Assembly (NCBI GenBank): GCA_027484985.1
Contig: JAIXRW010000047.1
Coordinates: forward strand, 62,001-126,000
Direction: 5' to 3'
DNA from: Rhodobacter sp.
GTDB lineage: Bacteria; Pseudomonadota; Alphaproteobacteria; Rhodobacterales; Rhodobacteraceae
DNA: 64,000 bases
Within the stretch, counting starts at the first letter, position 1. Every line of letters begins with the position of its first letter. Both the position numbers and the translations under genes were made by a program. This document shows, one piece after another, positions 1 to 64,000 of this stretch. Below the pieces are notes generated by a model that was given only the letters and a program-made list of their open reading frames with translations, searched no databases and was not told where the DNA came from.

Positions 1-1221
1 GTGACGCAGGAGCTTGGCCGCCAGCGCCACGAGATCGAGCTGATCGCCTCGGAAAACATCGTCAGCCGCGCCGTGATGGAGGCGCAGGGTTCGGTGATGA
101 CGAACAAATATGCCGAAGGTTATCCGGGCAAGCGCTATTACGGCGGCTGCCAGTTCGTCGATGTGGCCGAAAACCTGGCCATCGAGCGGGCCTGCAAGCT
201 GTTCGGTTGCGGCTATGCCAATGTGCAGCCCAATTCGGGAAGCCAGGCCAATCAGGGCGTGTTCACCGCGCTGCTGCAACCGGGCGACACCATCCTTGGC
301 ATGAGCCTTGATGCGGGGGGCCACCTGACCCATGGCGCGGCGCCCAACCAGTCGGGCAAGTGGTTCAAGGCCGTGCAATACGGCGTGCGCAAGCAGGATC
401 TGGAGCTGGATTACGATCAGGTGGCCGAACTGGCCGTGGCGCACAAGCCCAAGCTGATCATCGCGGGCGGATCGGCCATTCCGCGCATCATCGATTTCAG
501 GAAGATGCGCGAGATTGCCGACAGCGTGGGGGCCTATCTGCTGGTCGATATGGCGCATTTCGCGGGGCTGGTCGCGGCGGGGCTGTATCCGTCGCCCTTC
601 CCGCATGCCCATGTGGCGACCACCACCACGCACAAGACCCTGCGCGGGCCGCGTGGCGGGATGATCCTGACCGATGACGAGGCGATTGCGAAGAAGATGA
701 ACTCGGCCATCTTCCCCGGTATCCAGGGCGGGCCGCTGATGCATGTGATCGCCGCCAAGGCGGTGGCCTTTGGCGAGGCGCTGGAGCCGGGGTTCAAGAC
801 CTATCAGAAGCAGGTGATCGCCAATGCCAAGGCGCTGGCGGACGAGCTGATGAAGGGCGGGCTGGATATAGTGACGGGCGGGACCGATACGCATCTGATG
901 CTGGTCGATTTGCGGCCCAAGGGCGTGAAGGGCAACGCGACCGAAAAGGCGCTGGGCCGCGCGCATATCACCTGCAACAAGAACGGCATCCCGTTCGACA
1001 GCGAAAAGCCCACGATCACCAGCGGCGTGCGGCTTGGCACGCCTGCGGGCACCACGCGCGGTTTCGGCGAGGACGAGTTCCGCCAGATTGGCCGCTGGAT
1101 CACCGAGGTGGTGGACGGGCTGGCCGCCCATGGCGAAGAGGGCAATGGCGCGGTCGAGGCCAAGGTGAAGGCCGAGGTCGAGGCGCTGTGCCTGCGCTTC
1201 CCGATCTATCCGGGACTGTAA
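1..1221 (+). CDS. glyA: Serine hydroxymethyltransferase, 5'-truncated by the window edge
   Basis: PLP enzyme that interconverts serine and glycine while charging tetrahydrofolate with a one-carbon unit, in the cytoplasm. The 406 residues seen carry the family N-terminal signature [11 protein letters not shown], the segment YGGCQFVD, and the PLP lysine in [10 protein letters not shown] (lysine near residue 212 of the fragment). Full-length GlyA is about 425-435 residues, so roughly 25 N-terminal residues lie before base 1; the GTG at base 1 is an internal valine codon, not the start. It ends in a TAA and is followed by a strong hairpin terminator. Identity is very secure; the true start cannot be seen. 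Confidence 0.96.
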
Positions 1222-1266
1222 GGCCGCGGGGCGCCTGCGCCCCGTTCGGAGGAAAACGCGCATGTG

Positions 1267-1297
1267 ACGGGGGGGCTGGGCCCCCCCGTTTCGTTTT
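1267..1297 (+). terminator. Intrinsic terminator of glyA
   Basis: A 9-bp stem (ACGGGGGGG / CCCCCCCGT) closes a 5-nt loop and is followed by TTCGTTTT, 45 bases after the glyA stop codon. The T-rich tail is also the first anchor of the tandem repeat that fills the spacer. Confidence 0.75.
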
Positions 1298-2030
1298 GGG
1301 GGGCAGCGCGGGGGAGGTCACGGGGCCGTCGCGGCGCGCGCCATTTGGATGGCGGTTGCGGGTGGCTGGAAGGCGATAGCTTCGCCTTTGTTGTCACGGG
1401 TCCGCAAGGGTGGAAGGGGATTGGCTGGGTCTGCGGTGCTGCCTTGGGGGCTGCGCCCCCCGATATACTGCGGACGGTTGGCCGGGGGCGGGCATCCTTT
1501 CGTTGCGGGGTTCGGCGGGGATGACGAGGGGTTGGTCGCTTGGCTTTCGCGGCGCTGAGGGGGGGCTGCGCGGGCCATTTGGATGGCGGGTGCGGGTGTG
1601 AGGACGGCGATACACCCCGGTCTTTGCTGTCATGCCCTTGCAAGGGGTGTCGCCGCGCCTTTGTGCCGTGAGCGTTCTTGGGGGGGGCGCTGATGGTTGG
1701 TCGGGGGCTTGGTCGGTCTTTTCGTTTCGGGGTCCGGTAGGGATGGCTAGGGGTTGGCGGTGTGGTCGCGTGTGGGGGGCTGCGCCGCCCCATTTTGATG
1801 GCGGCTGCGGGTGGAGGAAGGCGACACCCCCCGCTTTTGTCGTCGCGCCCCTGCAAGCGGTATCGCCGCGCCTCTGTGCCATGGGTGTCCTTGGGGTAAG
1901 GCCCATGGTTGTTCGGGGGGCTTGGTTCCTTTTTTCGTTTCGGGGGCGGCGGGGACGGCGACGGGTTGGGTGCGGCGGGAGGGGTGGATGGGGGCGCCCG
2001 ATCGTCAAGGCGCGGGGGTGCGGTGCTGGT
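1290..2030. repeat. Degenerate tandem repeat, about 210-235 bp per unit, three units
   Basis: The 867-bp gap between glyA and cdd holds no convincing gene. Anchor motifs recur in register: TTCGTT(T) followed by a G-run at about 1290, 1499, 1721 and 1934; CCATTTGGATGGCGG (third copy CCATTTTGATGGCGG) at 1341, 1575 and 1790; and TGCAAG(G/C)GGT(G/A)TCGCCGCGCC in the second and third units. Spacing is 209-234 bp, so the units have diverged and contain small indels. Open frames run through it but differ from unit to unit and look like no protein family. Probably an old segmental amplification of non-coding DNA. Confidence 0.7.
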
Positions 2031-2088
2031 GGCTTGCATCTGGCGGCGGCGCGCCACAGGATGGGGGAAAGCATAAGGGAGTGGCTGG

Positions 2089-2481
2089 ATGACACTGTTG
2101 CAGGCGGCGACGGCGGTACGCGAGCGTGCCTATGCGCCCTATTCGCGGTTCAAGGTCGGCGCGGCGATCCGCACCAAAAGCGGGGCGGTCCATGTCGGCT
2201 GCAATGTCGAGAATGTGGCCTATCCCGAGGGCACCTGCGCCGAGGCGGGGGCGATTGCCGCCATGGTGGCTGCGGGCGAGACCGAGATTGCCGAGGTCTG
2301 GGTGATTGCCGACAGCCCCGAGCCGGTGCCGCCCTGTGGCGGGTGCCGCCAGAAGCTGGCCGAGTTCGCCGCGCAGGATGTGGTGGTTACGCTGTGCACC
2401 ACCGATGGCAAGCAAAAGGCCATGACGGTGGCCGACCTGCTGCCCGGGGTGTTTACCGCCGCGCATATGGACCGGGCGTAG
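2089..2481 (+). CDS. cdd: Cytidine deaminase
   Basis: Deaminates cytidine and deoxycytidine to uridine and deoxyuridine; first gene of a nucleoside-salvage operon. The 130-residue protein has the zinc and proton-shuttle motif CAEAGA (Cys50, Glu52) and PPCGGC (Cys83, Cys86). Three cysteine ligands and the short length fit the homotetrameric class rather than the dimeric E. coli type. A ribosome site (AAGGGAG) lies just upstream of ATG 2089. The stop is only five bases before the likely deoA start, which suggests coupled translation. Confidence 0.95.
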   Translation: MTLLQAATAVRERAYAPYSRFKVGAAIRTKSGAVHVGCNVENVAYPEGTCAEAGAIAAMVAAGETEIAEVWVIADSPEPVPPCGGCRQKLAEFAAQDVVVTLCTTDGKQKAMTVADLLPGVFTAAHMDRA

Positions 2482-2486
2482 CGGCG

Positions 2487-3794
2487 GTGGATGCGCGGGC
2501 GATCATCGCCAAGGTGCGCGACGGGGCAAAGCCATCGGAGGCCGAGTTGCGCTGGTTCGCGGGCGGGCTTGGCGACGGGGCGGTGACAGACGCGCAGGCG
2601 GGGGCCTTTGCCATGGCCGTGCTGTTGCGGGGCTTGGGCGAGGAGGGGCGGGTTGCCCTGACCAAGGGGATGCGCGATTCGGGGCGCGTGCTGCACTGGG
2701 ATTTGAACGGGCCGGTGGTGGACAAACATTCCACCGGCGGGATCGGGGATTGCGTGTCGCTGCTCCTTGCGCCCGCGCTGGCGGCCTGTGGCGCCTATGT
2801 GCCGATGATTTCGGGGCGGGGGCTGGGGCATACGGGGGGGACGCTGGACAAGCTGGAATCCATCCCCGGTTTCCGTGTGGCGCTGGACGAGGCGCAGTTG
2901 CGCCGCCAGATGGCCGAGGTGCGCTGCGCCATCGTGGCGGCAAGCGCCGATATCGCGCCTGCCGACAAGCGGCTTTATGCGGTGCGCGATGTGACCGCGA
3001 CCGTGGAAAGCGTCGATCTGATCACCGCCTCGATCCTGTCGAAAAAGCTGTCGGCGGGGTTGGAGGCGCTGGTGCTGGATGTGAAATGCGGGTCGGGCGC
3101 ATTCATGGACACGCTGGAAAAGGCCGAAGCGCTGGCGCAGGCGCTGGTTTCTACGGCGCAAGGAGCGGGCTGCATGACCACGGCGCTGATCACCGATATG
3201 AGCCAGCCCTTAGCCACGGCGGCGGGCAACGCGCTTGAGGTGATCGAGGTGATGGAGACGCTGACGGGGACATCCATCAACGCGGCCCTGTGGGACCTGA
3301 CCGCCGCTTTGGGCGGCGAGGCGCTGGCGCTGGGCGGATTGGCCGCGGATGCCGAGGATGGGGCGGGGCGGATCGTCGATGCATTGGAAAGCGGGCAGGC
3401 GGCGGAATATTTCGGCCGCATGGTGGCCGCGCAGGGCGGGCCTGCCGATTTCGTGGACCGCTGGCCTGACAGGTTGCCTTCGGCCCCTGTCATGCGCGAG
3501 GTGACGAGCGAGAGTGACGGGTTTGTCTTTGCCATCGACGGGCGCGCGCTGGGCGAGGCGGTGGTGCATCTGGGCGGCGGCCGCCTGCGCGAGGGGGACC
3601 GCGTGAACCCGTCGGTCGGGGTGTCCGAGCTTGCGGGTCTGGGCGAGCAGGTGATGCGGGGCGTGCCCTTGGCCATGGTCCATGCGGCGGACGAGGCGGC
3701 GGCGGATCGGGCGGCGGCGGCGGTGCTGGCGGCCTATCGGATCGCCACGAGCCCGCCAGATGAGCCGCCCTTGGTGCTGAAGCGGGTGTCGTGA
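2487..3794 (+). CDS. deoA: Thymidine phosphorylase
   Basis: Phosphorolyses thymidine and deoxyuridine to the free base and 2-deoxyribose-1-phosphate. The frame is open far upstream, but similarity to the family begins at [12 protein letters not shown], so GTG 2487 is chosen; this gives 435 residues, the usual size, and puts the start just after the cdd stop. Signature segments include KHSTGGIGD and [16 protein letters not shown], the phosphate and pyrimidine binding regions. The stop TGA overlaps the ATG of deoB. No strong ribosome site is visible at the GTG, in line with coupling to cdd. The upstream part of the open frame is spacer DNA, not an N-terminal extension. Confidence 0.93.
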
Positions 3795-4987
3795 TGCGGG
3801 CCTTTCTGGTGGTGATGGATTCGGTGGGCTGCGGCGGTGCGCCCGATGCGGCGGATTTTGGCGATGCGGGGGCCGATACTCTGGGCCATATCGCCGCCGA
3901 ATGTGCGGCGGGGCGTGCGGATGTGGGCCGGTCGGGGCCGCTGCGGATGCCGAACCTTGAGGCGCTGGGCTTGGGGGCTGCGATGCGGCTGGCCACGGGC
4001 GCGCCCGCGCCGCGGCTGGCGGCGGTGCCCGCGGGGCGCTGGGGGGCGGCGACCGAAGTGTCGATGGGCAAGGACACGCCATCGGGGCACTGGGAACTGG
4101 CGGGGGTGCCGGTGCCGTGGGACTGGACCTATTTCCCCGATACGGTGCCCGCCTTTCCGAAAGAGCTGGTGGGCGAAGTGTGCCGTCTGGCGGGGGTGTC
4201 GGGGATATTGGGCAACTGCCATGCCTCGGGCACCGAGATCATCGACCGGTTCGGGGCGCAGCATATGCGGACGGGTTGGCCGATCTGCTATACCAGCGCG
4301 GATTCGGTGTTCCAGATTGCCGCGCATGAAGAGGTGTTCGGGCTGGAGCGGCTGGTGACGCTTTGCGCCGATATCGCGCCGCGCCTGCATGCGATGAAGG
4401 TGGGGCGGGCGATTGCGCGGCCCTTTGTGGGGGTGGAAGGGGCGTTCCAGCGCACGGGGAACCGGCGCGATTTCGCGATTGCGCCGCCTGCGCCGACGCT
4501 GCTGGATCAGGTGGCGGGGGCAGGGCGGGCGACCCATGCGGTGGGCAAGATCGGTGACATATTCTCGGGTCGCGGGATCGGTAAGCTGTGGAAGGCCAAG
4601 GATGATGCGGGCCTGTTCGACCATTTGCTGACGCTGGCGGATGTGGCGGAAGAGGGATCGCTGACTTTCGCCAATTTCGTCGAATTCGACAGCAATTTCG
4701 GCCATCGGCGCGATGTGGCGGGCTATGCGCGGCAGTTGGAATGGTTCGATGCAAGGGCGGGGGCGTTTCTGGCGCGGCTGCGGCCCGGCGATCTGGCGGT
4801 GTTCACCGCCGACCATGGCAATGACCCGACATGGAAGGGCACCGAACATACGCGGGAACGGGTGCCGGTGCTGTGCGCGGGGCGGGGTGCGGGTGGCATC
4901 GGGCTGTGCGGATTTGCCGATGTGGGGGCCAGTGTGGCCGCGCATCTGGGCGTGGCATGGGGCGGGGCCGGAAGGAGCTTTCTGTGA
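3794..4987 (+). CDS. deoB: Phosphopentomutase
   Basis: Converts (deoxy)ribose-1-phosphate to the 5-phosphate, the step after DeoA. Alkaline-phosphatase superfamily metalloenzyme of 397 residues: metal-binding DSVGCGG at the N terminus, the phospho-acceptor threonine in [10 protein letters not shown], and ADHGND with a later TEHTRE near the C terminus. ATG 3794 overlaps the deoA stop (TGATG); a GTG three bases earlier would add one residue. The stop in turn overlaps the GTG of add. Confidence 0.95.
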
Positions 4988-5955
4988 AGGAATTGGCGAA
5001 GGTCGAGTTGCATTTGCACCTTGAGGGGGCTGCGCCGCCGGCCTTTATCCGTGGGCTGGCGAAGGAAAAGAAGGTCGATATCTCGGGCATCTTCGACGCG
5101 GCGGGGAATTACCGCTTTGCCGATTTCTGGGAGTTCATCAAGGTTTACGAGGCGGCGACCTCGGTTCTGACGCGGCCCGAGGATTATGCGCGGCTGGTCC
5201 GGGCGGTGCTGGAGGAAAGCGCAAAATCGGGGGTGGTCTATTGCGAGACGTTCCTGAGCCCCGATTTCTGCGGGCAGCGCGATGTGGGGGCATGGCGCGA
5301 ATATCTGCACGCGATCCGCGAGGCGGCCGAGGCAGCCGAGGCGCAGGATGGCATCACCCTGCGCGGGATCGTCACCTGCATCCGCCATTTCGGGCCAGAC
5401 AAGGCGCGGCAGACCGTGCGTTGCGCGGTGGAAACGGCGGGCGATTTCATCGTGGGTTTCGGCATCGCGGGGGATGAAAAGATTGGCAAGCCCAAGGATT
5501 TCGTCTGGTCTTTCGATTGCGCGCGCGAGGCGGGGTTGCGGCTGACCGCCCATGCGGGGGAATGGGGCGGGCCTGAATCGGTGCGCGAAGCCTTGCGCGA
5601 TTTGCGGGTCGAGCGGATCGGGCACGGGGTGCGGGCGATCGAAGACCTTGCGCTGGTGGACGAGATTGCAGAGGCGGGCGTGGTGCTGGAGGTTTGCCCC
5701 GGATCGAACATCGCGCTGGGGATATATGACGGCTGGCGCAAGCATCCGATTGGCGAGTTCTACAAGCGGGGGGTGAAATTCACCGTCTCGACCGACGATC
5801 CGCCGTTTTTCCACACCACCATGGCGCGGGAATACGAGATGCTGCACCGCGCCTTTGACTGGGACGAGGGGGTTTTTGCAGGCATTGCGCGGGCATCGCT
5901 TGACGCGGCCTTTTGCGATGCCGATACCCGCGCGAAGATTGCGAAAAAGCTGTAA
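4984..5955 (+). CDS. add: Adenosine deaminase
   Basis: Amidohydrolase that deaminates adenosine (and deoxyadenosine) to inosine. The 323-residue protein has zinc ligands in ELHLHLEG, then HAGEWGG, HGVRA and the closing [11 protein letters not shown] 4984 overlaps the deoB stop (GTGA) and has a ribosome site GGAAGGAG just upstream; the frame is open upstream, but that part is antisense-like deoB sequence. The motif ECPGSNIAL differs slightly from the common CPTSN, so related adenine or N6-modified-adenosine deaminase activity is not excluded, but operon context favours adenosine. Confidence 0.88.
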
Positions 5956-5965
5956 GGGGCATGCC

Positions 5966-6598
5966 ATGCTGGACCATCTGACCGTCGTTTCCCACCCGCT
6001 GGTGCAGCACAAGCTGACCCTGATGCGCGAGAAGGACACCTCGACCGCGTCGTTCCGGCAATTGCTGCGCGAGATCAGCCTGCTGCTGGCCTATGAGGTG
6101 ACGCGAGGCCTGCCGATGACGACAAAGCGGATCGAGACGCCGCTTGAGCCGATGGACGCCCCCGCCATCGAAGGCAAGAAACTGGCGCTGGTGTCGATCT
6201 TGCGGGCCGGAAACGGGCTGATGGACGGGATATTGGAGCTGATTCCGGCGGCGCGTGTGGGCTTTGTGGGGCTGTACCGCGACCCCGAGACGCTGCAACC
6301 GGTGCAGTATTATTGCAAGCTGCCCGAACAGCTTGAGGACCGCGTGACCATCGTGGTCGATCCGATGCTGGCCACCGGCAATTCGAGCGCGGCGGCGATT
6401 GATCTGATCAAGGCGAAGGGGGCGAAGAACATCCGCTTTCTGTGCCTGCTGGCCGCGCCCGAAGGGGTGGCGCGGATGAAGGCGGCGCATCCCGATGTGC
6501 CCATCGTCACGGCGGCGGTGGACAGCCACCTGAACGACCACGGCTATATCGTTCCGGGACTAGGGGATGCGGGCGACCGTATGTTCGGCACAAAATAG
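5966..6598 (+). CDS. upp: Uracil phosphoribosyltransferase
   Basis: Salvages uracil with PRPP to give UMP, using the base released upstream in the pathway. The 210-residue length is exact for the family; the PRPP loop reads [11 protein letters not shown], and the C terminus carries the uracil-binding segment ending [16 protein letters not shown] 5966 is chosen over ATG 5961, which is out of frame. It lies 10 bases after the add stop, making it the last gene of the cdd-deoA-deoB-add-upp unit. Confidence 0.96.
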
Positions 6599-6665
6599 GC
6601 CAGCTTTCGCTTTACTCGCTGCAATCGATATCGCATGCTTTCCCCCACGCTACTTGGGGGTAGTC

Positions 6666-7979
6666 ATGAGTATCAAAAGTGCGGCGGTGGTCCTGTGGGC
6701 CGCCGTCATGGTCGCGTCAGCGGCCCATTCGCAATCTGTGTCGCAAATCGGGGGGCCGAAGGAATTGCCGCCCCCCGGATACAAGGCGATGCAGTATATC
6801 GACAGCCGCGGATGCGTGTTCCTGCGGGCCGGTCTGGGCGGCACGGTTACGTGGGTGCCGCGGGTCGGGCAGAACCGCAAGGTGCTGTGCGGCTATCCGC
6901 CGACATTGGGCACGCGGCCGGTCGAGACAGCGGCGGCAGAGCCGCCCGTGCAGAAGGTGCCGGTTGCGGAACCCATGGCCGAACCCGTGGCGCCACGCGT
7001 GATGGCGGCGGCCCCCGCCGCTGCGGCCCCGGCCCGGATGGCAGCGCCGGTGCGGCCTGCGGCCCAGCCGATCCGGCTGACCGATTATGTGCCGCCGCCC
7101 GCGCGGACGGGGCAGGTGATTCCCACGCAGGGCGTGGCCACGTTGCCGCGCCCCGCGCAGGCGGGTTCGCTGGTGACGGCGGTGCGCCCCGGCGTGTCGG
7201 TCGCGGCGGCCGAGGGGCAGGTGGGATGCCCCGCCTCGGCCCCGCGCTTGCAGCGTCTGGCGCTGACCAATGGCGGGACGGTTCTGGTCTGCACGCCGGG
7301 GGACGGGTCGATCCGCAATCTGCGGCCGCCGGTCTTTGCCCAAGGGGCGGGCGTGGGGGCGGCTTTGTCGGACGGGCCTTCGGCGCGGGCGGTGACTGCG
7401 GCCGTGTCGCCGGTGCGGGTGGCCGAGCAAGCGGCGCCGGTGCGGCGGCAATCGGGCGCGCAGGCGGAACGGCAGGCGGCGGGTGGGGTGCGGCTGGCCA
7501 CGGCCACGGTGGCGGCGCCCGCAGGCTATGAGCCGGTCTGGGAAGATGACCGGCTGAACCCGTTGCGCGGTGTGGGCACGCTGCAAGGGCAGGCGATGCA
7601 GGATCAGGTCTGGACGCGGAAGATTCCGGCCGGTCTGGTCGGGGATACGCGCAAGGCCCGGCGCGACGCCGCGCGCGAGCGGATGTCGGGCGCGGTGCTG
7701 ACGGTGTCGAGCATGTCGGCGCCTTCGGCGGGCGGGGGTGCAGAAGCACCCGTCGCGGCGCGGCAGGGGGCCTATTACGTGCAGGCGGGCAGTTTCGGCG
7801 TGCCTGCAAATGCCCAAGGTGCGCTGGCGCGGCTGGCGGCGGCTGGTTTGCCTGTGGCGACCGGACGGGCCAAGGGGCTGACGCTGGTGATGGCGGGGCC
7901 GTTCGCATCGGCCGGAGAGGCGGCGGCGGCGCGTGCGGTGGTGCGTGGCGCGGGCTTTGCGGATGCCTTTGTGCGGTAA
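6666..7979 (+). CDS. SPOR-domain periplasmic protein
   Basis: Predicted exported protein of 437 residues. ATG 6666 starts a signal peptide (hydrophobic AAVVLWAAVMVASA ending near AHS). A conserved two-cysteine segment follows (RGCVFLR ... WVPRV ... VLCGYP), then a long Ala/Pro/Val-rich low-complexity linker, and a C-terminal SPOR domain beginning AYYVQAGSFG, a fold that binds denuded peptidoglycan at division sites. It is probably a septal or cell-wall accessory protein; SPOR domains also occur in RlpA, but no RlpA catalytic domain is visible. It is followed by a terminator shared with the convergent gene. Confidence 0.75.
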   Translation: MSIKSAAVVLWAAVMVASAAHSQSVSQIGGPKELPPPGYKAMQYIDSRGCVFLRAGLGGTVTWVPRVGQNRKVLCGYPPTLGTRPVETAAAEPPVQKVPVAEPMAEPVAPRVMAAAPAAAAPARMAAPVRPAAQPIRLTDYVPPPARTGQVIPTQGVATLPRPAQAGSLVTAVRPGVSVAAAEGQVGCPASAPRLQRLALTNGGTVLVCTPGDGSIRNLRPPVFAQGAGVGAALSDGPSARAVTAAVSPVRVAEQAAPVRRQSGAQAERQAAGGVRLATATVAAPAGYEPVWEDDRLNPLRGVGTLQGQAMQDQVWTRKIPAGLVGDTRKARRDAARERMSGAVLTVSSMSAPSAGGGAEAPVAARQGAYYVQAGSFGVPANAQGALARLAAAGLPVATGRAKGLTLVMAGPFASAGEAAAARAVVRGAGFADAFVR

Positions 7980-8030
7980 GACAGGCAGGTACGCGCGGGG
8001 GGCAGTTACCCCTGCAAGTGCTGCCCGATC

Positions 8031-8055
8031 AGGCCCCCCGCAGGACGGGGGGCCT
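8031..8055. terminator. Bidirectional hairpin terminator
   Basis: A perfect 10-bp stem (AGGCCCCCCG / CGGGGGGCCT) with a 5-nt loop sits between the convergent SPOR gene (stop 7979) and the M48-like gene (stop 8058). A short T-containing tail follows on the plus side. Confidence 0.65.
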
Positions 8056-8057
8056 AT

Positions 8058-9071
8058 TCATTGGCAGATGGTCCTGAGGCTGTCCCAATCGGCGGGCGAC
8101 AGCGGCGGGGCAGGGGGCGTGGTGCGGAAGGGATCGGCCTCGATCAGCGGCAGGGTCGATTCACCGCTGGGATCAAGCGCCCAGGCATAGGGGCTTGAGG
8201 CTACGCCTGCCTTGGCAAAGGCGGCGAGCAGCGCCTCGTCCCTGACGGGGGCGGGGGGAGCGGTCAGCAGGGTTTCGGCATAGCCGCGCAGGCTTTCGGC
8301 GGGCAGGCTGCCGGTGGCGAGAAGGCGCAGCGTGCCCGTCAGACCGGCATGGGCCAGAACGGGCAGGACCGGATCGCCCGCAGCGGCGCGCAGACCTTCG
8401 GCCAGCAGATAGCCCGCAGGGATGGCGGGATCATCCTTGGCCAGCAGATCATCGGCCAGCAGCAGGATGTTTCCCGGCAGATGCGCGGTGGCCGAAAGCC
8501 CGTCTTTGAGCACATGCAGGCGCGGCCCGCCCGCCCCGAACAGCCGGTCTGACAACAGCGCGAGCGCACGGTCGCCCAGCGGGGTGGAACAGGGCCGTCC
8601 GGTCAGGCGCAGGATGTCGGACAGCGCGGCCTCGCCTATGGCGGCGCGGGTTGCCACGGGCAAAAGCCCTGCGCTGCGGGTCAGAAGCGCGGGCGGAAGC
8701 ATCACCACGCCCGCGCCCAGCAGCGCCAGAAGCAGCCCCGCCACCAGCCGCCCGCGCAGGCGGCCCGGATGGGGCGCACCGCGCCGGACAGCGCCCAGCA
8801 CGGTTTCCAGTGCGGCGATCATGTCGGCATCGTCGATTTCGAGCGTTTCGGCATCGTCCGGGGCCGGGGCGAACAGCGCCGGACTGGCGCCGGGATTGAC
8901 CCGCACCAGCGCGGGCAGCGACCAATGGGTCAGCGGCTTTCCCGTGCGCGGATCGGACAGCACGAGCGTGGCATCACGGAAGGCCACGACCACCTCGCGC
9001 CGCTGCGCCTCGGGCGTGTCGCGCCAGAGGCCGGGGCTTTCCAGCCGCTGGTATTTCTTCAGCGCGGTCAT
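8058..9071 (-). CDS. Membrane-anchored hypothetical protein with a degenerate M48-peptidase-like region
   Basis: The 337-residue protein starts at MTALKKYQRLESPGLW (start 9071; the upstream extension of the frame is repeat DNA). An N-terminal cytoplasmic part of about 120 residues precedes one strong membrane segment (GLLLALLGAGVVMLPPALL). The following domain contains HLPGNILLLADDLL ... AGYLLAEGLRA, which resembles the region around the M48 active site, where active enzymes read HE(L/A)xH; here no HExxH is present. I infer an inactive relative of M48 metallopeptidases, function unknown. Ends convergent with the SPOR gene. Confidence 0.6.
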   Translation of the reverse strand: MTALKKYQRLESPGLWRDTPEAQRREVVVAFRDATLVLSDPRTGKPLTHWSLPALVRVNPGASPALFAPAPDDAETLEIDDADMIAALETVLGAVRRGAPHPGRLRGRLVAGLLLALLGAGVVMLPPALLTRSAGLLPVATRAAIGEAALSDILRLTGRPCSTPLGDRALALLSDRLFGAGGPRLHVLKDGLSATAHLPGNILLLADDLLAKDDPAIPAGYLLAEGLRAAAGDPVLPVLAHAGLTGTLRLLATGSLPAESLRGYAETLLTAPPAPVRDEALLAAFAKAGVASSPYAWALDPSGESTLPLIEADPFRTTPPAPPLSPADWDSLRTICQ

Positions 9072-9146
9072 GCGCGGGATATGCCCTGTGGATCGCCGGT
9101 CCTGTCGGCGCGAAAGATACCGCAGTGCCCGCCCCGCCACAAGCAA

Positions 9147-9218
9147 GGGGGGCTTTCCGCCCCCCACGGGGTGCGCCGGGCGCACCCCTTCCCCCCGAGA
9201 GTATTTTGCAAGGGTGAA
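9147..9218. repeat. Palindromic intergenic element, AT box pointing right
   Basis: GGGGGG-loop-CCCCCC hairpin, then the palindrome GGGGTGCGCC/GGGCGCACCCC, then TTCCCCCCGAGAGTATTTTG and GTGAA. It lies between the M48-like gene and the acyl-CoA synthetase stop, and belongs to the element family described in the findings. Confidence 0.8.
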
Positions 9219-9252
9219 GGATTGCGAAGGCAGGGGCCCCCGTTGCGGCCCG

Positions 9253-10887
9253 TCAGGGGCCGGTCTTGTCCATCAGCTTGGCCACGGCACGCAGTTCGAA
9301 CTTTTGGATCTTGCCGGTCGAGGTTTTGGGCAGATCGGCAAAGACGACATGTTTGGGGGTTTTGAACCCTGCAAGGCGGCTGCGGCAATGGGCGATCAAT
9401 TCGGCCTCGGTCGCGCTATGGCCGGGTTTCAGCTCGACAAAGGCGCAGGGCACCTCGCCCCATTTCTCGTCCGGCTTTGCGACCACGGCGCAAAGGCTGA
9501 CGGCGGGATGATGCATGAGCGCGCCTTCCACCTCGACAGAGGAGACATTCTCGCCGCCCGAGATGATGATGTCCTTGGCGCGGTCGGTGATCTTGATATA
9601 GCCGTCGGGATGCTGGAAGGCGATGTCGCCCGAGCGGAACCAGCCGCCCTTGAACGCCTCGGCGGTGGCGGTGGGGTTCTTGTAATAGCCCTTCATCACC
9701 ATGTTGCCGCGCATGGCAATTTCGCCCAGATGCTGGCCGTCGCGCGGGACGGGGTTGCCGTGGGTATCGTGCACCTCGGCGCCTTCGAGCATGGGCATGG
9801 CAACGCCGGTGCGGGCCTTGTAGGCGGCGCGGTCATCCTTGGCCGCATCGTTCCATGTGTCGCGCCATGTGCATTCGGTGGCGGGGCCGTAGGTTTCGGT
9901 CAGGCCATAGACTTGTGTCACGTTGAAGCCGAGGGGTTCGAAGGCGGCAAGCGTGGCGGCGGGCGGGGGCGCGCCTGCGGTAAAGACCTCGACGATGTGG
10001 GAAAAGGCGCGGCGGTCGGATTCGGGGGCGTTGATGAGCGTGTTGAGCACGATGGGTGCGCCGCCGAAATGTGTGACGCCTTCGTCGGCGATGGCGTCAT
10101 AGACGGCGCGTGCGGTGATGTCGCGGCAGCAGACGAGCGTGCCGCCAAGGATGGGGGTCATCCAGGTATGGGTCCAGCCGTTGCAGTGGAAGAGCGGCAC
10201 GATGGTCAGATAGACCGGATAAAGCACCATGCGCCATGACAGGATATTCGCCGTGGCCGAAAGATAGGCGCCGCGATGGTGATAGACCACGCCCTTGGGC
10301 CGCCCCGTGGTGCCCGAGGTGTAGTTGATGGCGATGGATTCCCATTCGTCCTTGGGCATTGCCCATTCGGCCGCGGGGTCGCCCTGGGCGAGCAGGTCTT
10401 CATAGGTCAGGTAATGGCCCGAGGCGGTGAAGCCGTGATCGACCACCTCGACGATCTGCGGGGCGGGGCCGTCCATGCGCTTGATCGCCTGTTCGGCCAA
10501 GGGCAGGAAGGCTGTGTCGCACAGCACGATCTTTGCGCCCGCATGGCCGAAGATATAGGCGACCGTATCGGCATCGAGACGGGTGTTGATGGTGTTCAGG
10601 ATCGCGCCCGCCGCGGGCACGCCGAAATGCGCCTCGGCCTGCGGGGGGATGTTGGGGATCAGGGTCGCCACCACATCGCCCGGGCGGATGCCATGGCGGG
10701 CAAGGCCCGAGGCGAGGCGCGAGACACGGGCGGCATAGGCGGCATAGGTCAGGCGGGTGGTCTTCCACACCACGGCGATGCGGTCGGCATGGATATCGGC
10801 CGCGCGCCGCAGAAAGGACAGCGGGGTGAGCGGAACGTAATTCGCCGCGCATTTCCCAAGCCCCGTTTCGTCTGGCAACCAACCCAT
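9253..10887 (-). CDS. AMP-dependent acyl-CoA synthetase
   Basis: Activates a carboxylic acid to its CoA thioester through an acyl-adenylate. The 544-residue protein has the P-loop-like A3 motif YTSGTTGRPKGV, the A5 motif YGLTETYGPATE, the hinge region RSGDIAFQHPDGYIKITDR, and the catalytic lysine near the C terminus in STGKIQKFEL. The N terminus (GLGKCAANYVPLTPLSFLRRAA) is typical of a proteobacterial medium-chain or methylthiopropionate-type ligase subgroup, but the substrate cannot be read from sequence. Divergent from the EamA exporter, with about 100 bp between starts. A fatty-acid role fits the wider gene content. Confidence 0.85.
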   Translation of the reverse strand: MGWLPDETGLGKCAANYVPLTPLSFLRRAADIHADRIAVVWKTTRLTYAAYAARVSRLASGLARHGIRPGDVVATLIPNIPPQAEAHFGVPAAGAILNTINTRLDADTVAYIFGHAGAKIVLCDTAFLPLAEQAIKRMDGPAPQIVEVVDHGFTASGHYLTYEDLLAQGDPAAEWAMPKDEWESIAINYTSGTTGRPKGVVYHHRGAYLSATANILSWRMVLYPVYLTIVPLFHCNGWTHTWMTPILGGTLVCCRDITARAVYDAIADEGVTHFGGAPIVLNTLINAPESDRRAFSHIVEVFTAGAPPPAATLAAFEPLGFNVTQVYGLTETYGPATECTWRDTWNDAAKDDRAAYKARTGVAMPMLEGAEVHDTHGNPVPRDGQHLGEIAMRGNMVMKGYYKNPTATAEAFKGGWFRSGDIAFQHPDGYIKITDRAKDIIISGGENVSSVEVEGALMHHPAVSLCAVVAKPDEKWGEVPCAFVELKPGHSATEAELIAHCRSRLAGFKTPKHVVFADLPKTSTGKIQKFELRAVAKLMDKTGP

Positions 10888-10990
10888 GATGCACTCCCCC
10901 CCGTTTCCTTGCGCCGCTTGTCGTTTTCAGACGGGCGGAACGAAGGGTAGCAGGGTTCACAAGGAATGCGAGAGTGTGAAAGGCCCCGGG

Positions 10991-11905
10991 ATGGTGAAAC
11001 CAGACAGGACATTGGCGGCGGCAGGATTGATCCTGATCTATGCGATGGTGATCGGCTTTACCGACAATTACGTGCGGGTGATCGCCGCACAGGCGGGGCT
11101 ATGGCAATTCCATGCGACACGGACCTGCATGGCGATGGTGATCCTCGGGCTGGTGGCGGTGCCGCTGGGGCTGCGGTTGCGGCCGGTGAACCTGCGGGCG
11201 GTGGTGGCGCGGTCGGCCATTCATGGCATGGCGATGGTGATCTATTTCGGCGCGCTGGCCTTTCTGGATGTGGCGCTGGTGGCGGCGGGGCTGTTCACCG
11301 CGCCGATCTGGGTCTTGCTGATCTCGCGGTTTGCCTATGGCCAGCGCTTCGGACCGGCGCAGGTGCTGGCCGTGGTGACGGGCTTTGCTGGTGTCATCCT
11401 TGTGTTGGGCCCCGAGGCGATGACGGGGGCCTCGCTTCCGGCGGTGCTGCCGGTGCTGGCGGGGGCGATGTATGCGCTGGGCAACATCGCCACGCGGCAA
11501 TGGTGCGCCGAGGAAAGCGCAGGCACGCTGGTGGCAGGCTTCTTCATGGCGCTGGGGGTGATCGGCGCGGCGGGAATGGCGGTGCTGTGGCTGTATCCCC
11601 TGCCGGTGCCCGAGGGGGCTGCGGGGTTCTTGCAGCGCGGGCCGGTCTGGCCTGATGGCACCTTCTATTTCTGGACCTTCGTGCAGGCGGCGGGGTCGCT
11701 GTTCGGCGTGGCGGCGATGATCCGCGCCTACCAGATCACCACGGCGGCCAGGGCATCGGTGCTGGAATATGTGATCCTGCCTGCCTCGGCCTTCTGGACA
11801 TGGGTGCTGTGGGGCACGGGGCTTGCGCCACTGGCAGTGGCGGGCATGGCGCTGATCGTGGCGGCAGGTATGATGATCGCGCTGCGGGGGCGGGCCGAAG
11901 GATAG
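10991..11905 (+). CDS. EamA/DMT-family membrane transporter
   Basis: 304-residue integral membrane protein with about ten hydrophobic segments arranged as two EamA halves, a family of small-molecule exporters (amino acids, purines, other metabolites). ATG 10991 is chosen because the first membrane segment (AAAGLILIYAMVIGF) follows directly; the open frame extends upstream without recognisable sequence. The substrate is not predictable. Followed at once by a palindromic element whose last hairpin ends in CCCCCCTTTTC and could terminate transcription. Confidence 0.8.
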   Translation: MVKPDRTLAAAGLILIYAMVIGFTDNYVRVIAAQAGLWQFHATRTCMAMVILGLVAVPLGLRLRPVNLRAVVARSAIHGMAMVIYFGALAFLDVALVAAGLFTAPIWVLLISRFAYGQRFGPAQVLAVVTGFAGVILVLGPEAMTGASLPAVLPVLAGAMYALGNIATRQWCAEESAGTLVAGFFMALGVIGAAGMAVLWLYPLPVPEGAAGFLQRGPVWPDGTFYFWTFVQAAGSLFGVAAMIRAYQITTAARASVLEYVILPASAFWTWVLWGTGLAPLAVAGMALIVAAGMMIALRGRAEG

Positions 11906-11922
11906 GGCCCTTCCTGTTCCTG

Positions 11923-11990
11923 TTCACACTGGTACAAATATCCTCGGGGGGAAGGGCCGCCTGCGGCCCTTGGGGGGCAGACAGCCCCCC
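11923..11990. repeat. Palindromic intergenic element, AT box pointing left; likely terminator
   Basis: Order TTCACACTGGTACAAATATC, CTCGGGGGG, palindrome AAGGGCCGCC/GGCCCTT, GGGGGGCAGACAGCCCCCC, then TTTTC. The final hairpin plus T-run sits 18-85 bases after the EamA stop codon, so this copy could serve as its terminator. Confidence 0.8.
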
Positions 11991-12074
11991 TTTTCGGGCG
12001 GGGATGGGTCGGACCTGCCGCCTGAACGGGTCGGCTGACCGGCGGACGGGACAACAATCTTGCAAGAAATTTGG

Positions 12075-12653
12075 TCAGTCCCCGACAGCCGCGCGCCAGT
12101 GTTTGCGGCACAGGCTGACATAGGTTTCATTGCCGCCGATCACCACCTGTTCGCCCGAGGTCAATGCCCGACCGTCGGGGCCGCGGCGGATGACCATCGT
12201 GGCCTTCTTGCCGCAATGGCAGATCGTGCGGACCTCGCGCATCTCGTCGGCCCAGGCAAGCAGGGCGGCGGACCCGGGGAACAGGTTGCCCTGGAAATCG
12301 ACGCGCAGGCCATAGCACATGACAGGGGTTTTCAAATCGTCCACCGCGCGGGCGAGTTGCCAGACCTGATCCTGTGACAGGAATTGCGCTTCGTCCACGA
12401 AGACGCAGGCGACGGGGCCAAGGGTCAGGCGGGCGGCAATCTTGGCGAACATGTCTTCGCCGGGGGCGAAAGTGTCGGCCTTTTCGCCGATGCCGATGCG
12501 GCTGGCGATGCGGCCCTCGCCCGCGCGGTTATCGAATTGCGCGGTGACGAGATAGGTTTCCATGCCGCCTTCGCGGTAGTTATGCGCGGCCTGCAACAGC
12601 AGGGTCGATTTGCCCGCATTCATGGTAGAATAATGGAAGTACAGCTTTGCCAT
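12075..12653 (-). CDS. tdk: Thymidine kinase
   Basis: Phosphorylates thymidine to dTMP; complements the deo operon by salvaging the intact nucleoside. The 192-residue type II thymidine kinase has Walker A STMNAGKST at the N terminus, Walker B FVDEAQFL, the lasso-region GLRVDFQG, and a zinc-binding site formed by CHCGKKA and the C-terminal CRKHW. Length is usual for the family. It is a single-gene unit flanked by two elements of the intergenic palindrome family whose AT boxes point outward. Confidence 0.95.
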   Translation of the reverse strand: MAKLYFHYSTMNAGKSTLLLQAAHNYREGGMETYLVTAQFDNRAGEGRIASRIGIGEKADTFAPGEDMFAKIAARLTLGPVACVFVDEAQFLSQDQVWQLARAVDDLKTPVMCYGLRVDFQGNLFPGSAALLAWADEMREVRTICHCGKKATMVIRRGPDGRALTSGEQVVIGGNETYVSLCRKHWRAAVGD

Positions 12654-12716
12654 GGGCTGTGGCTAGCCGATTGCGCCGCGTTGCGGAAGGGTGGTTTTGT
12701 GCCTTGCGGCCGGGGC

Positions 12717-12790
12717 GGGGGGCTGTCTGCCCCCCGAGGGCCGCGCCGGGGCGCGACCCTTCCCCCCGAGAGTATTTGGTCAAAGGTGAA
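12717..12790. repeat. Palindromic intergenic element, AT box pointing right
   Basis: GGGGGGCTGTCTGCCCCCC, palindrome with GGGCCGCG/CGCGACCC, then TTCCCCCCGAGAGTATTTGG and GGTGAA. It fills the gap between tdk and the 3' end of the helicase gene. Confidence 0.8.
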
Positions 12791-12794
12791 GATG

Positions 12795-14174
12795 TCAGCC
12801 CGGGCGGCGGTTTTGCTGCGGGCGGGCGGGTTTGGGGCCCGTGCCACGGCTGGGGCTTTGGCCCCCCCCCATCGGGCGGGCAGGTTTGGCGCCCTGGGGT
12901 TTGGCCTGAGGTTTGCCGCCGTCGCCGCGGGGGACGAAGGATTTCTGCGCCTGACCCTGCGCCTTGGGCTGGCCGGGGCGGCCGCCTGCGGGGCGTTGGC
13001 CGCGGTTCTGGCCGGGTTTCGGGGCGGCTGCCACCATTTCGGCCGACCATGGCGCGCCGCCGATGACCGGGATCGGTTTTTTCATGACCTTTTCGATGGC
13101 GCGCAACTCGTCCATCTCGGCGGGTGCGCAGAAGGCGACGGCGGTGCCTTCGGCGCCGGCGCGGGCGGTGCGGCCGATGCGGTGGACATAGTTTTCCGGC
13201 ACGTTGGGCAGGTCGTGGTTATAGACGTGGCGCACGCCCGGAATGTCGATGCCGCGGGCGGCGACATCGGTGGCGACCAGAACGTCAAGTTCCCCGTTGC
13301 GGAATTCGGTCAGCGTGCGGTCGCGCTGGTTTTGGCTTTTGTTGCCGTGGATCGAGCCGACCTTGAAGCCCCAGGTCGCCAGCAATTTGGCAAGCTTTTC
13401 AGAGCCATGCTTGGTGCGGCCGAAGACGAGCGCCTGTTCGCCGGGATGTTTCTTGAGGTATTCCTCCAAGAGGCGGGCCTTGTCGCCATTGGGGATGAAA
13501 TGGACGCCTTGGACGATTTTCTCGATCGGCTTGCCGGGGGGGGCGACCTGAACGCGGATCGGATCGCGCAGGTAGGTATCGGCGATTTCCTCGATGTCCT
13601 TGGGCATGGTGGCCGAGAACAGAAGTGTCTGGCGTTTCACGGGAATATGCTTGGCGATGCGGCGCAGCGCATGGATGAAACCCATGTCGAGCATGTGGTC
13701 GGCCTCGTCCAGCACAAGGTATCCGGTGGCCTGAAGATCGACATCGCCGCGTTCCAGCAGGTCGATCAACCGGCCGGGGGTGGCGACGAGCACATCGGCG
13801 CCGCGGGCGAGGTTCATGGCTTGGCGGTTCAGGGATGCGCCGCCCACGACCATGATCACCTTGGCAGGTGTGCCTTTGGTGAAAACGGTAAGGTTATCAT
13901 GGATTTGCGTGACCAGTTCCCGCGTGGGGGCAAGGATCAGCGCGCGCACGGTGCGGGGCGCGGGCGGGTGGCCGATATCGAGGATGCGGTGCAAAAGCGG
14001 CAGGCCGAAGGCCGCGGTCTTGCCCGTGCCGGTCTGCGCGAGACCCATCAGGTCGCGCCCCTTCATGATATGGGGGATCGACTGCGCCTGAATGGGCGTC
14101 GGTTCCTTGAGGTTGGTTTTTTCCAAGGCTTTCAAAAGCTTGGGCGACAGGCCGAGTTCGGCGAAGGTGGTCAT
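12795..14174 (-). CDS. rhlE: DEAD-box RNA helicase, RhlE type
   Basis: ATP-dependent RNA unwinding enzyme used in rRNA maturation, mRNA decay and cold adaptation. The 459-residue protein has the Q motif and the series AQTGTGKT (I), PTRELV (Ia), TPGRL (Ib), DEAD (II; sequence VLDEADHML), SAT (III), then VATDVAARGIDIPGV and HRIGRTARAG (VI). After about residue 370 comes a basic, Gly/Pro/Gln-rich disordered tail, typical of RhlE-like helicases and likely to bind RNA. The AUG is preceded by GAAAGAUUGAGAU. The exact subfamily (RhlE or another DEAD helicase) is inferred. Confidence 0.9.
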   Translation of the reverse strand: MTTFAELGLSPKLLKALEKTNLKEPTPIQAQSIPHIMKGRDLMGLAQTGTGKTAAFGLPLLHRILDIGHPPAPRTVRALILAPTRELVTQIHDNLTVFTKGTPAKVIMVVGGASLNRQAMNLARGADVLVATPGRLIDLLERGDVDLQATGYLVLDEADHMLDMGFIHALRRIAKHIPVKRQTLLFSATMPKDIEEIADTYLRDPIRVQVAPPGKPIEKIVQGVHFIPNGDKARLLEEYLKKHPGEQALVFGRTKHGSEKLAKLLATWGFKVGSIHGNKSQNQRDRTLTEFRNGELDVLVATDVAARGIDIPGVRHVYNHDLPNVPENYVHRIGRTARAGAEGTAVAFCAPAEMDELRAIEKVMKKPIPVIGGAPWSAEMVAAAPKPGQNRGQRPAGGRPGQPKAQGQAQKSFVPRGDGGKPQAKPQGAKPARPMGGGQSPSRGTGPKPARPQQNRRPG

Positions 14175-14494
14175 ATCTCAATCTTTCCTGCCCATGCAAA
14201 TGGGCAAAGGGGGCCGCGCGGGGCGGCCGGTTGCAGGTCGGGCACGGGGTGAACCCCATGCGGAACCCCTGCGTGAAGGTGGGAACCTTTGGCCCGGTCT
14301 GGCTCCCCTTTGCGGGGGCTGCTCACGCGGCAGCGGAGGGCGGGCGTGGGGGGCAGATGGGCCTTTTGGCGGCACATGTCAAGCGCGGTGATCGCATCGG
14401 GCAGGCATGCACAGGGCATGCAGACGCGGCAAACGGTGGGTTTACGCGGCATTCACCCTTGCGCGGCAGGCTTGGCGCGGATGTGGAGGGCGCC
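14175..14494. other. Divergent intergenic region between rhlE and the brnA-like gene
   Basis: Contains a perfect inverted repeat GCCCAT-GCAA-ATGGGC at 14190-14205, inside the likely leader of the minus-strand helicase gene 16 bases before its start codon. Such a hairpin next to the ribosome site could make translation temperature-sensitive, but this is only a suggestion. The remainder is GC-rich; no clear gene or terminator seen. Confidence 0.4.
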
Positions 14495-14965
14495 ATGGTC
14501 GATCTGAAAAAGCTGAAGGGCCGCAGGGCCGAACATTACCATTACATGGCCGATGCGATGCGGCGGCTGGAATGGGACCTGCATCACACCATCGAGGCGA
14601 CAAGCCGTATCCCCGAGGCATGGCACGAGATCGCGGCGCGGCGGCATCCGAAACCCAAGGTGCGGATGACCGTGGGGATCGACGAGGATGTGGTGCGCTT
14701 CTTCAAGTCGATGGGACCGGGGCACGGGCCGCGCATGAACGAGGTGCTGCGGTCCTATATGCATGCGCGGCTGGCGGGCGTGGTGCAGGGCGGCGAGACC
14801 GCGCCGTGGTTCCAGCGGTCGCTCGAGCAATATGCCGGGCCAAGGCCGCTTTGGGGCGCCTTGGTGCAGGCGCTGGAGGGGGGCGAGCCTTCGGAAGCGG
14901 CGGTCGAGGCCGAGGCGCGGGTGCTGATGGACGAAGCGCTGCGGCTGGGGCGGCTGGAGGGGTGA
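14495..14965 (+). CDS. BrnA-like antitoxin-family protein without a BrnT partner
   Basis: 156-residue protein. The middle part KVRMTVGIDEDVVRFFKSMGPGHG followed by MNEVLRSYMHARL matches the ribbon-helix-helix-type BrnA domain (family consensus: valine/threonine strand, DxDVV-F-K--G, M-NEVLR-YM). BrnA proteins normally neutralise the RNase BrnT and repress their own operon; no BrnT reading frame is present beside it, and this protein is longer than classic BrnA (about 80-100 residues), with an extra alpha-helical C terminus rich in Ala/Glu. I infer a DNA-binding regulator or orphan antitoxin. ATG 14495 begins the conserved part. Confidence 0.6.
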   Translation: MVDLKKLKGRRAEHYHYMADAMRRLEWDLHHTIEATSRIPEAWHEIAARRHPKPKVRMTVGIDEDVVRFFKSMGPGHGPRMNEVLRSYMHARLAGVVQGGETAPWFQRSLEQYAGPRPLWGALVQALEGGEPSEAAVEAEARVLMDEALRLGRLEG

Positions 14966-14984
14966 GGGATGGCTGATGCCGGAC

Positions 14985-15143
14985 GGGGGGCTGTCTGCCC
15001 CCCGCGGCCCGCCAGGGCGGGCCTTCCCCCCGAGGATATTTGAGCAAGTGTGAAAGGGCAGGATCGGCCTGCTTTCATGCTCGTATAAATATCCTCGGGG
15101 GGAGCAGCGCGGTACGCGATGCGTGGGGGGCAGACAGCCCCCC
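14985..15143. repeat. Head-to-head pair of palindromic intergenic elements
   Basis: First copy (14985-15055) reads GGGGGGCTGTCTGCCCCC, palindrome, CCCCCCGAGGATATTTGAGC, GTGTGAAA. Second copy (15073-15143) is its inverse: TTTCATGCTCGTATAAATAT, CCTCGGGGGG, palindrome, GGGGGGCAGACAGCCCCCC. AT boxes face each other across 17 bases, so the whole is a long imperfect inverted repeat. Lies between the convergent brnA-like gene and carB. Confidence 0.85.
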
Positions 15144-15187
15144 GGCGCGGGGGGGGGCAGGCGGGCCGTTTGCAGGCAAGCGTCATG

Positions 15188-15259
15188 TGTCATCCCCGCG
15201 AAAGCGGGGATCTACAGGCGGGCTGTCGCGGGACGTCCCCGCCTGCGCGGGGATGACAG
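15188..15259. repeat. Inverted pair of short ATCCCCGC palindromes
   Basis: TGTCATCCCCGCGAAAGCGG at the left is mirrored by a copy ending GCGCGGGGATGACA at the right. Same family as 24814-24882 and 41766-41860. Ends six bases before the carB stop codon. Confidence 0.8.
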
Positions 15260-15264
15260 TTGGT

Positions 15265-18594
<3,330 letters not shown>

Positions 18595-18782
18595 GGTCCT
18601 GTCCCGCATGAGCCTGCCCGCGGCGGTGGCCTGCGGGTGGCGGATTCGTGGTTGTCGCAAATTGACGGGGGTTTAGGGGGTTCGCCGGTGCGGCGCAAGG
18701 GAATGTGCGGGGCGATCGTGCGGGCGGGGTCGGCCTGCCGCGCGCATCGCCTTTTCGCGGTGCGCCTGTGACCGGCCGCTGA

Positions 18783-18952
18783 GGGGGGCTGTCTGCCCCC
18801 CACGCCCGCGTTGCGGGCTCCCCCCGAGGATATTTGGACGAGCGTGAAGCAGACGGGATGCAGGGGTAACGTGCAAGGCTGCGTCTTTCATACTCGTTCA
18901 AATATCCTCGGGGGAGGCGCGCCCTGGCGCGCCGCGGGGGCAGACAGCCCCC
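18783..18952. repeat. Head-to-head pair of palindromic intergenic elements
   Basis: Left copy 18783-18846 (GGGGGGCTGTCTGCCCCCC ... CCCCCCGAGGATATTTGG ... GTGAA) and right copy 18886-18952 (TTTCATACTCGTTCAAATAT ... GGGGGCAGACAGCCCCC) face each other across about 40 bases. Together with the terminator at 19022-19059 this explains most of the 484-bp gap between the carB start and the permease stop. Confidence 0.85.
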
Positions 18953-19021
18953 GTGCGGACGGCTGCCGCAGGGTGGGACGGGTGACGGGGTGCGCGCGGA
19001 AGGGGGGCCAAAGGCGCGCGG

Positions 19022-19059
19022 GCAAAGAAACAGGGCCGGGGGTTGCCCCCCGGCCCTGT
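19022..19059 (-). terminator. Terminator of the APC permease gene
   Basis: A perfect 13-bp stem (ACAGGGCCGGGGG / CCCCCGGCCCTGT) with loop TTGC lies just beyond the permease stop codon; read on the minus strand it is followed by TTTCTTTGCC, giving a good U-tract. Confidence 0.85.
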
Positions 19060-19078
19060 CTGGCGGTTTCGTATTCTG

Positions 19079-20668
19079 TCAGGTGCGTTCGCCCACGGCC
19101 GCTTCGGCAGCGGCGATGGCGGCCTTGCGCGCGGCGATGCGGTCGCCTGTCGGCGGGCCTTCGAAGCGGCGGTTTTCGACCGCGACCCACAGCACCATGG
19201 CCAGCACGAGGAAGCCGAGAACGACGTAGAGCACGCGTTCATTCGGCGGGGCCACGGCGATGAACAGGATCACGCCCATGCCGATCACGGCAAGGACGGT
19301 GACAAGTTTATACAGGCCTGCGCCCATGCTCCACGGGCCGGGGGTGGGCCATTTGGCGGTGCCATAGGCAAAGAGGCCCGCCACCAGCGGAACGGTGAAG
19401 GACAGGAACAGGAAGATCAGCGTCGAGTTCACCACGATCACATAGATCGAGGTTTCGCCCACCTTGATCGACATGGCCAGGAGCACATACAGGATGCACA
19501 GCACCGTGGCCGTCCAGATCGCCGTGACCGGCGTGCGGAACTTGGCCGAAACGGTGGCCAGCGCCTTTGATCCGACCGGCATGCCATTGTCGCGCGAGAA
19601 GGCGAAGAGCATCCGGCTGGCCGAGGTAACGGTGGCAAGGCCGCAGATCAGCTGGGCGATCAGGATGCCGACATAGAGCGCCAGTTTCAGCCCCGCGGGC
19701 AGGACAGCATCCATGGTGTTGAAGAACATCATGAAGCCCTGACCGGCGGCGGTGGGCAGGTCGGGAATGGCCAGCGTGATCGAGCAGATCATGATCCAGC
19801 CGACCAGCGACGACCAGAACACGGCGTTCACGATACCCTTGGGCACGGAAACGGCGGCGTTCTTGGTTTCTTCCGAAGTATGGGCCGAGGCATCATAGCC
19901 GGTGATCGTATAGACCGGCAGCAGAAGGCACAGCAGGAACAGATAGCCCATGCTGTCGGATTGCGGAAAGACGTTGCCGCCTGCCTCGCCCGAATAGTTG
20001 GTGAAGGTCCACAGGCGCGAGACATCAAGCGCCGGTGCGAAGTAAAGGCAGGCAATGACCAGAACGGCGGTCGTGGCGAAGATCAGGTAGCCCGACACAT
20101 CGGTCAGGAAGGTGGTCGCCTTGATGCCGATATGGTTGAAGACGGCCTGGATGATGGTGATGATCGCGACGAAGATCACGATCTCCATATCCGAGCTGGG
20201 CCAGGGTGTGACCGAACCGTCAGCGCCGGTGGTGCCGAAGAGCGCCCCGAAGGTGCCCTGGAAGAAATAGGCGGTGCCGATGTTGATGGCGCCCAGAACC
20301 GTGATCAGCCCCAGAAGGTTGAGCCATGCGGTCAGCCAGCCCCAGAAGCGGTTTCCGAGGATCGAGGCCCAGTGGTAAAGCCCCCCCGCCGTGGGAAAGG
20401 CCGAGGCGATCTGCGCCATGGCCAGCGCGAACATGCCCGACAAGAGGCAGCCCACGATCCAGCCGATGCCCGCCCCCGCCCCGCCGACCGAGCTGATGGC
20501 CTGCGCGAAGGAGTTGATGCCCCCCGACAGGATGCAGATGATCGAGAAGGAGATTGCGAAGTTCGAGAATTTCGACATGGAGCGCGACAGTTCCTGCGCG
20601 TAGCCCATGCCGTGGAGGACTTTCATATCCTCTTGCTTTTCACGGTCGGTATAGTTTTCCGATGCCAT
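19079..20668 (-). CDS. APC-superfamily amino acid permease
   Basis: 529-residue inner-membrane transporter with about twelve hydrophobic segments. The first reads FAISFSIICILSGGINSF, the unwound TM1 region of APC carriers, and the loop ASAFPTAGGLYHWAS is the usual TM3 signature of the amino-acid/choline/GABA branch. The C-terminal tail after the last membrane segment is short and charged. Substrate unknown; GABA, choline or a polyamine would be typical for this branch. Single-gene unit with its own terminator. Confidence 0.85.
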   Translation of the reverse strand: MASENYTDREKQEDMKVLHGMGYAQELSRSMSKFSNFAISFSIICILSGGINSFAQAISSVGGAGAGIGWIVGCLLSGMFALAMAQIASAFPTAGGLYHWASILGNRFWGWLTAWLNLLGLITVLGAINIGTAYFFQGTFGALFGTTGADGSVTPWPSSDMEIVIFVAIITIIQAVFNHIGIKATTFLTDVSGYLIFATTAVLVIACLYFAPALDVSRLWTFTNYSGEAGGNVFPQSDSMGYLFLLCLLLPVYTITGYDASAHTSEETKNAAVSVPKGIVNAVFWSSLVGWIMICSITLAIPDLPTAAGQGFMMFFNTMDAVLPAGLKLALYVGILIAQLICGLATVTSASRMLFAFSRDNGMPVGSKALATVSAKFRTPVTAIWTATVLCILYVLLAMSIKVGETSIYVIVVNSTLIFLFLSFTVPLVAGLFAYGTAKWPTPGPWSMGAGLYKLVTVLAVIGMGVILFIAVAPPNERVLYVVLGFLVLAMVLWVAVENRRFEGPPTGDRIAARKAAIAAAEAAVGERT

Positions 20669-20992
20669 TGGTTTCCCCGTTGTTGGTTCTTTTGTGGTCC
20701 GGCCGTTGTGCCAGACCGCACGGGCGGTGCTCCGCCTTCGTGGGCGGGATTAGACTCTGATTTCTTCAACCGGGCAAGCTTTGAAACGATCTTTACAGGC
20801 GGGGCGGCGTGGATTTCAGCGGCCGGGCGGGCGGGGTGGCGCGAAAACGGGCGCCGGTTCCGGTGCGGTTGTGCGGCGGAGGGGTGCGGGGAAGTGTCGT
20901 CGCCGGACTGTTCGGGCGGGGGGGCGCGTGCTATCTGCGCCGCCTGACGGGGCGCGGTGCGCGTGCCCCGGCCCGAGGCCGAGGAGACGGAT
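20669..20992. other. Divergent gap between the APC permease and pabB
   Basis: Holds the promoter regions of two divergent genes. No repeat element, hairpin or convincing small gene was seen. Confidence 0.4.
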
Positions 20993-22135
20993 GTGATCCT
21001 GTGCGAATATGGTCCGGGGGGAACCCCCGTGCTGTTTGACGCCCCGCGCGAGGTGGTACTGGCCAAGCGGGCGCGCGAGGTCGCCCCCGCGCTGGCGCGG
21101 GCCGAGGCGGCGCGGCGGGCGGGCGGCTGGGTGGCGGGCTATGTCGCCTATGAGGCGGGCTATGCGCTGGAGCCGAGGCTGGCGCGGCTGATGCCGCGGC
21201 GGCGGGATGTGCCGCTGGTGGCGCTGGGGGTATTCGACGCGCCGCGCGATGCGGGGCCTGCGCTGGCACGGGCGGCGGACGAGGCGGGGGCGGCGAGGCT
21301 GTCGGCGCTGCGGCCCATGGTGTCGCGCAGGGCCTATGGCGCGGCCTTTGCCAAGGTGGCGGCCTATATCGCGGCGGGGGATTGCTACCAGATCAACCTG
21401 ACCTTTCCCATCGCGGCGCGGCTTGAGGCGGGCACCGCGCTGGGGCTTTACGGCGCGCTCAGGGCGCGGCAGGCGGTGGGCTACGGGATGTTCTGCGATC
21501 TGGGCGCGGGGCCTGTGGTCATTTCACGCTCGCCCGAGTTGTTCTTTCGCGTTGCGGGCGGCGTGATCGTGGCGCGCCCGATGAAGGGGACCGCGCCGCG
21601 CGATGCCGACCCCGTGCGGGATGCGGCGCTGGCGGCGGAGTTGCGCGCCTCGGACAAGGCGCAGGCCGAGAACCTGATGATCGTGGACCTACTGCGCAAC
21701 GACATTGCGCGGATCTCCGAGGTCGGGTCGGTGAAGGTGCCCGAGCTTTACGCGGTCGAGGCGTTTTCGACGGTGCACCAGATGTCATCGACGGTGACGG
21801 GGCGGCTGGCGGGCGGGCCGGATCTGGCGGCGCTGATGCGGGCGCTGTTTCCCTGCGGGTCGGTCACGGGGGCGCCGAAGATCAGGGCGATGGAGATCAT
21901 CCGCGAGGTCGAGCGCGGGGCGCGCGGGCCCTATTGCGGGGCGATGGGGTGGATGGCGCCGGACGGGGAGGCCGCGTTCAACGTGGCGATCCGGACGATG
22001 ACGCTGGCGGCCGATGGCGCGGTGCGGCTGGATGTGGGCGGCGGGGTGGTGCATGATTCCACCGCTCAGGGGGAATGGGAGGAGGCGCTGTGGAAAGCGC
22101 GCTACGCCGAGGGGCTGGCGACGGGGTCCGCCTGA
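20993..22135 (+). CDS. pabB: Aminodeoxychorismate synthase component I
   Basis: Converts chorismate plus ammonia to 4-amino-4-deoxychorismate for folate. Chorismate-binding fold of about 380 residues: N-terminal domain with GGWVAGYVAYEAGYALEP, then YQINLTFPI, the active-site stretch RPMKGTAPRD, NLMIVDLLRNDI, and FPCGSVTGAPKIRAMEII. GTG 20993 (V-I-L-C-E-Y-G) has the ribosome site GAGGAG seven bases upstream; GTG codons at 20957 and 20963 in the same frame are alternatives with weaker sites. The 3' end overlaps pabC. The partner amidotransferase pabA is not in the window. Confidence 0.9.
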   Translation: MILCEYGPGGTPVLFDAPREVVLAKRAREVAPALARAEAARRAGGWVAGYVAYEAGYALEPRLARLMPRRRDVPLVALGVFDAPRDAGPALARAADEAGAARLSALRPMVSRRAYGAAFAKVAAYIAAGDCYQINLTFPIAARLEAGTALGLYGALRARQAVGYGMFCDLGAGPVVISRSPELFFRVAGGVIVARPMKGTAPRDADPVRDAALAAELRASDKAQAENLMIVDLLRNDIARISEVGSVKVPELYAVEAFSTVHQMSSTVTGRLAGGPDLAALMRALFPCGSVTGAPKIRAMEIIREVERGARGPYCGAMGWMAPDGEAAFNVAIRTMTLAADGAVRLDVGGGVVHDSTAQGEWEEALWKARYAEGLATGSA

Positions 22136-22713
22136 TCGAGACGCTGTTGTGGGATGGCGCGGGCTTTCCGCGGCTGGCGCTGCATCTGGCGCGGCTGGAG
22201 CGGGGGGCGGCGGCGCTGGGCCATGTTTGCAACGCGGGGGCGGTGCGGGCGGCGCTGGCGGCGGCGGTGGGGGCAGAACCGCTGCGCGTGCGGCTGACGC
22301 TGGGCGCTGCGGGGGATGCAGAGGTGACGGTGGCCCCCCTGCCTGCGGCGCGGGCGGAATGGCGGGTCGGGCTGGCCGAGATGCGGCTGGCATCGGACGA
22401 TCCGTGGCTTGGCGTGAAATCGACGCGGCGGCCGGCCTATGATGCCGCCCGCGCCGCGCTGCCCGAAGGGCTGGACGAGGTGATCTTGCTGAACGAGCGC
22501 GGCGAGGTTTGCGACGGGTCGATCACCACGGTGTTCTTTGACCGCGGCGCGGGGATGCGGACACCGCCCCTGTCATCGGGGCTGCTGCCCGGCGTGCTGC
22601 GCGCCGAGATGGCGGTGCCGGAAGAGGTGCTGATGGCAGGCGACCTGCCCCATGTGCGGCTGTGGGTCGGCAATGCGCTGCGCGGGCTGATCCCCGCAGT
22701 CTGGACCCCCTGA
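22090..22713 (+). CDS. pabC: Aminodeoxychorismate lyase-like class IV aminotransferase
   Basis: Probably releases pyruvate from aminodeoxychorismate to yield 4-aminobenzoate. The roughly 207-residue protein has the class IV fold: RLIETLLWDG at the N terminus, PLP lysine in GVKSTRRPAYDAA, and the glutamate-bearing segment LLNERGEVCDGSITTVFF. GTG 22090 has GGAGGAG just ahead and overlaps pabB by 46 bases, indicating translational coupling; ATG 22075 is an alternative. It is shorter than E. coli PabC (about 270), as is common in Rhodobacterales. Function rests on fold plus adjacency to pabB. Confidence 0.82.
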   Translation: MESALRRGAGDGVRLIETLLWDGAGFPRLALHLARLERGAAALGHVCNAGAVRAALAAAVGAEPLRVRLTLGAAGDAEVTVAPLPAARAEWRVGLAEMRLASDDPWLGVKSTRRPAYDAARAALPEGLDEVILLNERGEVCDGSITTVFFDRGAGMRTPPLSSGLLPGVLRAEMAVPEEVLMAGDLPHVRLWVGNALRGLIPAVWTP

Positions 22714-22769
22714 ACCAAGCGGAGCGGGCGTTCCGCCCGCACGCCATGTCTCGCGCTTGCGCGCTCGGC

Positions 22770-22918
22770 GGGGGGCGTTCCGCCCCCGTCGCCGTTCCGG
22801 CGACTCCCCCTGAGGATATTTGGGGGCAGAAAATGGGGAAGGCTGCGTGCATTTTCTGCCCTGAAATATCCTCGGGGGGAGGGCGCGGCACGCGCCCGTG
22901 GGGGGCAGACAGCCCCCC
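22770..22918. repeat. Head-to-head pair of palindromic elements, GCAGAAAATG subtype
   Basis: Left half GGGGGCGTTCCGCCCCC, palindrome, CCCCCTGAGGATATTTGG, GGCAGAAAATG; right half CATTTTCTGCCCTGAAATAT, CCTCGGGGGG, palindrome, GGGGGGCAGACAGCCCCCC. In this subtype GGCAGAAAATG replaces the GTGAAA end. Fills the 313-bp gap between pabC and aspS. Confidence 0.85.
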
Positions 22919-23026
22919 TGCGCGGGTGGTCGGCGCGACGGCGCCCTGCCGTGATGGCTTGACTTCGCGCGGGGCAAAGTATGTATCGGCGGCGATCGTC
23001 TTTTCGCCTCGCAAAGGGGAACCCCC

Positions 23027-24808
23027 ATGCACGCCTATCGCAGCCATACCTGCGCCGAGTTGAATACCGCCCATGTGGGGCAGGAGGTCCGGCTTTCGGG
23101 CTGGGTGCACCGTGTGCGTGACCATGGCGGGGTGCTGTTCATCGACCTGCGCGACCATTACGGCATCACGCAGGTCTTGGCCGACAGTGACAGCCCTGCC
23201 TTTGCCGCGATCGACAAGGTGCGGGCGGAATGGGTGATCCGCATCGATGGCCGCGTGAAGGCGCGGGACGCGGCTTTGGTGAACCCCAAGATCCCTACGG
23301 GCGAGATCGAGGTCTATGCGACCGGCATGACGGTTCTGGGGGCGGCGGAAGAATTGCCGATGCCGGTCTTTGGCGAGGTGGATTACCCCGAGGAGACGCG
23401 GCTGACCTATCGCTTCCTCGATCTGCGGCGGGAAAAGCTGCATCGCAACATGATGCTGCGGTCGAATGTGGTGCGGTCTTTGCGCAACCGGATGTGGGAT
23501 CAGGGGTTCAACGAGTTTCAGACGCCGATCATCACCGCGTCGAGCCCCGAAGGGGCGCGGGATTTTCTGGTGCCGTCGCGTCTGCACCCCGGCAAGTTCT
23601 ATGCGCTGCCGCAGGCGCCGCAGCAGTTCAAGCAGTTGATCATGGTGTCGGGATTTGACCGCTATTTCCAGATCGCGCCCTGCTTCCGTGACGAGGACCC
23701 GCGGGCGGACCGGTCGCCCACCGATTTCTACCAGCTTGATGTCGAGATGAGTTTCGTCGAGCAGGAAGATGTGTTTGCCGCCGTGCAGCCCGTGATTCAG
23801 GGTGTGTTCGAGGAGTTCGGGGGCGGGCGCAAGGTTTATGCCGATTGGCCGAAGATTGCCTATCGCGACAGCTTGCTTTGGTATGGCAGCGACAAGCCGG
23901 ACCTGCGCAACCCCTTGAAGATGCAGATCGTGTCCGAGCATTTCCGCGGGTCGGGCTTTGCCGTTTTCGCCAAGTTGCTGGAGAACGAGGGCACCGAGGT
24001 GCGGGCCATTCCGGCGCCCACCGGGGGCAGCCGCAAGTTCTGTGACCGGATGAATGCCTTTGCCCAGAAAGAGGGCCTGCCGGGGATGGGGTACATCTTC
24101 TGGCGCGAGGCCGAGGACGGGTCGGGCATGGAAGCTGCCGGTCCGCTGGCCAAGAATATCGGCCCCGAACGGACGGAAGCCATTCGCCAGCAGCTTGGGC
24201 TTGGTCTGGGCGATGCGGCGTTCTTCCTGGGCGGGAAGCCCGAGCAGTTTGTCGCAGTCGCGGGGCGGGCGCGCAACGAGATCGGGCGGGAATTGGGGCT
24301 GACCGAGCAGGATTGCTTCCGCTTTGCCTGGATCGTCGATTTCCCGATGTATGAAAAGACGGATGAGGGGAAGATCGACTTTTCGCACAACCCCTTCTCG
24401 ATGCCGCAGGGCGGGCTTGAGGCGCTGAATGGCGATCCGCTGTCGGTCTATGCCTATCAGTATGATCTGGCCTGCAACGGGTATGAGCTGATTTCGGGCG
24501 GTATCCGCAACCACAAGCCCGAGATCATGTACAAGGCCTTCGAGCTGGCCGGATATCCGGCGAGCGAGGTGGACAAGCGGTTCGGCGGCATGGTCAAGGC
24601 GTTCAAATATGGCGCGCCGCCGCACGGGGGCTGCGCCATGGGGATCGACCGCGCGGTGATGCTGCTGGCCGACGAGCAGAACATCCGCGAGGTGATCATG
24701 TTCCCGATGAACCAGCGGGCGGAAGACCTGCTGATGGGCGCGCCGAGCGAGCCGTTGAACGAGCAGCTGCGCGAGTTGCGGCTGCGCGTGGTGCCGAAGG
24801 ACCAGTGA
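23027..24808 (+). CDS. aspS: Aspartyl-tRNA synthetase, probably non-discriminating
   Basis: Class II synthetase of 593 residues. N-terminal OB anticodon domain ([19 protein letters not shown]), motif 2 around [19 protein letters not shown], a GAD insertion domain, and motif 3 [13 protein letters not shown]. The histidine in RDHGG (residue 33) is the residue that in Pseudomonas marks enzymes charging both tRNA-Asp and tRNA-Asn; discriminating enzymes usually have leucine there. Such enzymes work with GatCAB to make Asn-tRNA. A ribosome site AAAGGGGA precedes ATG 23027. Confidence 0.95.
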
Positions 24809-24813
24809 CGGCT

Positions 24814-24882
24814 GATATCCCCGCGCAAGCGGGGATCTGTCGGGTTCGTGGCTTGGGATCCCCGCTTGCGCGGGGATGACAC
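24814..24882. repeat. Inverted pair of short ATCCCCGC palindromes
   Basis: ATATCCCCGCGCAAGCGGGG and the reversed copy GATCCCCGCTTGCGCGGGGA lie immediately after the aspS stop codon. Second occurrence of the family also at 15188 and 41766. Confidence 0.8.
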
Positions 24883-25195
24883 CATCTTGGAAAGAAATGA
24901 GACGCATCGAAAGGCTCCGGGGGAGCGTTTCGGTGCGGCGTGGCAGGTCCGCGTGCGGCCCGCCGGGATGTGCGCCTTGGCGCGCAGCCCGAGGGGGCGG
25001 GCTGCGCGCGGACCGTGCTTTGGGCCACGGTCCAGCCCAGCGGTGGGTTCTTGGGTCTTGTGTCTTGGGGGCGTCGCTGCGGACTGCGCGCAGCCCGATG
25101 GGCCGGTTCAACTGTGGCTTTGTGGGGGCTGGTCTCTTGCAGGTCGTGCTGCGGGCGGGGCATAGTCGGGGCAAATCGGGCGGGGGTGGCAGGGC
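24883..25195. other. Gene-free gap with a long GC hairpin
   Basis: Between aspS and the acetyltransferase. A perfect 11-bp stem (GCGCGCAGCCC / GGGCTGCGCGC) with an 8-nt loop lies at 24980-25009, and part of the stem sequence recurs near 25086. Open frames here show no protein-family features. Confidence 0.4.
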
Positions 25196-25915
25196 ATGGG
25201 TGGTGTGCGGAATGTTGGGCCGGAGGTGGCGGGTTGGGTGCCTGCGGCATGGCCAGGCGAGGCCCCGATGGAGGGGCGCTATGCGCGGCTGGTGCGGCTG
25301 GACCCCGATGCCCATGCGGCCGATCTGTTTGCCGCCTTTGACGGGCATGACTCGCTTTGGGATTACATGCCGAACGGGCCGTTCCATTCAGCGCCTGCCT
25401 ATATCCGCTGGGCGCGGGATGCGGTCGCGGGGCGCGATCCGGTGTTCTGGGCGATCTATGGGCAGGGGGCGGCGCATCCGGTGGGGGTGGCCGCCTATCT
25501 GCGGATCACGCCCGAGCATGGCACGATCGAGGTGGGGCATATCTGCTTTTCCCCAACCCTTCAGCGCAGCATCGCCGCCACGGAAGCCATGTATCTGATG
25601 ATGGACTGGGCCTTTTCCAACGGCTACCGGCGGTATGAGTGGAAGTGCAACGCGCTGAACCTGCCGTCGCGCCGTGCGGCGCAGCGGTTGGGGTTTTCCT
25701 TCGAGGGCGTGTTCCGCCAGCACATGATCATCAAGGGGCGCAACCGCGATACGGCGTGGTTTGCCATGACCGATGCCGACTGGCCCGCCCTGCGCGAGGC
25801 TTACCGCGCCTGGTTGTCGCCCGCGAATTTCGACAGTGCGGGGCGGCAGCGCGAAAGCCTGTCGGAGCTGACGCAGCTGGTGCGGGTGTCATCCGACCCG
25901 CTGGTGGGCGGGTAG
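25196..25915 (+). CDS. GNAT-family N-acetyltransferase, RimJ/RimL-like
   Basis: 239-residue protein of the acetyltransferase_3 type: N-terminal GRYARLVRLDPDAHAADLFAAF, the beta-4 region VGHICFSPTLQRS, and the acetyl-CoA-binding helix near NLPSRRAAQRLGFSFEG, a classic RimJ/RimL and ribosomal-protein acetyltransferase signature. Substrate unknown; relatives act on protein N termini, amino-glycoside-like molecules or amino acids. ATG 25196 has a weak GGTGGCAGGG ahead. Single-gene unit. Confidence 0.8.
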   Translation: MGGVRNVGPEVAGWVPAAWPGEAPMEGRYARLVRLDPDAHAADLFAAFDGHDSLWDYMPNGPFHSAPAYIRWARDAVAGRDPVFWAIYGQGAAHPVGVAAYLRITPEHGTIEVGHICFSPTLQRSIAATEAMYLMMDWAFSNGYRRYEWKCNALNLPSRRAAQRLGFSFEGVFRQHMIIKGRNRDTAWFAMTDADWPALREAYRAWLSPANFDSAGRQRESLSELTQLVRVSSDPLVGG

Positions 25916-25998
25916 CGGGCCACGATCCGCGCGTTGAGCGGATCGGTCAGGGTAAACGGGGGCGGGGCAAACGGGGTTTGGGCATTTTCAGCTTGCAT
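25801..25998 (-). CDS. Possible small protein antisense to the acetyltransferase 3' end
   Basis: 65-codon frame starting MQAENAQTPFAPPPFTLTDP with a good ribosome site (GAAAGGACC) before the ATG at 25998. The first 28 codons are outside the GNAT gene; the rest runs antisense to its 3' end, where an open frame is expected by chance. No family recognised. Listed only because of its start signals. Confidence 0.25.
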   Translation of the reverse strand: MQAENAQTPFAPPPFTLTDPLNARIVARYPPTSGSDDTRTSCVSSDRLSRCRPALSKFAGDNQAR

Positions 25999-26137
25999 GG
26001 CCGGTCCTTTCGGGCGTGATCTGCAAATCCTGTGCCGGAACCCTTGCGAAAGCGTGAAGGGCTGCGACCGATCATCGCCTTGCGGTATGTCGGGGCTGCG
26101 GCGATAAGGCGGCAAAACAGCGGAGGTGCTGCGGGCG

Positions 26138-26542
26138 ATGATCGGACGGTTGAACCATGTGGCCATCGCGGTGCCCGACCTTGCCGCCGCTGCCGCGCAA
26201 TATGCGGGCACGCTGGGCGCATCGGTCGGCGCCCCGCAGGACGAGCCTGATCACGGGGTGACGGTGGTCTTCATCGAATTGCCCAATACCAAGATCGAAC
26301 TGCTTTACCCATTGGGCGAAGCCTCGCCCATCAAGGGGTTTCTGGAAAAGAACCCCGCAGGCGGCATTCACCATATGTGCTACGAGGTCGAGGATATCAT
26401 CGCCGCGCGTGACAAGATGAAGGCAAGCGGGGCGCGGGTCTTGGGCACCGGCGAGCCGAAGATCGGGGCGCATGGCAAGCCCGTGCTGTTCCTGCATCCC
26501 AAGGATTTCAACGGCTGCCTGATCGAACTGGAGCAGGTGTGA
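26138..26542 (+). CDS. mce: Methylmalonyl-CoA (ethylmalonyl-CoA) epimerase
   Basis: Interconverts the 2R and 2S forms of methylmalonyl-CoA, and in the ethylmalonyl-CoA pathway also ethylmalonyl-CoA. The 134-residue VOC-fold protein has metal ligands in NHVAIAVPD (His7), the paired histidines of GGIHHMCYEV, and the C-terminal glutamate of CLIELEQ. ATG 26138 lies 11 bases after GGAGG. It sits 2 kb from ecm and 6 kb from ccr, so the three enzymes of the crotonyl-CoA to methylmalonyl-CoA segment are loosely clustered. The stop overlaps the next start. Confidence 0.92.
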   Translation: MIGRLNHVAIAVPDLAAAAAQYAGTLGASVGAPQDEPDHGVTVVFIELPNTKIELLYPLGEASPIKGFLEKNPAGGIHHMCYEVEDIIAARDKMKASGARVLGTGEPKIGAHGKPVLFLHPKDFNGCLIELEQV

Positions 26543-26820
26543 TGAGCATTACCGGCGCAATCGTGCTTTATGCGACCACGTGGTTTCTGGTGTTCTTCAT
26601 CGTGCTGCCGCTGCGCTTTGAAAGCCAGGGCGATGCGGGCGAGGTGGTGCCGGGCACGCCGGCCAGCGCGCCATCGGGGCATGTGGTGGCGCGCAAGGCC
26701 AAGATCACCACGCTGGTCGCGCTGGTCGTCTGGGCGGTGATCGCGGCGGTGATCCTGTCGGGCAGGATCGGTATCCGCGATATCGACATCATGGGCGTGA
26801 TGAACCACAGCACGCCCTGA
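26542..26820 (+). CDS. DUF1467-family small membrane protein
   Basis: 92 residues with two membrane segments (IVLYATTWFLVFFIVLPLRF and LVALVVWAVIAAVILSG) joined by a short charged loop containing PGTPASAP. This matches the alphaproteobacterial DUF1467 family, which is very often found directly after mce. ATG 26542 overlaps the mce stop (TGATG), so the two are co-translated. Function unknown. Confidence 0.8.
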   Translation: MSITGAIVLYATTWFLVFFIVLPLRFESQGDAGEVVPGTPASAPSGHVVARKAKITTLVALVVWAVIAAVILSGRIGIRDIDIMGVMNHSTP

Positions 26821-26870
26821 CGGGGCTGGTCAGCCGCCCGTCGTCATGATGCCCGTCATCCGGTTGCCCG

Positions 26871-27563
26871 TCATCTCTTTGCGCGCAGGGCCTGGAACAG
26901 ATGGGTAAAGGTCGCGACCCCGAGGACCGGGATCACCAGATTGAGAAGCGGGATCGACAGGGGCGCCGCCATCAGCGTGCCAGCGGCCCAGATCGTGGCG
27001 CGGTGGCGGCGATAGAGGGCCTGCGCCTCGGCCGCTTGCAGGTGGCGCAGGGCGACGAGGGTGAAGTATTCCCGCCCGAGCAGGAAGCCGTTCATTGCCC
27101 AGAACAAGAGCGGTGCTGCGGGGCCCGAAAACGGCAAGACCACCAGCGCCAGCAGGTTCACCGCCACCACCAGCCCGAAGAAGCCGAGCGCATCGCGCAG
27201 CGATTCGGCCAGCGGCATGGGGCGGGCCGGGGGCAGGGCGGGGTAATGCCGCGCCTCGACCCGCTGGGCGATGCGGTCGAGAAACAGGCCGGTGAAGGCC
27301 GAGGCCACGGGAACCATCAGGAAGGCCGAGGCCACGAGCAGAAGCAGGATGCCCGCGCCCGAGGCGATGGCGTCGAGATGCCCCACCTCGCCCCACCATG
27401 GCAGGGTGATTTGGTCGGGTGTGACCCAGCGCAGCAATTGCAGCGCGCCAAGCCAGAGGGCGACCAGAAGGGCGAGGGTCAGCCCCAGCCCCTGCCACAA
27501 GACGCGGCGGAAGGCGGGATCGGCGGCCTGTGACAGGGCCCTGAAAAAGGCGGCAAGGATCAT
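26871..27563 (-). CDS. EI24-domain (CysZ-like) membrane protein
   Basis: 230-residue inner-membrane protein with about four to six hydrophobic segments, including GLTLALLVALWLGALQLL and a central PVASAFTGLFLDRIAQ followed by VEARHYPALP, typical of the EI24/CysZ superfamily. CysZ imports sulfate in E. coli, but many alphaproteobacterial EI24 proteins are uncharacterised, so no substrate is claimed. Its ATG (27563) overlaps the stop of the nitroreductase upstream, so both form one unit. Confidence 0.75.
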   Translation of the reverse strand: MILAAFFRALSQAADPAFRRVLWQGLGLTLALLVALWLGALQLLRWVTPDQITLPWWGEVGHLDAIASGAGILLLLVASAFLMVPVASAFTGLFLDRIAQRVEARHYPALPPARPMPLAESLRDALGFFGLVVAVNLLALVVLPFSGPAAPLLFWAMNGFLLGREYFTLVALRHLQAAEAQALYRRHRATIWAAGTLMAAPLSIPLLNLVIPVLGVATFTHLFQALRAKR

Positions 27564-28132
27564 GCGCGTGTCATCAGGCGTGCAAGGTCGGGGCGCGGGC
27601 GGTCGGGCAGGGGGCTGGCAGGCGTGCCGATATGGACGATGCCCGCCACGGTTTCGGCGGGCGTGCAGCCAAAGGCGCGGGCGGCAAAGGCGGCGTCATG
27701 GCTGACCCAGCCGGTCAGCCAGTTGGCCCCCCATCCGGCGGCGGTGGCCGCGTGCAGGATGTTCATGCACAGCGCCCCTGCGGACAGAAGTTGTTCTATG
27801 GGCGGGATCTTGTCGGACGGTTTGGGCGAGGCGATCACGGCAACGGCAAGGGTGCCACGGTCGAACTGGCCACGGCCTTTTTCGATCTTTTCGGCATCGG
27901 CGCCCAGTTCGCGCGCCCGGGCCTCGGCCATGTCGGCAAGGCGGATCATGGCGGCGCGGTCGATCACCACAAGCCGCCACGGTTCCAGCTTGCCATGATC
28001 GGGGGTGCGTAGCGCGGTGGTCAGGATCGCGGCCAGTTCGCCCTCGGACGGGACGGGGCCCTGCATCACCTTGGCCGGATAGGACAGGCGGGTGGCGAGA
28101 TAGTCGAGAACGGCTTGGTTGGCGGCGGGCAT
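27560..28132 (-). CDS. Nitroreductase-family flavoprotein, YdjA-like
   Basis: 190-residue FMN-dependent oxidoreductase. The N-terminal helix runs DYLATRLSYPAKVMQGP, followed by the FMN-contact region TALRTPDHGKLEPWRLVVID, and the later GALCMNILHAATAAGWGANWLTGW, which are family signatures. Start 28132 is preceded on the minus strand by the ribosome site AGGAGC. The open frame extends about 100 codons upstream through an intergenic repeat, which is not coding. Substrate unknown. Confidence 0.85.
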   Translation of the reverse strand: MPAANQAVLDYLATRLSYPAKVMQGPVPSEGELAAILTTALRTPDHGKLEPWRLVVIDRAAMIRLADMAEARARELGADAEKIEKGRGQFDRGTLAVAVIASPKPSDKIPPIEQLLSAGALCMNILHAATAAGWGANWLTGWVSHDAAFAARAFGCTPAETVAGIVHIGTPASPLPDRPRPDLARLMTRA

Positions 28133-28213
28133 GGCACGGCTCCTGTTGACGGGGCCGATGTGGCGGTGCGGGGGGCGGGGCGTCAAGGGGCGGTTTTGCG
28201 GCAGATGCCGGAT

Positions 28214-28356
28214 GGGGGCTGTCTGCCCCCACGCTCGCCAAGGCTCGCTCCCCCGAGGATATTTCAGGGCAGAAAATGCGGGCTGTTCATTTTCTGCCGT
28301 CAAATATCCTCGGGGGCGCAGCGCGGAACGCGATGCGGCGGGGGCAGACAGCCCCC
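28214..28356. repeat. Head-to-head pair of palindromic elements, GCAGAAAATG subtype
   Basis: GGGGGCTGTCTGCCCCC, palindrome GCTCGCCAAGGCTCGC, CCCCCGAGGATATTTC, GGCAGAAAATG; then CATTTTCTGCC, CAAATATCCTCGGGGG, palindrome, GGGGGCAGACAGCCCCC. It lies in the 302-bp gap between the nitroreductase start and the ecm stop. Confidence 0.85.
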
Positions 28357-28434
28357 GATGCAACGGCGGGGGCGGGGCGAGCGGCGGGTCATGTGGCTGT
28401 GCCCGGCGGGCAGGGCCCCCTGGCTGTGGGGCGG

Positions 28435-30402
28435 TCATTCGGCCGCGATGGCGTGATGATCGACGAGGGTGACGATATCTTGCATGATGCGGTTGAGTTC
28501 GAAATCTTTCGGCGTATAGACCGCCGCCACCCCGAGGGCGCGCAGGCGGGTGGCGTCTTCTTCGGGGATGATGCCGCCCACGACGAGGGGGATGTCGCCC
28601 AGCCCCGCCGCGCGCAGGCGGTCGAGCGTTTCGGTGACGAGGGGGAGGTGCGAGCCCGACAGGATCGACAGGCCGATGACATGGGCGCGTTTGTCGGCGG
28701 CGCTGGCCACGATTTCCGATGGCGTCAGGCGGATGCCTTCGTAATGGATCTCCATCCCGCAGTCGCGGGCGCGGGCGGCGATCTGCTCGGCGCCGTTGGA
28801 ATGGCCGTCAAGGCCCGGTTTGCCCATGAGGAAGGTGAGGGGGCGGCCGAGTTTGGCCGAGACGGTGGCGACGGCATCGCGGATCGGCTCTAGCCCCTCG
28901 GTGCGGTTCGAGGGGTTGCGCGAGACGCCGGTTGGGGCGCGGTACTGGCCGAAGGCGGCGCGGATCACGGCGCCCCATTCGCCGGTGGTGACGCCTGCGC
29001 GGGCGGCGGCGATGGAGGCGGGCATGATGTTCGTGCCGGTGGTGGCGGCAAGGCGCAGGGCGTCGAGGGCCTGTGCCACGGCGGCGGGGTCGCGGGATTG
29101 GCGCCATGCGGCGAGGCGGGCGATCTGGTCAGCCTCGGCCTGGCTGTCGGCCACCATGATCGCGCCGTCGCCGGTGGTGAGGGGGGAGGGCGCGCCCTCG
29201 CGCCAGCGGTTGACGCCGACGACGACTGTATCGCCCGATTCGATGCGGGCGATGCGTTCGGCGTTCGATTCGACGAGGCGGGTTTTCATGTAGTCGATGG
29301 CGGCCACGGCCCCGCCCATGGCGTCGATGCGGGCGAGTTCTTCGCGGGCGCCTTCTTTCAGCGCCGTCACTTTGCGCTCAATCGCGGGGTTGCCGTCAAA
29401 AAGGTCGTCATATTCCAGAAGGTCGGTTTCATAGGCGAGGATCTGTTGCATGCGCAGCGACCATTGCTGGTCCCACGGGCGGGGCAGGCCGAGGGCTTCG
29501 TTCCAGGCGGGCAGTTGCACGGCGCGGGCGCGGGCGTTTTTGGACAGGGTGACGGCCAGCATCTCGATCAGGATGCGATAGACGTTGTTTTCGGGTTGTT
29601 GTTCGGTCAGGCCGAGCGAGTTGACCTGAACGCCATAGCGGAAGCGGCGGTATTTGGGGTCGGTGATGCCGTAGCGGTGTTCGCAGATCTCGTCCCACAG
29701 GTCGGTGAAGGCGCGCATCTTGCACAGTTCGGTGACGAAGCGGATGCCTGCGTTCACGAAAAAGGAGATGCGGCCGACCATGGCGGGGAACTGGTCGGCG
29801 GGGACTTTGGCGCGCAGGTCGTCGAGCACGGCGCAGGCGGTGGCAAGGGCGAAGGCAAGTTCCTGTTCGGGTGTCGCCCCTGCCTCTTGCAGGTGGTAGG
29901 AGCAGACGTTCATCGGGTTCCATTTCGGCAGGTGCTGTGCCGTATAGGCCGCGACATCGGTGATGAGGCGCATGCTGGGCGCGGGCGGGCAGATATAGGT
30001 GCCGCGCGAGAGGTATTCCTTGATGATGTCGTTCTGCACCGTGCCTTGCAGGGCCGCGATGTCGGCGCCCTGTTCTTCGGCCACGGCGATGTAAAGCGCC
30101 AGAAGCCACGGGGCGGTGGCGTTGATCGTCATCGAGGTATTCATCTGGTCGAGCGGGATGGCGTCGAACAGGGCGCGCATGTCGCCAAGGTGGGCGACGG
30201 GGACGCCGACCTTGCCGACCTCGCCCCGCGCGAGTTCGTGATCGCTGTCATAGCCGGTCTGGGTGGGCAGGTCGAAGGCGACGGAAAGGCCGGTTTGACC
30301 CTTGGCAAGGTTGGTGCGGTAAAGCGCGTTCGAGGCTGTGGCGGTGGAGTGGCCGGCATAGGTGCGGAACAGCCATGGGGTGTCTTTCTTGGCGGCGGTC
30401 AT
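28435..30402 (-). CDS. ecm: Ethylmalonyl-CoA mutase
   Basis: Coenzyme-B12 mutase converting (2R)-ethylmalonyl-CoA to methylsuccinyl-CoA, a diagnostic step of the ethylmalonyl-CoA pathway. The 655-residue single chain has the TIM-barrel substrate domain (WLFRTYAGHSTA, FDLPTQTGYDSDH, NTSMTINATAPWLL) and a C-terminal B12 domain with GKPGLDGHSNGAEQ, whose histidine ligates cobalt. Start MTAAKKDTPW at 30402 gives the expected length; 114 further open codons upstream are GC-rich palindromic leader. It could be taken for methylmalonyl-CoA mutase, but length and the neighbouring ccr support Ecm. Confidence 0.92.
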   Translation of the reverse strand: MTAAKKDTPWLFRTYAGHSTATASNALYRTNLAKGQTGLSVAFDLPTQTGYDSDHELARGEVGKVGVPVAHLGDMRALFDAIPLDQMNTSMTINATAPWLLALYIAVAEEQGADIAALQGTVQNDIIKEYLSRGTYICPPAPSMRLITDVAAYTAQHLPKWNPMNVCSYHLQEAGATPEQELAFALATACAVLDDLRAKVPADQFPAMVGRISFFVNAGIRFVTELCKMRAFTDLWDEICEHRYGITDPKYRRFRYGVQVNSLGLTEQQPENNVYRILIEMLAVTLSKNARARAVQLPAWNEALGLPRPWDQQWSLRMQQILAYETDLLEYDDLFDGNPAIERKVTALKEGAREELARIDAMGGAVAAIDYMKTRLVESNAERIARIESGDTVVVGVNRWREGAPSPLTTGDGAIMVADSQAEADQIARLAAWRQSRDPAAVAQALDALRLAATTGTNIMPASIAAARAGVTTGEWGAVIRAAFGQYRAPTGVSRNPSNRTEGLEPIRDAVATVSAKLGRPLTFLMGKPGLDGHSNGAEQIAARARDCGMEIHYEGIRLTPSEIVASAADKRAHVIGLSILSGSHLPLVTETLDRLRAAGLGDIPLVVGGIIPEEDATRLRALGVAAVYTPKDFELNRIMQDIVTLVDHHAIAAE

Positions 30403-30444
30403 GGCGGCTCCTGCACGGTTTGGCAATAATGTTGCGTTGGAAAT

Positions 30445-30474
30445 CATGTAGCGGACATAATCGTTCCTTGTCAA
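30445..30474 (-). promoter_or_regulatory. Candidate sigma-70 promoter of ecm
   Basis: On the minus strand a consensus -35 box TTGACA (30474-30469) is followed after 18 bases by TACATG (30450-30445), 43 bases before the ecm ATG. The region is notably AT-richer than its surroundings. Confidence 0.5.
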
Positions 30475-30508
30475 TTCGCCGCGTTGCGGCATTGGGGGCG
30501 GGGCGAGA

Positions 30509-30676
30509 GGACCGACGCGGAAAGGTCCGGTGGACCTTTCCGCCGGTCCGATTGCGGCTGAGGCAACGAAGCCGCAAGGGGTGTTCCGCCAAATCAAGGT
30601 GTCCGGCACGGGCCGTGCCCGCCCGGCGGGTGCGATGTATCGCGCCCGCCCCCCGCAGGGCGGGCGCGGCCCGTGC
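30509..30676. other. Cluster of strong inverted repeats upstream of ecm
   Basis: Three structures in a row in the divergent ecm/exported-protein gap: a perfect GGAAAGGTCC-GGT-GGACCTTTCC stem (30519-30541) inside an outer GGACCG/CGGTCC arm (30509-30549); TTGCGGCT/AGCCGCAA (30552-30577); and a long arm GCACGGGCCGTGCCCGCCC with its near-perfect complement ending at 30676, enclosing a second hairpin GCGGGTGCGAT/ATCGCGCCCGC. No family of riboswitch was recognised. It lies upstream of the predicted ecm promoter, so a transcription-level or cruciform role is as likely as an RNA one. Confidence 0.55.
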
Positions 30677-30851
30677 GCGGGGCGCACGGGCGGGCATGGT
30701 GGACCGGTTGCGCGGGTGCAGGGCGATGGCCCTGCACCTTGCATAAGGGCCCCCTTAACAAGCGGGCGGGGGGCGCCTATATTCGGCCATGAAGGCCCCT
30801 GCCGCGTTGCGGCACAACAAGGGGGGCCGAGGGTCGAAGGGCCTATCAGCG

Positions 30852-31169
30852 ATGCGCGTTTCCTTTGCGCTTGGTTTTGCCGGACTGCTGGTTGCCGCGC
30901 CCGCGATGGCGCAAGAGGCGGTGTTCACGCTGAACAACGCCACCGCGTTCGGGATCGTGGAATTCTACGGCTCGGCCGATGGCGATGTGTCGTGGGAAGA
31001 GAACATCCTTGGCGGGCAGACGCTGGCCGCAGGGGGCAACCTTTCGGTGAATTTCGATAACGGGTCGGGCGTTTGCGTCTATGACCTGCGCGCCGTGTTC
31101 GACGATGGTGACGAAACGGTGATGCAGGATGTGGATGTGTGCAGCCAAAAGTCTGTGACGCTGAACTGA
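30852..31169 (+). CDS. Small exported protein with two cysteines, unknown function
   Basis: 105 residues starting MRVSFALGFAGLLVAAPAMA, a clean signal peptide with the AMA-Q cleavage site. The mature part of about 85 residues is acidic, rich in Asn/Asp/Gly, with beta-type sequence (VFTLNNATAFGIVEFYGS) and two cysteines (VCVYDLR ... VDVCSQ) that could form one disulfide. ATG 30789 in the same frame lies upstream but would put the signal peptide internally, so 30852 is preferred. No family name is recognised; periplasmic location is inferred. Confidence 0.7.
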   Translation: MRVSFALGFAGLLVAAPAMAQEAVFTLNNATAFGIVEFYGSADGDVSWEENILGGQTLAAGGNLSVNFDNGSGVCVYDLRAVFDDGDETVMQDVDVCSQKSVTLN

Positions 31170-31217
31170 GGGCAAGCAGGCTTTGACAGCGCGCTGCGCT
31201 GCGGGCAGCGTGGCGCG

Positions 31218-32588
31218 ATGAACGCGACTGTCGAACTGCCCTATTGGCTTGTCATTCTGATCGTCCTTTTGTCGGCCATTGCCGCGCTGGACCGTATTCT
31301 TGCGCCATCGGTGCGCTGGTTCTTCCGCCGCCGGATGGAGCGGGCGGTGGAGCGGTTGAACGCGCGGCTTGAGCGGCCCATCGCGCCGTTCAAGCTGGCG
31401 CAGCGGCATGACATGATCTTGCGGCTGGCTTTCGACCGCGCGGTGATGCAGGCGGTGGCCGACCATGCCGCCGAGACGGGCACACCGCCCCATGTGGTGG
31501 CCGCCGAGGCGCGGGCCTATGCGGCCGAGATCGTGCCCGCCTTTTCGGCCACCATGTATTTCGGCTTTGCCGTGCAGCTGGCGCGCTGGATCACGAAGGC
31601 CTTTTACGATGTGCGGATCGGGTCGCTGGACGAGGCGCTGGACCGGATCGACCCCAAGGCCACGGTGGTTTTCGTGATGAACCATCGCAGCAATATGGAT
31701 TACGTGCTGGTCACCTGGCTGATCGCGGACCGGCAGGCGATTTCCTATGCGGTGGGGGAATGGGCGCGGGTCTGGCCGTTAAGCCGGTTGATCCGCGGAA
31801 TGGGGGCCTATTTCATCAGGCGCGGGTCGCGCAATGCGCTGTATCGGCGGGTGCTGGCGCGATACGTCCAGATGGCGGCGGGCGAGGGCGTGGCGCAGGC
31901 GATCTTTCCCGAAGGCGGGCTGAGCCTTGACGGGCGCGTGGGCGCGGCGCGGCTGGGGCTGCTGTCCTATATCGTGGCGGGGTTCGAGGGCGAGGGGCGC
32001 GATATCCTGTTCGTGCCCGTGGGTCTGGGCTATGACCGCGTGCTTGAGGACCGGGTGCTGACGGAAGCAGGGATCGGCGGGCAGCGGCGGTTCCGGCCCA
32101 CGGTGACGGGGGTGGTGGCGTTTTCGGCGCGGATGTTGTGGCGGATGGTGCGGGGGAATTTCCCCGGATTCGGGGCCACGGCGGCGGGGTTCGGTGCACC
32201 CGTTTCCTTGCGGGCCTTTCTGGCGGAACGGGGCACGGGGGCGGTCGAGGCGCTGGGGGCCGAGTTGATGGGGCGGGTGGCCGATGCCGTGCCCGTGCTG
32301 CCGGTGCCGCTGGTTGCGGCGGCGCTGGGGGGCGACAGGGCAGAGGTGGCGGCGCGTGCGGCAGCATTGGCCGAGCGGTTGCGCGATGCGGGCGCGGTGC
32401 TGCGGCTGCATCCCGACGGGATGGAGGCCACGGTGGACAGCGCGCTGCGCCATTTGCAGCGGCGCGGCATGATCGACGATGCGCTGCGGGTGCGGGCGGG
32501 GAAAGCGGCGCTGGTGGCGTTCTATGCTGCCTCGGTCCGGCAGAGGCTGGGCGATGTGGAAGCGATTGCCGCAACGCGGCAGACATAA
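31218..32588 (+). CDS. Glycerol-3-phosphate/1-acylglycerol-phosphate acyltransferase (PlsB/PlsC-type)
   Basis: 456-residue membrane-associated phospholipid acyltransferase. One N-terminal membrane segment (WLVILIVLLSAIAALDRI) precedes the catalytic domain with motif I NHRSNMDYVL (HX4D), motif II-like MGAYFIRRGSRN, and motif III FPEGGLSLDG, as in PlsB. It is shorter than E. coli PlsB (807) and lacks its N-terminal domain. The C-terminal 150 residues are helical and specific to this alphaproteobacterial group. It stands between ecm and ccr but has no evident role in that pathway. Confidence 0.82.
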   Translation: MNATVELPYWLVILIVLLSAIAALDRILAPSVRWFFRRRMERAVERLNARLERPIAPFKLAQRHDMILRLAFDRAVMQAVADHAAETGTPPHVVAAEARAYAAEIVPAFSATMYFGFAVQLARWITKAFYDVRIGSLDEALDRIDPKATVVFVMNHRSNMDYVLVTWLIADRQAISYAVGEWARVWPLSRLIRGMGAYFIRRGSRNALYRRVLARYVQMAAGEGVAQAIFPEGGLSLDGRVGAARLGLLSYIVAGFEGEGRDILFVPVGLGYDRVLEDRVLTEAGIGGQRRFRPTVTGVVAFSARMLWRMVRGNFPGFGATAAGFGAPVSLRAFLAERGTGAVEALGAELMGRVADAVPVLPVPLVAAALGGDRAEVAARAAALAERLRDAGAVLRLHPDGMEATVDSALRHLQRRGMIDDALRVRAGKAALVAFYAASVRQRLGDVEAIAATRQT

Positions 32589-32589
32589 A

Positions 32590-32641
32590 ATTACAAAATT
32601 GGCCTGCATCCTATTGCAAAGTTACCAAGCTGTCCGATATC
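32590..32641 (+). promoter_or_regulatory. Candidate operator and promoter of ccr
   Basis: Two related 14-base sites 23 bases apart, ATTACAAAATTGGC and ATTGCAAAGTTACC, lie in an AT-rich island ahead of ccr. The second includes TTGCAA, which with GATATC 16 bases on could be the -35 and -10 boxes. The 23-base spacing would put both on about the same helix face. Which factor binds is unknown. Confidence 0.35.
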
Positions 32642-32691
32642 CCTAGATCAAGCGGCCCGATTCTGCGGCGCGGCATGAGAGGGAGGCCGGA

Positions 32692-33972
32692 ATGGCACTG
32701 GATACGCATCGCTATGACGCCGAGGTGAAAGACCTGTACGATCTGGGCGAGATGCCGCCCCTGGGCCATGTGCCCAAGCAGATGTATGCCTGGACGATCC
32801 GGCGCGAACGCCATGGCGAGCCGATCACCGCCATGCAGGTCGAGGTGGTCGATACATGGCGCATCGACAGCAACGAGGTGCTGGTGATGGTGATGGCGGC
32901 GGGCGTCAATTACAACGGCGTCTGGGCCTGTCTGGGTGAACCGGTCAGCGTGTTCGACGGGCACAAGCAGCCCTATGCGGTGCTGGGGTCGGATGCTTCG
33001 GGCATTGTCTGGGCGGTGGGCGACAAGGTCACGCGCTGGAAGGTGGGCGACGAGGTCGTGATCCATTGCAATCAGGATGATGGCGACGACGAGGAGTGTA
33101 ACGGCGGCGATCCGATGTTTTCGCCCAGCCAGCGCATCTGGGGATACGAAACCCATGACGGGTCTTTCGCGCAGTTCACGCGGGTGCAGGCGCAGCAGCT
33201 GATGCCGCGCCCCAAGCACCTGACATGGGAGGAAGCGGCCTGCTACACACTGACGCTGGCCACGGCCTACCGGATGCTGTTCGGGCATGAGCCGCATGAC
33301 CTGAAACCCGGGCAGAACGTGCTGGTCTGGGGCGCTTCGGGGGGGCTGGGCGTTTACGCGATCCAGTTGATCAACACGGCGGGGGCCAATGCGATCGGGG
33401 TGATCAGCGACGAGACGAAGCGCGATTTCGTCATGAGCCTTGGGGCAAAGGGCGTGATCAACCGAAACGACTTTAAATGCTGGGGGCAGTTGCCGCGGGT
33501 GAATACGCCCGAATACAACGACTGGCTGAAAGAGGCGCGGCGCTTTGGCAAGGCGATCTGGGATATCACCGGCAAGGGCGTGAATGTGGACATCGTCTTT
33601 GAACATCCCGGCGAGGCGACTTTTCCGGTGTCGTCGCTGGTGTGCAAGAAGGGCGGGATGGTGGTGATCTGCGCGGGCACCACGGGGTTCAATTGCACCT
33701 TTGACGTTCGCTATTTGTGGATGCACCAGAAGCGCTTGCAGGGCAGCCATTTCGCCCATCTCAAGCAGGCGGGGGCGGCGAACCGGCTGATGGTCGAACG
33801 GCGGCTGGACCCCTGCATGTCGGAGGTGTTTCCCTGGGCCGAGATTCCGCAGGCGCATATGAAGATGCGCCACAACGCGCACAAGCCGGGCAATATGGCG
33901 GTGCTGGTGCAGGCGCCGCGGGCGGGGCTGCGGACGTTTGACGACACGCTCGAGGCGAGCCGCGCGCGATAG
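32692..33972 (+). CDS. ccr: Crotonyl-CoA carboxylase/reductase
   Basis: NADPH-dependent reductive carboxylation of crotonyl-CoA to (2S)-ethylmalonyl-CoA, the entry step of the ethylmalonyl-CoA pathway, which replaces the glyoxylate bypass in many Rhodobacterales. MDR-type protein of 426 residues: N-terminal GroES-like domain with AGVNYNGVWACLG (Asn of the CO2 pocket), GYETHDGSFAQFT, and a Rossmann fold with VWGASGGLGVYAIQL. The C-terminal WMHQKRLQGSHFAH carries the conserved histidine. Long N-terminal region and residues distinguish it from simple enoyl reductases. GGGAGG precedes the ATG. Confidence 0.95.
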   Translation: MALDTHRYDAEVKDLYDLGEMPPLGHVPKQMYAWTIRRERHGEPITAMQVEVVDTWRIDSNEVLVMVMAAGVNYNGVWACLGEPVSVFDGHKQPYAVLGSDASGIVWAVGDKVTRWKVGDEVVIHCNQDDGDDEECNGGDPMFSPSQRIWGYETHDGSFAQFTRVQAQQLMPRPKHLTWEEAACYTLTLATAYRMLFGHEPHDLKPGQNVLVWGASGGLGVYAIQLINTAGANAIGVISDETKRDFVMSLGAKGVINRNDFKCWGQLPRVNTPEYNDWLKEARRFGKAIWDITGKGVNVDIVFEHPGEATFPVSSLVCKKGGMVVICAGTTGFNCTFDVRYLWMHQKRLQGSHFAHLKQAGAANRLMVERRLDPCMSEVFPWAEIPQAHMKMRHNAHKPGNMAVLVQAPRAGLRTFDDTLEASRAR

Positions 33973-33992
33973 GCGCCGCAGCCATCGGGCCG

Positions 33993-34027
33993 AGCGCCGC
34001 CCCCTTGGCCCGGGGCGGCGTTTCGCT
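33993..34027 (+). terminator. Terminator of ccr
   Basis: A 9-bp stem (CGCCGCCCC / GGGGCGGCG) with an 8-nt loop and a T-rich tail (TTTCGCTTTC), 21 bases after the ccr stop codon. Confidence 0.65.
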
Positions 34028-34120
34028 TTCGGAAACAGGCTGTTGCGCGTTCGGGCGATACTCTCGCCCCATGGTGGAATGGTAGGATTGCGCCTCGGGT
34101 TTGAGCAGGTGCATTTTGCC

Positions 34121-34297
34121 ATGAGTCACGACTGGATTTTCGACGTGCTGGCTGACCTGCGGTCTTATGCCGAGCGCAATGGCCTGCCGCGGCTGGCCGA
34201 GAAGGCCGATGAACTGCTGGATGTGGCGCGCGACGAGATCGGCGGACTGGCCGGGCAGGACGAGGGGGGAACGCCGTCTTCGGGCCGGATGAACTGA
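34121..34297 (+). CDS. Small acidic helical protein, unknown function
   Basis: 58 residues: WIFDVLADLRSYAERNGL then LAEKADELLDVARDEIGGL, two predicted amphipathic helices and a disordered tail. Codon use and high third-position GC fit a real gene. ATG 34121 is chosen as the first codon of the helical part; the frame is open further upstream without features. Similar short proteins occur in related genera, from memory; no function is known. Confidence 0.55.
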   Translation: MSHDWIFDVLADLRSYAERNGLPRLAEKADELLDVARDEIGGLAGQDEGGTPSSGRMN

Positions 34298-34421
34298 GCC
34301 TTGGGCGGCGGGACCGGCGGGCGGCAGGGCGGGGCGTGGCGCGGCGTTCTGGGGCGCGGCTTTCTGGGGCGCGCGCCTTTCCGGTCTGTCATCTTTTTGC
34401 GGCGGGTCTTATGATCGGCGC

Positions 34422-35945
34422 ATGACCGCGACCGCCTTGACCTTTTCCGACGATCAGGCCGAAGCCTGGGACCGCGTGGCGGCAGACCTTTACCTTTCGG
34501 GGATCGATCTGGCGGCGGGCGAGGTGGCCCCGCGCGAGGAGGGCAAACCTTCGGTTCTGGCGGTGGTGGGCAAGGCGGGGTCGGGCAAGACCATGCTGCT
34601 GGCCAATCTGACCAAGGCGATGGTGGCTGCCGGGGTCGAGGTTGTGTCGGGCGATTACGAAGGCAAGAAGAAGAAGGACCGCCGCACGCTGGCGGTGCTG
34701 GCGCCCACCAACAAGGCCGCATCGGTGCTGCGGCTGCGCGGGGTACCCGCCACGACGATCCACCGCATCCTCTACACGCCGGTCTATGACCCCGAATACG
34801 AGCGGATCGCGGAATGGCTGGCGGGCAATGGCGAGCGGCCGGTGATCGAGGGGCTGACCGATCTGGCGCTGGACCGCGCGATGGGGTTTTACAAGACGGT
34901 GGCGTCAATCCCCGGGGCGCTGGCGGCGGCGGGGTTGAAGGGATCGGATTTCATCAAGGGATGGAAGCGGCGGGAAGAGCCGCTGGATGTGGGGTTCATC
35001 GACGAATCGAGCATGCTGGACGAGCGGGCGCTTGAGGATCTGCGCGAGATATTCCCCACGCTGGTGCTGTTTGGCGACCCGGCGCAATTGGCCCCCGTGG
35101 GCCTGTCGGGCGAGATGGTGTTCGACCGCCTGCCCGAGGCGCGGCGACTGGTGCTGAGCCGCATCCACCGCCAGACGCAGGACAACCCGATCCTTGATCT
35201 GGCCCATGCGCTGGGCGACGAGGCGATGGGGTTCGAGCGGTTCGAGCGGATGGTGCAGGAGATTGCCGCGCAGGACGCGCGGGTCGTGCTGGCCGAGCGG
35301 GTGGATGCCGACCTGATGGCACGCAGCCCTGTGCTGGTCTGGCGCAATGCGACCCGCATCCGGCTGATTTCGGCCTTTCGCGGCGCCTATGGCGCGCCCG
35401 AGGATGCGCTGCTGCCCGGCGAGCCGCTGATCTGCGACGGAATCGAATTGCCGCTGAAGCACCGCAACAAGCGCAACGATCTTGAGGCGCGGGGGCTGAT
35501 CAAGGGCGCGCAGGTGATCTATCTGGGCCCCGGTTCCAAGGACGGGTTCGCGCGGCTGCATGTGGTGGGGGCGGAAGAGCCGCAGGTATCAGCCGCCTCG
35601 ATCATCAAGATCGAAAAGCCGGGCGAGGATGAGCCCTTCATTCCCGCGGCGGCCAAGATGGGGGCGGCCTTCCTGCACGGGGCGGCGGTGACGATCCACA
35701 AGGCGCAAGGGTCCCAATGGGAGGATGTGCAGGTTTTTGCCCCCGACATATGGGCTGCCGCGCAGGCGGGGCGGTCGGAGGGCGGGGTGCCCCTGTGGAA
35801 GCGGCTGGCCTATGTGGCGATCACGCGGGCGTCGCAGCGGCTGTTCTGGGTGACGCGCTACCGGCTGGGCCGCCCCACCGCGCCGCTTGGCATTGCCGAT
35901 CTGAGGAAGGGGCCCGCGGCGCTGGCGCTGGCAGGGGGGGAGTGA
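34422..35945 (+). CDS. RecD-like ATP-dependent DNA helicase
   Basis: 507-residue superfamily 1B helicase-like protein. Walker A VGKAGSGKTML (motif I) near residue 55, motif Ia LAPTNKAASVLR, Walker B-like FIDESSML (motif II), motif III LFGDPAQLAPV, motif IV/V area with LVWRNATRIR and motif VI VAITRASQRL, plus the C-terminal UvrD-like TIHKAQGSQWEDV. This is the AAA_30/RecD arrangement without RecBC or the N-terminal domain of RecD2. It may act in DNA repair or recombination; no partner genes are adjacent. Confidence 0.85.
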   Translation: MTATALTFSDDQAEAWDRVAADLYLSGIDLAAGEVAPREEGKPSVLAVVGKAGSGKTMLLANLTKAMVAAGVEVVSGDYEGKKKKDRRTLAVLAPTNKAASVLRLRGVPATTIHRILYTPVYDPEYERIAEWLAGNGERPVIEGLTDLALDRAMGFYKTVASIPGALAAAGLKGSDFIKGWKRREEPLDVGFIDESSMLDERALEDLREIFPTLVLFGDPAQLAPVGLSGEMVFDRLPEARRLVLSRIHRQTQDNPILDLAHALGDEAMGFERFERMVQEIAAQDARVVLAERVDADLMARSPVLVWRNATRIRLISAFRGAYGAPEDALLPGEPLICDGIELPLKHRNKRNDLEARGLIKGAQVIYLGPGSKDGFARLHVVGAEEPQVSAASIIKIEKPGEDEPFIPAAAKMGAAFLHGAAVTIHKAQGSQWEDVQVFAPDIWAAAQAGRSEGGVPLWKRLAYVAITRASQRLFWVTRYRLGRPTAPLGIADLRKGPAALALAGGE

Positions 35946-35946
35946 C

Positions 35947-35991
35947 CAAATTCCTTGGAAGGAATTTGCAATTTTCGCCGAAGAAAATTGC
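35947..35991. other. Two abutting AT-rich hairpins
   Basis: CAAATTCCTT-GG-AAGGAATTTG (35947-35968, perfect 10-bp stem) shares its last base with GCAATTTTC-GCCGAA-GAAAATTGC (35968-35991, perfect 9-bp stem). They start immediately after the helicase stop codon and are strikingly AT-rich for this DNA. They may end the helicase transcript or shape the leader of the next gene. Confidence 0.6.
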
Positions 35992-36040
35992 GGCTGCCCT
36001 GTGCCTTCGCTAGGCTTGCGGTCAAGATCAGGAGGCTTCC

Positions 36041-36277
36041 ATGCGCTGCGTTTTCGTCCAGTTCCGCTGCACCCCCGGCAAGACCTATGAGGTGGCCGAT
36101 GCCATCTATGACCGCGAGGTGGTGAGCGAGCTTTATTCGACCAGCGGCGAATATGACCTGATTGCCAAGGTCTATATCCCCGATGACGAGGATGTGGGCC
36201 ATTACCTTTCGGGGCGGCTGTTCGACATTCCCGGCATCGTGCGGACGCTGACGACGATGACGTTCAAGGCGTTCTGA
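36041..36277 (+). CDS. Stand-alone Lrp/AsnC-type ligand-binding (RAM) domain protein
   Basis: 78 residues with the alpha-beta fold of the effector domain of Lrp/AsnC regulators (VFVQFRCTPGKTYEVADAI, YDLIAKVYIPDDEDVGHYL, VRTLTTMTFKAF). The usual N-terminal helix-turn-helix is absent: upstream of ATG 36041 lie a ribosome site (AGGAGG) and the hairpins, not a DNA-binding domain. Such single-domain proteins form oligomers and bind amino acids; they may modulate full-length Lrp proteins. Function here unknown. Confidence 0.8.
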   Translation: MRCVFVQFRCTPGKTYEVADAIYDREVVSELYSTSGEYDLIAKVYIPDDEDVGHYLSGRLFDIPGIVRTLTTMTFKAF

Positions 36278-36313
36278 CGGCTTTCCGCTGGTTACGATAC
36301 TCGCGAAAAATCA

Positions 36314-36383
36314 GGGGGGCTTCGCGCCCCCCTCGGCGCGTGCCGCGCCTCACCCCCTGCGGGATATTTGAAGGCAGAAAATG
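36314..36383. repeat. Single palindromic element, GCAGAAAATG subtype, pointing right
   Basis: GGGGGGCTTCGCGCCCCCC, palindrome GGCGCGTGCCGCGCC, CCCCCTGCGGGATATTTG, GGCAGAAAATG. It is unpaired. Lies between the AsnC-type gene and the pyrD stop. Confidence 0.8.
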
Positions 36384-36515
36384 GGGGCGGGGGCGCGCAG
36401 TCGTCGATCGGTCGCGTCGGGGGCGCCGGGCTTTGCGCGGGGGGCGGTTGTCCTGTCCGGCAAGGTGGGAGGCGCGGCCGCAACGCGGGTCGCACTTTGC
36501 AAGGGGATTGGGTGG

Positions 36516-37577
36516 CTAGAGCCAGTCGGCGCGGCCGGTGCCGGTGGCCTCGGCCAGGCAGGTGAAGCCATCGCGGGCGAGGAGTCGGTCAAGGCCATGG
36601 GCGATGCGGGGCGCGAGGCTGATGCCGTGATAGACCATGGCGGTGTAGAACTGCACCGCCGCGGCGCCGGCGCGGATTTTCTGGTAGGCCTGTTCGGCGG
36701 TCGAGATGCCGCCCACGCCGATGAGGGGGAGCTTTCCGTCAGTGATCTGCGACAGGCGGGCGAGGATGCGGGTCGATCTGTCGAACAGGGGGGCGCCGGA
36801 AAGGCCGCCCGCCTCGGTGCGCTGCGGGCTGGCGAGGCCATCGCGCGACAGGGTGGTGTTGGTGGCGATGATGCCTGCGATGCCGGTTTCGAGGGCGGCG
36901 GCGGCGATGTCTTTCAGATCGTCCCCGGTCAGGTCGGGGGCGATTTTCAGGAAGACGGGGATCGGGGTGGCAAGGGTGGCGCATGTGTCCATCACGCCGC
37001 GCAAGAGGGCGGTGAGGGCGGCGCGGCCCTGAAGATCGCGCAGTTTTTCGGTGTTGGGCGAGGAGACGTTCACGGTGGCAAAATCGGCATGGGGGCCGCA
37101 GATCGCCAGCACCTGCGCGAAATCGGCGGCGCGGTCGGCGCTGTCTTTGTTGGCGCCGAGATTGAGGCCCACGGGAACGGGGCCGCGCTTGCGGGCGGCA
37201 AGGCGGGCCGCGATGGCCGTGGCCCCTTCGTTGTTGAAGCCGAAGCGGTTGATGGCGGCGCGATCCTCGGTCAGGCGGAACAGGCGCGGGCGCGGGTTGC
37301 CCGGTTGCGGGCGGGGGGTGGCGGCGCCCACCTCGATGAAGCCGAAGCCTGCGGCGGAGAGGGGGGCGAGGGCGGTCGCGTTCTTGTCATAGCCTGCGGC
37401 GAGGCCCACGGGGTTGGGCAGCGTCAGGCCTGCGAGCGTGGTGGCAAGGCGGGGCGAGGTGACGGGGCCGGGGGCGGGGGCGAGGCCCGCCTGAAGGGCG
37501 CGGATCGACAGGCCATGGGCGGTTTCGGGGTCGAGCCGGTGAAGCGCCGCCAGCCCTGCGCGTTCGATCAGCCTCAC
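36516..37577 (-). CDS. pyrD: Dihydroorotate dehydrogenase (quinone), class 2
   Basis: Oxidises dihydroorotate to orotate at the inner membrane, passing electrons to quinone. The 353-residue protein has the class 2 N-terminal helix ([21 protein letters not shown]), FMN-site [10 protein letters not shown] and [19 protein letters not shown], catalytic-serine region [16 protein letters not shown], and GVGGI with [15 protein letters not shown] near the end. Start GTG 37577 overlaps the stop of the DUF952 gene (GTGA), so both are one transcript. The longer open frame covers the DUF952 gene in another frame. Confidence 0.95.
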
Positions 37578-37912
37578 CAGACACCTTCGGGGAAGATATG
37601 GCCCGTGGCGCCGAGGGGAAGGGATTTGTCCCAGACCACCTCGGACAGTTGCAGGGGGCGGTAGAGATGGGGGAACAATGCGCCGCCGCGCGAGGCCTCC
37701 CATTTCAGGGCGGGGCCGAGCGTATCGGCGTTGAAGGCGACAAGGACAAGGTCGCTTTCGGTGGCGAACCATTTGGCGGCGGTTTCGGCCACCTGGGCTG
37801 CGGTCGAGAAATGGATGAAGCCGTCGGCAAGATCGACGGGCGCGCCGGCGGTGGAGCCTGCGGCACGGAAGGCATCCCATTCGGGGCGGCGGAAGATCTT
37901 GTAGATCAGCAT
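37574..37912 (-). CDS. DUF952-family protein
   Basis: 112-residue protein beginning MLIYKIF (start 37912 with ribosome site AAAGGAAA). Family features are [19 protein letters not shown], the central [11 protein letters not shown], and [13 protein letters not shown]952 is widespread in alphaproteobacteria as a small cytoplasmic protein of unknown role, often just before pyrD, as here. The overlap of its stop with the pyrD start indicates co-translation. Confidence 0.85.
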
Positions 37913-37998
37913 GGCTTTCCTTTGCACCGTGCGGGGGGGGCGGTCAATGGGGTTCGGATCGCTTGGCAGGGGCGGGATGCGGGCCTATCCTTGGGGGC

Positions 37999-38649
37999 AT
38001 GTGCGGACGTTTCACCATCACCCATCCCGTTGACGCGCTGGCACGGCTGTTCGATGCCGTGCCGGCCAATGATCTGCCCGATGGCCCGCGGTTCAACATC
38101 TGTCCGACGACGCAAGTGGCGGTGGTGACAAGCGAGGGGGGCCTGCGGCGGCTGCGGCCGATGCGCTGGGGGTTCGTGCCGAGCTGGTACAAGACGCCTG
38201 CGGACGGGCCGCTGATCATCAATGCTCGTGCCGATACCGTGGCGGTCAAGCCCGCCTTCCGCGAGGCGGTGCGGGCGCGGCGCTGCATCGTGCCGGCAAG
38301 CGGGTTCTATGAATGGCAGGCCGAGGGGAAGGCCAAGCTGCCGTGGTATTTCACGCGGGCCGATGGCGCGCCGATGGCCTTTGCCGGGCTATGGCAGCGC
38401 TGGGGTGAGGTGGAGACGGTGGCGATTGTCTCGACCGAGGCGGGGCCGGGGATGCGGGGGCTGCATCACCGCGAGGCGGTGGTGCTGGAGGCGCCCGACT
38501 GGCCGTTATGGCTGGGCGAGGCGGGGCACGGGGCGGCGGTGCTGATGAAGGCATCCGCCGAGGGGGTGCTGGCGGCGCATCGGGTGGGCGTGGCGGTGAA
38601 CTCGAACCGGGCCGAAGGGGCGCAGCTGATCGCGCCGCTTTTGGCGTGA
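37999..38649 (+). CDS. SOS-response-associated peptidase family protein (SRAP/YedK)
   Basis: 216-residue SRAP domain protein. The catalytic Cys2 is exposed after methionine removal (MCGRF), followed by NICPTTQVAVV, the NARADTV signature, and the glutamate in GFYEW. The family (YedK, human HMCES) forms a covalent thiazolidine link to abasic sites in single-stranded DNA and shields them. The C-terminal histidine region reads GLHHREAVVL. Start at ATG 37999 is fixed by the Cys2 requirement. It is not in an obvious SOS operon. Confidence 0.93.
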   Translation: MCGRFTITHPVDALARLFDAVPANDLPDGPRFNICPTTQVAVVTSEGGLRRLRPMRWGFVPSWYKTPADGPLIINARADTVAVKPAFREAVRARRCIVPASGFYEWQAEGKAKLPWYFTRADGAPMAFAGLWQRWGEVETVAIVSTEAGPGMRGLHHREAVVLEAPDWPLWLGEAGHGAAVLMKASAEGVLAAHRVGVAVNSNRAEGAQLIAPLLA

Positions 38650-38695
38650 GGGACGGGTTGCATCCGGCTTGCGGCGTGGCTAGATAGACGGCAGT

Positions 38696-38769
38696 GCGGG
38701 CGTTGTGTAATGGTAAGACCCTTGCCTTCCAAGCAAGAGACGCGGGTTCGATTCCCGCCGCCCGCTCCA
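38696..38769 (+). tRNA. tRNA-Gly(UCC)
   Basis: Complete cloverleaf: acceptor stem GCGGGCG/CGCCCGC, D arm with GTAATGGTAAG, anticodon stem CTTGC/GCAAG around loop CTTCCAA (anticodon TCC at 38728-38730), T arm with GGTTCGATT, and an encoded CCA end after discriminator T. Reads GGA and GGG glycine codons. Stands alone between the SRAP gene and a repeat element. Confidence 0.97.
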
Positions 38770-38874
38770 ATCCCATGATTTGAACGAACGCCGCCCTCGG
38801 GGGGCATCGAGCCCCCGCTCGGGCGGGCTGGCGCCGGTTGGTCCTGTGGCTGCGGCTTTTGCGGCGGGCGGGGC

Positions 38875-38943
38875 GGGGGCTGTCTGCCCCCACGCATCGC
38901 GGGGCGCGATGCTCCCCCGAGGATATTTGAGCCAAGTGTGAAG
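38875..38943. repeat. Palindromic intergenic element, AT box pointing right
   Basis: GGGGGCTGTCTGCCCCC, palindrome GCATCGCGGGGCGCGATGC, TCCCCCGAGGATATTTGAGC, GTGTGAA. Together with the element at 39319 it faces inward and brackets the small gene at 39027. Confidence 0.8.
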
Positions 38944-39026
38944 GGGGGCGAGCAAAGGGGGCAGCCCGCAGGTCCACCTGCCATGGGGGGATCGAGGGAA
39001 GTGCGTGGGCCGATGGAGTAAAGACG

Positions 39027-39248
39027 ATGAGCGATCACGGGGACGCTGGAAAGATGGCCGGGTTCCGTGCCGGTGGATCAAGGGAGGGTCGGTCGATCTG
39101 TGACGGGCTTCGAGCCGATCCGGAGGCAAAGGCAGCAGATGAAAAGCTTAGGGAATTGATGCAGCAGGTCGAGAACGGTGATCCGGACGTGTCAGGAGGA
39201 ATGTTGTCTGTGCTGGCGCGGTTGGCGACTGCGCGGAACAAACACTGA
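39027..39248 (+). CDS. Small hypothetical protein bracketed by inverted elements
   Basis: 73 residues, charged and helical in the second half (ADEKLRELMQQVENGDPDVS, LSVLARLATARNKH). Codon use is less GC-biased than its neighbours (codons such as AAA, AGC-TTA-GGG, AAA-CAC), and GGAG lies about 12 bases before ATG 39027. No family recognised. It could be a real small gene, possibly acquired, because it sits alone between two inward-facing copies of the intergenic element. Confidence 0.4.
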   Translation: MSDHGDAGKMAGFRAGGSREGRSICDGLRADPEAKAADEKLRELMQQVENGDPDVSGGMLSVLARLATARNKH

Positions 39249-39318
39249 CGGAACGCGGCTTGCCCTGCGGCAATCTCAACGGGGCATGGGGCGTCTATGC
39301 TGACCGCGCCGCGTCTGC

Positions 39319-39385
39319 TTTCACACTGGTCCAAATATCCTCGGGGGGAGCCCGCATTGCGGGCGTGGGGGGCGGAAAGCCCCCC
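39319..39385. repeat. Palindromic intergenic element, AT box pointing left
   Basis: TTTCACACTGGTCCAAATAT, CCTCGGGGGG, palindrome GCCCGCATTGCGGGC, GGGGGGCGGAAAGCCCCCC. It is the right-hand member of the 38875/39319 inward-facing pair and abuts the fabI stop. Confidence 0.8.
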
Positions 39386-39400
39386 GTGCGGCGGGCGGGA

Positions 39401-40207
39401 TCAGCCCTTGTCGGTGCCGTTCAGCGTATCGGGTTGCGGCATGCCGAGCACGTGGTAGCCGCCGTCGACATGGACGATTTCACCCGTCGTGCAGGCGCCG
39501 TAATCCGAGGCGAGCCAGACGGCGGTGCCGCCCACGGCTTCGAGCGTGGCATTGGCGCGGAGGGGGGCGTTGGCCTCAGTATGGCGATAGGTGGCGCGGG
39601 CGCCGCCGATGGCTGCGCCTGCCAGCGTTTTCATCGGGCCGGGCGAGATGGCGTTGACGCGAATCTGCTGGGGGCCGAGGTCATTGGCGAGGTAGCGGAC
39701 CGAGCTTTCCAGCGCCGCCTTGGCCACGCCCATCACGTTGTAATTCGGCGTCACGCGGTTCGAGCCGCCATAGGTGAGGGTGATGAGCGTGCCGCCCGCG
39801 GGCATCAGTTCGGCCGCGCGGCGCGAGACGTCGATGAAGGAGAAGCACGAGATTGCCAGCGAATTGGTGAAGTTGCCGCGGGTCGTGTTGATGAAGCGGC
39901 CGGTCAACTCGTTCTTGTCGGAATAGGCGATGGCGTGGATCAGGAAATCGATGGTGCCCCAGCGGTCTTTCAGCGCGGCGAAGCAGGCGTCGAGCGAGGC
40001 ATCGTCGGTCACATCGACATCGACCATGACATCGGACCCGACCGAGGCGGCGAGGGGGGCAAGGCGTTTGCCAAAAGCCTCGCCCTGATAGGAAAAGGCA
40101 AGGTCGGCGCCTTCGCCTGCCAGCGCCTTGGCGATGCCCCATGCGATCGAGCGTTCATTGGCGACGCCCATGACGAGCCCGCGCTTGCCCTTCATCAGAT
40201 CGGCCAT
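39401..40207 (-). CDS. fabI: Enoyl-[acyl-carrier-protein] reductase (NADH)
   Basis: Last reduction step of each type II fatty acid elongation cycle. SDR fold of 268 residues with the FabI cofactor motif GVANERSIAWGIA, the catalytic Tyr-x6-Lys in NYNVMGVAKAALES, and SPGPMKTLA. Ends with a Gly-His-rich tail. Lies 32 bases downstream of fabB on the same strand, so fabB-fabI are probably one transcript, with fabA further upstream. Confidence 0.96.
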   Translation of the reverse strand: MADLMKGKRGLVMGVANERSIAWGIAKALAGEGADLAFSYQGEAFGKRLAPLAASVGSDVMVDVDVTDDASLDACFAALKDRWGTIDFLIHAIAYSDKNELTGRFINTTRGNFTNSLAISCFSFIDVSRRAAELMPAGGTLITLTYGGSNRVTPNYNVMGVAKAALESSVRYLANDLGPQQIRVNAISPGPMKTLAGAAIGGARATYRHTEANAPLRANATLEAVGGTAVWLASDYGACTTGEIVHVDGGYHVLGMPQPDTLNGTDKG

Positions 40208-40239
40208 GTCCCTGTCCCTTTTCAGCGGTTCTTGCGGCG

Positions 40240-41469
40240 TCAGCCGAGATATTTGCTCATTACCAGTGTGGCATTGGTGCCGCCGAAGCCGAAGCTGTTG
40301 GACAGGACCGAATCGAGTTTCACGCCGGTGCGGAGTTCGGTGACGATTTCGCCGGCATCGAGCGCGGGGTCGAGCGTTTTGACATTGGCGGAGGCGGCGA
40401 TGAAATCGCCGTTCATCATCAGGAGCGAATAGATCGCCTCGTGCACGCCGGTGGCGCCGAGCGAATGGCCGGTGAGGGATTTGGTCGAGGCGACGGGCGG
40501 CGTGGTGCCACGGCCAAAGACGCGGCGGATCGCCTCCATCTCGGTCACGTCGCCAACGGGGGTGCTGGTGCCGTGGCTGTTGATATAGTCGATCTTGCGG
40601 TCTTTCGGCAGGGTCGAGAGGGCGACGCGCATCGAGCGTTCGCCGCCTTCGCCCGAGGGGGCGACCATGTCGTGACCGTCCGACGTTGCGCCGTAGCCGG
40701 TGACTTCGCCGTAGATCTTGGCACCGCGCGCAAGGGCGTGGTTGAGTTCTTCCAGAACCACCACACCGCCGCCGCCTGCGATGACGAAGCCGTCACGCGT
40801 GGCGTCATAGGTGCGGGATGCGGTTTCGGGCGCGTCGTTATATTTCGACGACATGGCGCCCATCGCGTCGAAAAGGCAGGACAACGTCCAGTCAAGTTCC
40901 TCGCCGCCGCCGGCAAAGACGATGTCCTGCTTGCCGAACTGGATGAGTTCGGCGCCGTTGCCGATGCAATGGGCCGAGGTCGAGCAGGCCGAGGTGATCG
41001 AGTAGTTCACGCCCTTGATCTTGAAGGGCGTGGCAAGGCATGCGCTGGTGGTCGAGGACATGCCCTTGGTCACGCCGAAGGGGCCGATCCGCTTGGGCGA
41101 GCCGGTTTCGCGGACGATGTTATGGGCCTTGAAGAAGGATTTGGTCGAAGGACCGCCCGAACCCACGATGATGCCCGTGCGTTCGTTCGAGATGTCGGCG
41201 GGTTCGAGGCCGGAATCCTTGATCGCCTGATCCATGGCGATGAAGTTATAGGCCGCGCCGTCGCCCATGAAGCGCAGGTCGCGTTTGTCGATATGGTCTT
41301 CCAGCACGATGTTGGGCTGGCCATGCACCTGTGACCGGAAGCCGCGTTCGGCATATTCGGGGGCAAAGACGATGCCCGACTTGCCGGCACGAAGGGATGC
41401 CTCCACCTCGGCAGCGGTGTTGCCGATGGGCGAGACGATGCCGATCCCGGTGATGACGACGCGACGCAT
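40240..41469 (-). CDS. fabB: 3-oxoacyl-[acyl-carrier-protein] synthase I
   Basis: Condensing enzyme that elongates acyl-ACP and is needed for unsaturated fatty acid synthesis. The 409-residue thiolase-fold protein has the nucleophile in SACSTSAH, histidines in [11 protein letters not shown] and [10 protein letters not shown], and the C-terminal SFGFGGTNA. FabB rather than FabF is supported by pairing with fabA and by the [12 protein letters not shown] region. fabA lies upstream on the same strand, separated by a repeat-rich gap. Confidence 0.94.
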
Positions 41470-41765
41470 GGTGCCTCCGATCCTGATCTTTGGGCCTGTC
41501 TAAGGGAGAGGGGGGGGCGGGGCAAGGGGGATGGGGTTTTGGGGCGGGTGGGGTGTGTCCGCCGAAGAATTGCCTGACGGCAGGGTTTGGCCCGTGGCCC
41601 GAAGCCACGGGCCGCGCCCGACGCTCGCACGGCTTACGCCGCGCCACTGGCGCGACGGTCCCTGCTCGCACCCCACCGGGGCGTTCGCGGCCCTAACGGC
41701 AGAGGCCGAAAACGCTCTACTGGAGCCTTTTCAGCCTCTTTTCGTGTGAGGGGGACGAAACGGGC
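41470..41765. other. Structured gap between fabA and fabB
   Basis: Holds a perfect 10-bp stem GGCCCGTGGC-CCGAA-GCCACGGGCC (41589-41613) followed by a long GC-rich tract with further short inverted repeats (GCCGCGCCACTGGCGCGAC; CCCCACCGGGG) and a T-rich end CCTTTTCAGCCTCTTTTCG near 41740. No protein-coding signal. It could be an RNA or another dispersed element. Confidence 0.45.
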
Positions 41766-41860
41766 TGTCATCCCCGCGCAAGCGGGGATCTTTTGGTGGC
41801 TTTGCTGAAGTTTTTTTGGGGCTTTCCTGACAGAGATCCCCGCTTTCGCGGGGATGACAG
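41766..41860. repeat. Inverted pair of short ATCCCCGC palindromes
   Basis: TGTCATCCCCGCGCAAGCGG and the reversed copy ending CGCGGGGATGACAG flank a T-rich 45-base core. Third member of the family at 15188 and 24814. Lies just beyond the fabA stop codon. Confidence 0.8.
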
Positions 41861-41900
41861 GGGCGTGGGGTTGGCTGACGGGGGGCGGTTCCCCGCCCGA

Positions 41901-42410
41901 TCAGCTTTCGCTCAGCGCCACCTTCATGTCCTTGACGATGTAGATCACATCGCCATCGGCCTCGACGATGCCGTCGGCCACGCCCATGGTCAGGCGGCGG
42001 GTCTGGATCGCCTTGGTGAAGTTCACGCGATAGGTCAGCAGCTTGCGGTCGGGGCGGACCATGCCGGTCAATTTGACCTCGCCCACGCCAAGCGCATAGC
42101 CGCGCCCCTGCCAGCCGCGCCAGCCGAGGTTGAAGCCCGTAAGCTGCCAGAGGCCGTCAAGCCCCAGACAGCCCGGCATGATCGGGTTGCCGGGGAAATG
42201 GCAGTCGAAGAACCACAGATCGGGCGTGATGTCGAATTCGGCCACGACATGGCCCTTGCCATGTTCGCCGCCGTCTTCCGAGATGTCGGTGATGCGGTCC
42301 ATCATCAGCATGGGGGGCGCGGGCAGCTGGGCGTTGCCGGGGCCGAACAACTCGCCCCGCGCGCATTTCAGCAGGGCCTCGCGGTCGAAGCTGGTGGGAT
42401 AGGCCGCCAT
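41901..42410 (-). CDS. fabA: 3-hydroxydecanoyl-[acyl-carrier-protein] dehydratase/isomerase
   Basis: Bifunctional hot-dog-fold enzyme that introduces the cis double bond at C10, so it directs carbon to unsaturated fatty acids. The 169-residue protein has the catalytic histidine in [16 protein letters not shown] and the aspartate four residues after the cysteine, plus the N-terminal [20 protein letters not shown]. Start [10 protein letters not shown] at 42410; a longer upstream ATG in the frame lies in the promoter region. Divergent from irr. Confidence 0.96.
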
Positions 42411-42525
42411 TTTCTGTCCTTTTCCGTGGTCGCAAAACCCGCATACCACCCGCAGCGAACCTGGCGCAAGGGTTGCGGGTGGCGCGGATGTGACCCCGTG
42501 GCGCGGCCGGCCCGCCTGTTTTCGT

Positions 42526-42555
42526 TTGTAAAGCGCCCTGCCGGACCGTTATATA
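42526..42555 (+). promoter_or_regulatory. Candidate promoter of irr
   Basis: TTGTAA (42526-42531) and TATATA (42550-42555) with an 18-base spacer, 28 bases before the irr ATG. An AT-rich spot in GC-rich DNA between divergent fabA and irr. Confidence 0.45.
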
Positions 42556-42582
42556 CGGCGGCAGGCGGAAAAGGGTTGTGGC

Positions 42583-42999
42583 ATGCAGGTGACGGCACAG
42601 AAACGCGGGACCGACTGGCTGGCGGGGGCAGGATTGCGCCCGACGCGGCAGCGGCTGGCGCTGGCCGCGCTGCTGGTGGGCGATGGCGAGAACCGCCATG
42701 TGACCGCCGAAAGCCTGCACGCCCTGTCGGCCGAGGCGGGCGAGAAGGTCAGCCTTGCCACGGTGTACAACACGCTGCGCGCGTTTTGCGAGGCGGGGCT
42801 GATGAACGAGGTCGTGGTGGACGGGTCGAAAAGCTATTTCGACACGCGCATGGATGACCATCCGCATTTCTACTGGGAAGACAGCCACGCCCTGACCGAT
42901 GCACCCACCGAGGCGCTGCGCATCGAAGGCCTGCCCGAGGCGCCTGCGGGCATGCAGGTGTCGCGCGTGGATGTGGTGATCCGTCTGAAACGGGCCTGA
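42583..42999 (+). CDS. irr: Iron response regulator Irr (Fur family)
   Basis: 138-residue Fur-superfamily repressor. Winged-helix DNA-binding domain with GLRPTRQRLALAALL and SLATVYNTLRAFCEAGLM, then a dimerisation domain. The motif DDHPHFYWEDS replaces the HHDH zinc/iron site of true Fur and matches the HxH heme-related region of Irr, which senses heme status in Rhizobiales and Rhodobacterales. It lacks the CxxC zinc site of Fur. The fabA/irr divergent order is common in Rhodobacterales. RBS is weak (AAAAGGG). Confidence 0.9.
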   Translation: MQVTAQKRGTDWLAGAGLRPTRQRLALAALLVGDGENRHVTAESLHALSAEAGEKVSLATVYNTLRAFCEAGLMNEVVVDGSKSYFDTRMDDHPHFYWEDSHALTDAPTEALRIEGLPEAPAGMQVSRVDVVIRLKRA

Positions 43000-43003
43000 G
43001 CGT

Positions 43004-43609
43004 CTATTCGGGCGCGGTCAGGCGAAAGGCGTCATGCCGCCACAGGCGGTCGCGCAGGGCGCGGAGTTTCGGAAAACCGGCAGGGCCTGCCAGATGCGGC
43101 TTGTCGATCGCCACGCCGTCATAGGCGCAGATGGCGGTGATATCGGCCTGTGTCAGGCGGTTGCAGGCAAGGTAGTCGCCCGTCAACGCGGCGTCGAGCG
43201 CGGCAAGGCCCTGCACGATCTGCGCTTCCAGCCGGTCGAGCCAGGGCTGCCAGACATGGGTTTCGGGGCGCATGGCGGTTTCATACCATGCAGCCACGTA
43301 TTTCTCGGCCGTGCCATGGGCCAGCGCGGTCAGCGCCAGCACGCGGCGGCGGTCGGGGCCGATGCGCGGCGTCAGGGCCCTGTCGCCTGCCTGTTCGTCA
43401 AGGAAATCAAGGATCGCGCCGCTGTCGAAGATCGCGCTGCCATCGTCGAGCACAAGGGCAGGGATGCGGCCCAAGGGGTTCAGGGCGGTGATGCTGTCGC
43501 GGTCGGGTCCGGTTTGCAGGGGGGCGTGGTCGAAAGGAATGCCATACAGGTGCAGCGTCACCCCGACACGGCGCACGAAGGGCGAGGCATAGGTTCCGAT
43601 CAGTCGCAT
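43004..43609 (-). CDS. Glutathione S-transferase family protein
   Basis: 201-residue GST. N-terminal thioredoxin-like domain with MRLIGTYASPFVRRVGVTL (the catalytic position is Ser in ASPFVR) and NPLGRIPALVLDDGSAIFDSGAILDFLDE, the SNAIL/TRAIL-like glutathione-binding stretch. C-terminal helical domain with LTQADITAICAYD. Convergent with irr, four bases between stops. Likely detoxification or stress; substrate unknown. Confidence 0.85.
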   Translation of the reverse strand: MRLIGTYASPFVRRVGVTLHLYGIPFDHAPLQTGPDRDSITALNPLGRIPALVLDDGSAIFDSGAILDFLDEQAGDRALTPRIGPDRRRVLALTALAHGTAEKYVAAWYETAMRPETHVWQPWLDRLEAQIVQGLAALDAALTGDYLACNRLTQADITAICAYDGVAIDKPHLAGPAGFPKLRALRDRLWRHDAFRLTAPE

Positions 43610-43674
43610 GGAAAAACCCCTGTGGTTCCGCTGCCCCGAAAGGATCAGCCCGCGCCCGCGCTGGCAAGCCCCCC

Positions 43675-43707
43675 AGAACAAAAGGGCCCGCCCCGAAGGA
43701 CAGGCCC
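43675..43707 (-). terminator. Terminator of the fasciclin gene
   Basis: On the minus strand a 10-bp stem with two G-U pairs (GGGCCTGTCC / GGGCGGGCCC) and a TTCG tetraloop is followed by TTTTGTTCT, about 20 bases after the stop codon. Confidence 0.75.
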
Positions 43708-43724
43708 CGCGCAGGGTGGCGCGA

Positions 43725-44273
43725 TTACTTGGGCACCAGAACCGCGTTCACCACATGGATCACGCCGTTCGACTGGTTCACATCGGCAATCGTGACCTTG
43801 GCCGCATGGCCGGATTCGTCGATCAGATAAAGGTTCTTGCCCTTGACCTGCGCCGACAGTGCATCGCCCGACACGGTCTGCATATGGTAGAACCCGTCGG
43901 GCGCGGCCTTGGCGCGGGCCATGATCTCGGCTGCCGACAGCTTGCCTGCGATGACATGGGCGGTCAGCACCTTGACCAGCAGATCCTTGTTTTCGGGCAG
44001 AAGCAGCGTGTCCACCGTGCCCGCGGGCAGGGCGGCGAAGGCGTCATTGACCGGGGCGAACACGGTGAAGGGGCCCGCCGATTGCAGTGTGTCCACCAGA
44101 CCCGCGGCCTTGACGGCGGCGACAAGCGTGGTGTGGTCGGCCGAGTTCACCGCGTTTTCCACGATGGTCTTGGTGTCGAACATCGGCGCGCCACCTACCA
44201 TGGGGTTTTCGGCGGCAAAGGCGGGAAAGGCCAGAAGAGTGGTCAGCGCAAGGGCGCGGAAGGACGGTTTCAT
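43725..44273 (-). CDS. Exported fasciclin (FAS1) domain protein
   Basis: 182-residue secreted protein with signal peptide (ALALTTLLAFPAFA, cleavage before AEN) and a single FAS1 domain: NSADHTTLVAAVKAAGLVDTL, the H1 motif TVFAPVNDAFAAL, and the H2-like VIHVVNAVLVP at the end. Bacterial FAS1 proteins are periplasmic or surface adhesion-like factors of mostly unknown role, often in membrane-stress regulons. Single gene with its own terminator. Confidence 0.88.
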   Translation of the reverse strand: MKPSFRALALTTLLAFPAFAAENPMVGGAPMFDTKTIVENAVNSADHTTLVAAVKAAGLVDTLQSAGPFTVFAPVNDAFAALPAGTVDTLLLPENKDLLVKVLTAHVIAGKLSAAEIMARAKAAPDGFYHMQTVSGDALSAQVKGKNLYLIDESGHAAKVTIADVNQSNGVIHVVNAVLVPK

Positions 44274-44393
44274 CGGGATTCTCCGGTTGGTCAGGCAGGA
44301 CGATCCCGCCTTGTGCCCAAAGATACGGGCCTGCCCGGCGCGAAGTTTCAGCGCGCGTGCGAAATCTTGCAGGGTGGCTTTTCCCGCGCCCCC

Positions 44394-44525
44394 GGGGGCT
44401 TCACCCCCGGACCCCGAGGATATTTGAAGGCAGAAAATGCAGCGCGCGGCTGTTCATTTTCTGCCCATAAATATCCTCGGGGGTGAATTGGCGGGAACCG
44501 CCAAGAGGGGGCGCGAGCGCCCCCT
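44394..44525. repeat. Head-to-head pair of palindromic elements, GCAGAAAATG subtype
   Basis: Left half GGGGGCTTCACCCCC, ACCCCGAGGATATTTG, AAGGCAGAAAATG; right half CATTTTCTGCCC, ATAAATATCCTCGGGGG, palindrome GGCGGGAACCGCC, GGGGGCGCGAGCGCCCCC. It fills the gap between the fasciclin start and the next gene's stop. Confidence 0.85.
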
Positions 44526-44582
44526 GATCCGCGCGCGCCAGCGCGCTGATGGCGTGCGCGGGCTTGCCCGCGCTCGATTTGG

Positions 44583-45452
44583 TTAGAACCATTGGCCGGG
44601 TTCCATCAGGCCGAAATCCATCAGTTGCTGGCTGTGCCACAGGAATTCGGTGGAATTGTGCCAGCGGAAATTGTGGATCTCGTAGCGCGAGCCGGGGTTG
44701 GATTTCAGCGCCTTGGCGGTGCGGAAGGAACAGACGGCCGCGGTGAGGTTGTTGTGCCAAGGGCAGGCATAGGTATTCAGTTCCTCGTCGTCGAAGGTGA
44801 AATCTGGGCGCAGGGTCAGGCCGCGGCGGGTGCGGAAGATGGCGATGCGGTCGATCTTGCGCCGCGTCCAGGGCACATGTTCCTCGAACCGCCAGCGCAG
44901 GCCGCCGTAGAAATCGAGCTGCCGCTCTTTCGGTTGCCAGTTCCTGTCGGGGTCTTGGCGGGCCAGTGCGTAATAGCCCGAGCGGTCGAGATGGGCATCT
45001 TCGAGGCTGACGGCATTGGGATAGCGCGCCAGATCGCCGGCATAGAGGTCGATCACATAGCACAGCATCGCATTGCGCCGTTCCTCGGTATGGAAGGACA
45101 GAAGCTCGCGCACGCTGCGCGTTTCGCAAAAGGGGTAGAACAGGTATTCGGCGTTGAAGCCGTAATACATCCAGATGTCGGGAAGGGCATCGCTGACGCG
45201 GTTCACGGCATCGGTCATGGCGCCTTCGGCATGGGCGTCAAAGTCGATGCGGACGATTTCGTCGGCCAGCGGGGCCGCGACGGGGATATCGGGCAGGCAG
45301 AGCAGCAGGACGGGCGAGAAGCCCGCGGCAAGGTGGTGGCGCAGCGTGGTGTCCAGCTCGACATCGTCTTCGGCAAGGATCAGGGCCATCGGCCCCTTGG
45401 GCGGCGTGCGGCGCTGGCTTTCGAGGAAGGCGTCGAGACTGGCAAACCGCAT
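44583..45452 (-). CDS. Conserved hypothetical protein, possibly a glycosyltransferase-like protein
   Basis: 289 residues, start MRFASLDAFLE at 45452 (the open frame continues for hundreds of codons upstream, antisense to miaB). The N terminus alternates strands and helices with an acidic patch LILAEDDVELDTTLRHHL, reminiscent of nucleotide-sugar transferases but with no decisive DxD context. Later segments are rich in aromatic residues (DIWMYYGFNAEYLFYPFC, HNFRWHNSTEFLWHSQQ). Cytoplasmic, no membrane segment. Function not assigned. Divergent from miaB. Confidence 0.6.
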   Translation of the reverse strand: MRFASLDAFLESQRRTPPKGPMALILAEDDVELDTTLRHHLAAGFSPVLLLCLPDIPVAAPLADEIVRIDFDAHAEGAMTDAVNRVSDALPDIWMYYGFNAEYLFYPFCETRSVRELLSFHTEERRNAMLCYVIDLYAGDLARYPNAVSLEDAHLDRSGYYALARQDPDRNWQPKERQLDFYGGLRWRFEEHVPWTRRKIDRIAIFRTRRGLTLRPDFTFDDEELNTYACPWHNNLTAAVCSFRTAKALKSNPGSRYEIHNFRWHNSTEFLWHSQQLMDFGLMEPGQWF

Positions 45453-45620
45453 GGGCACTTTCCGGCAACGTGAAACGGGATACGGGCCCGAAAGTCGGGC
45501 CATTGGCGCGACATTGCAAGCCCCATGCCCGCGCCCCGTTGCGGGCAAACGTTGCGCGGGCGCGGGAAGGGCGTATATGAGGGCCTGATTTTGACATCCT
45601 GCGACCAACGGGGGCCGGTC

Positions 45621-46937
45621 ATGGCCGAGGCGAAGAAGCTGTTCATCAAGACCTACGGGTGCCAGATGAACGTCTATGACAGCGAGCGCATGGCCGAGGC
45701 CATGGGTGCCGAGGGCTATGTCACGACCGAAACGGTCGAGGATGCCGATATGGTGTTGCTGAACACCTGCCATATCCGCGAGAAGGCTTCGGAAAAGCTC
45801 TATTCCGACCTTGGCCGGTTGCGCCCGTTCAAGGAGGCCAAGCCGGGGCTGAAGATCGGGGTGGCGGGCTGCGTGGCGCAGGCGGAAGGCGACGAGATCA
45901 TGCGGCGGATGCCGCTGGTCGATCTGGTCGTGGGGCCGCAAAGCTATCACCGCTTGCCCGAGATGAACCGGCGGCTGGAGGCGGGGGGCAAGGCGGTCGA
46001 GACCGAGTTCCCGCCCGAGGACAAGTTCGATCACCTGCCCGAGCGCAAGGTGCTGCGCGGGCCTTCGGCCTTTCTGACCGTGCAGGAAGGCTGCGACAAG
46101 TTCTGCGCCTTTTGCGTGGTGCCCTATACGCGGGGCGCCGAGGTGAGCCGCCCCGTGGAACGCCTGCTGGCCGAGGCGCGGGGGCTGGTGGAAAAGGGGG
46201 TGCGCGAGATCACCCTGCTGGGCCAGAACGTGAATGCCTATCACGGCACGGGCGAGGGCGGGGCCTGGGGCCTTGCGCGGCTGGTGCGGGCGCTGGCGTG
46301 GATCGACGGGCTGGAGCGCATCCGCTATACCACGAGCCATCCCAACGACATGGAAGACGATCTTGTCGCCGCGCATGGCGACGAGGCGAAGTTGATGCCC
46401 TATCTGCATCTGCCGGTGCAATCGGGGTCTGACCGCATCCTTAAGGCGATGAACCGCAAGCACGGGCGGGATGCCTATTTCCGGCTGGTCGAGCGCATCC
46501 GCGCGGCGCGGCCCGATATTCTGCTGAGTTCGGATTTCATCGTGGGTTTCCCCGGCGAGACCGATGCCGATTTCGCCGATACGCTGGACCTGATCCGCGT
46601 AGTCGGCTTCGGGCAGGCCTACAGCTTCAAATACTCGGCCCGTCCGGGCACGCCTGCGGCGGAAAAACCGGCGGTGGCGGCAGAGGTGGCCGATGCGCGG
46701 TTGCAGGCGGTGCAGGCCCTGCTGCTGGAGCAACAGCGGGCCGTTCAGGCGGCGATGGTCGGGCGCGAGGTTGGCGTGCTTTACGAAAAGCCGGGGCGGA
46801 TGGCGGGGCAGATGGTGGGCAAGTCGGACCACCTGCATGCCGTGCATGTGGCCGATCCGGCGGGGCGGGCGGGCGATCTGGTGCGGGTGCGGATCGTCGA
46901 ATCCGGCCCCAATTCGCTGGGTGCCGTGCGGGTGTGA
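45621..46937 (+). CDS. miaB: tRNA-2-methylthio-N6-dimethylallyladenosine synthase
   Basis: Radical-SAM methylthiotransferase modifying A37 of tRNAs that read UNN codons. The 438-residue protein has the N-terminal UPF0004 domain ([34 protein letters not shown]) with three cluster cysteines, the radical-SAM motif [15 protein letters not shown], and a C-terminal TRAM domain ending in [10 protein letters not shown]. Start [13 protein letters not shown] at 45621. Ends with a hairpin and T-containing stretch. Confidence 0.96.
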
Positions 46938-46943
46938 CCGTTT

Positions 46944-46990
46944 CCGGAACGGGGCCGATGCACCCGTTCCGGGCGCGATTGTTTCGCGCG
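46944..46990 (+). terminator. Probable terminator of miaB
   Basis: Perfect 10-bp stem CCGGAACGGG/CCCGTTCCGG with a 9-nt loop seven bases after the miaB stop, then GCGCGATTGTTTCG. The tail is weak in T. Confidence 0.5.
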
Positions 46991-47116
46991 TGCCCCGCGC
47001 TTTGGCATGGGATATATCCTTTGGTGTGAATCCGCTTTACAGCGCGGGCCCACATGGGCAAACGTGGATTTGTGTCTGCGGGCCTTGACGTGTTTGGTTA
47101 ACGAGGGAGCTTCGGC

Positions 47117-47686
47117 GTGTACGTGTATTCCAAGGCAGAGCGCCTTGTCGCCGCCATCCTGTTCTGTTTTGTGGCGATGCTGGGGGCGACCGAGACCTAC
47201 GCTCAGGAACAGCCCAAGGTGACGGGGCGGATCGAGTGGGGCATCTGGCTGGACCGCGACGGGTGCCAGCACTGGTATTCGGATGGCGGTCTTGAAGGCT
47301 ATATGGTCGAGCGGGTGCGCCCCAAGGACGGGATGCCGGTCTGCGTGAAGGTCAATACCTGTCTGGTCGAAAACACCGACACGATGTTCGCCACCGACAG
47401 CGCCCGCCTGCACCCCGCCGCGGCTGACCGGTTGCGCGCGTTCTTCCAGCAATCGGGCGCCTATGGCTATGCCATTTACGGCCATACCGACAGCCGCGCG
47501 TCGGACGAATACAATATCGATCTGTCGAACCGCAGGGCGGCGGCGGTGGCCGCCGTGGCGCGGTCGGTGGGTGCGGTGGTCGAACGCGAGCAGGGCTTTG
47601 GCGAGCGCCAGCCCATCGCGACGAACGCGACGGCCGAGGGCATGGCGCGCAATCGCCGCGTCGAAGTGGTTTGCTACAGGTGGTAA
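47117..47686 (+). CDS. OmpA-family peptidoglycan-binding protein with N-terminal Cys-pair module
   Basis: 189 residues: signal peptide (LVAAILFCFVAMLGATETYAQ), then a module of about 50 residues, WLDRDGCQHWYSDGGLEGY ... GMPVCVKVNTC, and a C-terminal OmpA domain with YAIYGHTDSRASDEYN, LSNRRAAAVAAV, and ARNRRVEVVC. Likely a periplasmic protein tied to peptidoglycan. The first module is shared with the next gene. The GTG start at 47117 is the first that keeps the whole signal peptide. Followed within 3 bases by the lipoprotein gene. Confidence 0.85.
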   Translation: MYVYSKAERLVAAILFCFVAMLGATETYAQEQPKVTGRIEWGIWLDRDGCQHWYSDGGLEGYMVERVRPKDGMPVCVKVNTCLVENTDTMFATDSARLHPAAADRLRAFFQQSGAYGYAIYGHTDSRASDEYNIDLSNRRAAAVAAVARSVGAVVEREQGFGERQPIATNATAEGMARNRRVEVVCYRW

Positions 47687-47688
47687 GG

Positions 47689-48057
47689 ATGCGGAAGGTG
47701 AACAAGATCGCGGCCGGTGCGCTGCTGCTGGTGGCGGGCGCGCTTTCGGGATGTGGCGGGCTGACGCCGCTGCACAATGCCGGGCCGAATGGCGAGCCGC
47801 CGCTGCTGGCCAAGCCGCAGGATACCGGCTGGTTCGACGCGCAGGACAACAAGGGGCTGGTCGATGGGCAGGCTGCGGTTGCCTATGACCCCGATGGCTG
47901 CCAGGTCTGGATCATCGACGATGGCGCCGAGGGCTATTCGAGCCGCCGCCGCGATCCGGTTTCGGGCCTGCCGGTCTGCGACAACCGCGTGACGCCGGGT
48001 TATGTGGTGGGCAATCCGCGGGTGAACAGGGTTCCGGACTGGCGGCCGATCCGCTGA
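47689..48057 (+). CDS. Lipoprotein carrying the same Cys-pair module
   Basis: 122 residues with a lipobox (LLVAGALSGCGG; lipidated Cys near residue 22) and a mature domain YDPDGCQVWIIDDGAEGYSS ... GLPVCDNR that repeats the module of the preceding OmpA protein. It ends with a proline-rich tail. ATG 47689 follows the upstream stop by two bases and has TAAGG before it, so the genes are co-translated. Outer-membrane lipoprotein is inferred; role unknown. Confidence 0.8.
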   Translation: MRKVNKIAAGALLLVAGALSGCGGLTPLHNAGPNGEPPLLAKPQDTGWFDAQDNKGLVDGQAAVAYDPDGCQVWIIDDGAEGYSSRRRDPVSGLPVCDNRVTPGYVVGNPRVNRVPDWRPIR

Positions 48058-48091
48058 TCGCGGCGGCACAGGACAGGACCAAAGGATGGCG

Positions 48092-48121
48092 AAGGCCGTG
48101 GCGCGATGCCGCGGCCTTTTT
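48092..48121 (+). terminator. Terminator of the OmpA-lipoprotein unit
   Basis: AAGGCCGTGGC/GCCGCGGCCTT stem (11 pairs, one T-G) with loop GCGAT and then TTT, 35 bases after the lipoprotein stop. Confidence 0.7.
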
Positions 48122-48165
48122 GCTGTGGCACCGACTGGCCGCTTTGGGCGTTGGGGCGGCATGAC

Positions 48166-48279
48166 ATGGAACTTGCACAAATCATGGGCAGGATGGACGC
48201 CGAGGGTGCTGCGGCAGATATGGTGCTTGCCATGTCGATAAACGCGGATCATCATCAAGATATGGCGAAGGTAGGCTAG
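48166..48279 (+). CDS. Possible 37-residue protein just upstream of phoH
   Basis: Frame beginning MELAQIMGRMDAEGAAAD and ending in a TAG at 48279, immediately followed by AAGGAG, the ribosome site of the TTG-starting phoH. A weak GGGGCGG precedes its ATG. The placement would allow translational coupling to phoH or act as a leader peptide. No family recognised; could be chance. Confidence 0.3.
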   Translation: MELAQIMGRMDAEGAAADMVLAMSINADHHQDMAKVG

Positions 48280-48291
48280 AAGGAGACTTCC

Positions 48292-49308
48292 TTGGGCATC
48301 AGCGCGCTGACCCCCCCGACCCGTTCCGAGGACATTGTGGAAACCACCCTCGAATTCCCCGACAACCGGCTATTGATCGACCTGTGCGGCGAGTTTGACC
48401 GCAATCTGGCCCAGATCGAGCACCAGATCGGGGTACATATCCTGCGGCGGGGGAACCGGCTGGCGGTGATCGGCGAAAAGGCGGCGCGCGAGCAGGCGGC
48501 GGCGGTGCTGCGGTCGCTTTATGCGCGGCTGGAATCGGGGCGCGGCGTGGTGGCCGGTGACATTGACGGCGCGATGCGGATGGGACGGCCCATGCCCGAC
48601 CGCGCCATGGCGGAAGGCGAACAGATCGAACTGTTCAACGCAGGGATGGAACTGCGGACCCGCAAGAAGCCGATCGAGCCGCGGACCGAGGCGCAGAAGG
48701 CCTATGTCGCCAATCTGTTCGCCAATGAGCTTGGCTTTGGCATCGGGCCTGCGGGGACGGGCAAGACCTATCTGGCGGTGGCGGTGGGTGTCACCATGTT
48801 CATCAGCGGTGCGGTGGAAAAGATCATCCTGTCGCGGCCTGCGGTGGAGGCGGGCGAGCGGTTGGGCTTTTTGCCCGGCGACATGAAGGAGAAGGTCGAT
48901 CCCTATATGCAGCCGCTATACGATGCGCTGAACGATTTCCTGCCCGCAAAGCAGGTGCAGAAGCTGCTGGAGGAAAAGCGGATCGAGATTGCGCCCCTGG
49001 CCTTTATGCGGGGGCGGACGCTTTCCAACGCCTTTGTCGTGCTGGACGAGGCGCAGAATGCGACCACGATGCAGATGAAGATGTTCCTGACCCGTCTGGG
49101 CGAGGGCAGCCGCATGGTGATTACCGGCGACCGCACGCAGGTTGACCTGCCGCGTGGCGTGCCGAGCGGGTTGCAGGATGCCGAGCGTATCCTGAAAGGG
49201 GTGAAGGGCGTGAGCTTCAACTATTTCACCGCCAAGGATGTGGTGCGCCATCCGCTGGTGGCCCGCATCATCGAAGCCTATGAGGCGAACGAGACGCCGC
49301 AGGCCTGA
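48292..49308 (+). CDS. phoH: PhoH-family ATPase
   Basis: 338-residue PhoH-like P-loop protein of the YbeZ type: N-terminal KH-like region (LCGEFDRNLAQIEHQIGVHI), Walker A GPAGTGKTYLAVA, Walker B VVLDEAQNATTMQMKM, and the ITGDRTQVDLP sensor. Usually paired with YbeY in ribosome RNA processing. The start is TTG 48292, supported by AAGGAG seven bases upstream and by the lack of another start. It is on the plus strand while its usual partner ybeY is at 53.5 kb on the minus strand. Confidence 0.92.
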   Translation: MGISALTPPTRSEDIVETTLEFPDNRLLIDLCGEFDRNLAQIEHQIGVHILRRGNRLAVIGEKAAREQAAAVLRSLYARLESGRGVVAGDIDGAMRMGRPMPDRAMAEGEQIELFNAGMELRTRKKPIEPRTEAQKAYVANLFANELGFGIGPAGTGKTYLAVAVGVTMFISGAVEKIILSRPAVEAGERLGFLPGDMKEKVDPYMQPLYDALNDFLPAKQVQKLLEEKRIEIAPLAFMRGRTLSNAFVVLDEAQNATTMQMKMFLTRLGEGSRMVITGDRTQVDLPRGVPSGLQDAERILKGVKGVSFNYFTAKDVVRHPLVARIIEAYEANETPQA

Positions 49309-49325
49309 CCGCGCGGGCGCGCAGC

Positions 49326-49367
49326 AAAAAGGGGCAGGGACCGTGCGGCCCCTGCCCCTTTTCTTTG
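49326..49367. terminator. Bidirectional terminator between phoH and metK
   Basis: AAAAGGGGCAGGG/CCCTGCCCCTTTT perfect 13-bp stem with a 10-nt loop, flanked by A-run on the left and T-rich CTTT on the right; works for both convergent genes. Confidence 0.9.
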
Positions 49368-49377
49368 CGCTGTGGCC

Positions 49378-50547
49378 TTAGCGGACGGCCTGTTTCAGCT
49401 GTTCGACCAGATCGGTCTTTTCCCACGAGAAGCCGCCGTCGGCTTCGGGCGCGCGGCCGAAATGGCCATAGGCGCTGGTGCGGGCATAGATCGGCTTGTT
49501 CAGGCCAAGATGGGTGCGGATGCCGCGCGGCGTGAGGTCCATGCATTCGGCCACGGCGCGTTCGATGGCAGAGGCATCCACCGCGCCGGTGCCGTGGGTA
49601 TCGACATAGATCGACAGCGGCTTGGCCACGCCGATGGCGTAGGAGACCTGAAGCGTGCAGCGGTCTGCCAGACCGGCGGCGACGACGTTCTTGGCCAGAT
49701 AGCGCGCGGCATAGGCGGCGGAACGGTCAACCTTGGTCGGGTCCTTGCCCGAGAAGGCGCCGCCGCCATGGGGGGCCGCGCCGCCATAGGTATCGACGAT
49801 GATCTTGCGCCCGGTCAGGCCGGCATCGCCATCGGGGCCGCCGATGACGAAGGTTCCGGTCGGGTTGACCCACCATTCCGTCTTGTCCGAGATCCAGCCC
49901 GAGGGCAGGATTTCGCGGATATAGGGTTCGACGATGGCGCGGATATCGGCGCTGGTCTGGCTTTCGTGCATGTGCTGGGTCGAAAGCACGATCGACGTCA
50001 CCTCGACCGGTTTGCCGTCCTCATAGCGCAGGGAAAGCTGCGATTTGGCATCGGGGCCGAGGGTGGTTTCCTTGCCGGATTTCCGCACCTCGGCCAGACG
50101 GCGCAGGATGGCGTGGGAATACTGGATCGGCGCAGGCATGAGTTCGGGCGTTTCGCGGCAGGCATAGCCGAACATGATGCCCTGATCGCCCGCACCGTCA
50201 CGGTCAACGCCCTGGGCGATATGGGCGGATTGTTCGTGCAGCAGGTTGTGCACCTTGAGGGTGTTCCAATGGAACTTGTCCTGTTCATAGCCGATATCGC
50301 GCACGCAATCGCGCACGATGCCTTCGACGCGGGACAGCATGGATTTGGTTGCCGCCTCGCTGGACAGGCCAACCTCGCCGCCGACGACGACCGTGTTGGT
50401 CGTGGCAAAGGTTTCGCAGGCGACGCGGGCGTTCGGCTCTTCGGTCAGGAAGGCGTCGAGGACGGCATCGGAAATACGGTCGCACACCTTGTCGGGGTGC
50501 CCCTCTGACACGGATTCAGAGGTAAAGACATAGTTTTTACGGGACAT
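49378..50547 (-). CDS. metK: S-adenosylmethionine synthetase
   Basis: Makes SAM from methionine and ATP. The 389-residue protein has [21 protein letters not shown], the [12 protein letters not shown] flexible-loop region, and the P-loop-like [19 protein letters not shown]. Start at ATG 50547 (MSRKNYVF): it follows the SD-bearing end of a SAM/SAH riboswitch; the in-frame ATG at 50562 lies inside that riboswitch and is rejected. On the minus strand behind lnt. Confidence 0.97.
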
Positions 50548-50548
50548 T

Positions 50549-50600
50549 GGGAAGTGCTCCATTGGGTGATCCCTGTCACGCCAGGAAGCCGTTGTGACAG
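50549..50600 (-). promoter_or_regulatory. SAM/SAH riboswitch of metK
   Basis: Read on the minus strand: stem CUGUCAC/GUGACAG, loop core AACGGCUUCCUGGC, then GGAUCACCCAAUGGAGCACU ending two bases before the metK ATG. These match the published SAM/SAH motif (stem P1, conserved UCACAACGGCUUCCUG segment, and a GGAG Shine-Dalgarno that pairs into a pseudoknot). Ligand binding hides the GGAG and lowers MetK synthesis. Known mainly from Rhodobacterales metK leaders. Confidence 0.92.
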
Positions 50601-50636
50601 TTCAGGCGTCCGTGCTAGTGCCCGCCTTTCGCGCCG

Positions 50637-52130
50637 TCAAGCCGACTTGCGACGCGGGACCAGACGAAGTGCTGCCCCGAGTCCCGCAAGCAACACCAGA
50701 AGCGGGGTTTCGCCCCAGCGGGAATAGGGGGTGGCGGGCAGGGCGCCGGGGATGGCAGCATCAAGACTGCCCTGGGCGCCGAGGGGCAGGCTTTGCAGCA
50801 TGCGGCCGCGCGCGTCGATCACGGCGGTGATGCCGGTATTGGCCACGCGCAGCAAAGGCAGGCCCTGTTCGACGGCGCGCAATTCGGCCTGGGCGAGGTG
50901 CTGGTAGGGGCCGGTGAGGGTGCCGAACCATGCGTCATTGGTGATCTGCAAGATCCAGTCGGCGCGGGTCGCGGTGCGCAGGTCCTGCGGAAAGACGGCT
51001 TCGTAGCAGATGAGCGGCAGCACTTGGCCAAGGGGGCCAAGATCGAGCACGGCGGGGCCGGGGCCTGCGGAATAGCCGTTGCCCTGCTGGGCGGCAAAGG
51101 CGCGCAGGCCGAACCAGCGCAAGGCAAGGTCGCCCAGCGGGATATATTCGCCAAAGGGCACGAGGTGGTGTTTGTCATAGACCGGGCCCACGCCGCCGCC
51201 TGCGCCGATGATGGCAAGGCTGTTCCAGAAGCGCCAGCCTTCGACGCGCTGGATGCCGGTGGCCACGGGCGCGCCGCGCCCTGCCGCCGCGATGGCAAGG
51301 GCGACCGAGGGGTTGTCATCGAGCAGGTAGGGGACGGCGGTTTCGGGCCAGACGGTCAGGGCGGGCGCGGGGCCTGAGCGGGTCAGATCGAGCAGGCGGC
51401 GGAAGAAGATATCGGCCTGCGCGGGATCCCATTTCAGGCTTTGTTCGGCATTGGGCTGGACCAGCCGCACCATGCCGTCGCGCGGGGGCGGTTCGGGCAA
51501 GGCCAGCCGCCAGAGGCCAAAGCCCGTGCCCAGTGCCAGCAGCGCCGCGCCCGCCAGTGCAGGCGCAAGGCGGCGGGCCGACAGCAGGGCGGCCAGCAGC
51601 AGGGTGAACAGCGTCAGGCCATTCGCGCCGATCAGTGCTGCCAGTTGCGCGGGGGGCGTGCCGATCCAGATATGGCCGGGCAGCGCCCATGGAAAGCCGG
51701 TCAGCACATAGCCGCGCGCAAGTTCGGTTGCGGTCAGCGCAAGGGCAAAGCCCAGCGCCCTGCGCGCGGGAAAGAGGTGGCGCGACACCACCCCCGCCGC
51801 CGCCCAGAACAGCGCAAGCCCCCCTGCCAGCAGCACCAGCGCAAAGGGGGCCATCCAGCCATAGGTTTCGGGTTCGACAAGGAAGGGATCGGTGATCCAG
51901 TTCAGCGCGGCGGCGAAATAGCCCGCCCCCGCCGCCCAGGCCACAAGGCCCGCGCCGCGATCCTGCCGTGCGACAAGGGCCACCACAGCGGCCAGCGCGG
52001 GCAGGGCCGCCCACCACCAGCCGAGCGGGGCCTGACCGGTGGCGGCCACGGCGCCCGCAACGGCGCCCGCCAAGGCGGCAGGCCGGCCCGTCCGCAGCGC
52101 GGCCAGCAGGCGGGCGGGGAAGGCGGTCAC
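50637..52130 (-). CDS. lnt: Apolipoprotein N-acyltransferase
   Basis: Last step of lipoprotein maturation in the inner membrane. 497 residues: six or so N-terminal membrane segments, then a periplasmic nitrilase domain with the Glu-Lys-Cys triad in WPETAVPYLL (Glu), YDKHHLVPFGEYIPL (Lys) and LICYEAVF (Cys), and one C-terminal membrane helix. ATG 52130 overlaps the corC stop (ATGA). Processes, among others, the lipoprotein at 47689. Confidence 0.95.
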   Translation of the reverse strand: MTAFPARLLAALRTGRPAALAGAVAGAVAATGQAPLGWWWAALPALAAVVALVARQDRGAGLVAWAAGAGYFAAALNWITDPFLVEPETYGWMAPFALVLLAGGLALFWAAAGVVSRHLFPARRALGFALALTATELARGYVLTGFPWALPGHIWIGTPPAQLAALIGANGLTLFTLLLAALLSARRLAPALAGAALLALGTGFGLWRLALPEPPPRDGMVRLVQPNAEQSLKWDPAQADIFFRRLLDLTRSGPAPALTVWPETAVPYLLDDNPSVALAIAAAGRGAPVATGIQRVEGWRFWNSLAIIGAGGGVGPVYDKHHLVPFGEYIPLGDLALRWFGLRAFAAQQGNGYSAGPGPAVLDLGPLGQVLPLICYEAVFPQDLRTATRADWILQITNDAWFGTLTGPYQHLAQAELRAVEQGLPLLRVANTGITAVIDARGRMLQSLPLGAQGSLDAAIPGALPATPYSRWGETPLLVLLAGLGAALRLVPRRKSA

Positions 52131-53032
52131 TCGAGCGCGGCCTGTTCGGCTGCGGCCGAGGCGGCATCGACCACATCGGGCAGGCGGATGCGGACGCGCT
52201 TTATGCGGCGCGGATCGGCATCGACCACCTCGAATTCGGCGCCGCTTTCATGGGGCACGATCTCGCCCCGCGCGGGCACGCGGCCGGTGCGCAGGAACAC
52301 GATCCCGCCCAGCGTGTCGATTTCTTCGTCATCCTCGTCGGTGCGCAGGCGCAGGCCGATGGCGGATTCGATCTCTTCCAGCGGGGCATTGGCGGCGCAG
52401 AGGAACACGCCGGGCTTTTCCTCTTTCCAGAGGGGGCCTTCTTCTTCGTCATGTTCATCCTCGATCTCGCCGATCACGGTTTCGATGAGGTCTTCGATCG
52501 TCACCAGCCCGTCAACGCCGCCATATTCGTCGATGACAAGCGCCATGTGGACGCGTTCGCGCTGCATCTTTTGCAACAGCACCCCGATGGGCATGGAGGG
52601 CGGCGCGTAAAGGACGGGGCGGAGCAGGCGTTTGAGCGACCAGCGCCCGCTGGCGCCAAAGCCGTGTTGCAGCGCAAGATCCTTGAGCAGGACAAGGCCC
52701 TGCGGATGGTCGAGCGTGCCCTTGTACACCGGCAGGCGGCTGAAGCCATGTTCGCGGAACACGGCGACAAGGTCATCCTTGCCGATATCGAGCGGGACGG
52801 CCACGATATCGACCTTTGGCACGGCCACGTCATCGACCCGAAGCCGCCGCAGCGCGCCAAGGCCGGGATGGGCCGGTGCGTGGGGTGCGCTTTGCGCGGG
52901 CAGGGTGCCGTTTTCGCCAGCATCGCCGCCGGGCGAAAGCGCGCTGAGCAGGCGCCCGAAAAATCCGCGTTGGGCGGGTTCCGCCCCGTCATCCTGAGCC
53001 ATGCCCTGCGGCCCGTCACTGCTACTGCCCAT
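52127..53032 (-). CDS. corC: CorC/HlyC-family CBS-domain protein
   Basis: 301 residues without membrane segments. Two CBS domains (VDDVAVPKVDIVAVPLDIG ... SRLPVYKGTLDHPQGLVLLKD and the second MALVIDEYGGVDGLVTIEDL) and a C-terminal CorC_HlyC domain (IGLRLRTDEDDEEIDTLGGIVF). It lies between ybeY and lnt, the canonical place of CorC; linked in other bacteria to magnesium/cobalt efflux. A second in-frame start is MAQDDG at 53002. The stop overlaps the lnt start. Confidence 0.88.
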   Translation of the reverse strand: MGSSSDGPQGMAQDDGAEPAQRGFFGRLLSALSPGGDAGENGTLPAQSAPHAPAHPGLGALRRLRVDDVAVPKVDIVAVPLDIGKDDLVAVFREHGFSRLPVYKGTLDHPQGLVLLKDLALQHGFGASGRWSLKRLLRPVLYAPPSMPIGVLLQKMQRERVHMALVIDEYGGVDGLVTIEDLIETVIGEIEDEHDEEEGPLWKEEKPGVFLCAANAPLEEIESAIGLRLRTDEDDEEIDTLGGIVFLRTGRVPARGEIVPHESGAEFEVVDADPRRIKRVRIRLPDVVDAASAAAEQAALE

Positions 53033-53068
53033 CGATCCTTTTCCAACACAGCCCGCGGTTGCGGGACC

Positions 53069-53575
53069 TTACGAATATGGGTCCGAAAGACCGAGAGAGG
53101 CAAGTATCCTGACCTCGGTCGCTTCCATCACCGTGGCATCGGCGTCATCGACATGGTCATATCCCAGACAATGCAACAGCCCGTGAACAAGCAGATGGGT
53201 GACGTGATCCGCCATGGGTTTGCCCTGTTCGGCCGCCTCGCGCATGCAGGTATCGTAAGCGATGGCGATATCGCCCAGTTCCGCCGGATCGTCGGGGGTG
53301 CCGGGTTCGGGCGTTTCGGGCAGGGTGCCGGGGGTTTCGGGGGCGCGTTCGTCCGAGGGCCAGGACAGCACGTTGGTGGGCTGCGGCTTGCCGCGGAAAT
53401 CGGCGTTGAGCGTGGCGATGCGGGCATCGTCGCAGCCCATGACGACCAGCGCAAAGCAGGCAGGATCGAGCCCGAGGGCCGCAAGCGTGGCCTTGGTGGC
53501 CCCTGCGGCGAGGGCGGGCAGGCCTGCCGCTTCCCAGCGCGGGTCTTCGATGACGATATCGAGCGGTTCTTCCAT
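53069..53575 (-). CDS. ybeY: Endoribonuclease YbeY
   Basis: Zinc endoribonuclease for 16S rRNA 3' maturation and ribosome quality control. 168 residues with the metal site HLLVHGLLHCLGYDH (three histidines) and NVLSWPSDE, the substrate-entry segment. An acidic insertion of about 20 residues (ETPGTLPETPEPGTPDD) before the DIAIAYD strand is typical of Rhodobacterales. First gene of the minus-strand unit ybeY-corC-lnt-metK. Confidence 0.94.
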   Translation of the reverse strand: MEEPLDIVIEDPRWEAAGLPALAAGATKATLAALGLDPACFALVVMGCDDARIATLNADFRGKPQPTNVLSWPSDERAPETPGTLPETPEPGTPDDPAELGDIAIAYDTCMREAAEQGKPMADHVTHLLVHGLLHCLGYDHVDDADATVMEATEVRILASLGLSDPYS

Positions 53576-53703
53576 GCGCCCCGTTTAGCGCGGCTTGCGG
53601 GAAAGCACAAACCGCCGATGGGGCCCGTGCGGGGATTTGCGCGCGGGGATTTGCGCGCGGGATGGCGCGTGCTAGGGCTGGGGAGCAACAGGCGAGGTGT
53701 GCG

Positions 53704-53814
53704 ATGGCCCGACCCGACATTTCCGCATTGACGCAACCGGGTGCCGCCACGGCGCTGGCCGGGGGGGTGTGGATACCCGATCAGGGCGTTGCCCCCTATC
53801 GCGGGAGGGGATGA
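53704..53814 (+). CDS. Possible 36-residue protein coupled to the VOC gene
   Basis: MARPDISALTQPGAATALAG then GVWIPDQGVAPYRGRG; ATG 53704 is preceded by GCGAGG, and its stop TGA overlaps the ATG at 53814 of the VOC protein. It may be a small protein or a remnant, since the region is next to an inferred inversion breakpoint. No family recognised. Confidence 0.35.
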   Translation: MARPDISALTQPGAATALAGGVWIPDQGVAPYRGRG

Positions 53815-54254
53815 TGGGGATCGGTGCGCCGCCCGCGCCTTGGGCCATGCTGATGGCCGAGATGGTGGTGACGGATTACGCGGCCTCGGTCGCCTTTTGG
53901 CGCGAGGTGCTGGGCTTCGGGCTGGCCTTCGAGCGGCCGGCGCAGAAGCTGTCTTGTCTGGCCCATCCCGACGGGGCGCAGGTGATGGTCTATCAGCGCG
54001 ATGGCGACTGGGAGACGGGGCCGATGGAGCCGCCTTTCGGGCGCGGGATGGTCGTGCAGGTTTATGTGCGCGATGTCGATGCGGTGGCTGCGCGGGTGCG
54101 GGCGGCGGCTGTGCCGTTTTACGTGGAGCCGCGCGAGAAGTGGCGCGACTGGGGCGACCGGATGGGCGGGCAGCGCGAGTTTCTGGTGCAGGACCCCGAT
54201 GGCTATCTGGTCATGGTGGTGCAGCGGATCGGGGAGCGGCCGCTGGAGGCCTGA
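53814..54254 (+). CDS. VOC-family (glyoxalase/dioxygenase superfamily) protein
   Basis: 146 residues with two beta-alpha-beta-beta-beta modules: MAEMVVTDYAASVAFWREVLGF at the start and VQVYVRDVDAVAARVRAA then EFLVQDPDGYLVMVVQ at the end. Resembles bleomycin-resistance-type or glyoxalase-I-like lone VOC proteins. Substrate unknown. ATG 53814 overlaps the stop of the small upstream frame; ATG 53811 is an equally good alternative. GGGAGGGG precedes. Confidence 0.75.
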   Translation: MGIGAPPAPWAMLMAEMVVTDYAASVAFWREVLGFGLAFERPAQKLSCLAHPDGAQVMVYQRDGDWETGPMEPPFGRGMVVQVYVRDVDAVAARVRAAAVPFYVEPREKWRDWGDRMGGQREFLVQDPDGYLVMVVQRIGERPLEA

Positions 54255-54328
54255 CTGAGGCTTGACCCTGTCGCGGGGCGGGGCTAGGGCGCGGGCGGAT
54301 GCAACGCCCGACAGACTGGATGCCGCCG

Positions 54329-55048
54329 ATGAGCGACGAGCCGACACCCGAAGGACAGGCCAAGCCCGCGCGGCGCAATTTCTATGGCCGCGTGCATGGC
54401 AAGACCCTGCGCGACAGCCAGAAAACCTATCTGGCCGAGGATCTGGGCCGTGTGTCGCTGGCGGGGGTGAGTGCGGCGGCGAACCCTGCGCGGGCGGTGC
54501 TGGACCCTGTGGCGCTGTTCGGCGGGCGGCCTGTCTGGCTGGAGGTCGGCTTTGGCGGGGGCGAGCATCTGGTGCATATGGCGGCGATGTATCCGGCAGT
54601 GGGGATCATCGGCTGCGAGCCTTTCGTGAACGGGATCGCCATGCTGCTGGGCAAGATCCGGACGGCGGGGGTGGAGAATTTGCGCATCCATCCCGGGGAT
54701 GTGCGCGATCTGTTCGATGTGCTGCCGGATGCCTGTCTGGACAAGGTGTTCCTGAACTATCCCGACCCCTGGCCCAAGGCGCGGCATCATCGGCGGCGGT
54801 TCGTGACGCAGGGCTATTTGCAGGCCCTGGCGCGGGTGACGAAGCCGGGGGCCGAGTTCCGCGTGGCGACGGATATTCCCGATTACGTGCGCCAGACGCT
54901 GGAAGAGGTGCCGCAGGCGGGCTTTGTGCTGGAGCATCAGGCGGGGTTGGGGGGCGCGTGGGGCGACTGGCTTTCCACCCGCTACGAGCAGAAGGCTATG
55001 CGCGAGGGGCGGGCGCCGCATTACCTGACCTTCCGGCGGGCGGGGTAG
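54329..55048 (+). CDS. trmB: tRNA (guanine-N7-)-methyltransferase
   Basis: SAM-dependent methylation of G46 in tRNA. About 239 residues: RRNFYGRVHGKTLRDSQ near the start, SAM-binding EVGFGGGEHLVHMA, and the signature NYPDPWPKARHHRRRF. Start MSDEPTPEG (54329) chosen; ATG 54299 would add 10 residues. trmB usually follows metK; here metK lies 4 kb away on the other strand with the rest of its block inverted. Confidence 0.93.
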   Translation: MSDEPTPEGQAKPARRNFYGRVHGKTLRDSQKTYLAEDLGRVSLAGVSAAANPARAVLDPVALFGGRPVWLEVGFGGGEHLVHMAAMYPAVGIIGCEPFVNGIAMLLGKIRTAGVENLRIHPGDVRDLFDVLPDACLDKVFLNYPDPWPKARHHRRRFVTQGYLQALARVTKPGAEFRVATDIPDYVRQTLEEVPQAGFVLEHQAGLGGAWGDWLSTRYEQKAMREGRAPHYLTFRRAG

Positions 55049-55062
55049 GCTGACCGCCGGAC

Positions 55063-55128
55063 GGGGGGCTGCCGCCCCCCGCGCCGCGGGACGCGGCTTC
55101 CCCCTGCGAGTATTTGGGCAAAGGTGAA
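55063..55128. repeat. Palindromic intergenic element, AT box pointing right
   Basis: GGGGGGCTGCCGCCCCCC, palindrome GCCGCGGGACGCGGC, TTCCCCCTGCGAGTATTTGG, GGTGAA. Unpaired; lies just after the trmB stop. Confidence 0.75.
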
Positions 55129-55151
55129 GGGGAAGGGCGCGGGTTTCGTGC

Positions 55152-56213
55152 CTAGGCGGGGATTTCCCACGCCTCGCCGGGCGCGAGGGCGCGGAAGCGG
55201 GTGGGGGGGATGCCTTTGGCGTGCAGGGCGGTGGCGAGGTCGCGCGGGGGCGTGTCGCGGGCTTCGTTTGTCAGCTGGAAGGTGCCCCAGTGGTGGCCGA
55301 TGGCGTGTTTCGCGCCCGAGAGGAGGAAGCCTTCTACCGCCTCGGCCGGGTTCTGGTGCTGGTCGCGCATGAACCAGCGGGGTTCGTAGGCGCCGACGGG
55401 CAGGATGGCGGCGCGGATGGGGCCGTGCTTTTCGGGCAGGTGGCGGTAGGGGCGGCCCTGATCGAAGCCGGTATCGCCGATGTGGTGGATGCGGCCTGCG
55501 GGGCCCCCGATCACGAAGGCGGACCAGAGCGCCATGGAGCGGTCGCGGGTGCCACGGGCGGACCAGTGGTGGCAGGGTTCGAAATGCACCGAGAGGTGGG
55601 CGAGGGGCAGGCTGTCGCCCCAGTTGCCGGTTTGCACGCGCATCTGCGGGGCGGCGTCTTTCACGATGCTGTCATTGCCCAAGGGGGTGATGACCAGCGG
55701 GTCATGCGCGGCGTGCAGGCGGCGCAGGGTTTCCACATCGAGATGGTCGTAGTGGTTGTGCGTGAGCAGGACCGCGTCGATGGGGGGCAGGTCGTCGAAG
55801 GCGATGCCGGGGGCCGCGACCCGTTTGGGCCCTGCCCATTGGAAGGGGCTGGCGCGGAGGGACCAGACAGGATCGGTCAGGATGTTGAACCCTGCGGTCT
55901 GGATGAGCATCGTGGCGTGGCCGACCATGGTGATGGTCATGTCATCGACGCGGGGGGCGGGTTTGGTTTGCACCACGGCCACGGTTTCGGGCCAAGTGGC
56001 GCGGCCGCCGCCCCATTGCCATTTCATCAGGTCGGCAAAGCCGCGTGGCGGGCTGCCGCCGGGGTTGAAGAAGCGGGTGCCGTCGAAATTGGCGGAAGGC
56101 GGGCCGGAATAATAGCGGTTGCGGGCAGCGGGCAGGGCGAAGGCTCCGGTTGCGGCGAGGGCGGCGCCGGTGGCAAGGGTGGCGCTGCGGATGAGAAAGC
56201 GGCGGCGGTTCAT
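55152..56213 (-). CDS. Exported MBL-fold hydrolase (UlaG/NAPE-PLD-like)
   Basis: 353 residues, start MNRRRFLIRS (56213) with a twin-arginine-like signal and hydrophobic core (ATLATGAALAATGAFA). The metallo-beta-lactamase fold has HATMLIQ, HNHYDH, and later FEPCHHWSARG, IHHIGDTGFDQG and HHWGTF, typical of the L-ascorbate-6-P lactonase/NAPE-PLD group acting on lipids or lactones. Periplasmic, probably di-zinc. Divergent from aroA. Confidence 0.82.
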   Translation of the reverse strand: MNRRRFLIRSATLATGAALAATGAFALPAARNRYYSGPPSANFDGTRFFNPGGSPPRGFADLMKWQWGGGRATWPETVAVVQTKPAPRVDDMTITMVGHATMLIQTAGFNILTDPVWSLRASPFQWAGPKRVAAPGIAFDDLPPIDAVLLTHNHYDHLDVETLRRLHAAHDPLVITPLGNDSIVKDAAPQMRVQTGNWGDSLPLAHLSVHFEPCHHWSARGTRDRSMALWSAFVIGGPAGRIHHIGDTGFDQGRPYRHLPEKHGPIRAAILPVGAYEPRWFMRDQHQNPAEAVEGFLLSGAKHAIGHHWGTFQLTNEARDTPPRDLATALHAKGIPPTRFRALAPGEAWEIPA

Positions 56214-56333
56214 GCGGGGGGATATGCGGGGCGCGGGGGGCTTTTCAAGCGCGGCAGGGCGGCTTCGTGATCCGGCATGGACCAAGGGCGGCGGTTGCGC
56301 TATCAGGCGGGCCGGAATGACAGGGAGAAAACG

Positions 56334-57680
56334 ATGTCCGGCCACGGTGAAGCCCAGCCCATGACTGCCCGCAAATCGCCCGCGCTGAAGGGCGTGGCCG
56401 AGGTGCCGGGCGACAAGTCGATCAGCCATCGGGCGCTGATTTTCGGGGCGATGGCCGTGGGCGAGACGCGGGTGACGGGGTTGCTGGAAGGCCAGGACGT
56501 GCTGGATACCGCCAAGGCCATGCGCGCCTTTGGCGCCGAGGTGACGCGGCACGGGCAGGGCGAGTGGTCGGTGCATGGCGTGGGCGTGGGCGGGTTCCGC
56601 GAGCCTGCCGATGTGATCGACTGCGGCAACAGCGGCACGGGGGTGCGGCTGATCATGGGGACGATGGCCACAAGCCCGATCACCGCGACCTTTACGGGGG
56701 ATGCGAGTTTGCGCAAGCGCCCGATGGGGCGGGTGACCGACCCGCTGAGCCTGTTCGGGACGCGGGCCTATGGGCGGGCTGGCGGGCGGTTGCCGATGAC
56801 GGTGGTGGGGGCGGCGAACCCCGTGCCGGTGCGCTATGCGCTGCCGGTGGCATCGGCGCAGGTGAAAAGTGCCGTGCTGCTGGCGGGGCTGAACGCGCCG
56901 GGGCAGACCGTGGTGATTGAAAGGGAGCCGACGCGCGACCATTCGGAGCGGATGCTGCTGGGGTTTGGCGCGGAATTGACGGTAGAGCGGACGCCCGAGG
57001 GGAATGTCATCACCCTGACGGGGCGGCCCGAGTTGCGGCCGCAGACGGTGGCGGTGCCGCGCGATCCGTCATCTGCCGCGTTCCCGACCTGTGCCGCGCT
57101 GATCGTGGAAGGGTCGGACATCACGGTGCCGGGTGTGAGCCAGAACCTGACGCGGAACGGGCTTTACATCACGCTGGCCGAGATGGGAGCCGAGATCGAG
57201 TTCCAGAACCCGCGGACCGAGGGCGGCGAGCCTGTGGCCGACCTGCGGGTGCGGTTTTCGGCCAATCTGAAGGGCATCGAGGTGCCGGATGAGCGGGCGC
57301 CGAGCATGATCGACGAATATCCGATCCTGTCGGTGGTGGCGGCCTTTGCGGAAGGCAAGACCGTGATGCGCGGGGTCAAGGAATTGCGCGTCAAGGAAAG
57401 CGACCGGATCGACGCCATGGCGCGGGGGCTGGAGGCCTGCGGCGTGCGGGTGGAAGAGGACGAGGATACGCTGATCGTCCACGGGATGGGGGCGGGCGGG
57501 GTGCCGGGCGGGGCGACTTGCGCCACGCATCTGGACCACCGGATTGCGATGAGTTTCCTTGTTTGCGGGATGGCGGCGAAACAGGCGGTGTCGGTGGATG
57601 ATGCCTCGCCCATCCTGACCAGTTTCCCGATCTTTGAAGGGTTGATGACGGGGCTGGGGGCGGCGCTGTCGCGCGGCTGA
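56334..57680 (+). CDS. aroA: 3-phosphoshikimate 1-carboxyvinyltransferase (class II-like)
   Basis: Makes EPSP in the shikimate pathway. 448 residues with [15 protein letters not shown] at the PEP/shikimate site, [27 protein letters not shown], and [15 protein letters not shown] near the C terminus. The N terminus and these motifs resemble class II enzymes (Agrobacterium CP4). At the position of CP4 Ala100 this protein has Gly ([10 protein letters not shown]), so glyphosate tolerance is not expected. The ribosome site AGGGAG precedes ATG 56334. Part of the conserved aroA-cmk-rpsA set. Confidence 0.95.
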
Positions 57681-57771
57681 GGGCGGGGCGGGCAGGGCTG
57701 CGGCGGTTGCAGCCAAGGGCCGGTCACGGGGCGCGCCGTGGCGGGGCCCGTGTAACGAATGCGGGGGGATC

Positions 57772-58629
57772 ATGGCGGATCAGGTTTGGCGGGCGCTGTC
57801 GCAGGGCGAGATTGCGGCGGATGCGGGCGGCGACGCGGCGGGCGATGATTTCGGCCGGTTCCGCCCCAAGGCGCTGGTTCGGGCGGGCATCGCGCTGGCG
57901 CGGCGGACGGTGCTGCGGCGCGGGGCCTTTCGCAGCCCCGTGGCGCATCTGCTGACGGCGCTGAATGGCGGGGCGGTGGACATAGGGTTTCGCGGCGCCT
58001 GCTATCGGGTGGGGGGCGACCGGAACCTGATCGAATACGGGTTGCTGCTGGTGCCCGAATACAACGCGACCGAGATCGATTTCCTGTTGCGCGATGCGCC
58101 CGAAGATGCGGCCTTTGTCGATATCGGCTGCAATGTGGGGCTTTATGCGCTGCCGCTGGCGGTGGCGCGGCCTGCGGGGCGGGTTGTGGCGGTGGATGCC
58201 AATCCGCGCATGGTGGCGCATCTGGAGCGCAATGCCCGCTTCAGTGCGGCGGGCAATCTGCGCGTGCTGCATTCTGCGGTCAGCGATGTGGCAGGGCGGG
58301 CCGATCTGTCGATCCGCAAGAATGACGTGGCCATCGTGGCGATCACCGAGACACCGGACGGGCAGGTGCCGGTGCGGCGGCTGGCCGATATCCTGGCCGA
58401 TGCGGGTGTCACGCGGATTTTCGGGTTGAAGATCGATATCGAGGGGCACGAGGACCGCGCCTTGGCGCCGTTCCTGCGCGAGGCGGCTGATGCGGCCTTG
58501 CCGCGGCGGATCGTGATTGAAAAGGCGGGGGCGGCGGCGGACCATCCGGCCTGTGCGGCGGCGATGCTGGCGCGGGGCTACCGGCTGGAGGGGCGGACAC
58601 GCAACAATTCCTGCTACCGGCTGGACTGA
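57772..58629 (+). CDS. FkbM-family methyltransferase
   Basis: 285-residue SAM-dependent O-methyltransferase: N-terminal 90 residues with no known domain, then [19 protein letters not shown] (motif I), [19 protein letters not shown] (motif II), and [18 protein letters not shown], the FkbM signature. Substrates in the family are sugars, polyketides or hopanoid-like lipids; not predictable. It sits between aroA and cmk, which are normally adjacent. Confidence 0.85.
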
Positions 58630-58720
58630 CGCCTTTGCGGGCCGCTGGCCGCGCGGGCGGGGTGCCGCGCATTTGACCCCGGCCGCGATTTGCGGTTTAC
58701 GGCGGAAAACGGGGGGCGGC

Positions 58721-59314
58721 ATGATCTTTACCGTGGCGATCGACGGGCCTGCGGCGGCGGGCAAGGGAACCATCGGGCGGGCCGTTGCGGCGCGGTTCGG
58801 GTTCGCGCATCTGGATACGGGGCTTTTGTATCGGGCGGTGGGGGCCAAGGGGGGCGACCCCGTGGCGGCGGCCAAGGGGCTGGTGGCGGCCGATCTGGAG
58901 CGGGGCGACCTGCGCAGCCTTGAGGCGGGGCAGGCGGCCAGCCGTGTGGCGGCGATCCCCGAGGTGCGGGCGGCGCTGGTCGAATTCCAGCGGCGGTTTG
59001 CGCGGGCAGAGGGGGGTGCGGTGCTGGACGGGCGCGATATCGGCACGGTGATCTGCCCCGCGGCCGAAGTGAAGCTATATGTCACCGCCAGTGCCGAGGT
59101 TCGGGCGCATCGCCGCTGGCTTGAGGTGGGGGGCGACGCGGCCCGCGTGCTGGCCGAGGTTGAGGAGCGCGATGCCCGCGACATGGGCCGCGCCGATGCG
59201 CCGTTACGGGCGGCGGCGGATGCCGTGGTGATCGACACGACCGAGATGGCGGTGGACGCGGCGGTGGCGCGGGCCATATCGCTGGTGGCAGAACGGCTGG
59301 AGGGAATGCGATGA
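58721..59314 (+). CDS. cmk: Cytidylate kinase
   Basis: Phosphorylates CMP and dCMP. 197 residues: P-loop [15 protein letters not shown] at the N terminus, [11 protein letters not shown], and [10 protein letters not shown] with the CMP-binding arginine. Shorter than E. coli Cmk (227), as is common in alphaproteobacteria. Start [10 protein letters not shown] at 58721, after GGGGGGCGGC. The stop overlaps the ATG of the SDR gene (ATGA). Complements pyrimidine salvage at the left of the window. Confidence 0.95.
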
Positions 59315-60087
59315 ACGGGATGCGGTTGCCGGAGCTTGCGGGCAAGGCGGTGCTGGTGACGGGGGCATCAACCGGGATCGGGGCCGCGGTGGCGCGGGCC
59401 TTTGCGGCGCAGGGGGCGCTGGTGGGGCTGCATTACAACGCAAGCACCGATGCGGCCGAGGCGCTGGCGGGCGAGATTGCGGCGGCGGGCGGCAAGGTGC
59501 GGCTGGTGCGGGCGGATGTGTCAACCGGTGCGGGGGCGCGGGCGGCGGTCGAGGCGTTCGTCGCCCATGCCGGAAAGCTGGACGGGCTGATCAACAATGC
59601 GGGCGGGATGGTGCGGCGCGTGCCCTATGCCGATATGACCGAGGCGGATTATGACGAGATCATGGACCTGAACGCGCGGTCGGTGGTGGTGGCAAGCCAG
59701 GCTGCCATTGCGCCGATGAAGGCAGCCGGGGGCGGGTTCATCATAAACACCACAAGCGTTGCCGCCCGCAACGGGGCCAGCGGCGGGGCGGGGCTTTACG
59801 GGTCGTCAAAGGCTTTTGTGCATAACGTGACGCGGGGGATGGCGAAGGAGCTTATCCCCTTTGGCATCCGCGTGAATGCGGTGGCGCCGGGGGTGATTAC
59901 CACCCCGTTCCACGAACGCTATTCGACCAAGGCGCAGCTGGACGCGGCTTTGGCCACCATTCCCGCGGGGCGGCTGGGCGTGGCCGAGGATTGCGTGGGG
60001 GCTTACCTGTTCCTCGCCTGTGCCAGCCTGTCGGCCTATGTGATCGGGCAGGTGATCGAGGTGAATGGCGGGCAGTTGATGCCCTGA
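59311..60087 (+). CDS. Short-chain dehydrogenase/reductase (classical SDR)
   Basis: 258 residues with [13 protein letters not shown] (NAD(P) loop), NNAGG, the catalytic serine in [18 protein letters not shown] (Tyr, Lys) and the C-terminal VNGGQLM. Resembles 3-oxoacyl-ACP reductase/sugar dehydrogenase-type SDRs; substrate unknown. Its start overlaps cmk, so the pair is translationally coupled although functionally unrelated. Confidence 0.85.
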
Positions 60088-60097
60088 GCCGATAGGC

Positions 60098-60145
60098 GGG
60101 GGGCACGCCCCCCGCACCCCCGTGGATATTTGGGCGAGCATGAAA
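60098..60145. repeat. Truncated palindromic intergenic element
   Basis: GGGGGGCACGCCCCCC then CACCCCCGTGGATATTTGG and GCATGAAA. The middle palindrome is missing. The 3' end abuts the ribosome site (AAAGGCGGG) of the next gene, so the element may supply part of its leader. Confidence 0.65.
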
Positions 60146-60154
60146 GGCGGGACG

Positions 60155-60820
60155 ATGCAGGTGATCGACATGCTTGTAACGGGGGCCAACCGCGGCATCG
60201 GGCTGGCGCTGGTGCAGCACGCGGTGCGGGGCGGGGCGCGGGTGGCGGGCACCTGCCGTGGTGCCGCGCCCGATGTGGCGGGGGCAGACTGGCAGCGGCT
60301 GGATGTGGCCGATGCGGGCGCGCAGCGGGACATGGCGGCGCGGCTGGCGGGGCGGCCGCTTGGGCTGCTGGTCTGCAATGCGGGTGTGTACCTTGACGGG
60401 GACGAGGGGCTGGACGGCTATGCGCCTGATATCTGGGCCGAGACATTTGCGGTCAATGTGACGGGTGTGTTCCTGACGGTGCAGGCCTTGCTGCCCAATC
60501 TGCGGGCGGGGCGGGGGAAGATCGCCATCATATCGTCGCAGATGGGATCGGATACGCGGGCGACGGGGGGCAGCTATATCTATCGCGCGTCGAAGGCGGC
60601 GGCGCTGAACCTTGGGCGCAACCTTGCCACCGATTTGCGGGCCGAGGGGATTGCGGTGGGCATCTACCACCCCGGCTGGGTGCGGACCGATATGGGGGGC
60701 ACGGGGGCCGATATTTCCGAGGACGAGGCGGCAACGGGGCTGCTGGCGCGGTTCGCGCATCTGTCGATGGCGACCACGGGATGCTTTGAAAACTGGGACG
60801 GCAGGCCGCATCCGTTCTGA
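60155..60820 (+). CDS. Short-chain dehydrogenase/reductase
   Basis: 221 residues with MLVTGANRGIGLALVQ (cofactor loop), CNAGVY, the serine in IAIISSQMGSD, YIYRASKAAALN (Tyr-x3-Lys) and PGWVRTDMGG, the signature of the sniffer/carbonyl-reductase-like SDR group. Start ATG 60155 after AAAGGCGGG; upstream starts at 60122 and 60140 lie in the repeat element. Substrate unknown. Confidence 0.85.
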   Translation: MQVIDMLVTGANRGIGLALVQHAVRGGARVAGTCRGAAPDVAGADWQRLDVADAGAQRDMAARLAGRPLGLLVCNAGVYLDGDEGLDGYAPDIWAETFAVNVTGVFLTVQALLPNLRAGRGKIAIISSQMGSDTRATGGSYIYRASKAAALNLGRNLATDLRAEGIAVGIYHPGWVRTDMGGTGADISEDEAATGLLARFAHLSMATTGCFENWDGRPHPF

Positions 60821-60829
60821 GGCGCAGCC

Positions 60830-61213
60830 CTATGCCGCGCCGCGTTCTGACTGTGCATCGAATGTGGCGCGGGCGGTGTCGATGGCTGCGTGATTGTCGA
60901 GTGCCCATTGCGCCAGCACCGAGACGGGCCGGAGCAGGGATTGCCCGAGCGGGGTGAGTTCGTATTCGACCTTGGGCGGGATGGTCGCATGGTAATGGCG
61001 GCTGACAAGGCCGTCACGTTCCAGATCGCGCAGGGTAAGCGAGAGCATGCGCTGCGAGATTTCAAGTTCGCGTTTCAGTTCGGAAAAGCGGCGGCGGCCT
61101 TCGCGCAGGGCGAAGATGACAAGCACGCTCCACCGGTCGCCCACGCGGGCGAGGACGGTGTTGATGGTCTGGCAATGGGCCCGTGCGGCGGGGCAGGTTT
61201 CCATCGGTATCAT
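60830..61213 (-). CDS. HxlR-family transcriptional regulator
   Basis: 127-residue winged-helix protein: N-terminal conserved cysteine (METCPAARAHCQ), RVGDRWSVLVIFALREG, RFSELKRELEISQRMLSLTLRDLERDGLVSR (recognition and wing), and a C-terminal dimer helix. HxlR proteins often sense electrophiles or redox stress through that cysteine and control an adjacent oxidoreductase. Divergent from a nitroreductase gene, the classic arrangement. Start at 61213 or 61204. Confidence 0.88.
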   Translation of the reverse strand: MIPMETCPAARAHCQTINTVLARVGDRWSVLVIFALREGRRRFSELKRELEISQRMLSLTLRDLERDGLVSRHYHATIPPKVEYELTPLGQSLLRPVSVLAQWALDNHAAIDTARATFDAQSERGAA

Positions 61214-61224
61214 CCCTGTGACCT

Positions 61225-61300
61225 GCACACAAAAATGTGCGTTCTTGCGGGGGCTGTCCAGTTACTATATGTGACGCGGTATCGAATGTATACCCGGTAT
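61225..61300. promoter_or_regulatory. Candidate HxlR operator region
   Basis: Between the divergent regulator and oxidoreductase: inverted repeat GCACA-N6-TGTGC (61225-61240), AGTTACTATATGTGAC (61260-61274), and GGTAT-N7-ATACC (61278-61294) with a further GGTAT at 61296. AT-rich inverted repeats of TACTAT type are known HxlR-family sites. Confidence 0.4.
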
Positions 61301-61338
61301 CGGAATGGTTCCGCGGGTGACGGTGAAGGAAGACAGCA

Positions 61339-61974
61339 ATGCTGCACGAGCGTTTGAACTGGCGTTATGCCACCAAGAAGATGGACCCCGCCCGCAAGGT
61401 GCCGGAAGAAAAGGTCGCGGCGATTCTGGAAGCGGTGCAATTGGCGCCCACCTCGAGCGGTTTGCAGCCCTTTGAGGTGTTTGTGGTGACCAATCCCGAG
61501 GTGCGGGCCAAGTTGCGGGCTGCGGCCTATGACCAGGCGCAGGTGACGGAAGGATCGCATCTGCTGGTCTTTGCGGCATGGGACACTTACACCGAAGCGC
61601 GGATCGATGCGGTGGTGGCCGATATCGTGGCCCAGCGCGGGGCTGCGGCGGAAGCGGCGGTGAAGGGCTATTACGACCAGTTGAAGGGGTCGTATGTGCC
61701 GCGCAGCGCGGAAGAGAATTACCAGCATGCGGCGCGGCAGGCCTATATCGCCTTTGGCCTTGCCCTGACGGCCGCGGCCTTTGAAGAGGTCGATGCGACG
61801 CCGATGGAGGGCTTTGACCCGGCGCAGGTGGACGAGATTCTGGGCCTGAAGGAAAAGGGTCTGCGGTCGGTCACGCTGTTGCCGCTGGGCTATCGGGCAG
61901 CGGAAGGCGACTGGCTGGTCGGCCAGAAGAAGGTGCGCCGCGGTCTGGACCGTCTGGTGACGAAGGTCGCCTGA
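61339..61974 (+). CDS. NAD(P)H-dependent nitroreductase/oxidoreductase (NfsB-like)
   Basis: 211-residue FMN protein of the nitroreductase superfamily: LNWRYATKKMDPARKVPEE, LAPTSSGLQPFEVFVVTNPE, GSHLLVFAAWDTYTE and SVTLLPLGYRAAEGDWL. Likely reduces nitroaromatics, quinones or electrophiles, under control of the divergent HxlR protein. RBS GGTGAAGGAAG precedes ATG 61339. Followed by a good terminator. Confidence 0.88.
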   Translation: MLHERLNWRYATKKMDPARKVPEEKVAAILEAVQLAPTSSGLQPFEVFVVTNPEVRAKLRAAAYDQAQVTEGSHLLVFAAWDTYTEARIDAVVADIVAQRGAAAEAAVKGYYDQLKGSYVPRSAEENYQHAARQAYIAFGLALTAAAFEEVDATPMEGFDPAQVDEILGLKEKGLRSVTLLPLGYRAAEGDWLVGQKKVRRGLDRLVTKVA

Positions 61975-62001
61975 TCCGGTTGCTTCCTGTCGGCTGATGG
62001 G

Positions 62002-62037
62002 CCCTGTTCCCGAAAGGGGGCAGGGTCTTTTCCTTTG
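62002..62037 (+). terminator. Terminator of the nitroreductase gene
   Basis: CCCTGTTCCC-GAAA-GGGGGCAGGG stem (10 pairs, two T-G) followed by TCTTTTCCTTT, 28 bases after the stop. Confidence 0.85.
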
Positions 62038-62060
62038 GTGTGGCCTGCGGGGGGAGGTGA

Positions 62061-62815
62061 GTATTTGGGCAAGGGTGAATGGGGGGCGTTAAGGTTAACG
62101 GGTTTGCGTTCCGGCTTGGGGCAGATGCGCGGGTTGGGGAGGTGGTCTGGCGGTTTGTCCTTGGGGTGGGGCGGGTTCTGGTTTGGCGGCGGGGCGTTAA
62201 GGTTAACGGCGGCGCGTTAAGGTTAACCGCTTGCAGGTTGGGCGCATGGCGTATTCGCGGATTGGGGGATGGGGGCGGTCATCCTTGGGGCTAATCGTCC
62301 GGGTCGGTGGTTCTTTGGTCGCGAGGCGTCAAGGTTGACGCCGGAAGCCATCGCAGTTGGGATCAGCGCGGTTGAGCTGGCTGTCGGTCGTGCCTTTCGG
62401 GGCCGTAGCTGGGGGCGGTGAGCCTTGGGGTTTAACGGGCGGTTCACCTTGGCTCAAATACTCATGGCTCCGTTGCCGTGACGATCCGGCGGCAGGATTT
62501 GGGGCTGGGGGGTGAGGGCCCTGCCTTGGGGTGGGGGCGTTAAGGTTAACGCGTGGGTTCATCTTGGTTCGAATACGCGCGGGCTTGGGGGGCGGTCGGG
62601 CGGGAGGTCTTTGGGCGGGGGGCGTTAGGGACGTGCCTTTTGGCCGGGGGCGTTAAGGTTAATGCGTGGGTTCACCTTGGTTCAAATACTCGTGGACGTG
62701 GGGAGCGGGGCGGTCGGGCGGGAGGTCTTTGGGCGGGGCGTGCGGGATGTGGCTTTTGGCTGGGGGCGTTCAAGTCAGTGCATGGTTTCACCCTTGTCCA
62801 AATACTCGGGCCACG
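62061..62815. repeat. Tandem array of about 110-bp units upstream of rpsA
   Basis: The 1.09-kb gap before rpsA carries CGTTAAGGTTAACG or close variants at 62087, 62195, 62215 (ends ACC), 62327 (CGTCAAGGTTGACG), 62538, 62651 (ends ATG) and a worn copy at 62767; main spacing is about 105-116 bases. The best units (from 62538 and 62651) then read GCGTGGGTTCACCTTGGTTC, AAATACTCGTGG and later GGGAGGTCTTTGGGCGG. The AAATACTC part matches the AT box of the dispersed palindromic elements. No gene is seen in the array. Confidence 0.8.
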
Positions 62816-63062
62816 GTTGGGGTGGCGATCTGGGTGGGGGATATGGGCTGTGGGTGGCAGGGCGCGGTCGGGGGGCGTTTTGCTTGCCCGGCCAAGTTTC
62901 CTTGCGTCGGGGGCGGGATGGGTATATGGGGCGCCCATCCTGAGGGGCAGGACGGGGCGATCCGGTTTTCCGGAGCGGGCTTTCCTGTTTGCCGCAGGGC
63001 CACCACAGACCGGCGGAGACAACCGCATGGCCAGCAACATCTGATAAAGGAAAAACTCGCAC

Positions 63063-64000
63063 ATGTGCGCCAAAGCATCCATGGATGAATTCGAAGCCCT
63101 TCTGAAAGAGTCGTTCGAGATCGACACCCCCGAAGAAGGCACCGTCGTCAAAGGCCGGGTCATCGCGATCGAAGCGGGACAGGCCATCATCGACGTCGGC
63201 TACAAGATGGAAGGTCGGATCGACCTTAAGGAATTCGCGAATCCGGGCGAAAACCCCGAGATCAATGTCGGCGATGAAGTCGAGGTTTACCTTGACCGCG
63301 TCGAAAACGCGCGGGGCGAGGCTGTCATCAGCCGCGAGAAAGCCCGCCGCGAAGAAGCATGGGACCGTCTGGAAAAGGCCTATGCGTCGGAAACCCGCGT
63401 GGACGGTGCGATCTTCGGGCGCGTCAAGGGCGGCTTCACGGTCGATCTGGGCGGCGCTGTTGCCTTCCTTCCCGGCAGCCAGGTCGATGTGCGCCCCGTG
63501 CGCGACGCGGGCCCGCTGATGGGCATGAAGCAGCCGTTCCAGATTCTGAAAATGGACCGTCGCCGTGGCAACATCGTTGTTTCGCGCCGTGCGATCCTTG
63601 AAGAATCGCGCGCCGAACAGCGTGCCGAAGTCATCGGCAACCTGACCGAAGGCCAGTCGATCGACGGCGTGGTGAAGAACATCACCGAATACGGTGCCTT
63701 CGTTGACCTTGGCGGCGTGGACGGCCTGCTGCACGTGACCGATATGGCGTGGCGCCGTGTGAACCATCCGTCGGAAATCCTTGCCATTGGTGAAACTGTC
63801 AAAGTGCAGGTCATCAAGATCAACAAGGAAACCCACCGCATCAGCCTTGGCATGAAGCAGCTTCAGGCCGATCCGTGGGATGCCGTGGAAAAAGCCTATC
63901 CGCTGGGTTCGGTCCACAAGGGCCGTGTGACCAACATCACCGATTACGGCGCCTTTGTTGAGCTGGAAGCCGGTGTTGAAGGTCTGGTCCACGTTTCGGA
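63063..64000 (+). CDS. rpsA: 30S ribosomal protein S1, truncated by the window end
   Basis: The frame from ATG 63063 runs open to the end of the window (about 312 residues). Four S1 domains are visible in order: GTVVKGRVIAIEAGQAIIDVG; the second with GAIFGRVKGGFTVDLGG; the third with GVVKNITEYGAFVDLGGVDG; and the start of the fourth, GRVTNITDYGAFVELEAG. S1 carries mRNA to the ribosome. Codon use is more selective than in neighbours, as for highly expressed genes. AAAGGA lies about 14 bases before the ATG; an in-frame ATG 63081 is an alternative. Roughly 245 residues are missing. Confidence 0.97.
   Translation, partial: MCAKASMDEFEALLKESFEIDTPEEGTVVKGRVIAIEAGQAIIDVGYKMEGRIDLKEFANPGENPEINVGDEVEVYLDRVENARGEAVISREKARREEAWDRLEKAYASETRVDGAIFGRVKGGFTVDLGGAVAFLPGSQVDVRPVRDAGPLMGMKQPFQILKMDRRRGNIVVSRRAILEESRAEQRAEVIGNLTEGQSIDGVVKNITEYGAFVDLGGVDGLLHVTDMAWRRVNHPSEILAIGETVKVQVIKINKETHRISLGMKQLQADPWDAVEKAYPLGSVHKGRVTNITDYGAFVELEAGVEGLVHVS

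Follow-up and report, generated by a model that had tools for sequence, protein, structure and literature searches.

On balance, we favour the reading in which the tandem array upstream of rpsA is a lineage-specific intergenic repeat that grew from a gene-end element and has rpsA as an incidental neighbour, while the 14-mer at its core would be a genus-level protein-binding site located at gene ends prone to duplication. The array is about 800 bases long, runs head to tail from 62075 to 62870 on the forward strand, and occupies the gap between a nitroreductase gene and rpsA. All positions are those of the window, by which we mean the whole 64-kb stretch of Rhodobacter DNA that was analysed; the genome holding it is designated G000. 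The 14-mer, CGTTAAGGTTAACG, received the working name TTAA14.

Upstream of the array, genes for an HxlR-type regulator and a short-chain dehydrogenase precede a gene of the nitroreductase family (61339..61974, forward strand; Pfam PF00881, E 6.4e-25), which lies directly before the array. A terminator-like hairpin with a T-run follows at its 3′ side (61999..62028, forward strand, 13 pairs in the scan); it is weak evidence by itself because shuffled sequences average 2.2 such matches, though its position is as expected. An AT box in forward orientation (GAGTATTTGGGCAAGGGTGAA, 62059..62079), inverted with respect to the boxes of the array, stands ahead of the first TTAA14. This first copy is exact (62087..62100) and is located 112 bases past the end of the nitroreductase gene, with the hairpin in between. 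The array was split by hand into seven alignable units of 101-132 bases. The motif search placed further forward-strand copies of TTAA14 at 62195..62208 (exact), 62215..62228 (one mismatch, in a 20-base local duplication detected by TRF), 62327..62340 (two mismatches, CGTCAAGGTTGACG, with the dyad kept), 62538..62551 (exact), and 62651..62664 (one mismatch). Two unit positions, 62424..62437 and 62767..62780 on the same strand, are decayed, with a best match of five mismatches. Units 4-7 carry leftward-facing AT boxes on the reverse strand, at 62443..62463, 62558..62578 (degenerate), 62671..62691, and 62787..62807. Within the array itself, the same scan gave no terminator-like hairpin.

Between the array and rpsA, the forward-strand region 62895..62945 (TTTCCTTGCG ... 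TATATGG ... CATCCTGA) resembles the corresponding DNA of relatives, from which we infer a putative rpsA promoter region; a consensus scan detected no sigma-70 site in it. The start of rpsA follows (63063..63998, forward strand), with S1 domains (PF00575) in four stretches, and the gene runs off the window; its sequence is most similar to that of Rhodobacteraceae. It was also possible to see a conserved rpsA leader, AGACCGGCGGAGACAACCGCATGGCC, at 63007-63032, nearly identical in the six relatives compared (6/6), for which no Rfam family scored above the gathering score.

The initial annotation had described about seven copies of the 14-mer at roughly 110-base spacing between 62061 and 62815. 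The number is correct for the unit positions, but only five copies fall within one mismatch, to which one with two mismatches is added; the array does lie in that interval, but the hand split carries it on to about 62870. The periodicity was borne out. At lags of 104-118 bases, 166 pairs of 14-mers matched, whereas 60 shuffles gave 8.2 on average and never more than 38; TRF reported 62488-62805 with a period of 116 and 2.8 copies. The right half is clearly periodic (134 pairs; shuffle maximum 14), while the left half is less regular, with 19 pairs (shuffle maximum 10) and more of them, 35, at lags of 119-133. An AT box had been assigned to most units, which barely stands, with four boxes in seven units and the one at 62558 degenerate; it is indeed the same box as in the dispersed palindromic elements of the window. 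Counting both strands and up to three mismatches, TTAA14 has 17 matches in the window where 0.93 would be expected; 11 belong to the array and the other 6 are scattered. None of 100 shuffles reached 17. Another tandem repeat of the window is located at 1560-1945, with a period of 213, 1.8 copies, and 80% matches.

Repeated sites at a near-constant spacing, upstream of a conserved promoter-like region, could be operators that tune the expression of rpsA, and an amplified regulatory module of this gene had been suggested. The comparison of rpsA loci argues against it. Allowing two mismatches, TTAA14 was absent before rpsA in all 18 congeners (946-1500 bases examined; in G297 and G301 the search was for TTAA14 alone, in the others also for the AT box). 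Allowing one mismatch, it was absent from the 1,300 bases upstream of rpsA at 80 other loci, which were the best matches of an rpsA search, a few of them with odd organism labels and two with a shorter upstream region (L096, 604 bases; L132, 194 bases). The array itself lies upstream of the putative promoter region at 62895-62945, the arrays found elsewhere adjoin other genes, and TTAA14 is scarce in divergent gaps and prefers the 3′ ends of genes. Taking these results into account, we regard a module of rpsA as very unlikely, although an effect of the array on rpsA in the window's strain alone is possible.

The other neighbour of the array was examined in the same manner. An orthologue of the nitroreductase gene, with 80-87% identity, is present in 4 of the 18 congeners (G296, G300, G307, and G308), and the surrounding 3.5 kb contained neither TTAA14 (up to two mismatches) nor the AT box in each case; three of these genomes have no TTAA14 at all. 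In the same four, another reading frame comes between the nitroreductase gene and rpsA (60122-63062 of the window compared with L379-L382), and wherever the upstream DNA of rpsA was read closely in congeners, the preceding gene differs from that of the window. The nitroreductase-rpsA junction is thus unlike that of the congeners compared and, since gene order differs, the gap upstream of rpsA is not strictly the same in them. Considering that TTAA14 is found neither at rpsA nor at the nitroreductase gene of congeners, the array is new relative to both neighbours. In two other relatives (loci L069 and L072), rpsA is immediately preceded by a gene whose 3′ end is the same, and approximately 200-250 bases separate the two, so the extra DNA in the window corresponds to the array. 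From these sequence comparisons, the position of the array beside rpsA is probably incidental.

The motif itself is widespread in the genus. With up to one mismatch, TTAA14 has 243 matches in total (palindromic copies of G296 being counted on both strands), spread over 15 of the 19 genomes at 3 to 35 per genome; the reversed pattern has 23. Its absence from 4 of the 19 genomes implies that the job of the motif is dispensable. Of 295 genomes sampled across the family, 31 had exact CGTTAASSTTAACG; among those outside the genus, 3-9 copies were found in five and one or two in the others, and single matches of this kind mean little because the reversed control matches about 45 genomes once or twice.

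The placement with respect to genes was studied in 187 of the 243 copies: 10 of the 13 in G000, two to four each from G295, G296, G297, G299, G302, G309, G310, and G311, and nearly all from the remaining genomes. Sites at less than 150 bases from the end of a stretch and copies with identical 134-base surroundings were dropped, L170-L172 and L183-L185 were attributed to G309-G311 by listing order, and genes were called with our own hexamer script. A motif spread evenly through coding DNA at chance frequency would have told against the initial annotation, but 186 of the 187 copies are not inside called genes; one is, and three overlap the end of a called gene by 6 bases. By site, the flanking genes are convergent for 90 copies, run in the same direction for 81, and are divergent for 12; 3 copies have no flank. 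When the count is made by locus, convergent gaps account for 74 of 139 and divergent gaps for 9. The corresponding numbers are 25 and 43 among 207 control gaps, which come from 10-kb stretches sampled from G306 and G104 (40 in all). The convergent excess has a p of 1e-16 when orthologous loci are treated as independent, which they are not.

Many of these loci, identified by their flanking genes, are common to several species. G104 shares 16 and 18 of its 24 loci with G301 and G303, respectively, and the three genomes mutually share 16 to 18 of 24 to 26; the loci common to G305 and G306 are 14 of 14 in one and 14 of 17 in the other. For all remaining pairs among the six well-sampled genomes, 4 to 8 loci are in common, with 4, 5, and 7 of the 24 loci of G104 common to G298, G305, and G306, respectively. 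At most one of the five loci of G000 is common to any genome. In the alignments, TTAA14 stands out against diverged flanks at orthologous gene ends, a contrast which, as that between motif and rest of the unit in the arrays, arises partly by selection because the motif was used to find loci and arrays; no such inflation affects the sharing rate. TTAA14 looks like a real conserved gene-end site, undescribed as far as our searches reach. That its copies are repeated protein-binding sites is plausible, in view of their conservation at orthologous gene ends and their nearly always extragenic position.

The form of the motif is in agreement with this. TTAA14 is a near-palindrome, with TTAA..TTAA as its dyad and GG as an asymmetric centre; 50 of 71 single mismatches fall at the outer positions 1, 2, 13, and 14. 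They are mirrored at positions 2 and 13 (14 and 20), but the mirror fails at positions 6 and 9 (8 vs 1), a pattern that fits the site of a dimer with an asymmetric centre.

Two other boxes accompany TTAA14. Terminator-like palindromes distributed across the window have the AT box as their inner end; with up to three mismatches the box has 108 matches genome-wide and none for the reversed control, and among relatives there were 22 matches in the 80 loci compared with 3 for the control. Several places of the window, 18783-18952 among them, show large palindromes that resemble terminators, with GGGGGCTGTCTGCCCCC stems and with AT boxes that point towards each other, and a further dispersed palindrome, resembling ATCCCCGCG-AAGCGGGGATC, has three copies in the window (15185, 24810, and 41763). 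A LexA-like GTTC spacing in one copy of the AT box was among the likenesses considered, as were integron attC sites. The second box is GTGCNG-N6-GT-NNN-CACGCNGCG, mostly at 22, 24, or 27 bases from TTAA14. The 26-mer form of this box is present in 11 of the 19 genomes, at 4 to 41 copies in each, with 3 control matches; G000 has none. The companion box differs between species at one gene end, where G000 combines an AT box with two copies of TTAA14 and five other species combine the second box with TTAA14. Among the 187 copies, 63 have neither box within 75 bases.

In most of the listed copies of the second box the spelling is typical of the species: GGGCAC in G303 and G104, GGCCAC in G301, CAGCAC in 8 of 8 copies of G295 and 4 of 4 of G299, and mostly ATGCAC in G297, G298, G302, and G306. 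This looks like concerted change of dispersed copies. Five pairs of second boxes, in G301, G302, G303, and G104, are spaced by 115-116 bases, near the period of the rpsA array.

Considering that TTAA14 is located at gene ends and that the AT box elements resemble terminator tails, the motif and its neighbours might belong to structures of 3′ untranslated regions or to small RNAs. Several results make this highly improbable. Where an AT box lies within 250 bases of TTAA14, it faces inward at 82 of the 187 copies and away at 29, so that TTAA14 is mostly past the inner end of the box; by eye, the motif allows only a short and weak hairpin; and between genes of the same direction it is oriented with the genes in 41 cases and against them in 40. 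In the region 61000-64000 no Rfam family scored above the gathering score, and the one sub-threshold match was chance-like.

The orientation of TTAA14 was also compared with replication, with replichores defined by GC skew in twenty 10-kb samples per genome. Around the motif, the mean GC skew is positive in its own sense; where TTAA14 is opposed to the flanking genes the mean is still positive, with only 54-72% of the sites positive. The sense of the leading strand was found at 15 of 17 loci in G306 and 15 of 25 in G104 (pooled 30 of 42, p 0.008) and for 43 of 66 second boxes (p 0.019). The leading-strand orientation of TTAA14 is thus mixed between genomes and suggestive only.

Arrays are not limited to the neighbourhood of rpsA. 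At least two copies of TTAA14 are present at 23 of 123 loci in seven genomes, with spacings of 116 in G104, 118 in G306 and in part of the G305 array, 129-134 and 189 in G298, 121-155 in G303, and 166 and 213 in G301. One gene gap has repeated TTAA14 in four species (L247 of G305, L316 of G306, L249 of G298, and L179 of G302), spaced by 118 in G305 and G306 and by 189 in G298, with two copies 322 apart in G302. The number of copies at an orthologous gap differs between G305 and G306; for the rpsA array, the comparison with congeners is one of presence or absence.

Nevertheless, the array could be a neutral minisatellite in which both the repeat and TTAA14 are without function, the G-rich noncoding DNA slipping and duplicating and carrying the motif along. 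We take a strong G skew as typical of unconstrained leading-strand DNA, and the forward strand of 62060-62880 is 45% G and 19% C. Since two of the seven unit positions have no intact TTAA14 and the motif is not specially kept in the last three units, u5-u7 (conservation rank 20 of 71), the array may be decaying neutral sequence; it was also not found at the places compared in congeners. On the other hand, single TTAA14 sites are common to species at the same gene ends while their flanks have diverged, and they are in excess in convergent gaps. Moreover, TTAA14 was the best-kept 14-column window in 8 of 8 arrays with all chosen units counted, once in a tie between two units (unit starts being hand-chosen, one masked G303 unit left out, and two of the arrays consisting of two units); in the window array with all its units the values were 0.73 for TTAA14 vs 0.56. 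We consider it rather unlikely that the array and its motif are neutral throughout.

According to the favoured reading of a gene-end binding site within a lineage-specific repeat, a DNA-binding protein would recognise the TTAA14 dyad and act where transcription from both sides stops, as a roadblock or as a nucleoid or supercoil-handling site, for example. This putative work at transcription stops and meeting supercoils is suggested because TTAA14 sits between converging genes. A role of this kind has been hypothesised for REPs (PMC3733652). The duplications would be driven by stalling or slippage at bound sites, and the array would have grown by head-to-tail duplication of an element made of AT box and TTAA14 after the nitroreductase gene. 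A bolder version, which we consider rather unlikely, is that the protein marks the zone where convergent genes meet, with a replication-strand bias, and stalls polymerases or forks, so that the site itself would breed arrays of its surroundings repeatedly and independently, the one at rpsA among them.

The rpsA array by itself is a local curiosity, and TTAA14 is a small and clean gene-end site for which 19 genomes supply comparative data. Should it be bound by a protein, TTAA14 would be a testable example of a boundary element between convergent bacterial genes, and the separately grown arrays would offer a natural series on why sites become repeat-prone.

No report of the TTAA14 core, on either strand, was found in the open-licence literature, in line with the initial annotation, which knew of no description; among the literature matches listed, nothing fitted such repeats in Rhodobacteraceae, and none of those for AT-box strings was on the subject by its title. 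With respect to known systems, CtrA-type sites have the consensus TTAA-N7-TTAA. TTAA14 resembles them in its TTAA half sites and in its occurrence in an alphaproteobacterium but differs in the spacing, TTAA-N2-TTAA, and in its location mostly at gene ends. The array shares its AT box with the terminator-like elements of Rhodobacteraceae, whose end the box forms in the window; the array units, in contrast, combine the AT box with TTAA14, and the scan detected no terminator-like hairpin in them.

TTAA14 resembles REP, BIME, and REPIN sequences in being palindromic, dispersed, and extragenic (186 of 187 copies not inside a called gene). REPs and REPINs are described as lying mainly between genes that are convergent or unidirectional, at times in tandem clusters together with their flanks (PMC3733652, PMC3116915). 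A mobile repeat of this kind, or of the MITE kind, spread by a transposase in trans, would account for a short palindromic motif dispersed at gene ends and sometimes clustered, as these sources describe (PMC3116915, PMC3733652). However, REPs are given there as palindromes of 20-40 bp, most with a GTAG or CGTC tag (PMC3733652), whereas TTAA14 has 14 bp and no such tag, and they usually exceed 100 copies (PMC2817692), against tens of copies for TTAA14. Many TTAA14 positions are common to several species. The RAYT (Y1_Tnp) transposase model PF01797 gave no match above the curated cut-off in any of the 19 genomes; there was one sub-threshold match, in G301 (E 7.8e-4), and a control search was positive in 5 of 14 genomes. 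We rejected the identification as REP/RAYT on the 14 bp form without tag and on the lack of a RAYT above cut-off in the 19 genomes, and spread by a transposase is quite improbable.

The array itself resembles the intergenic minisatellites of bacteria, or VNTRs, since its head-to-tail copies are above chance, and the arrays as a group have units of about 100-200 bases and a copy number that varies. They differ from ordinary minisatellites in that the arrays of several loci have one common 14-mer, which is the best-kept part of those tested.
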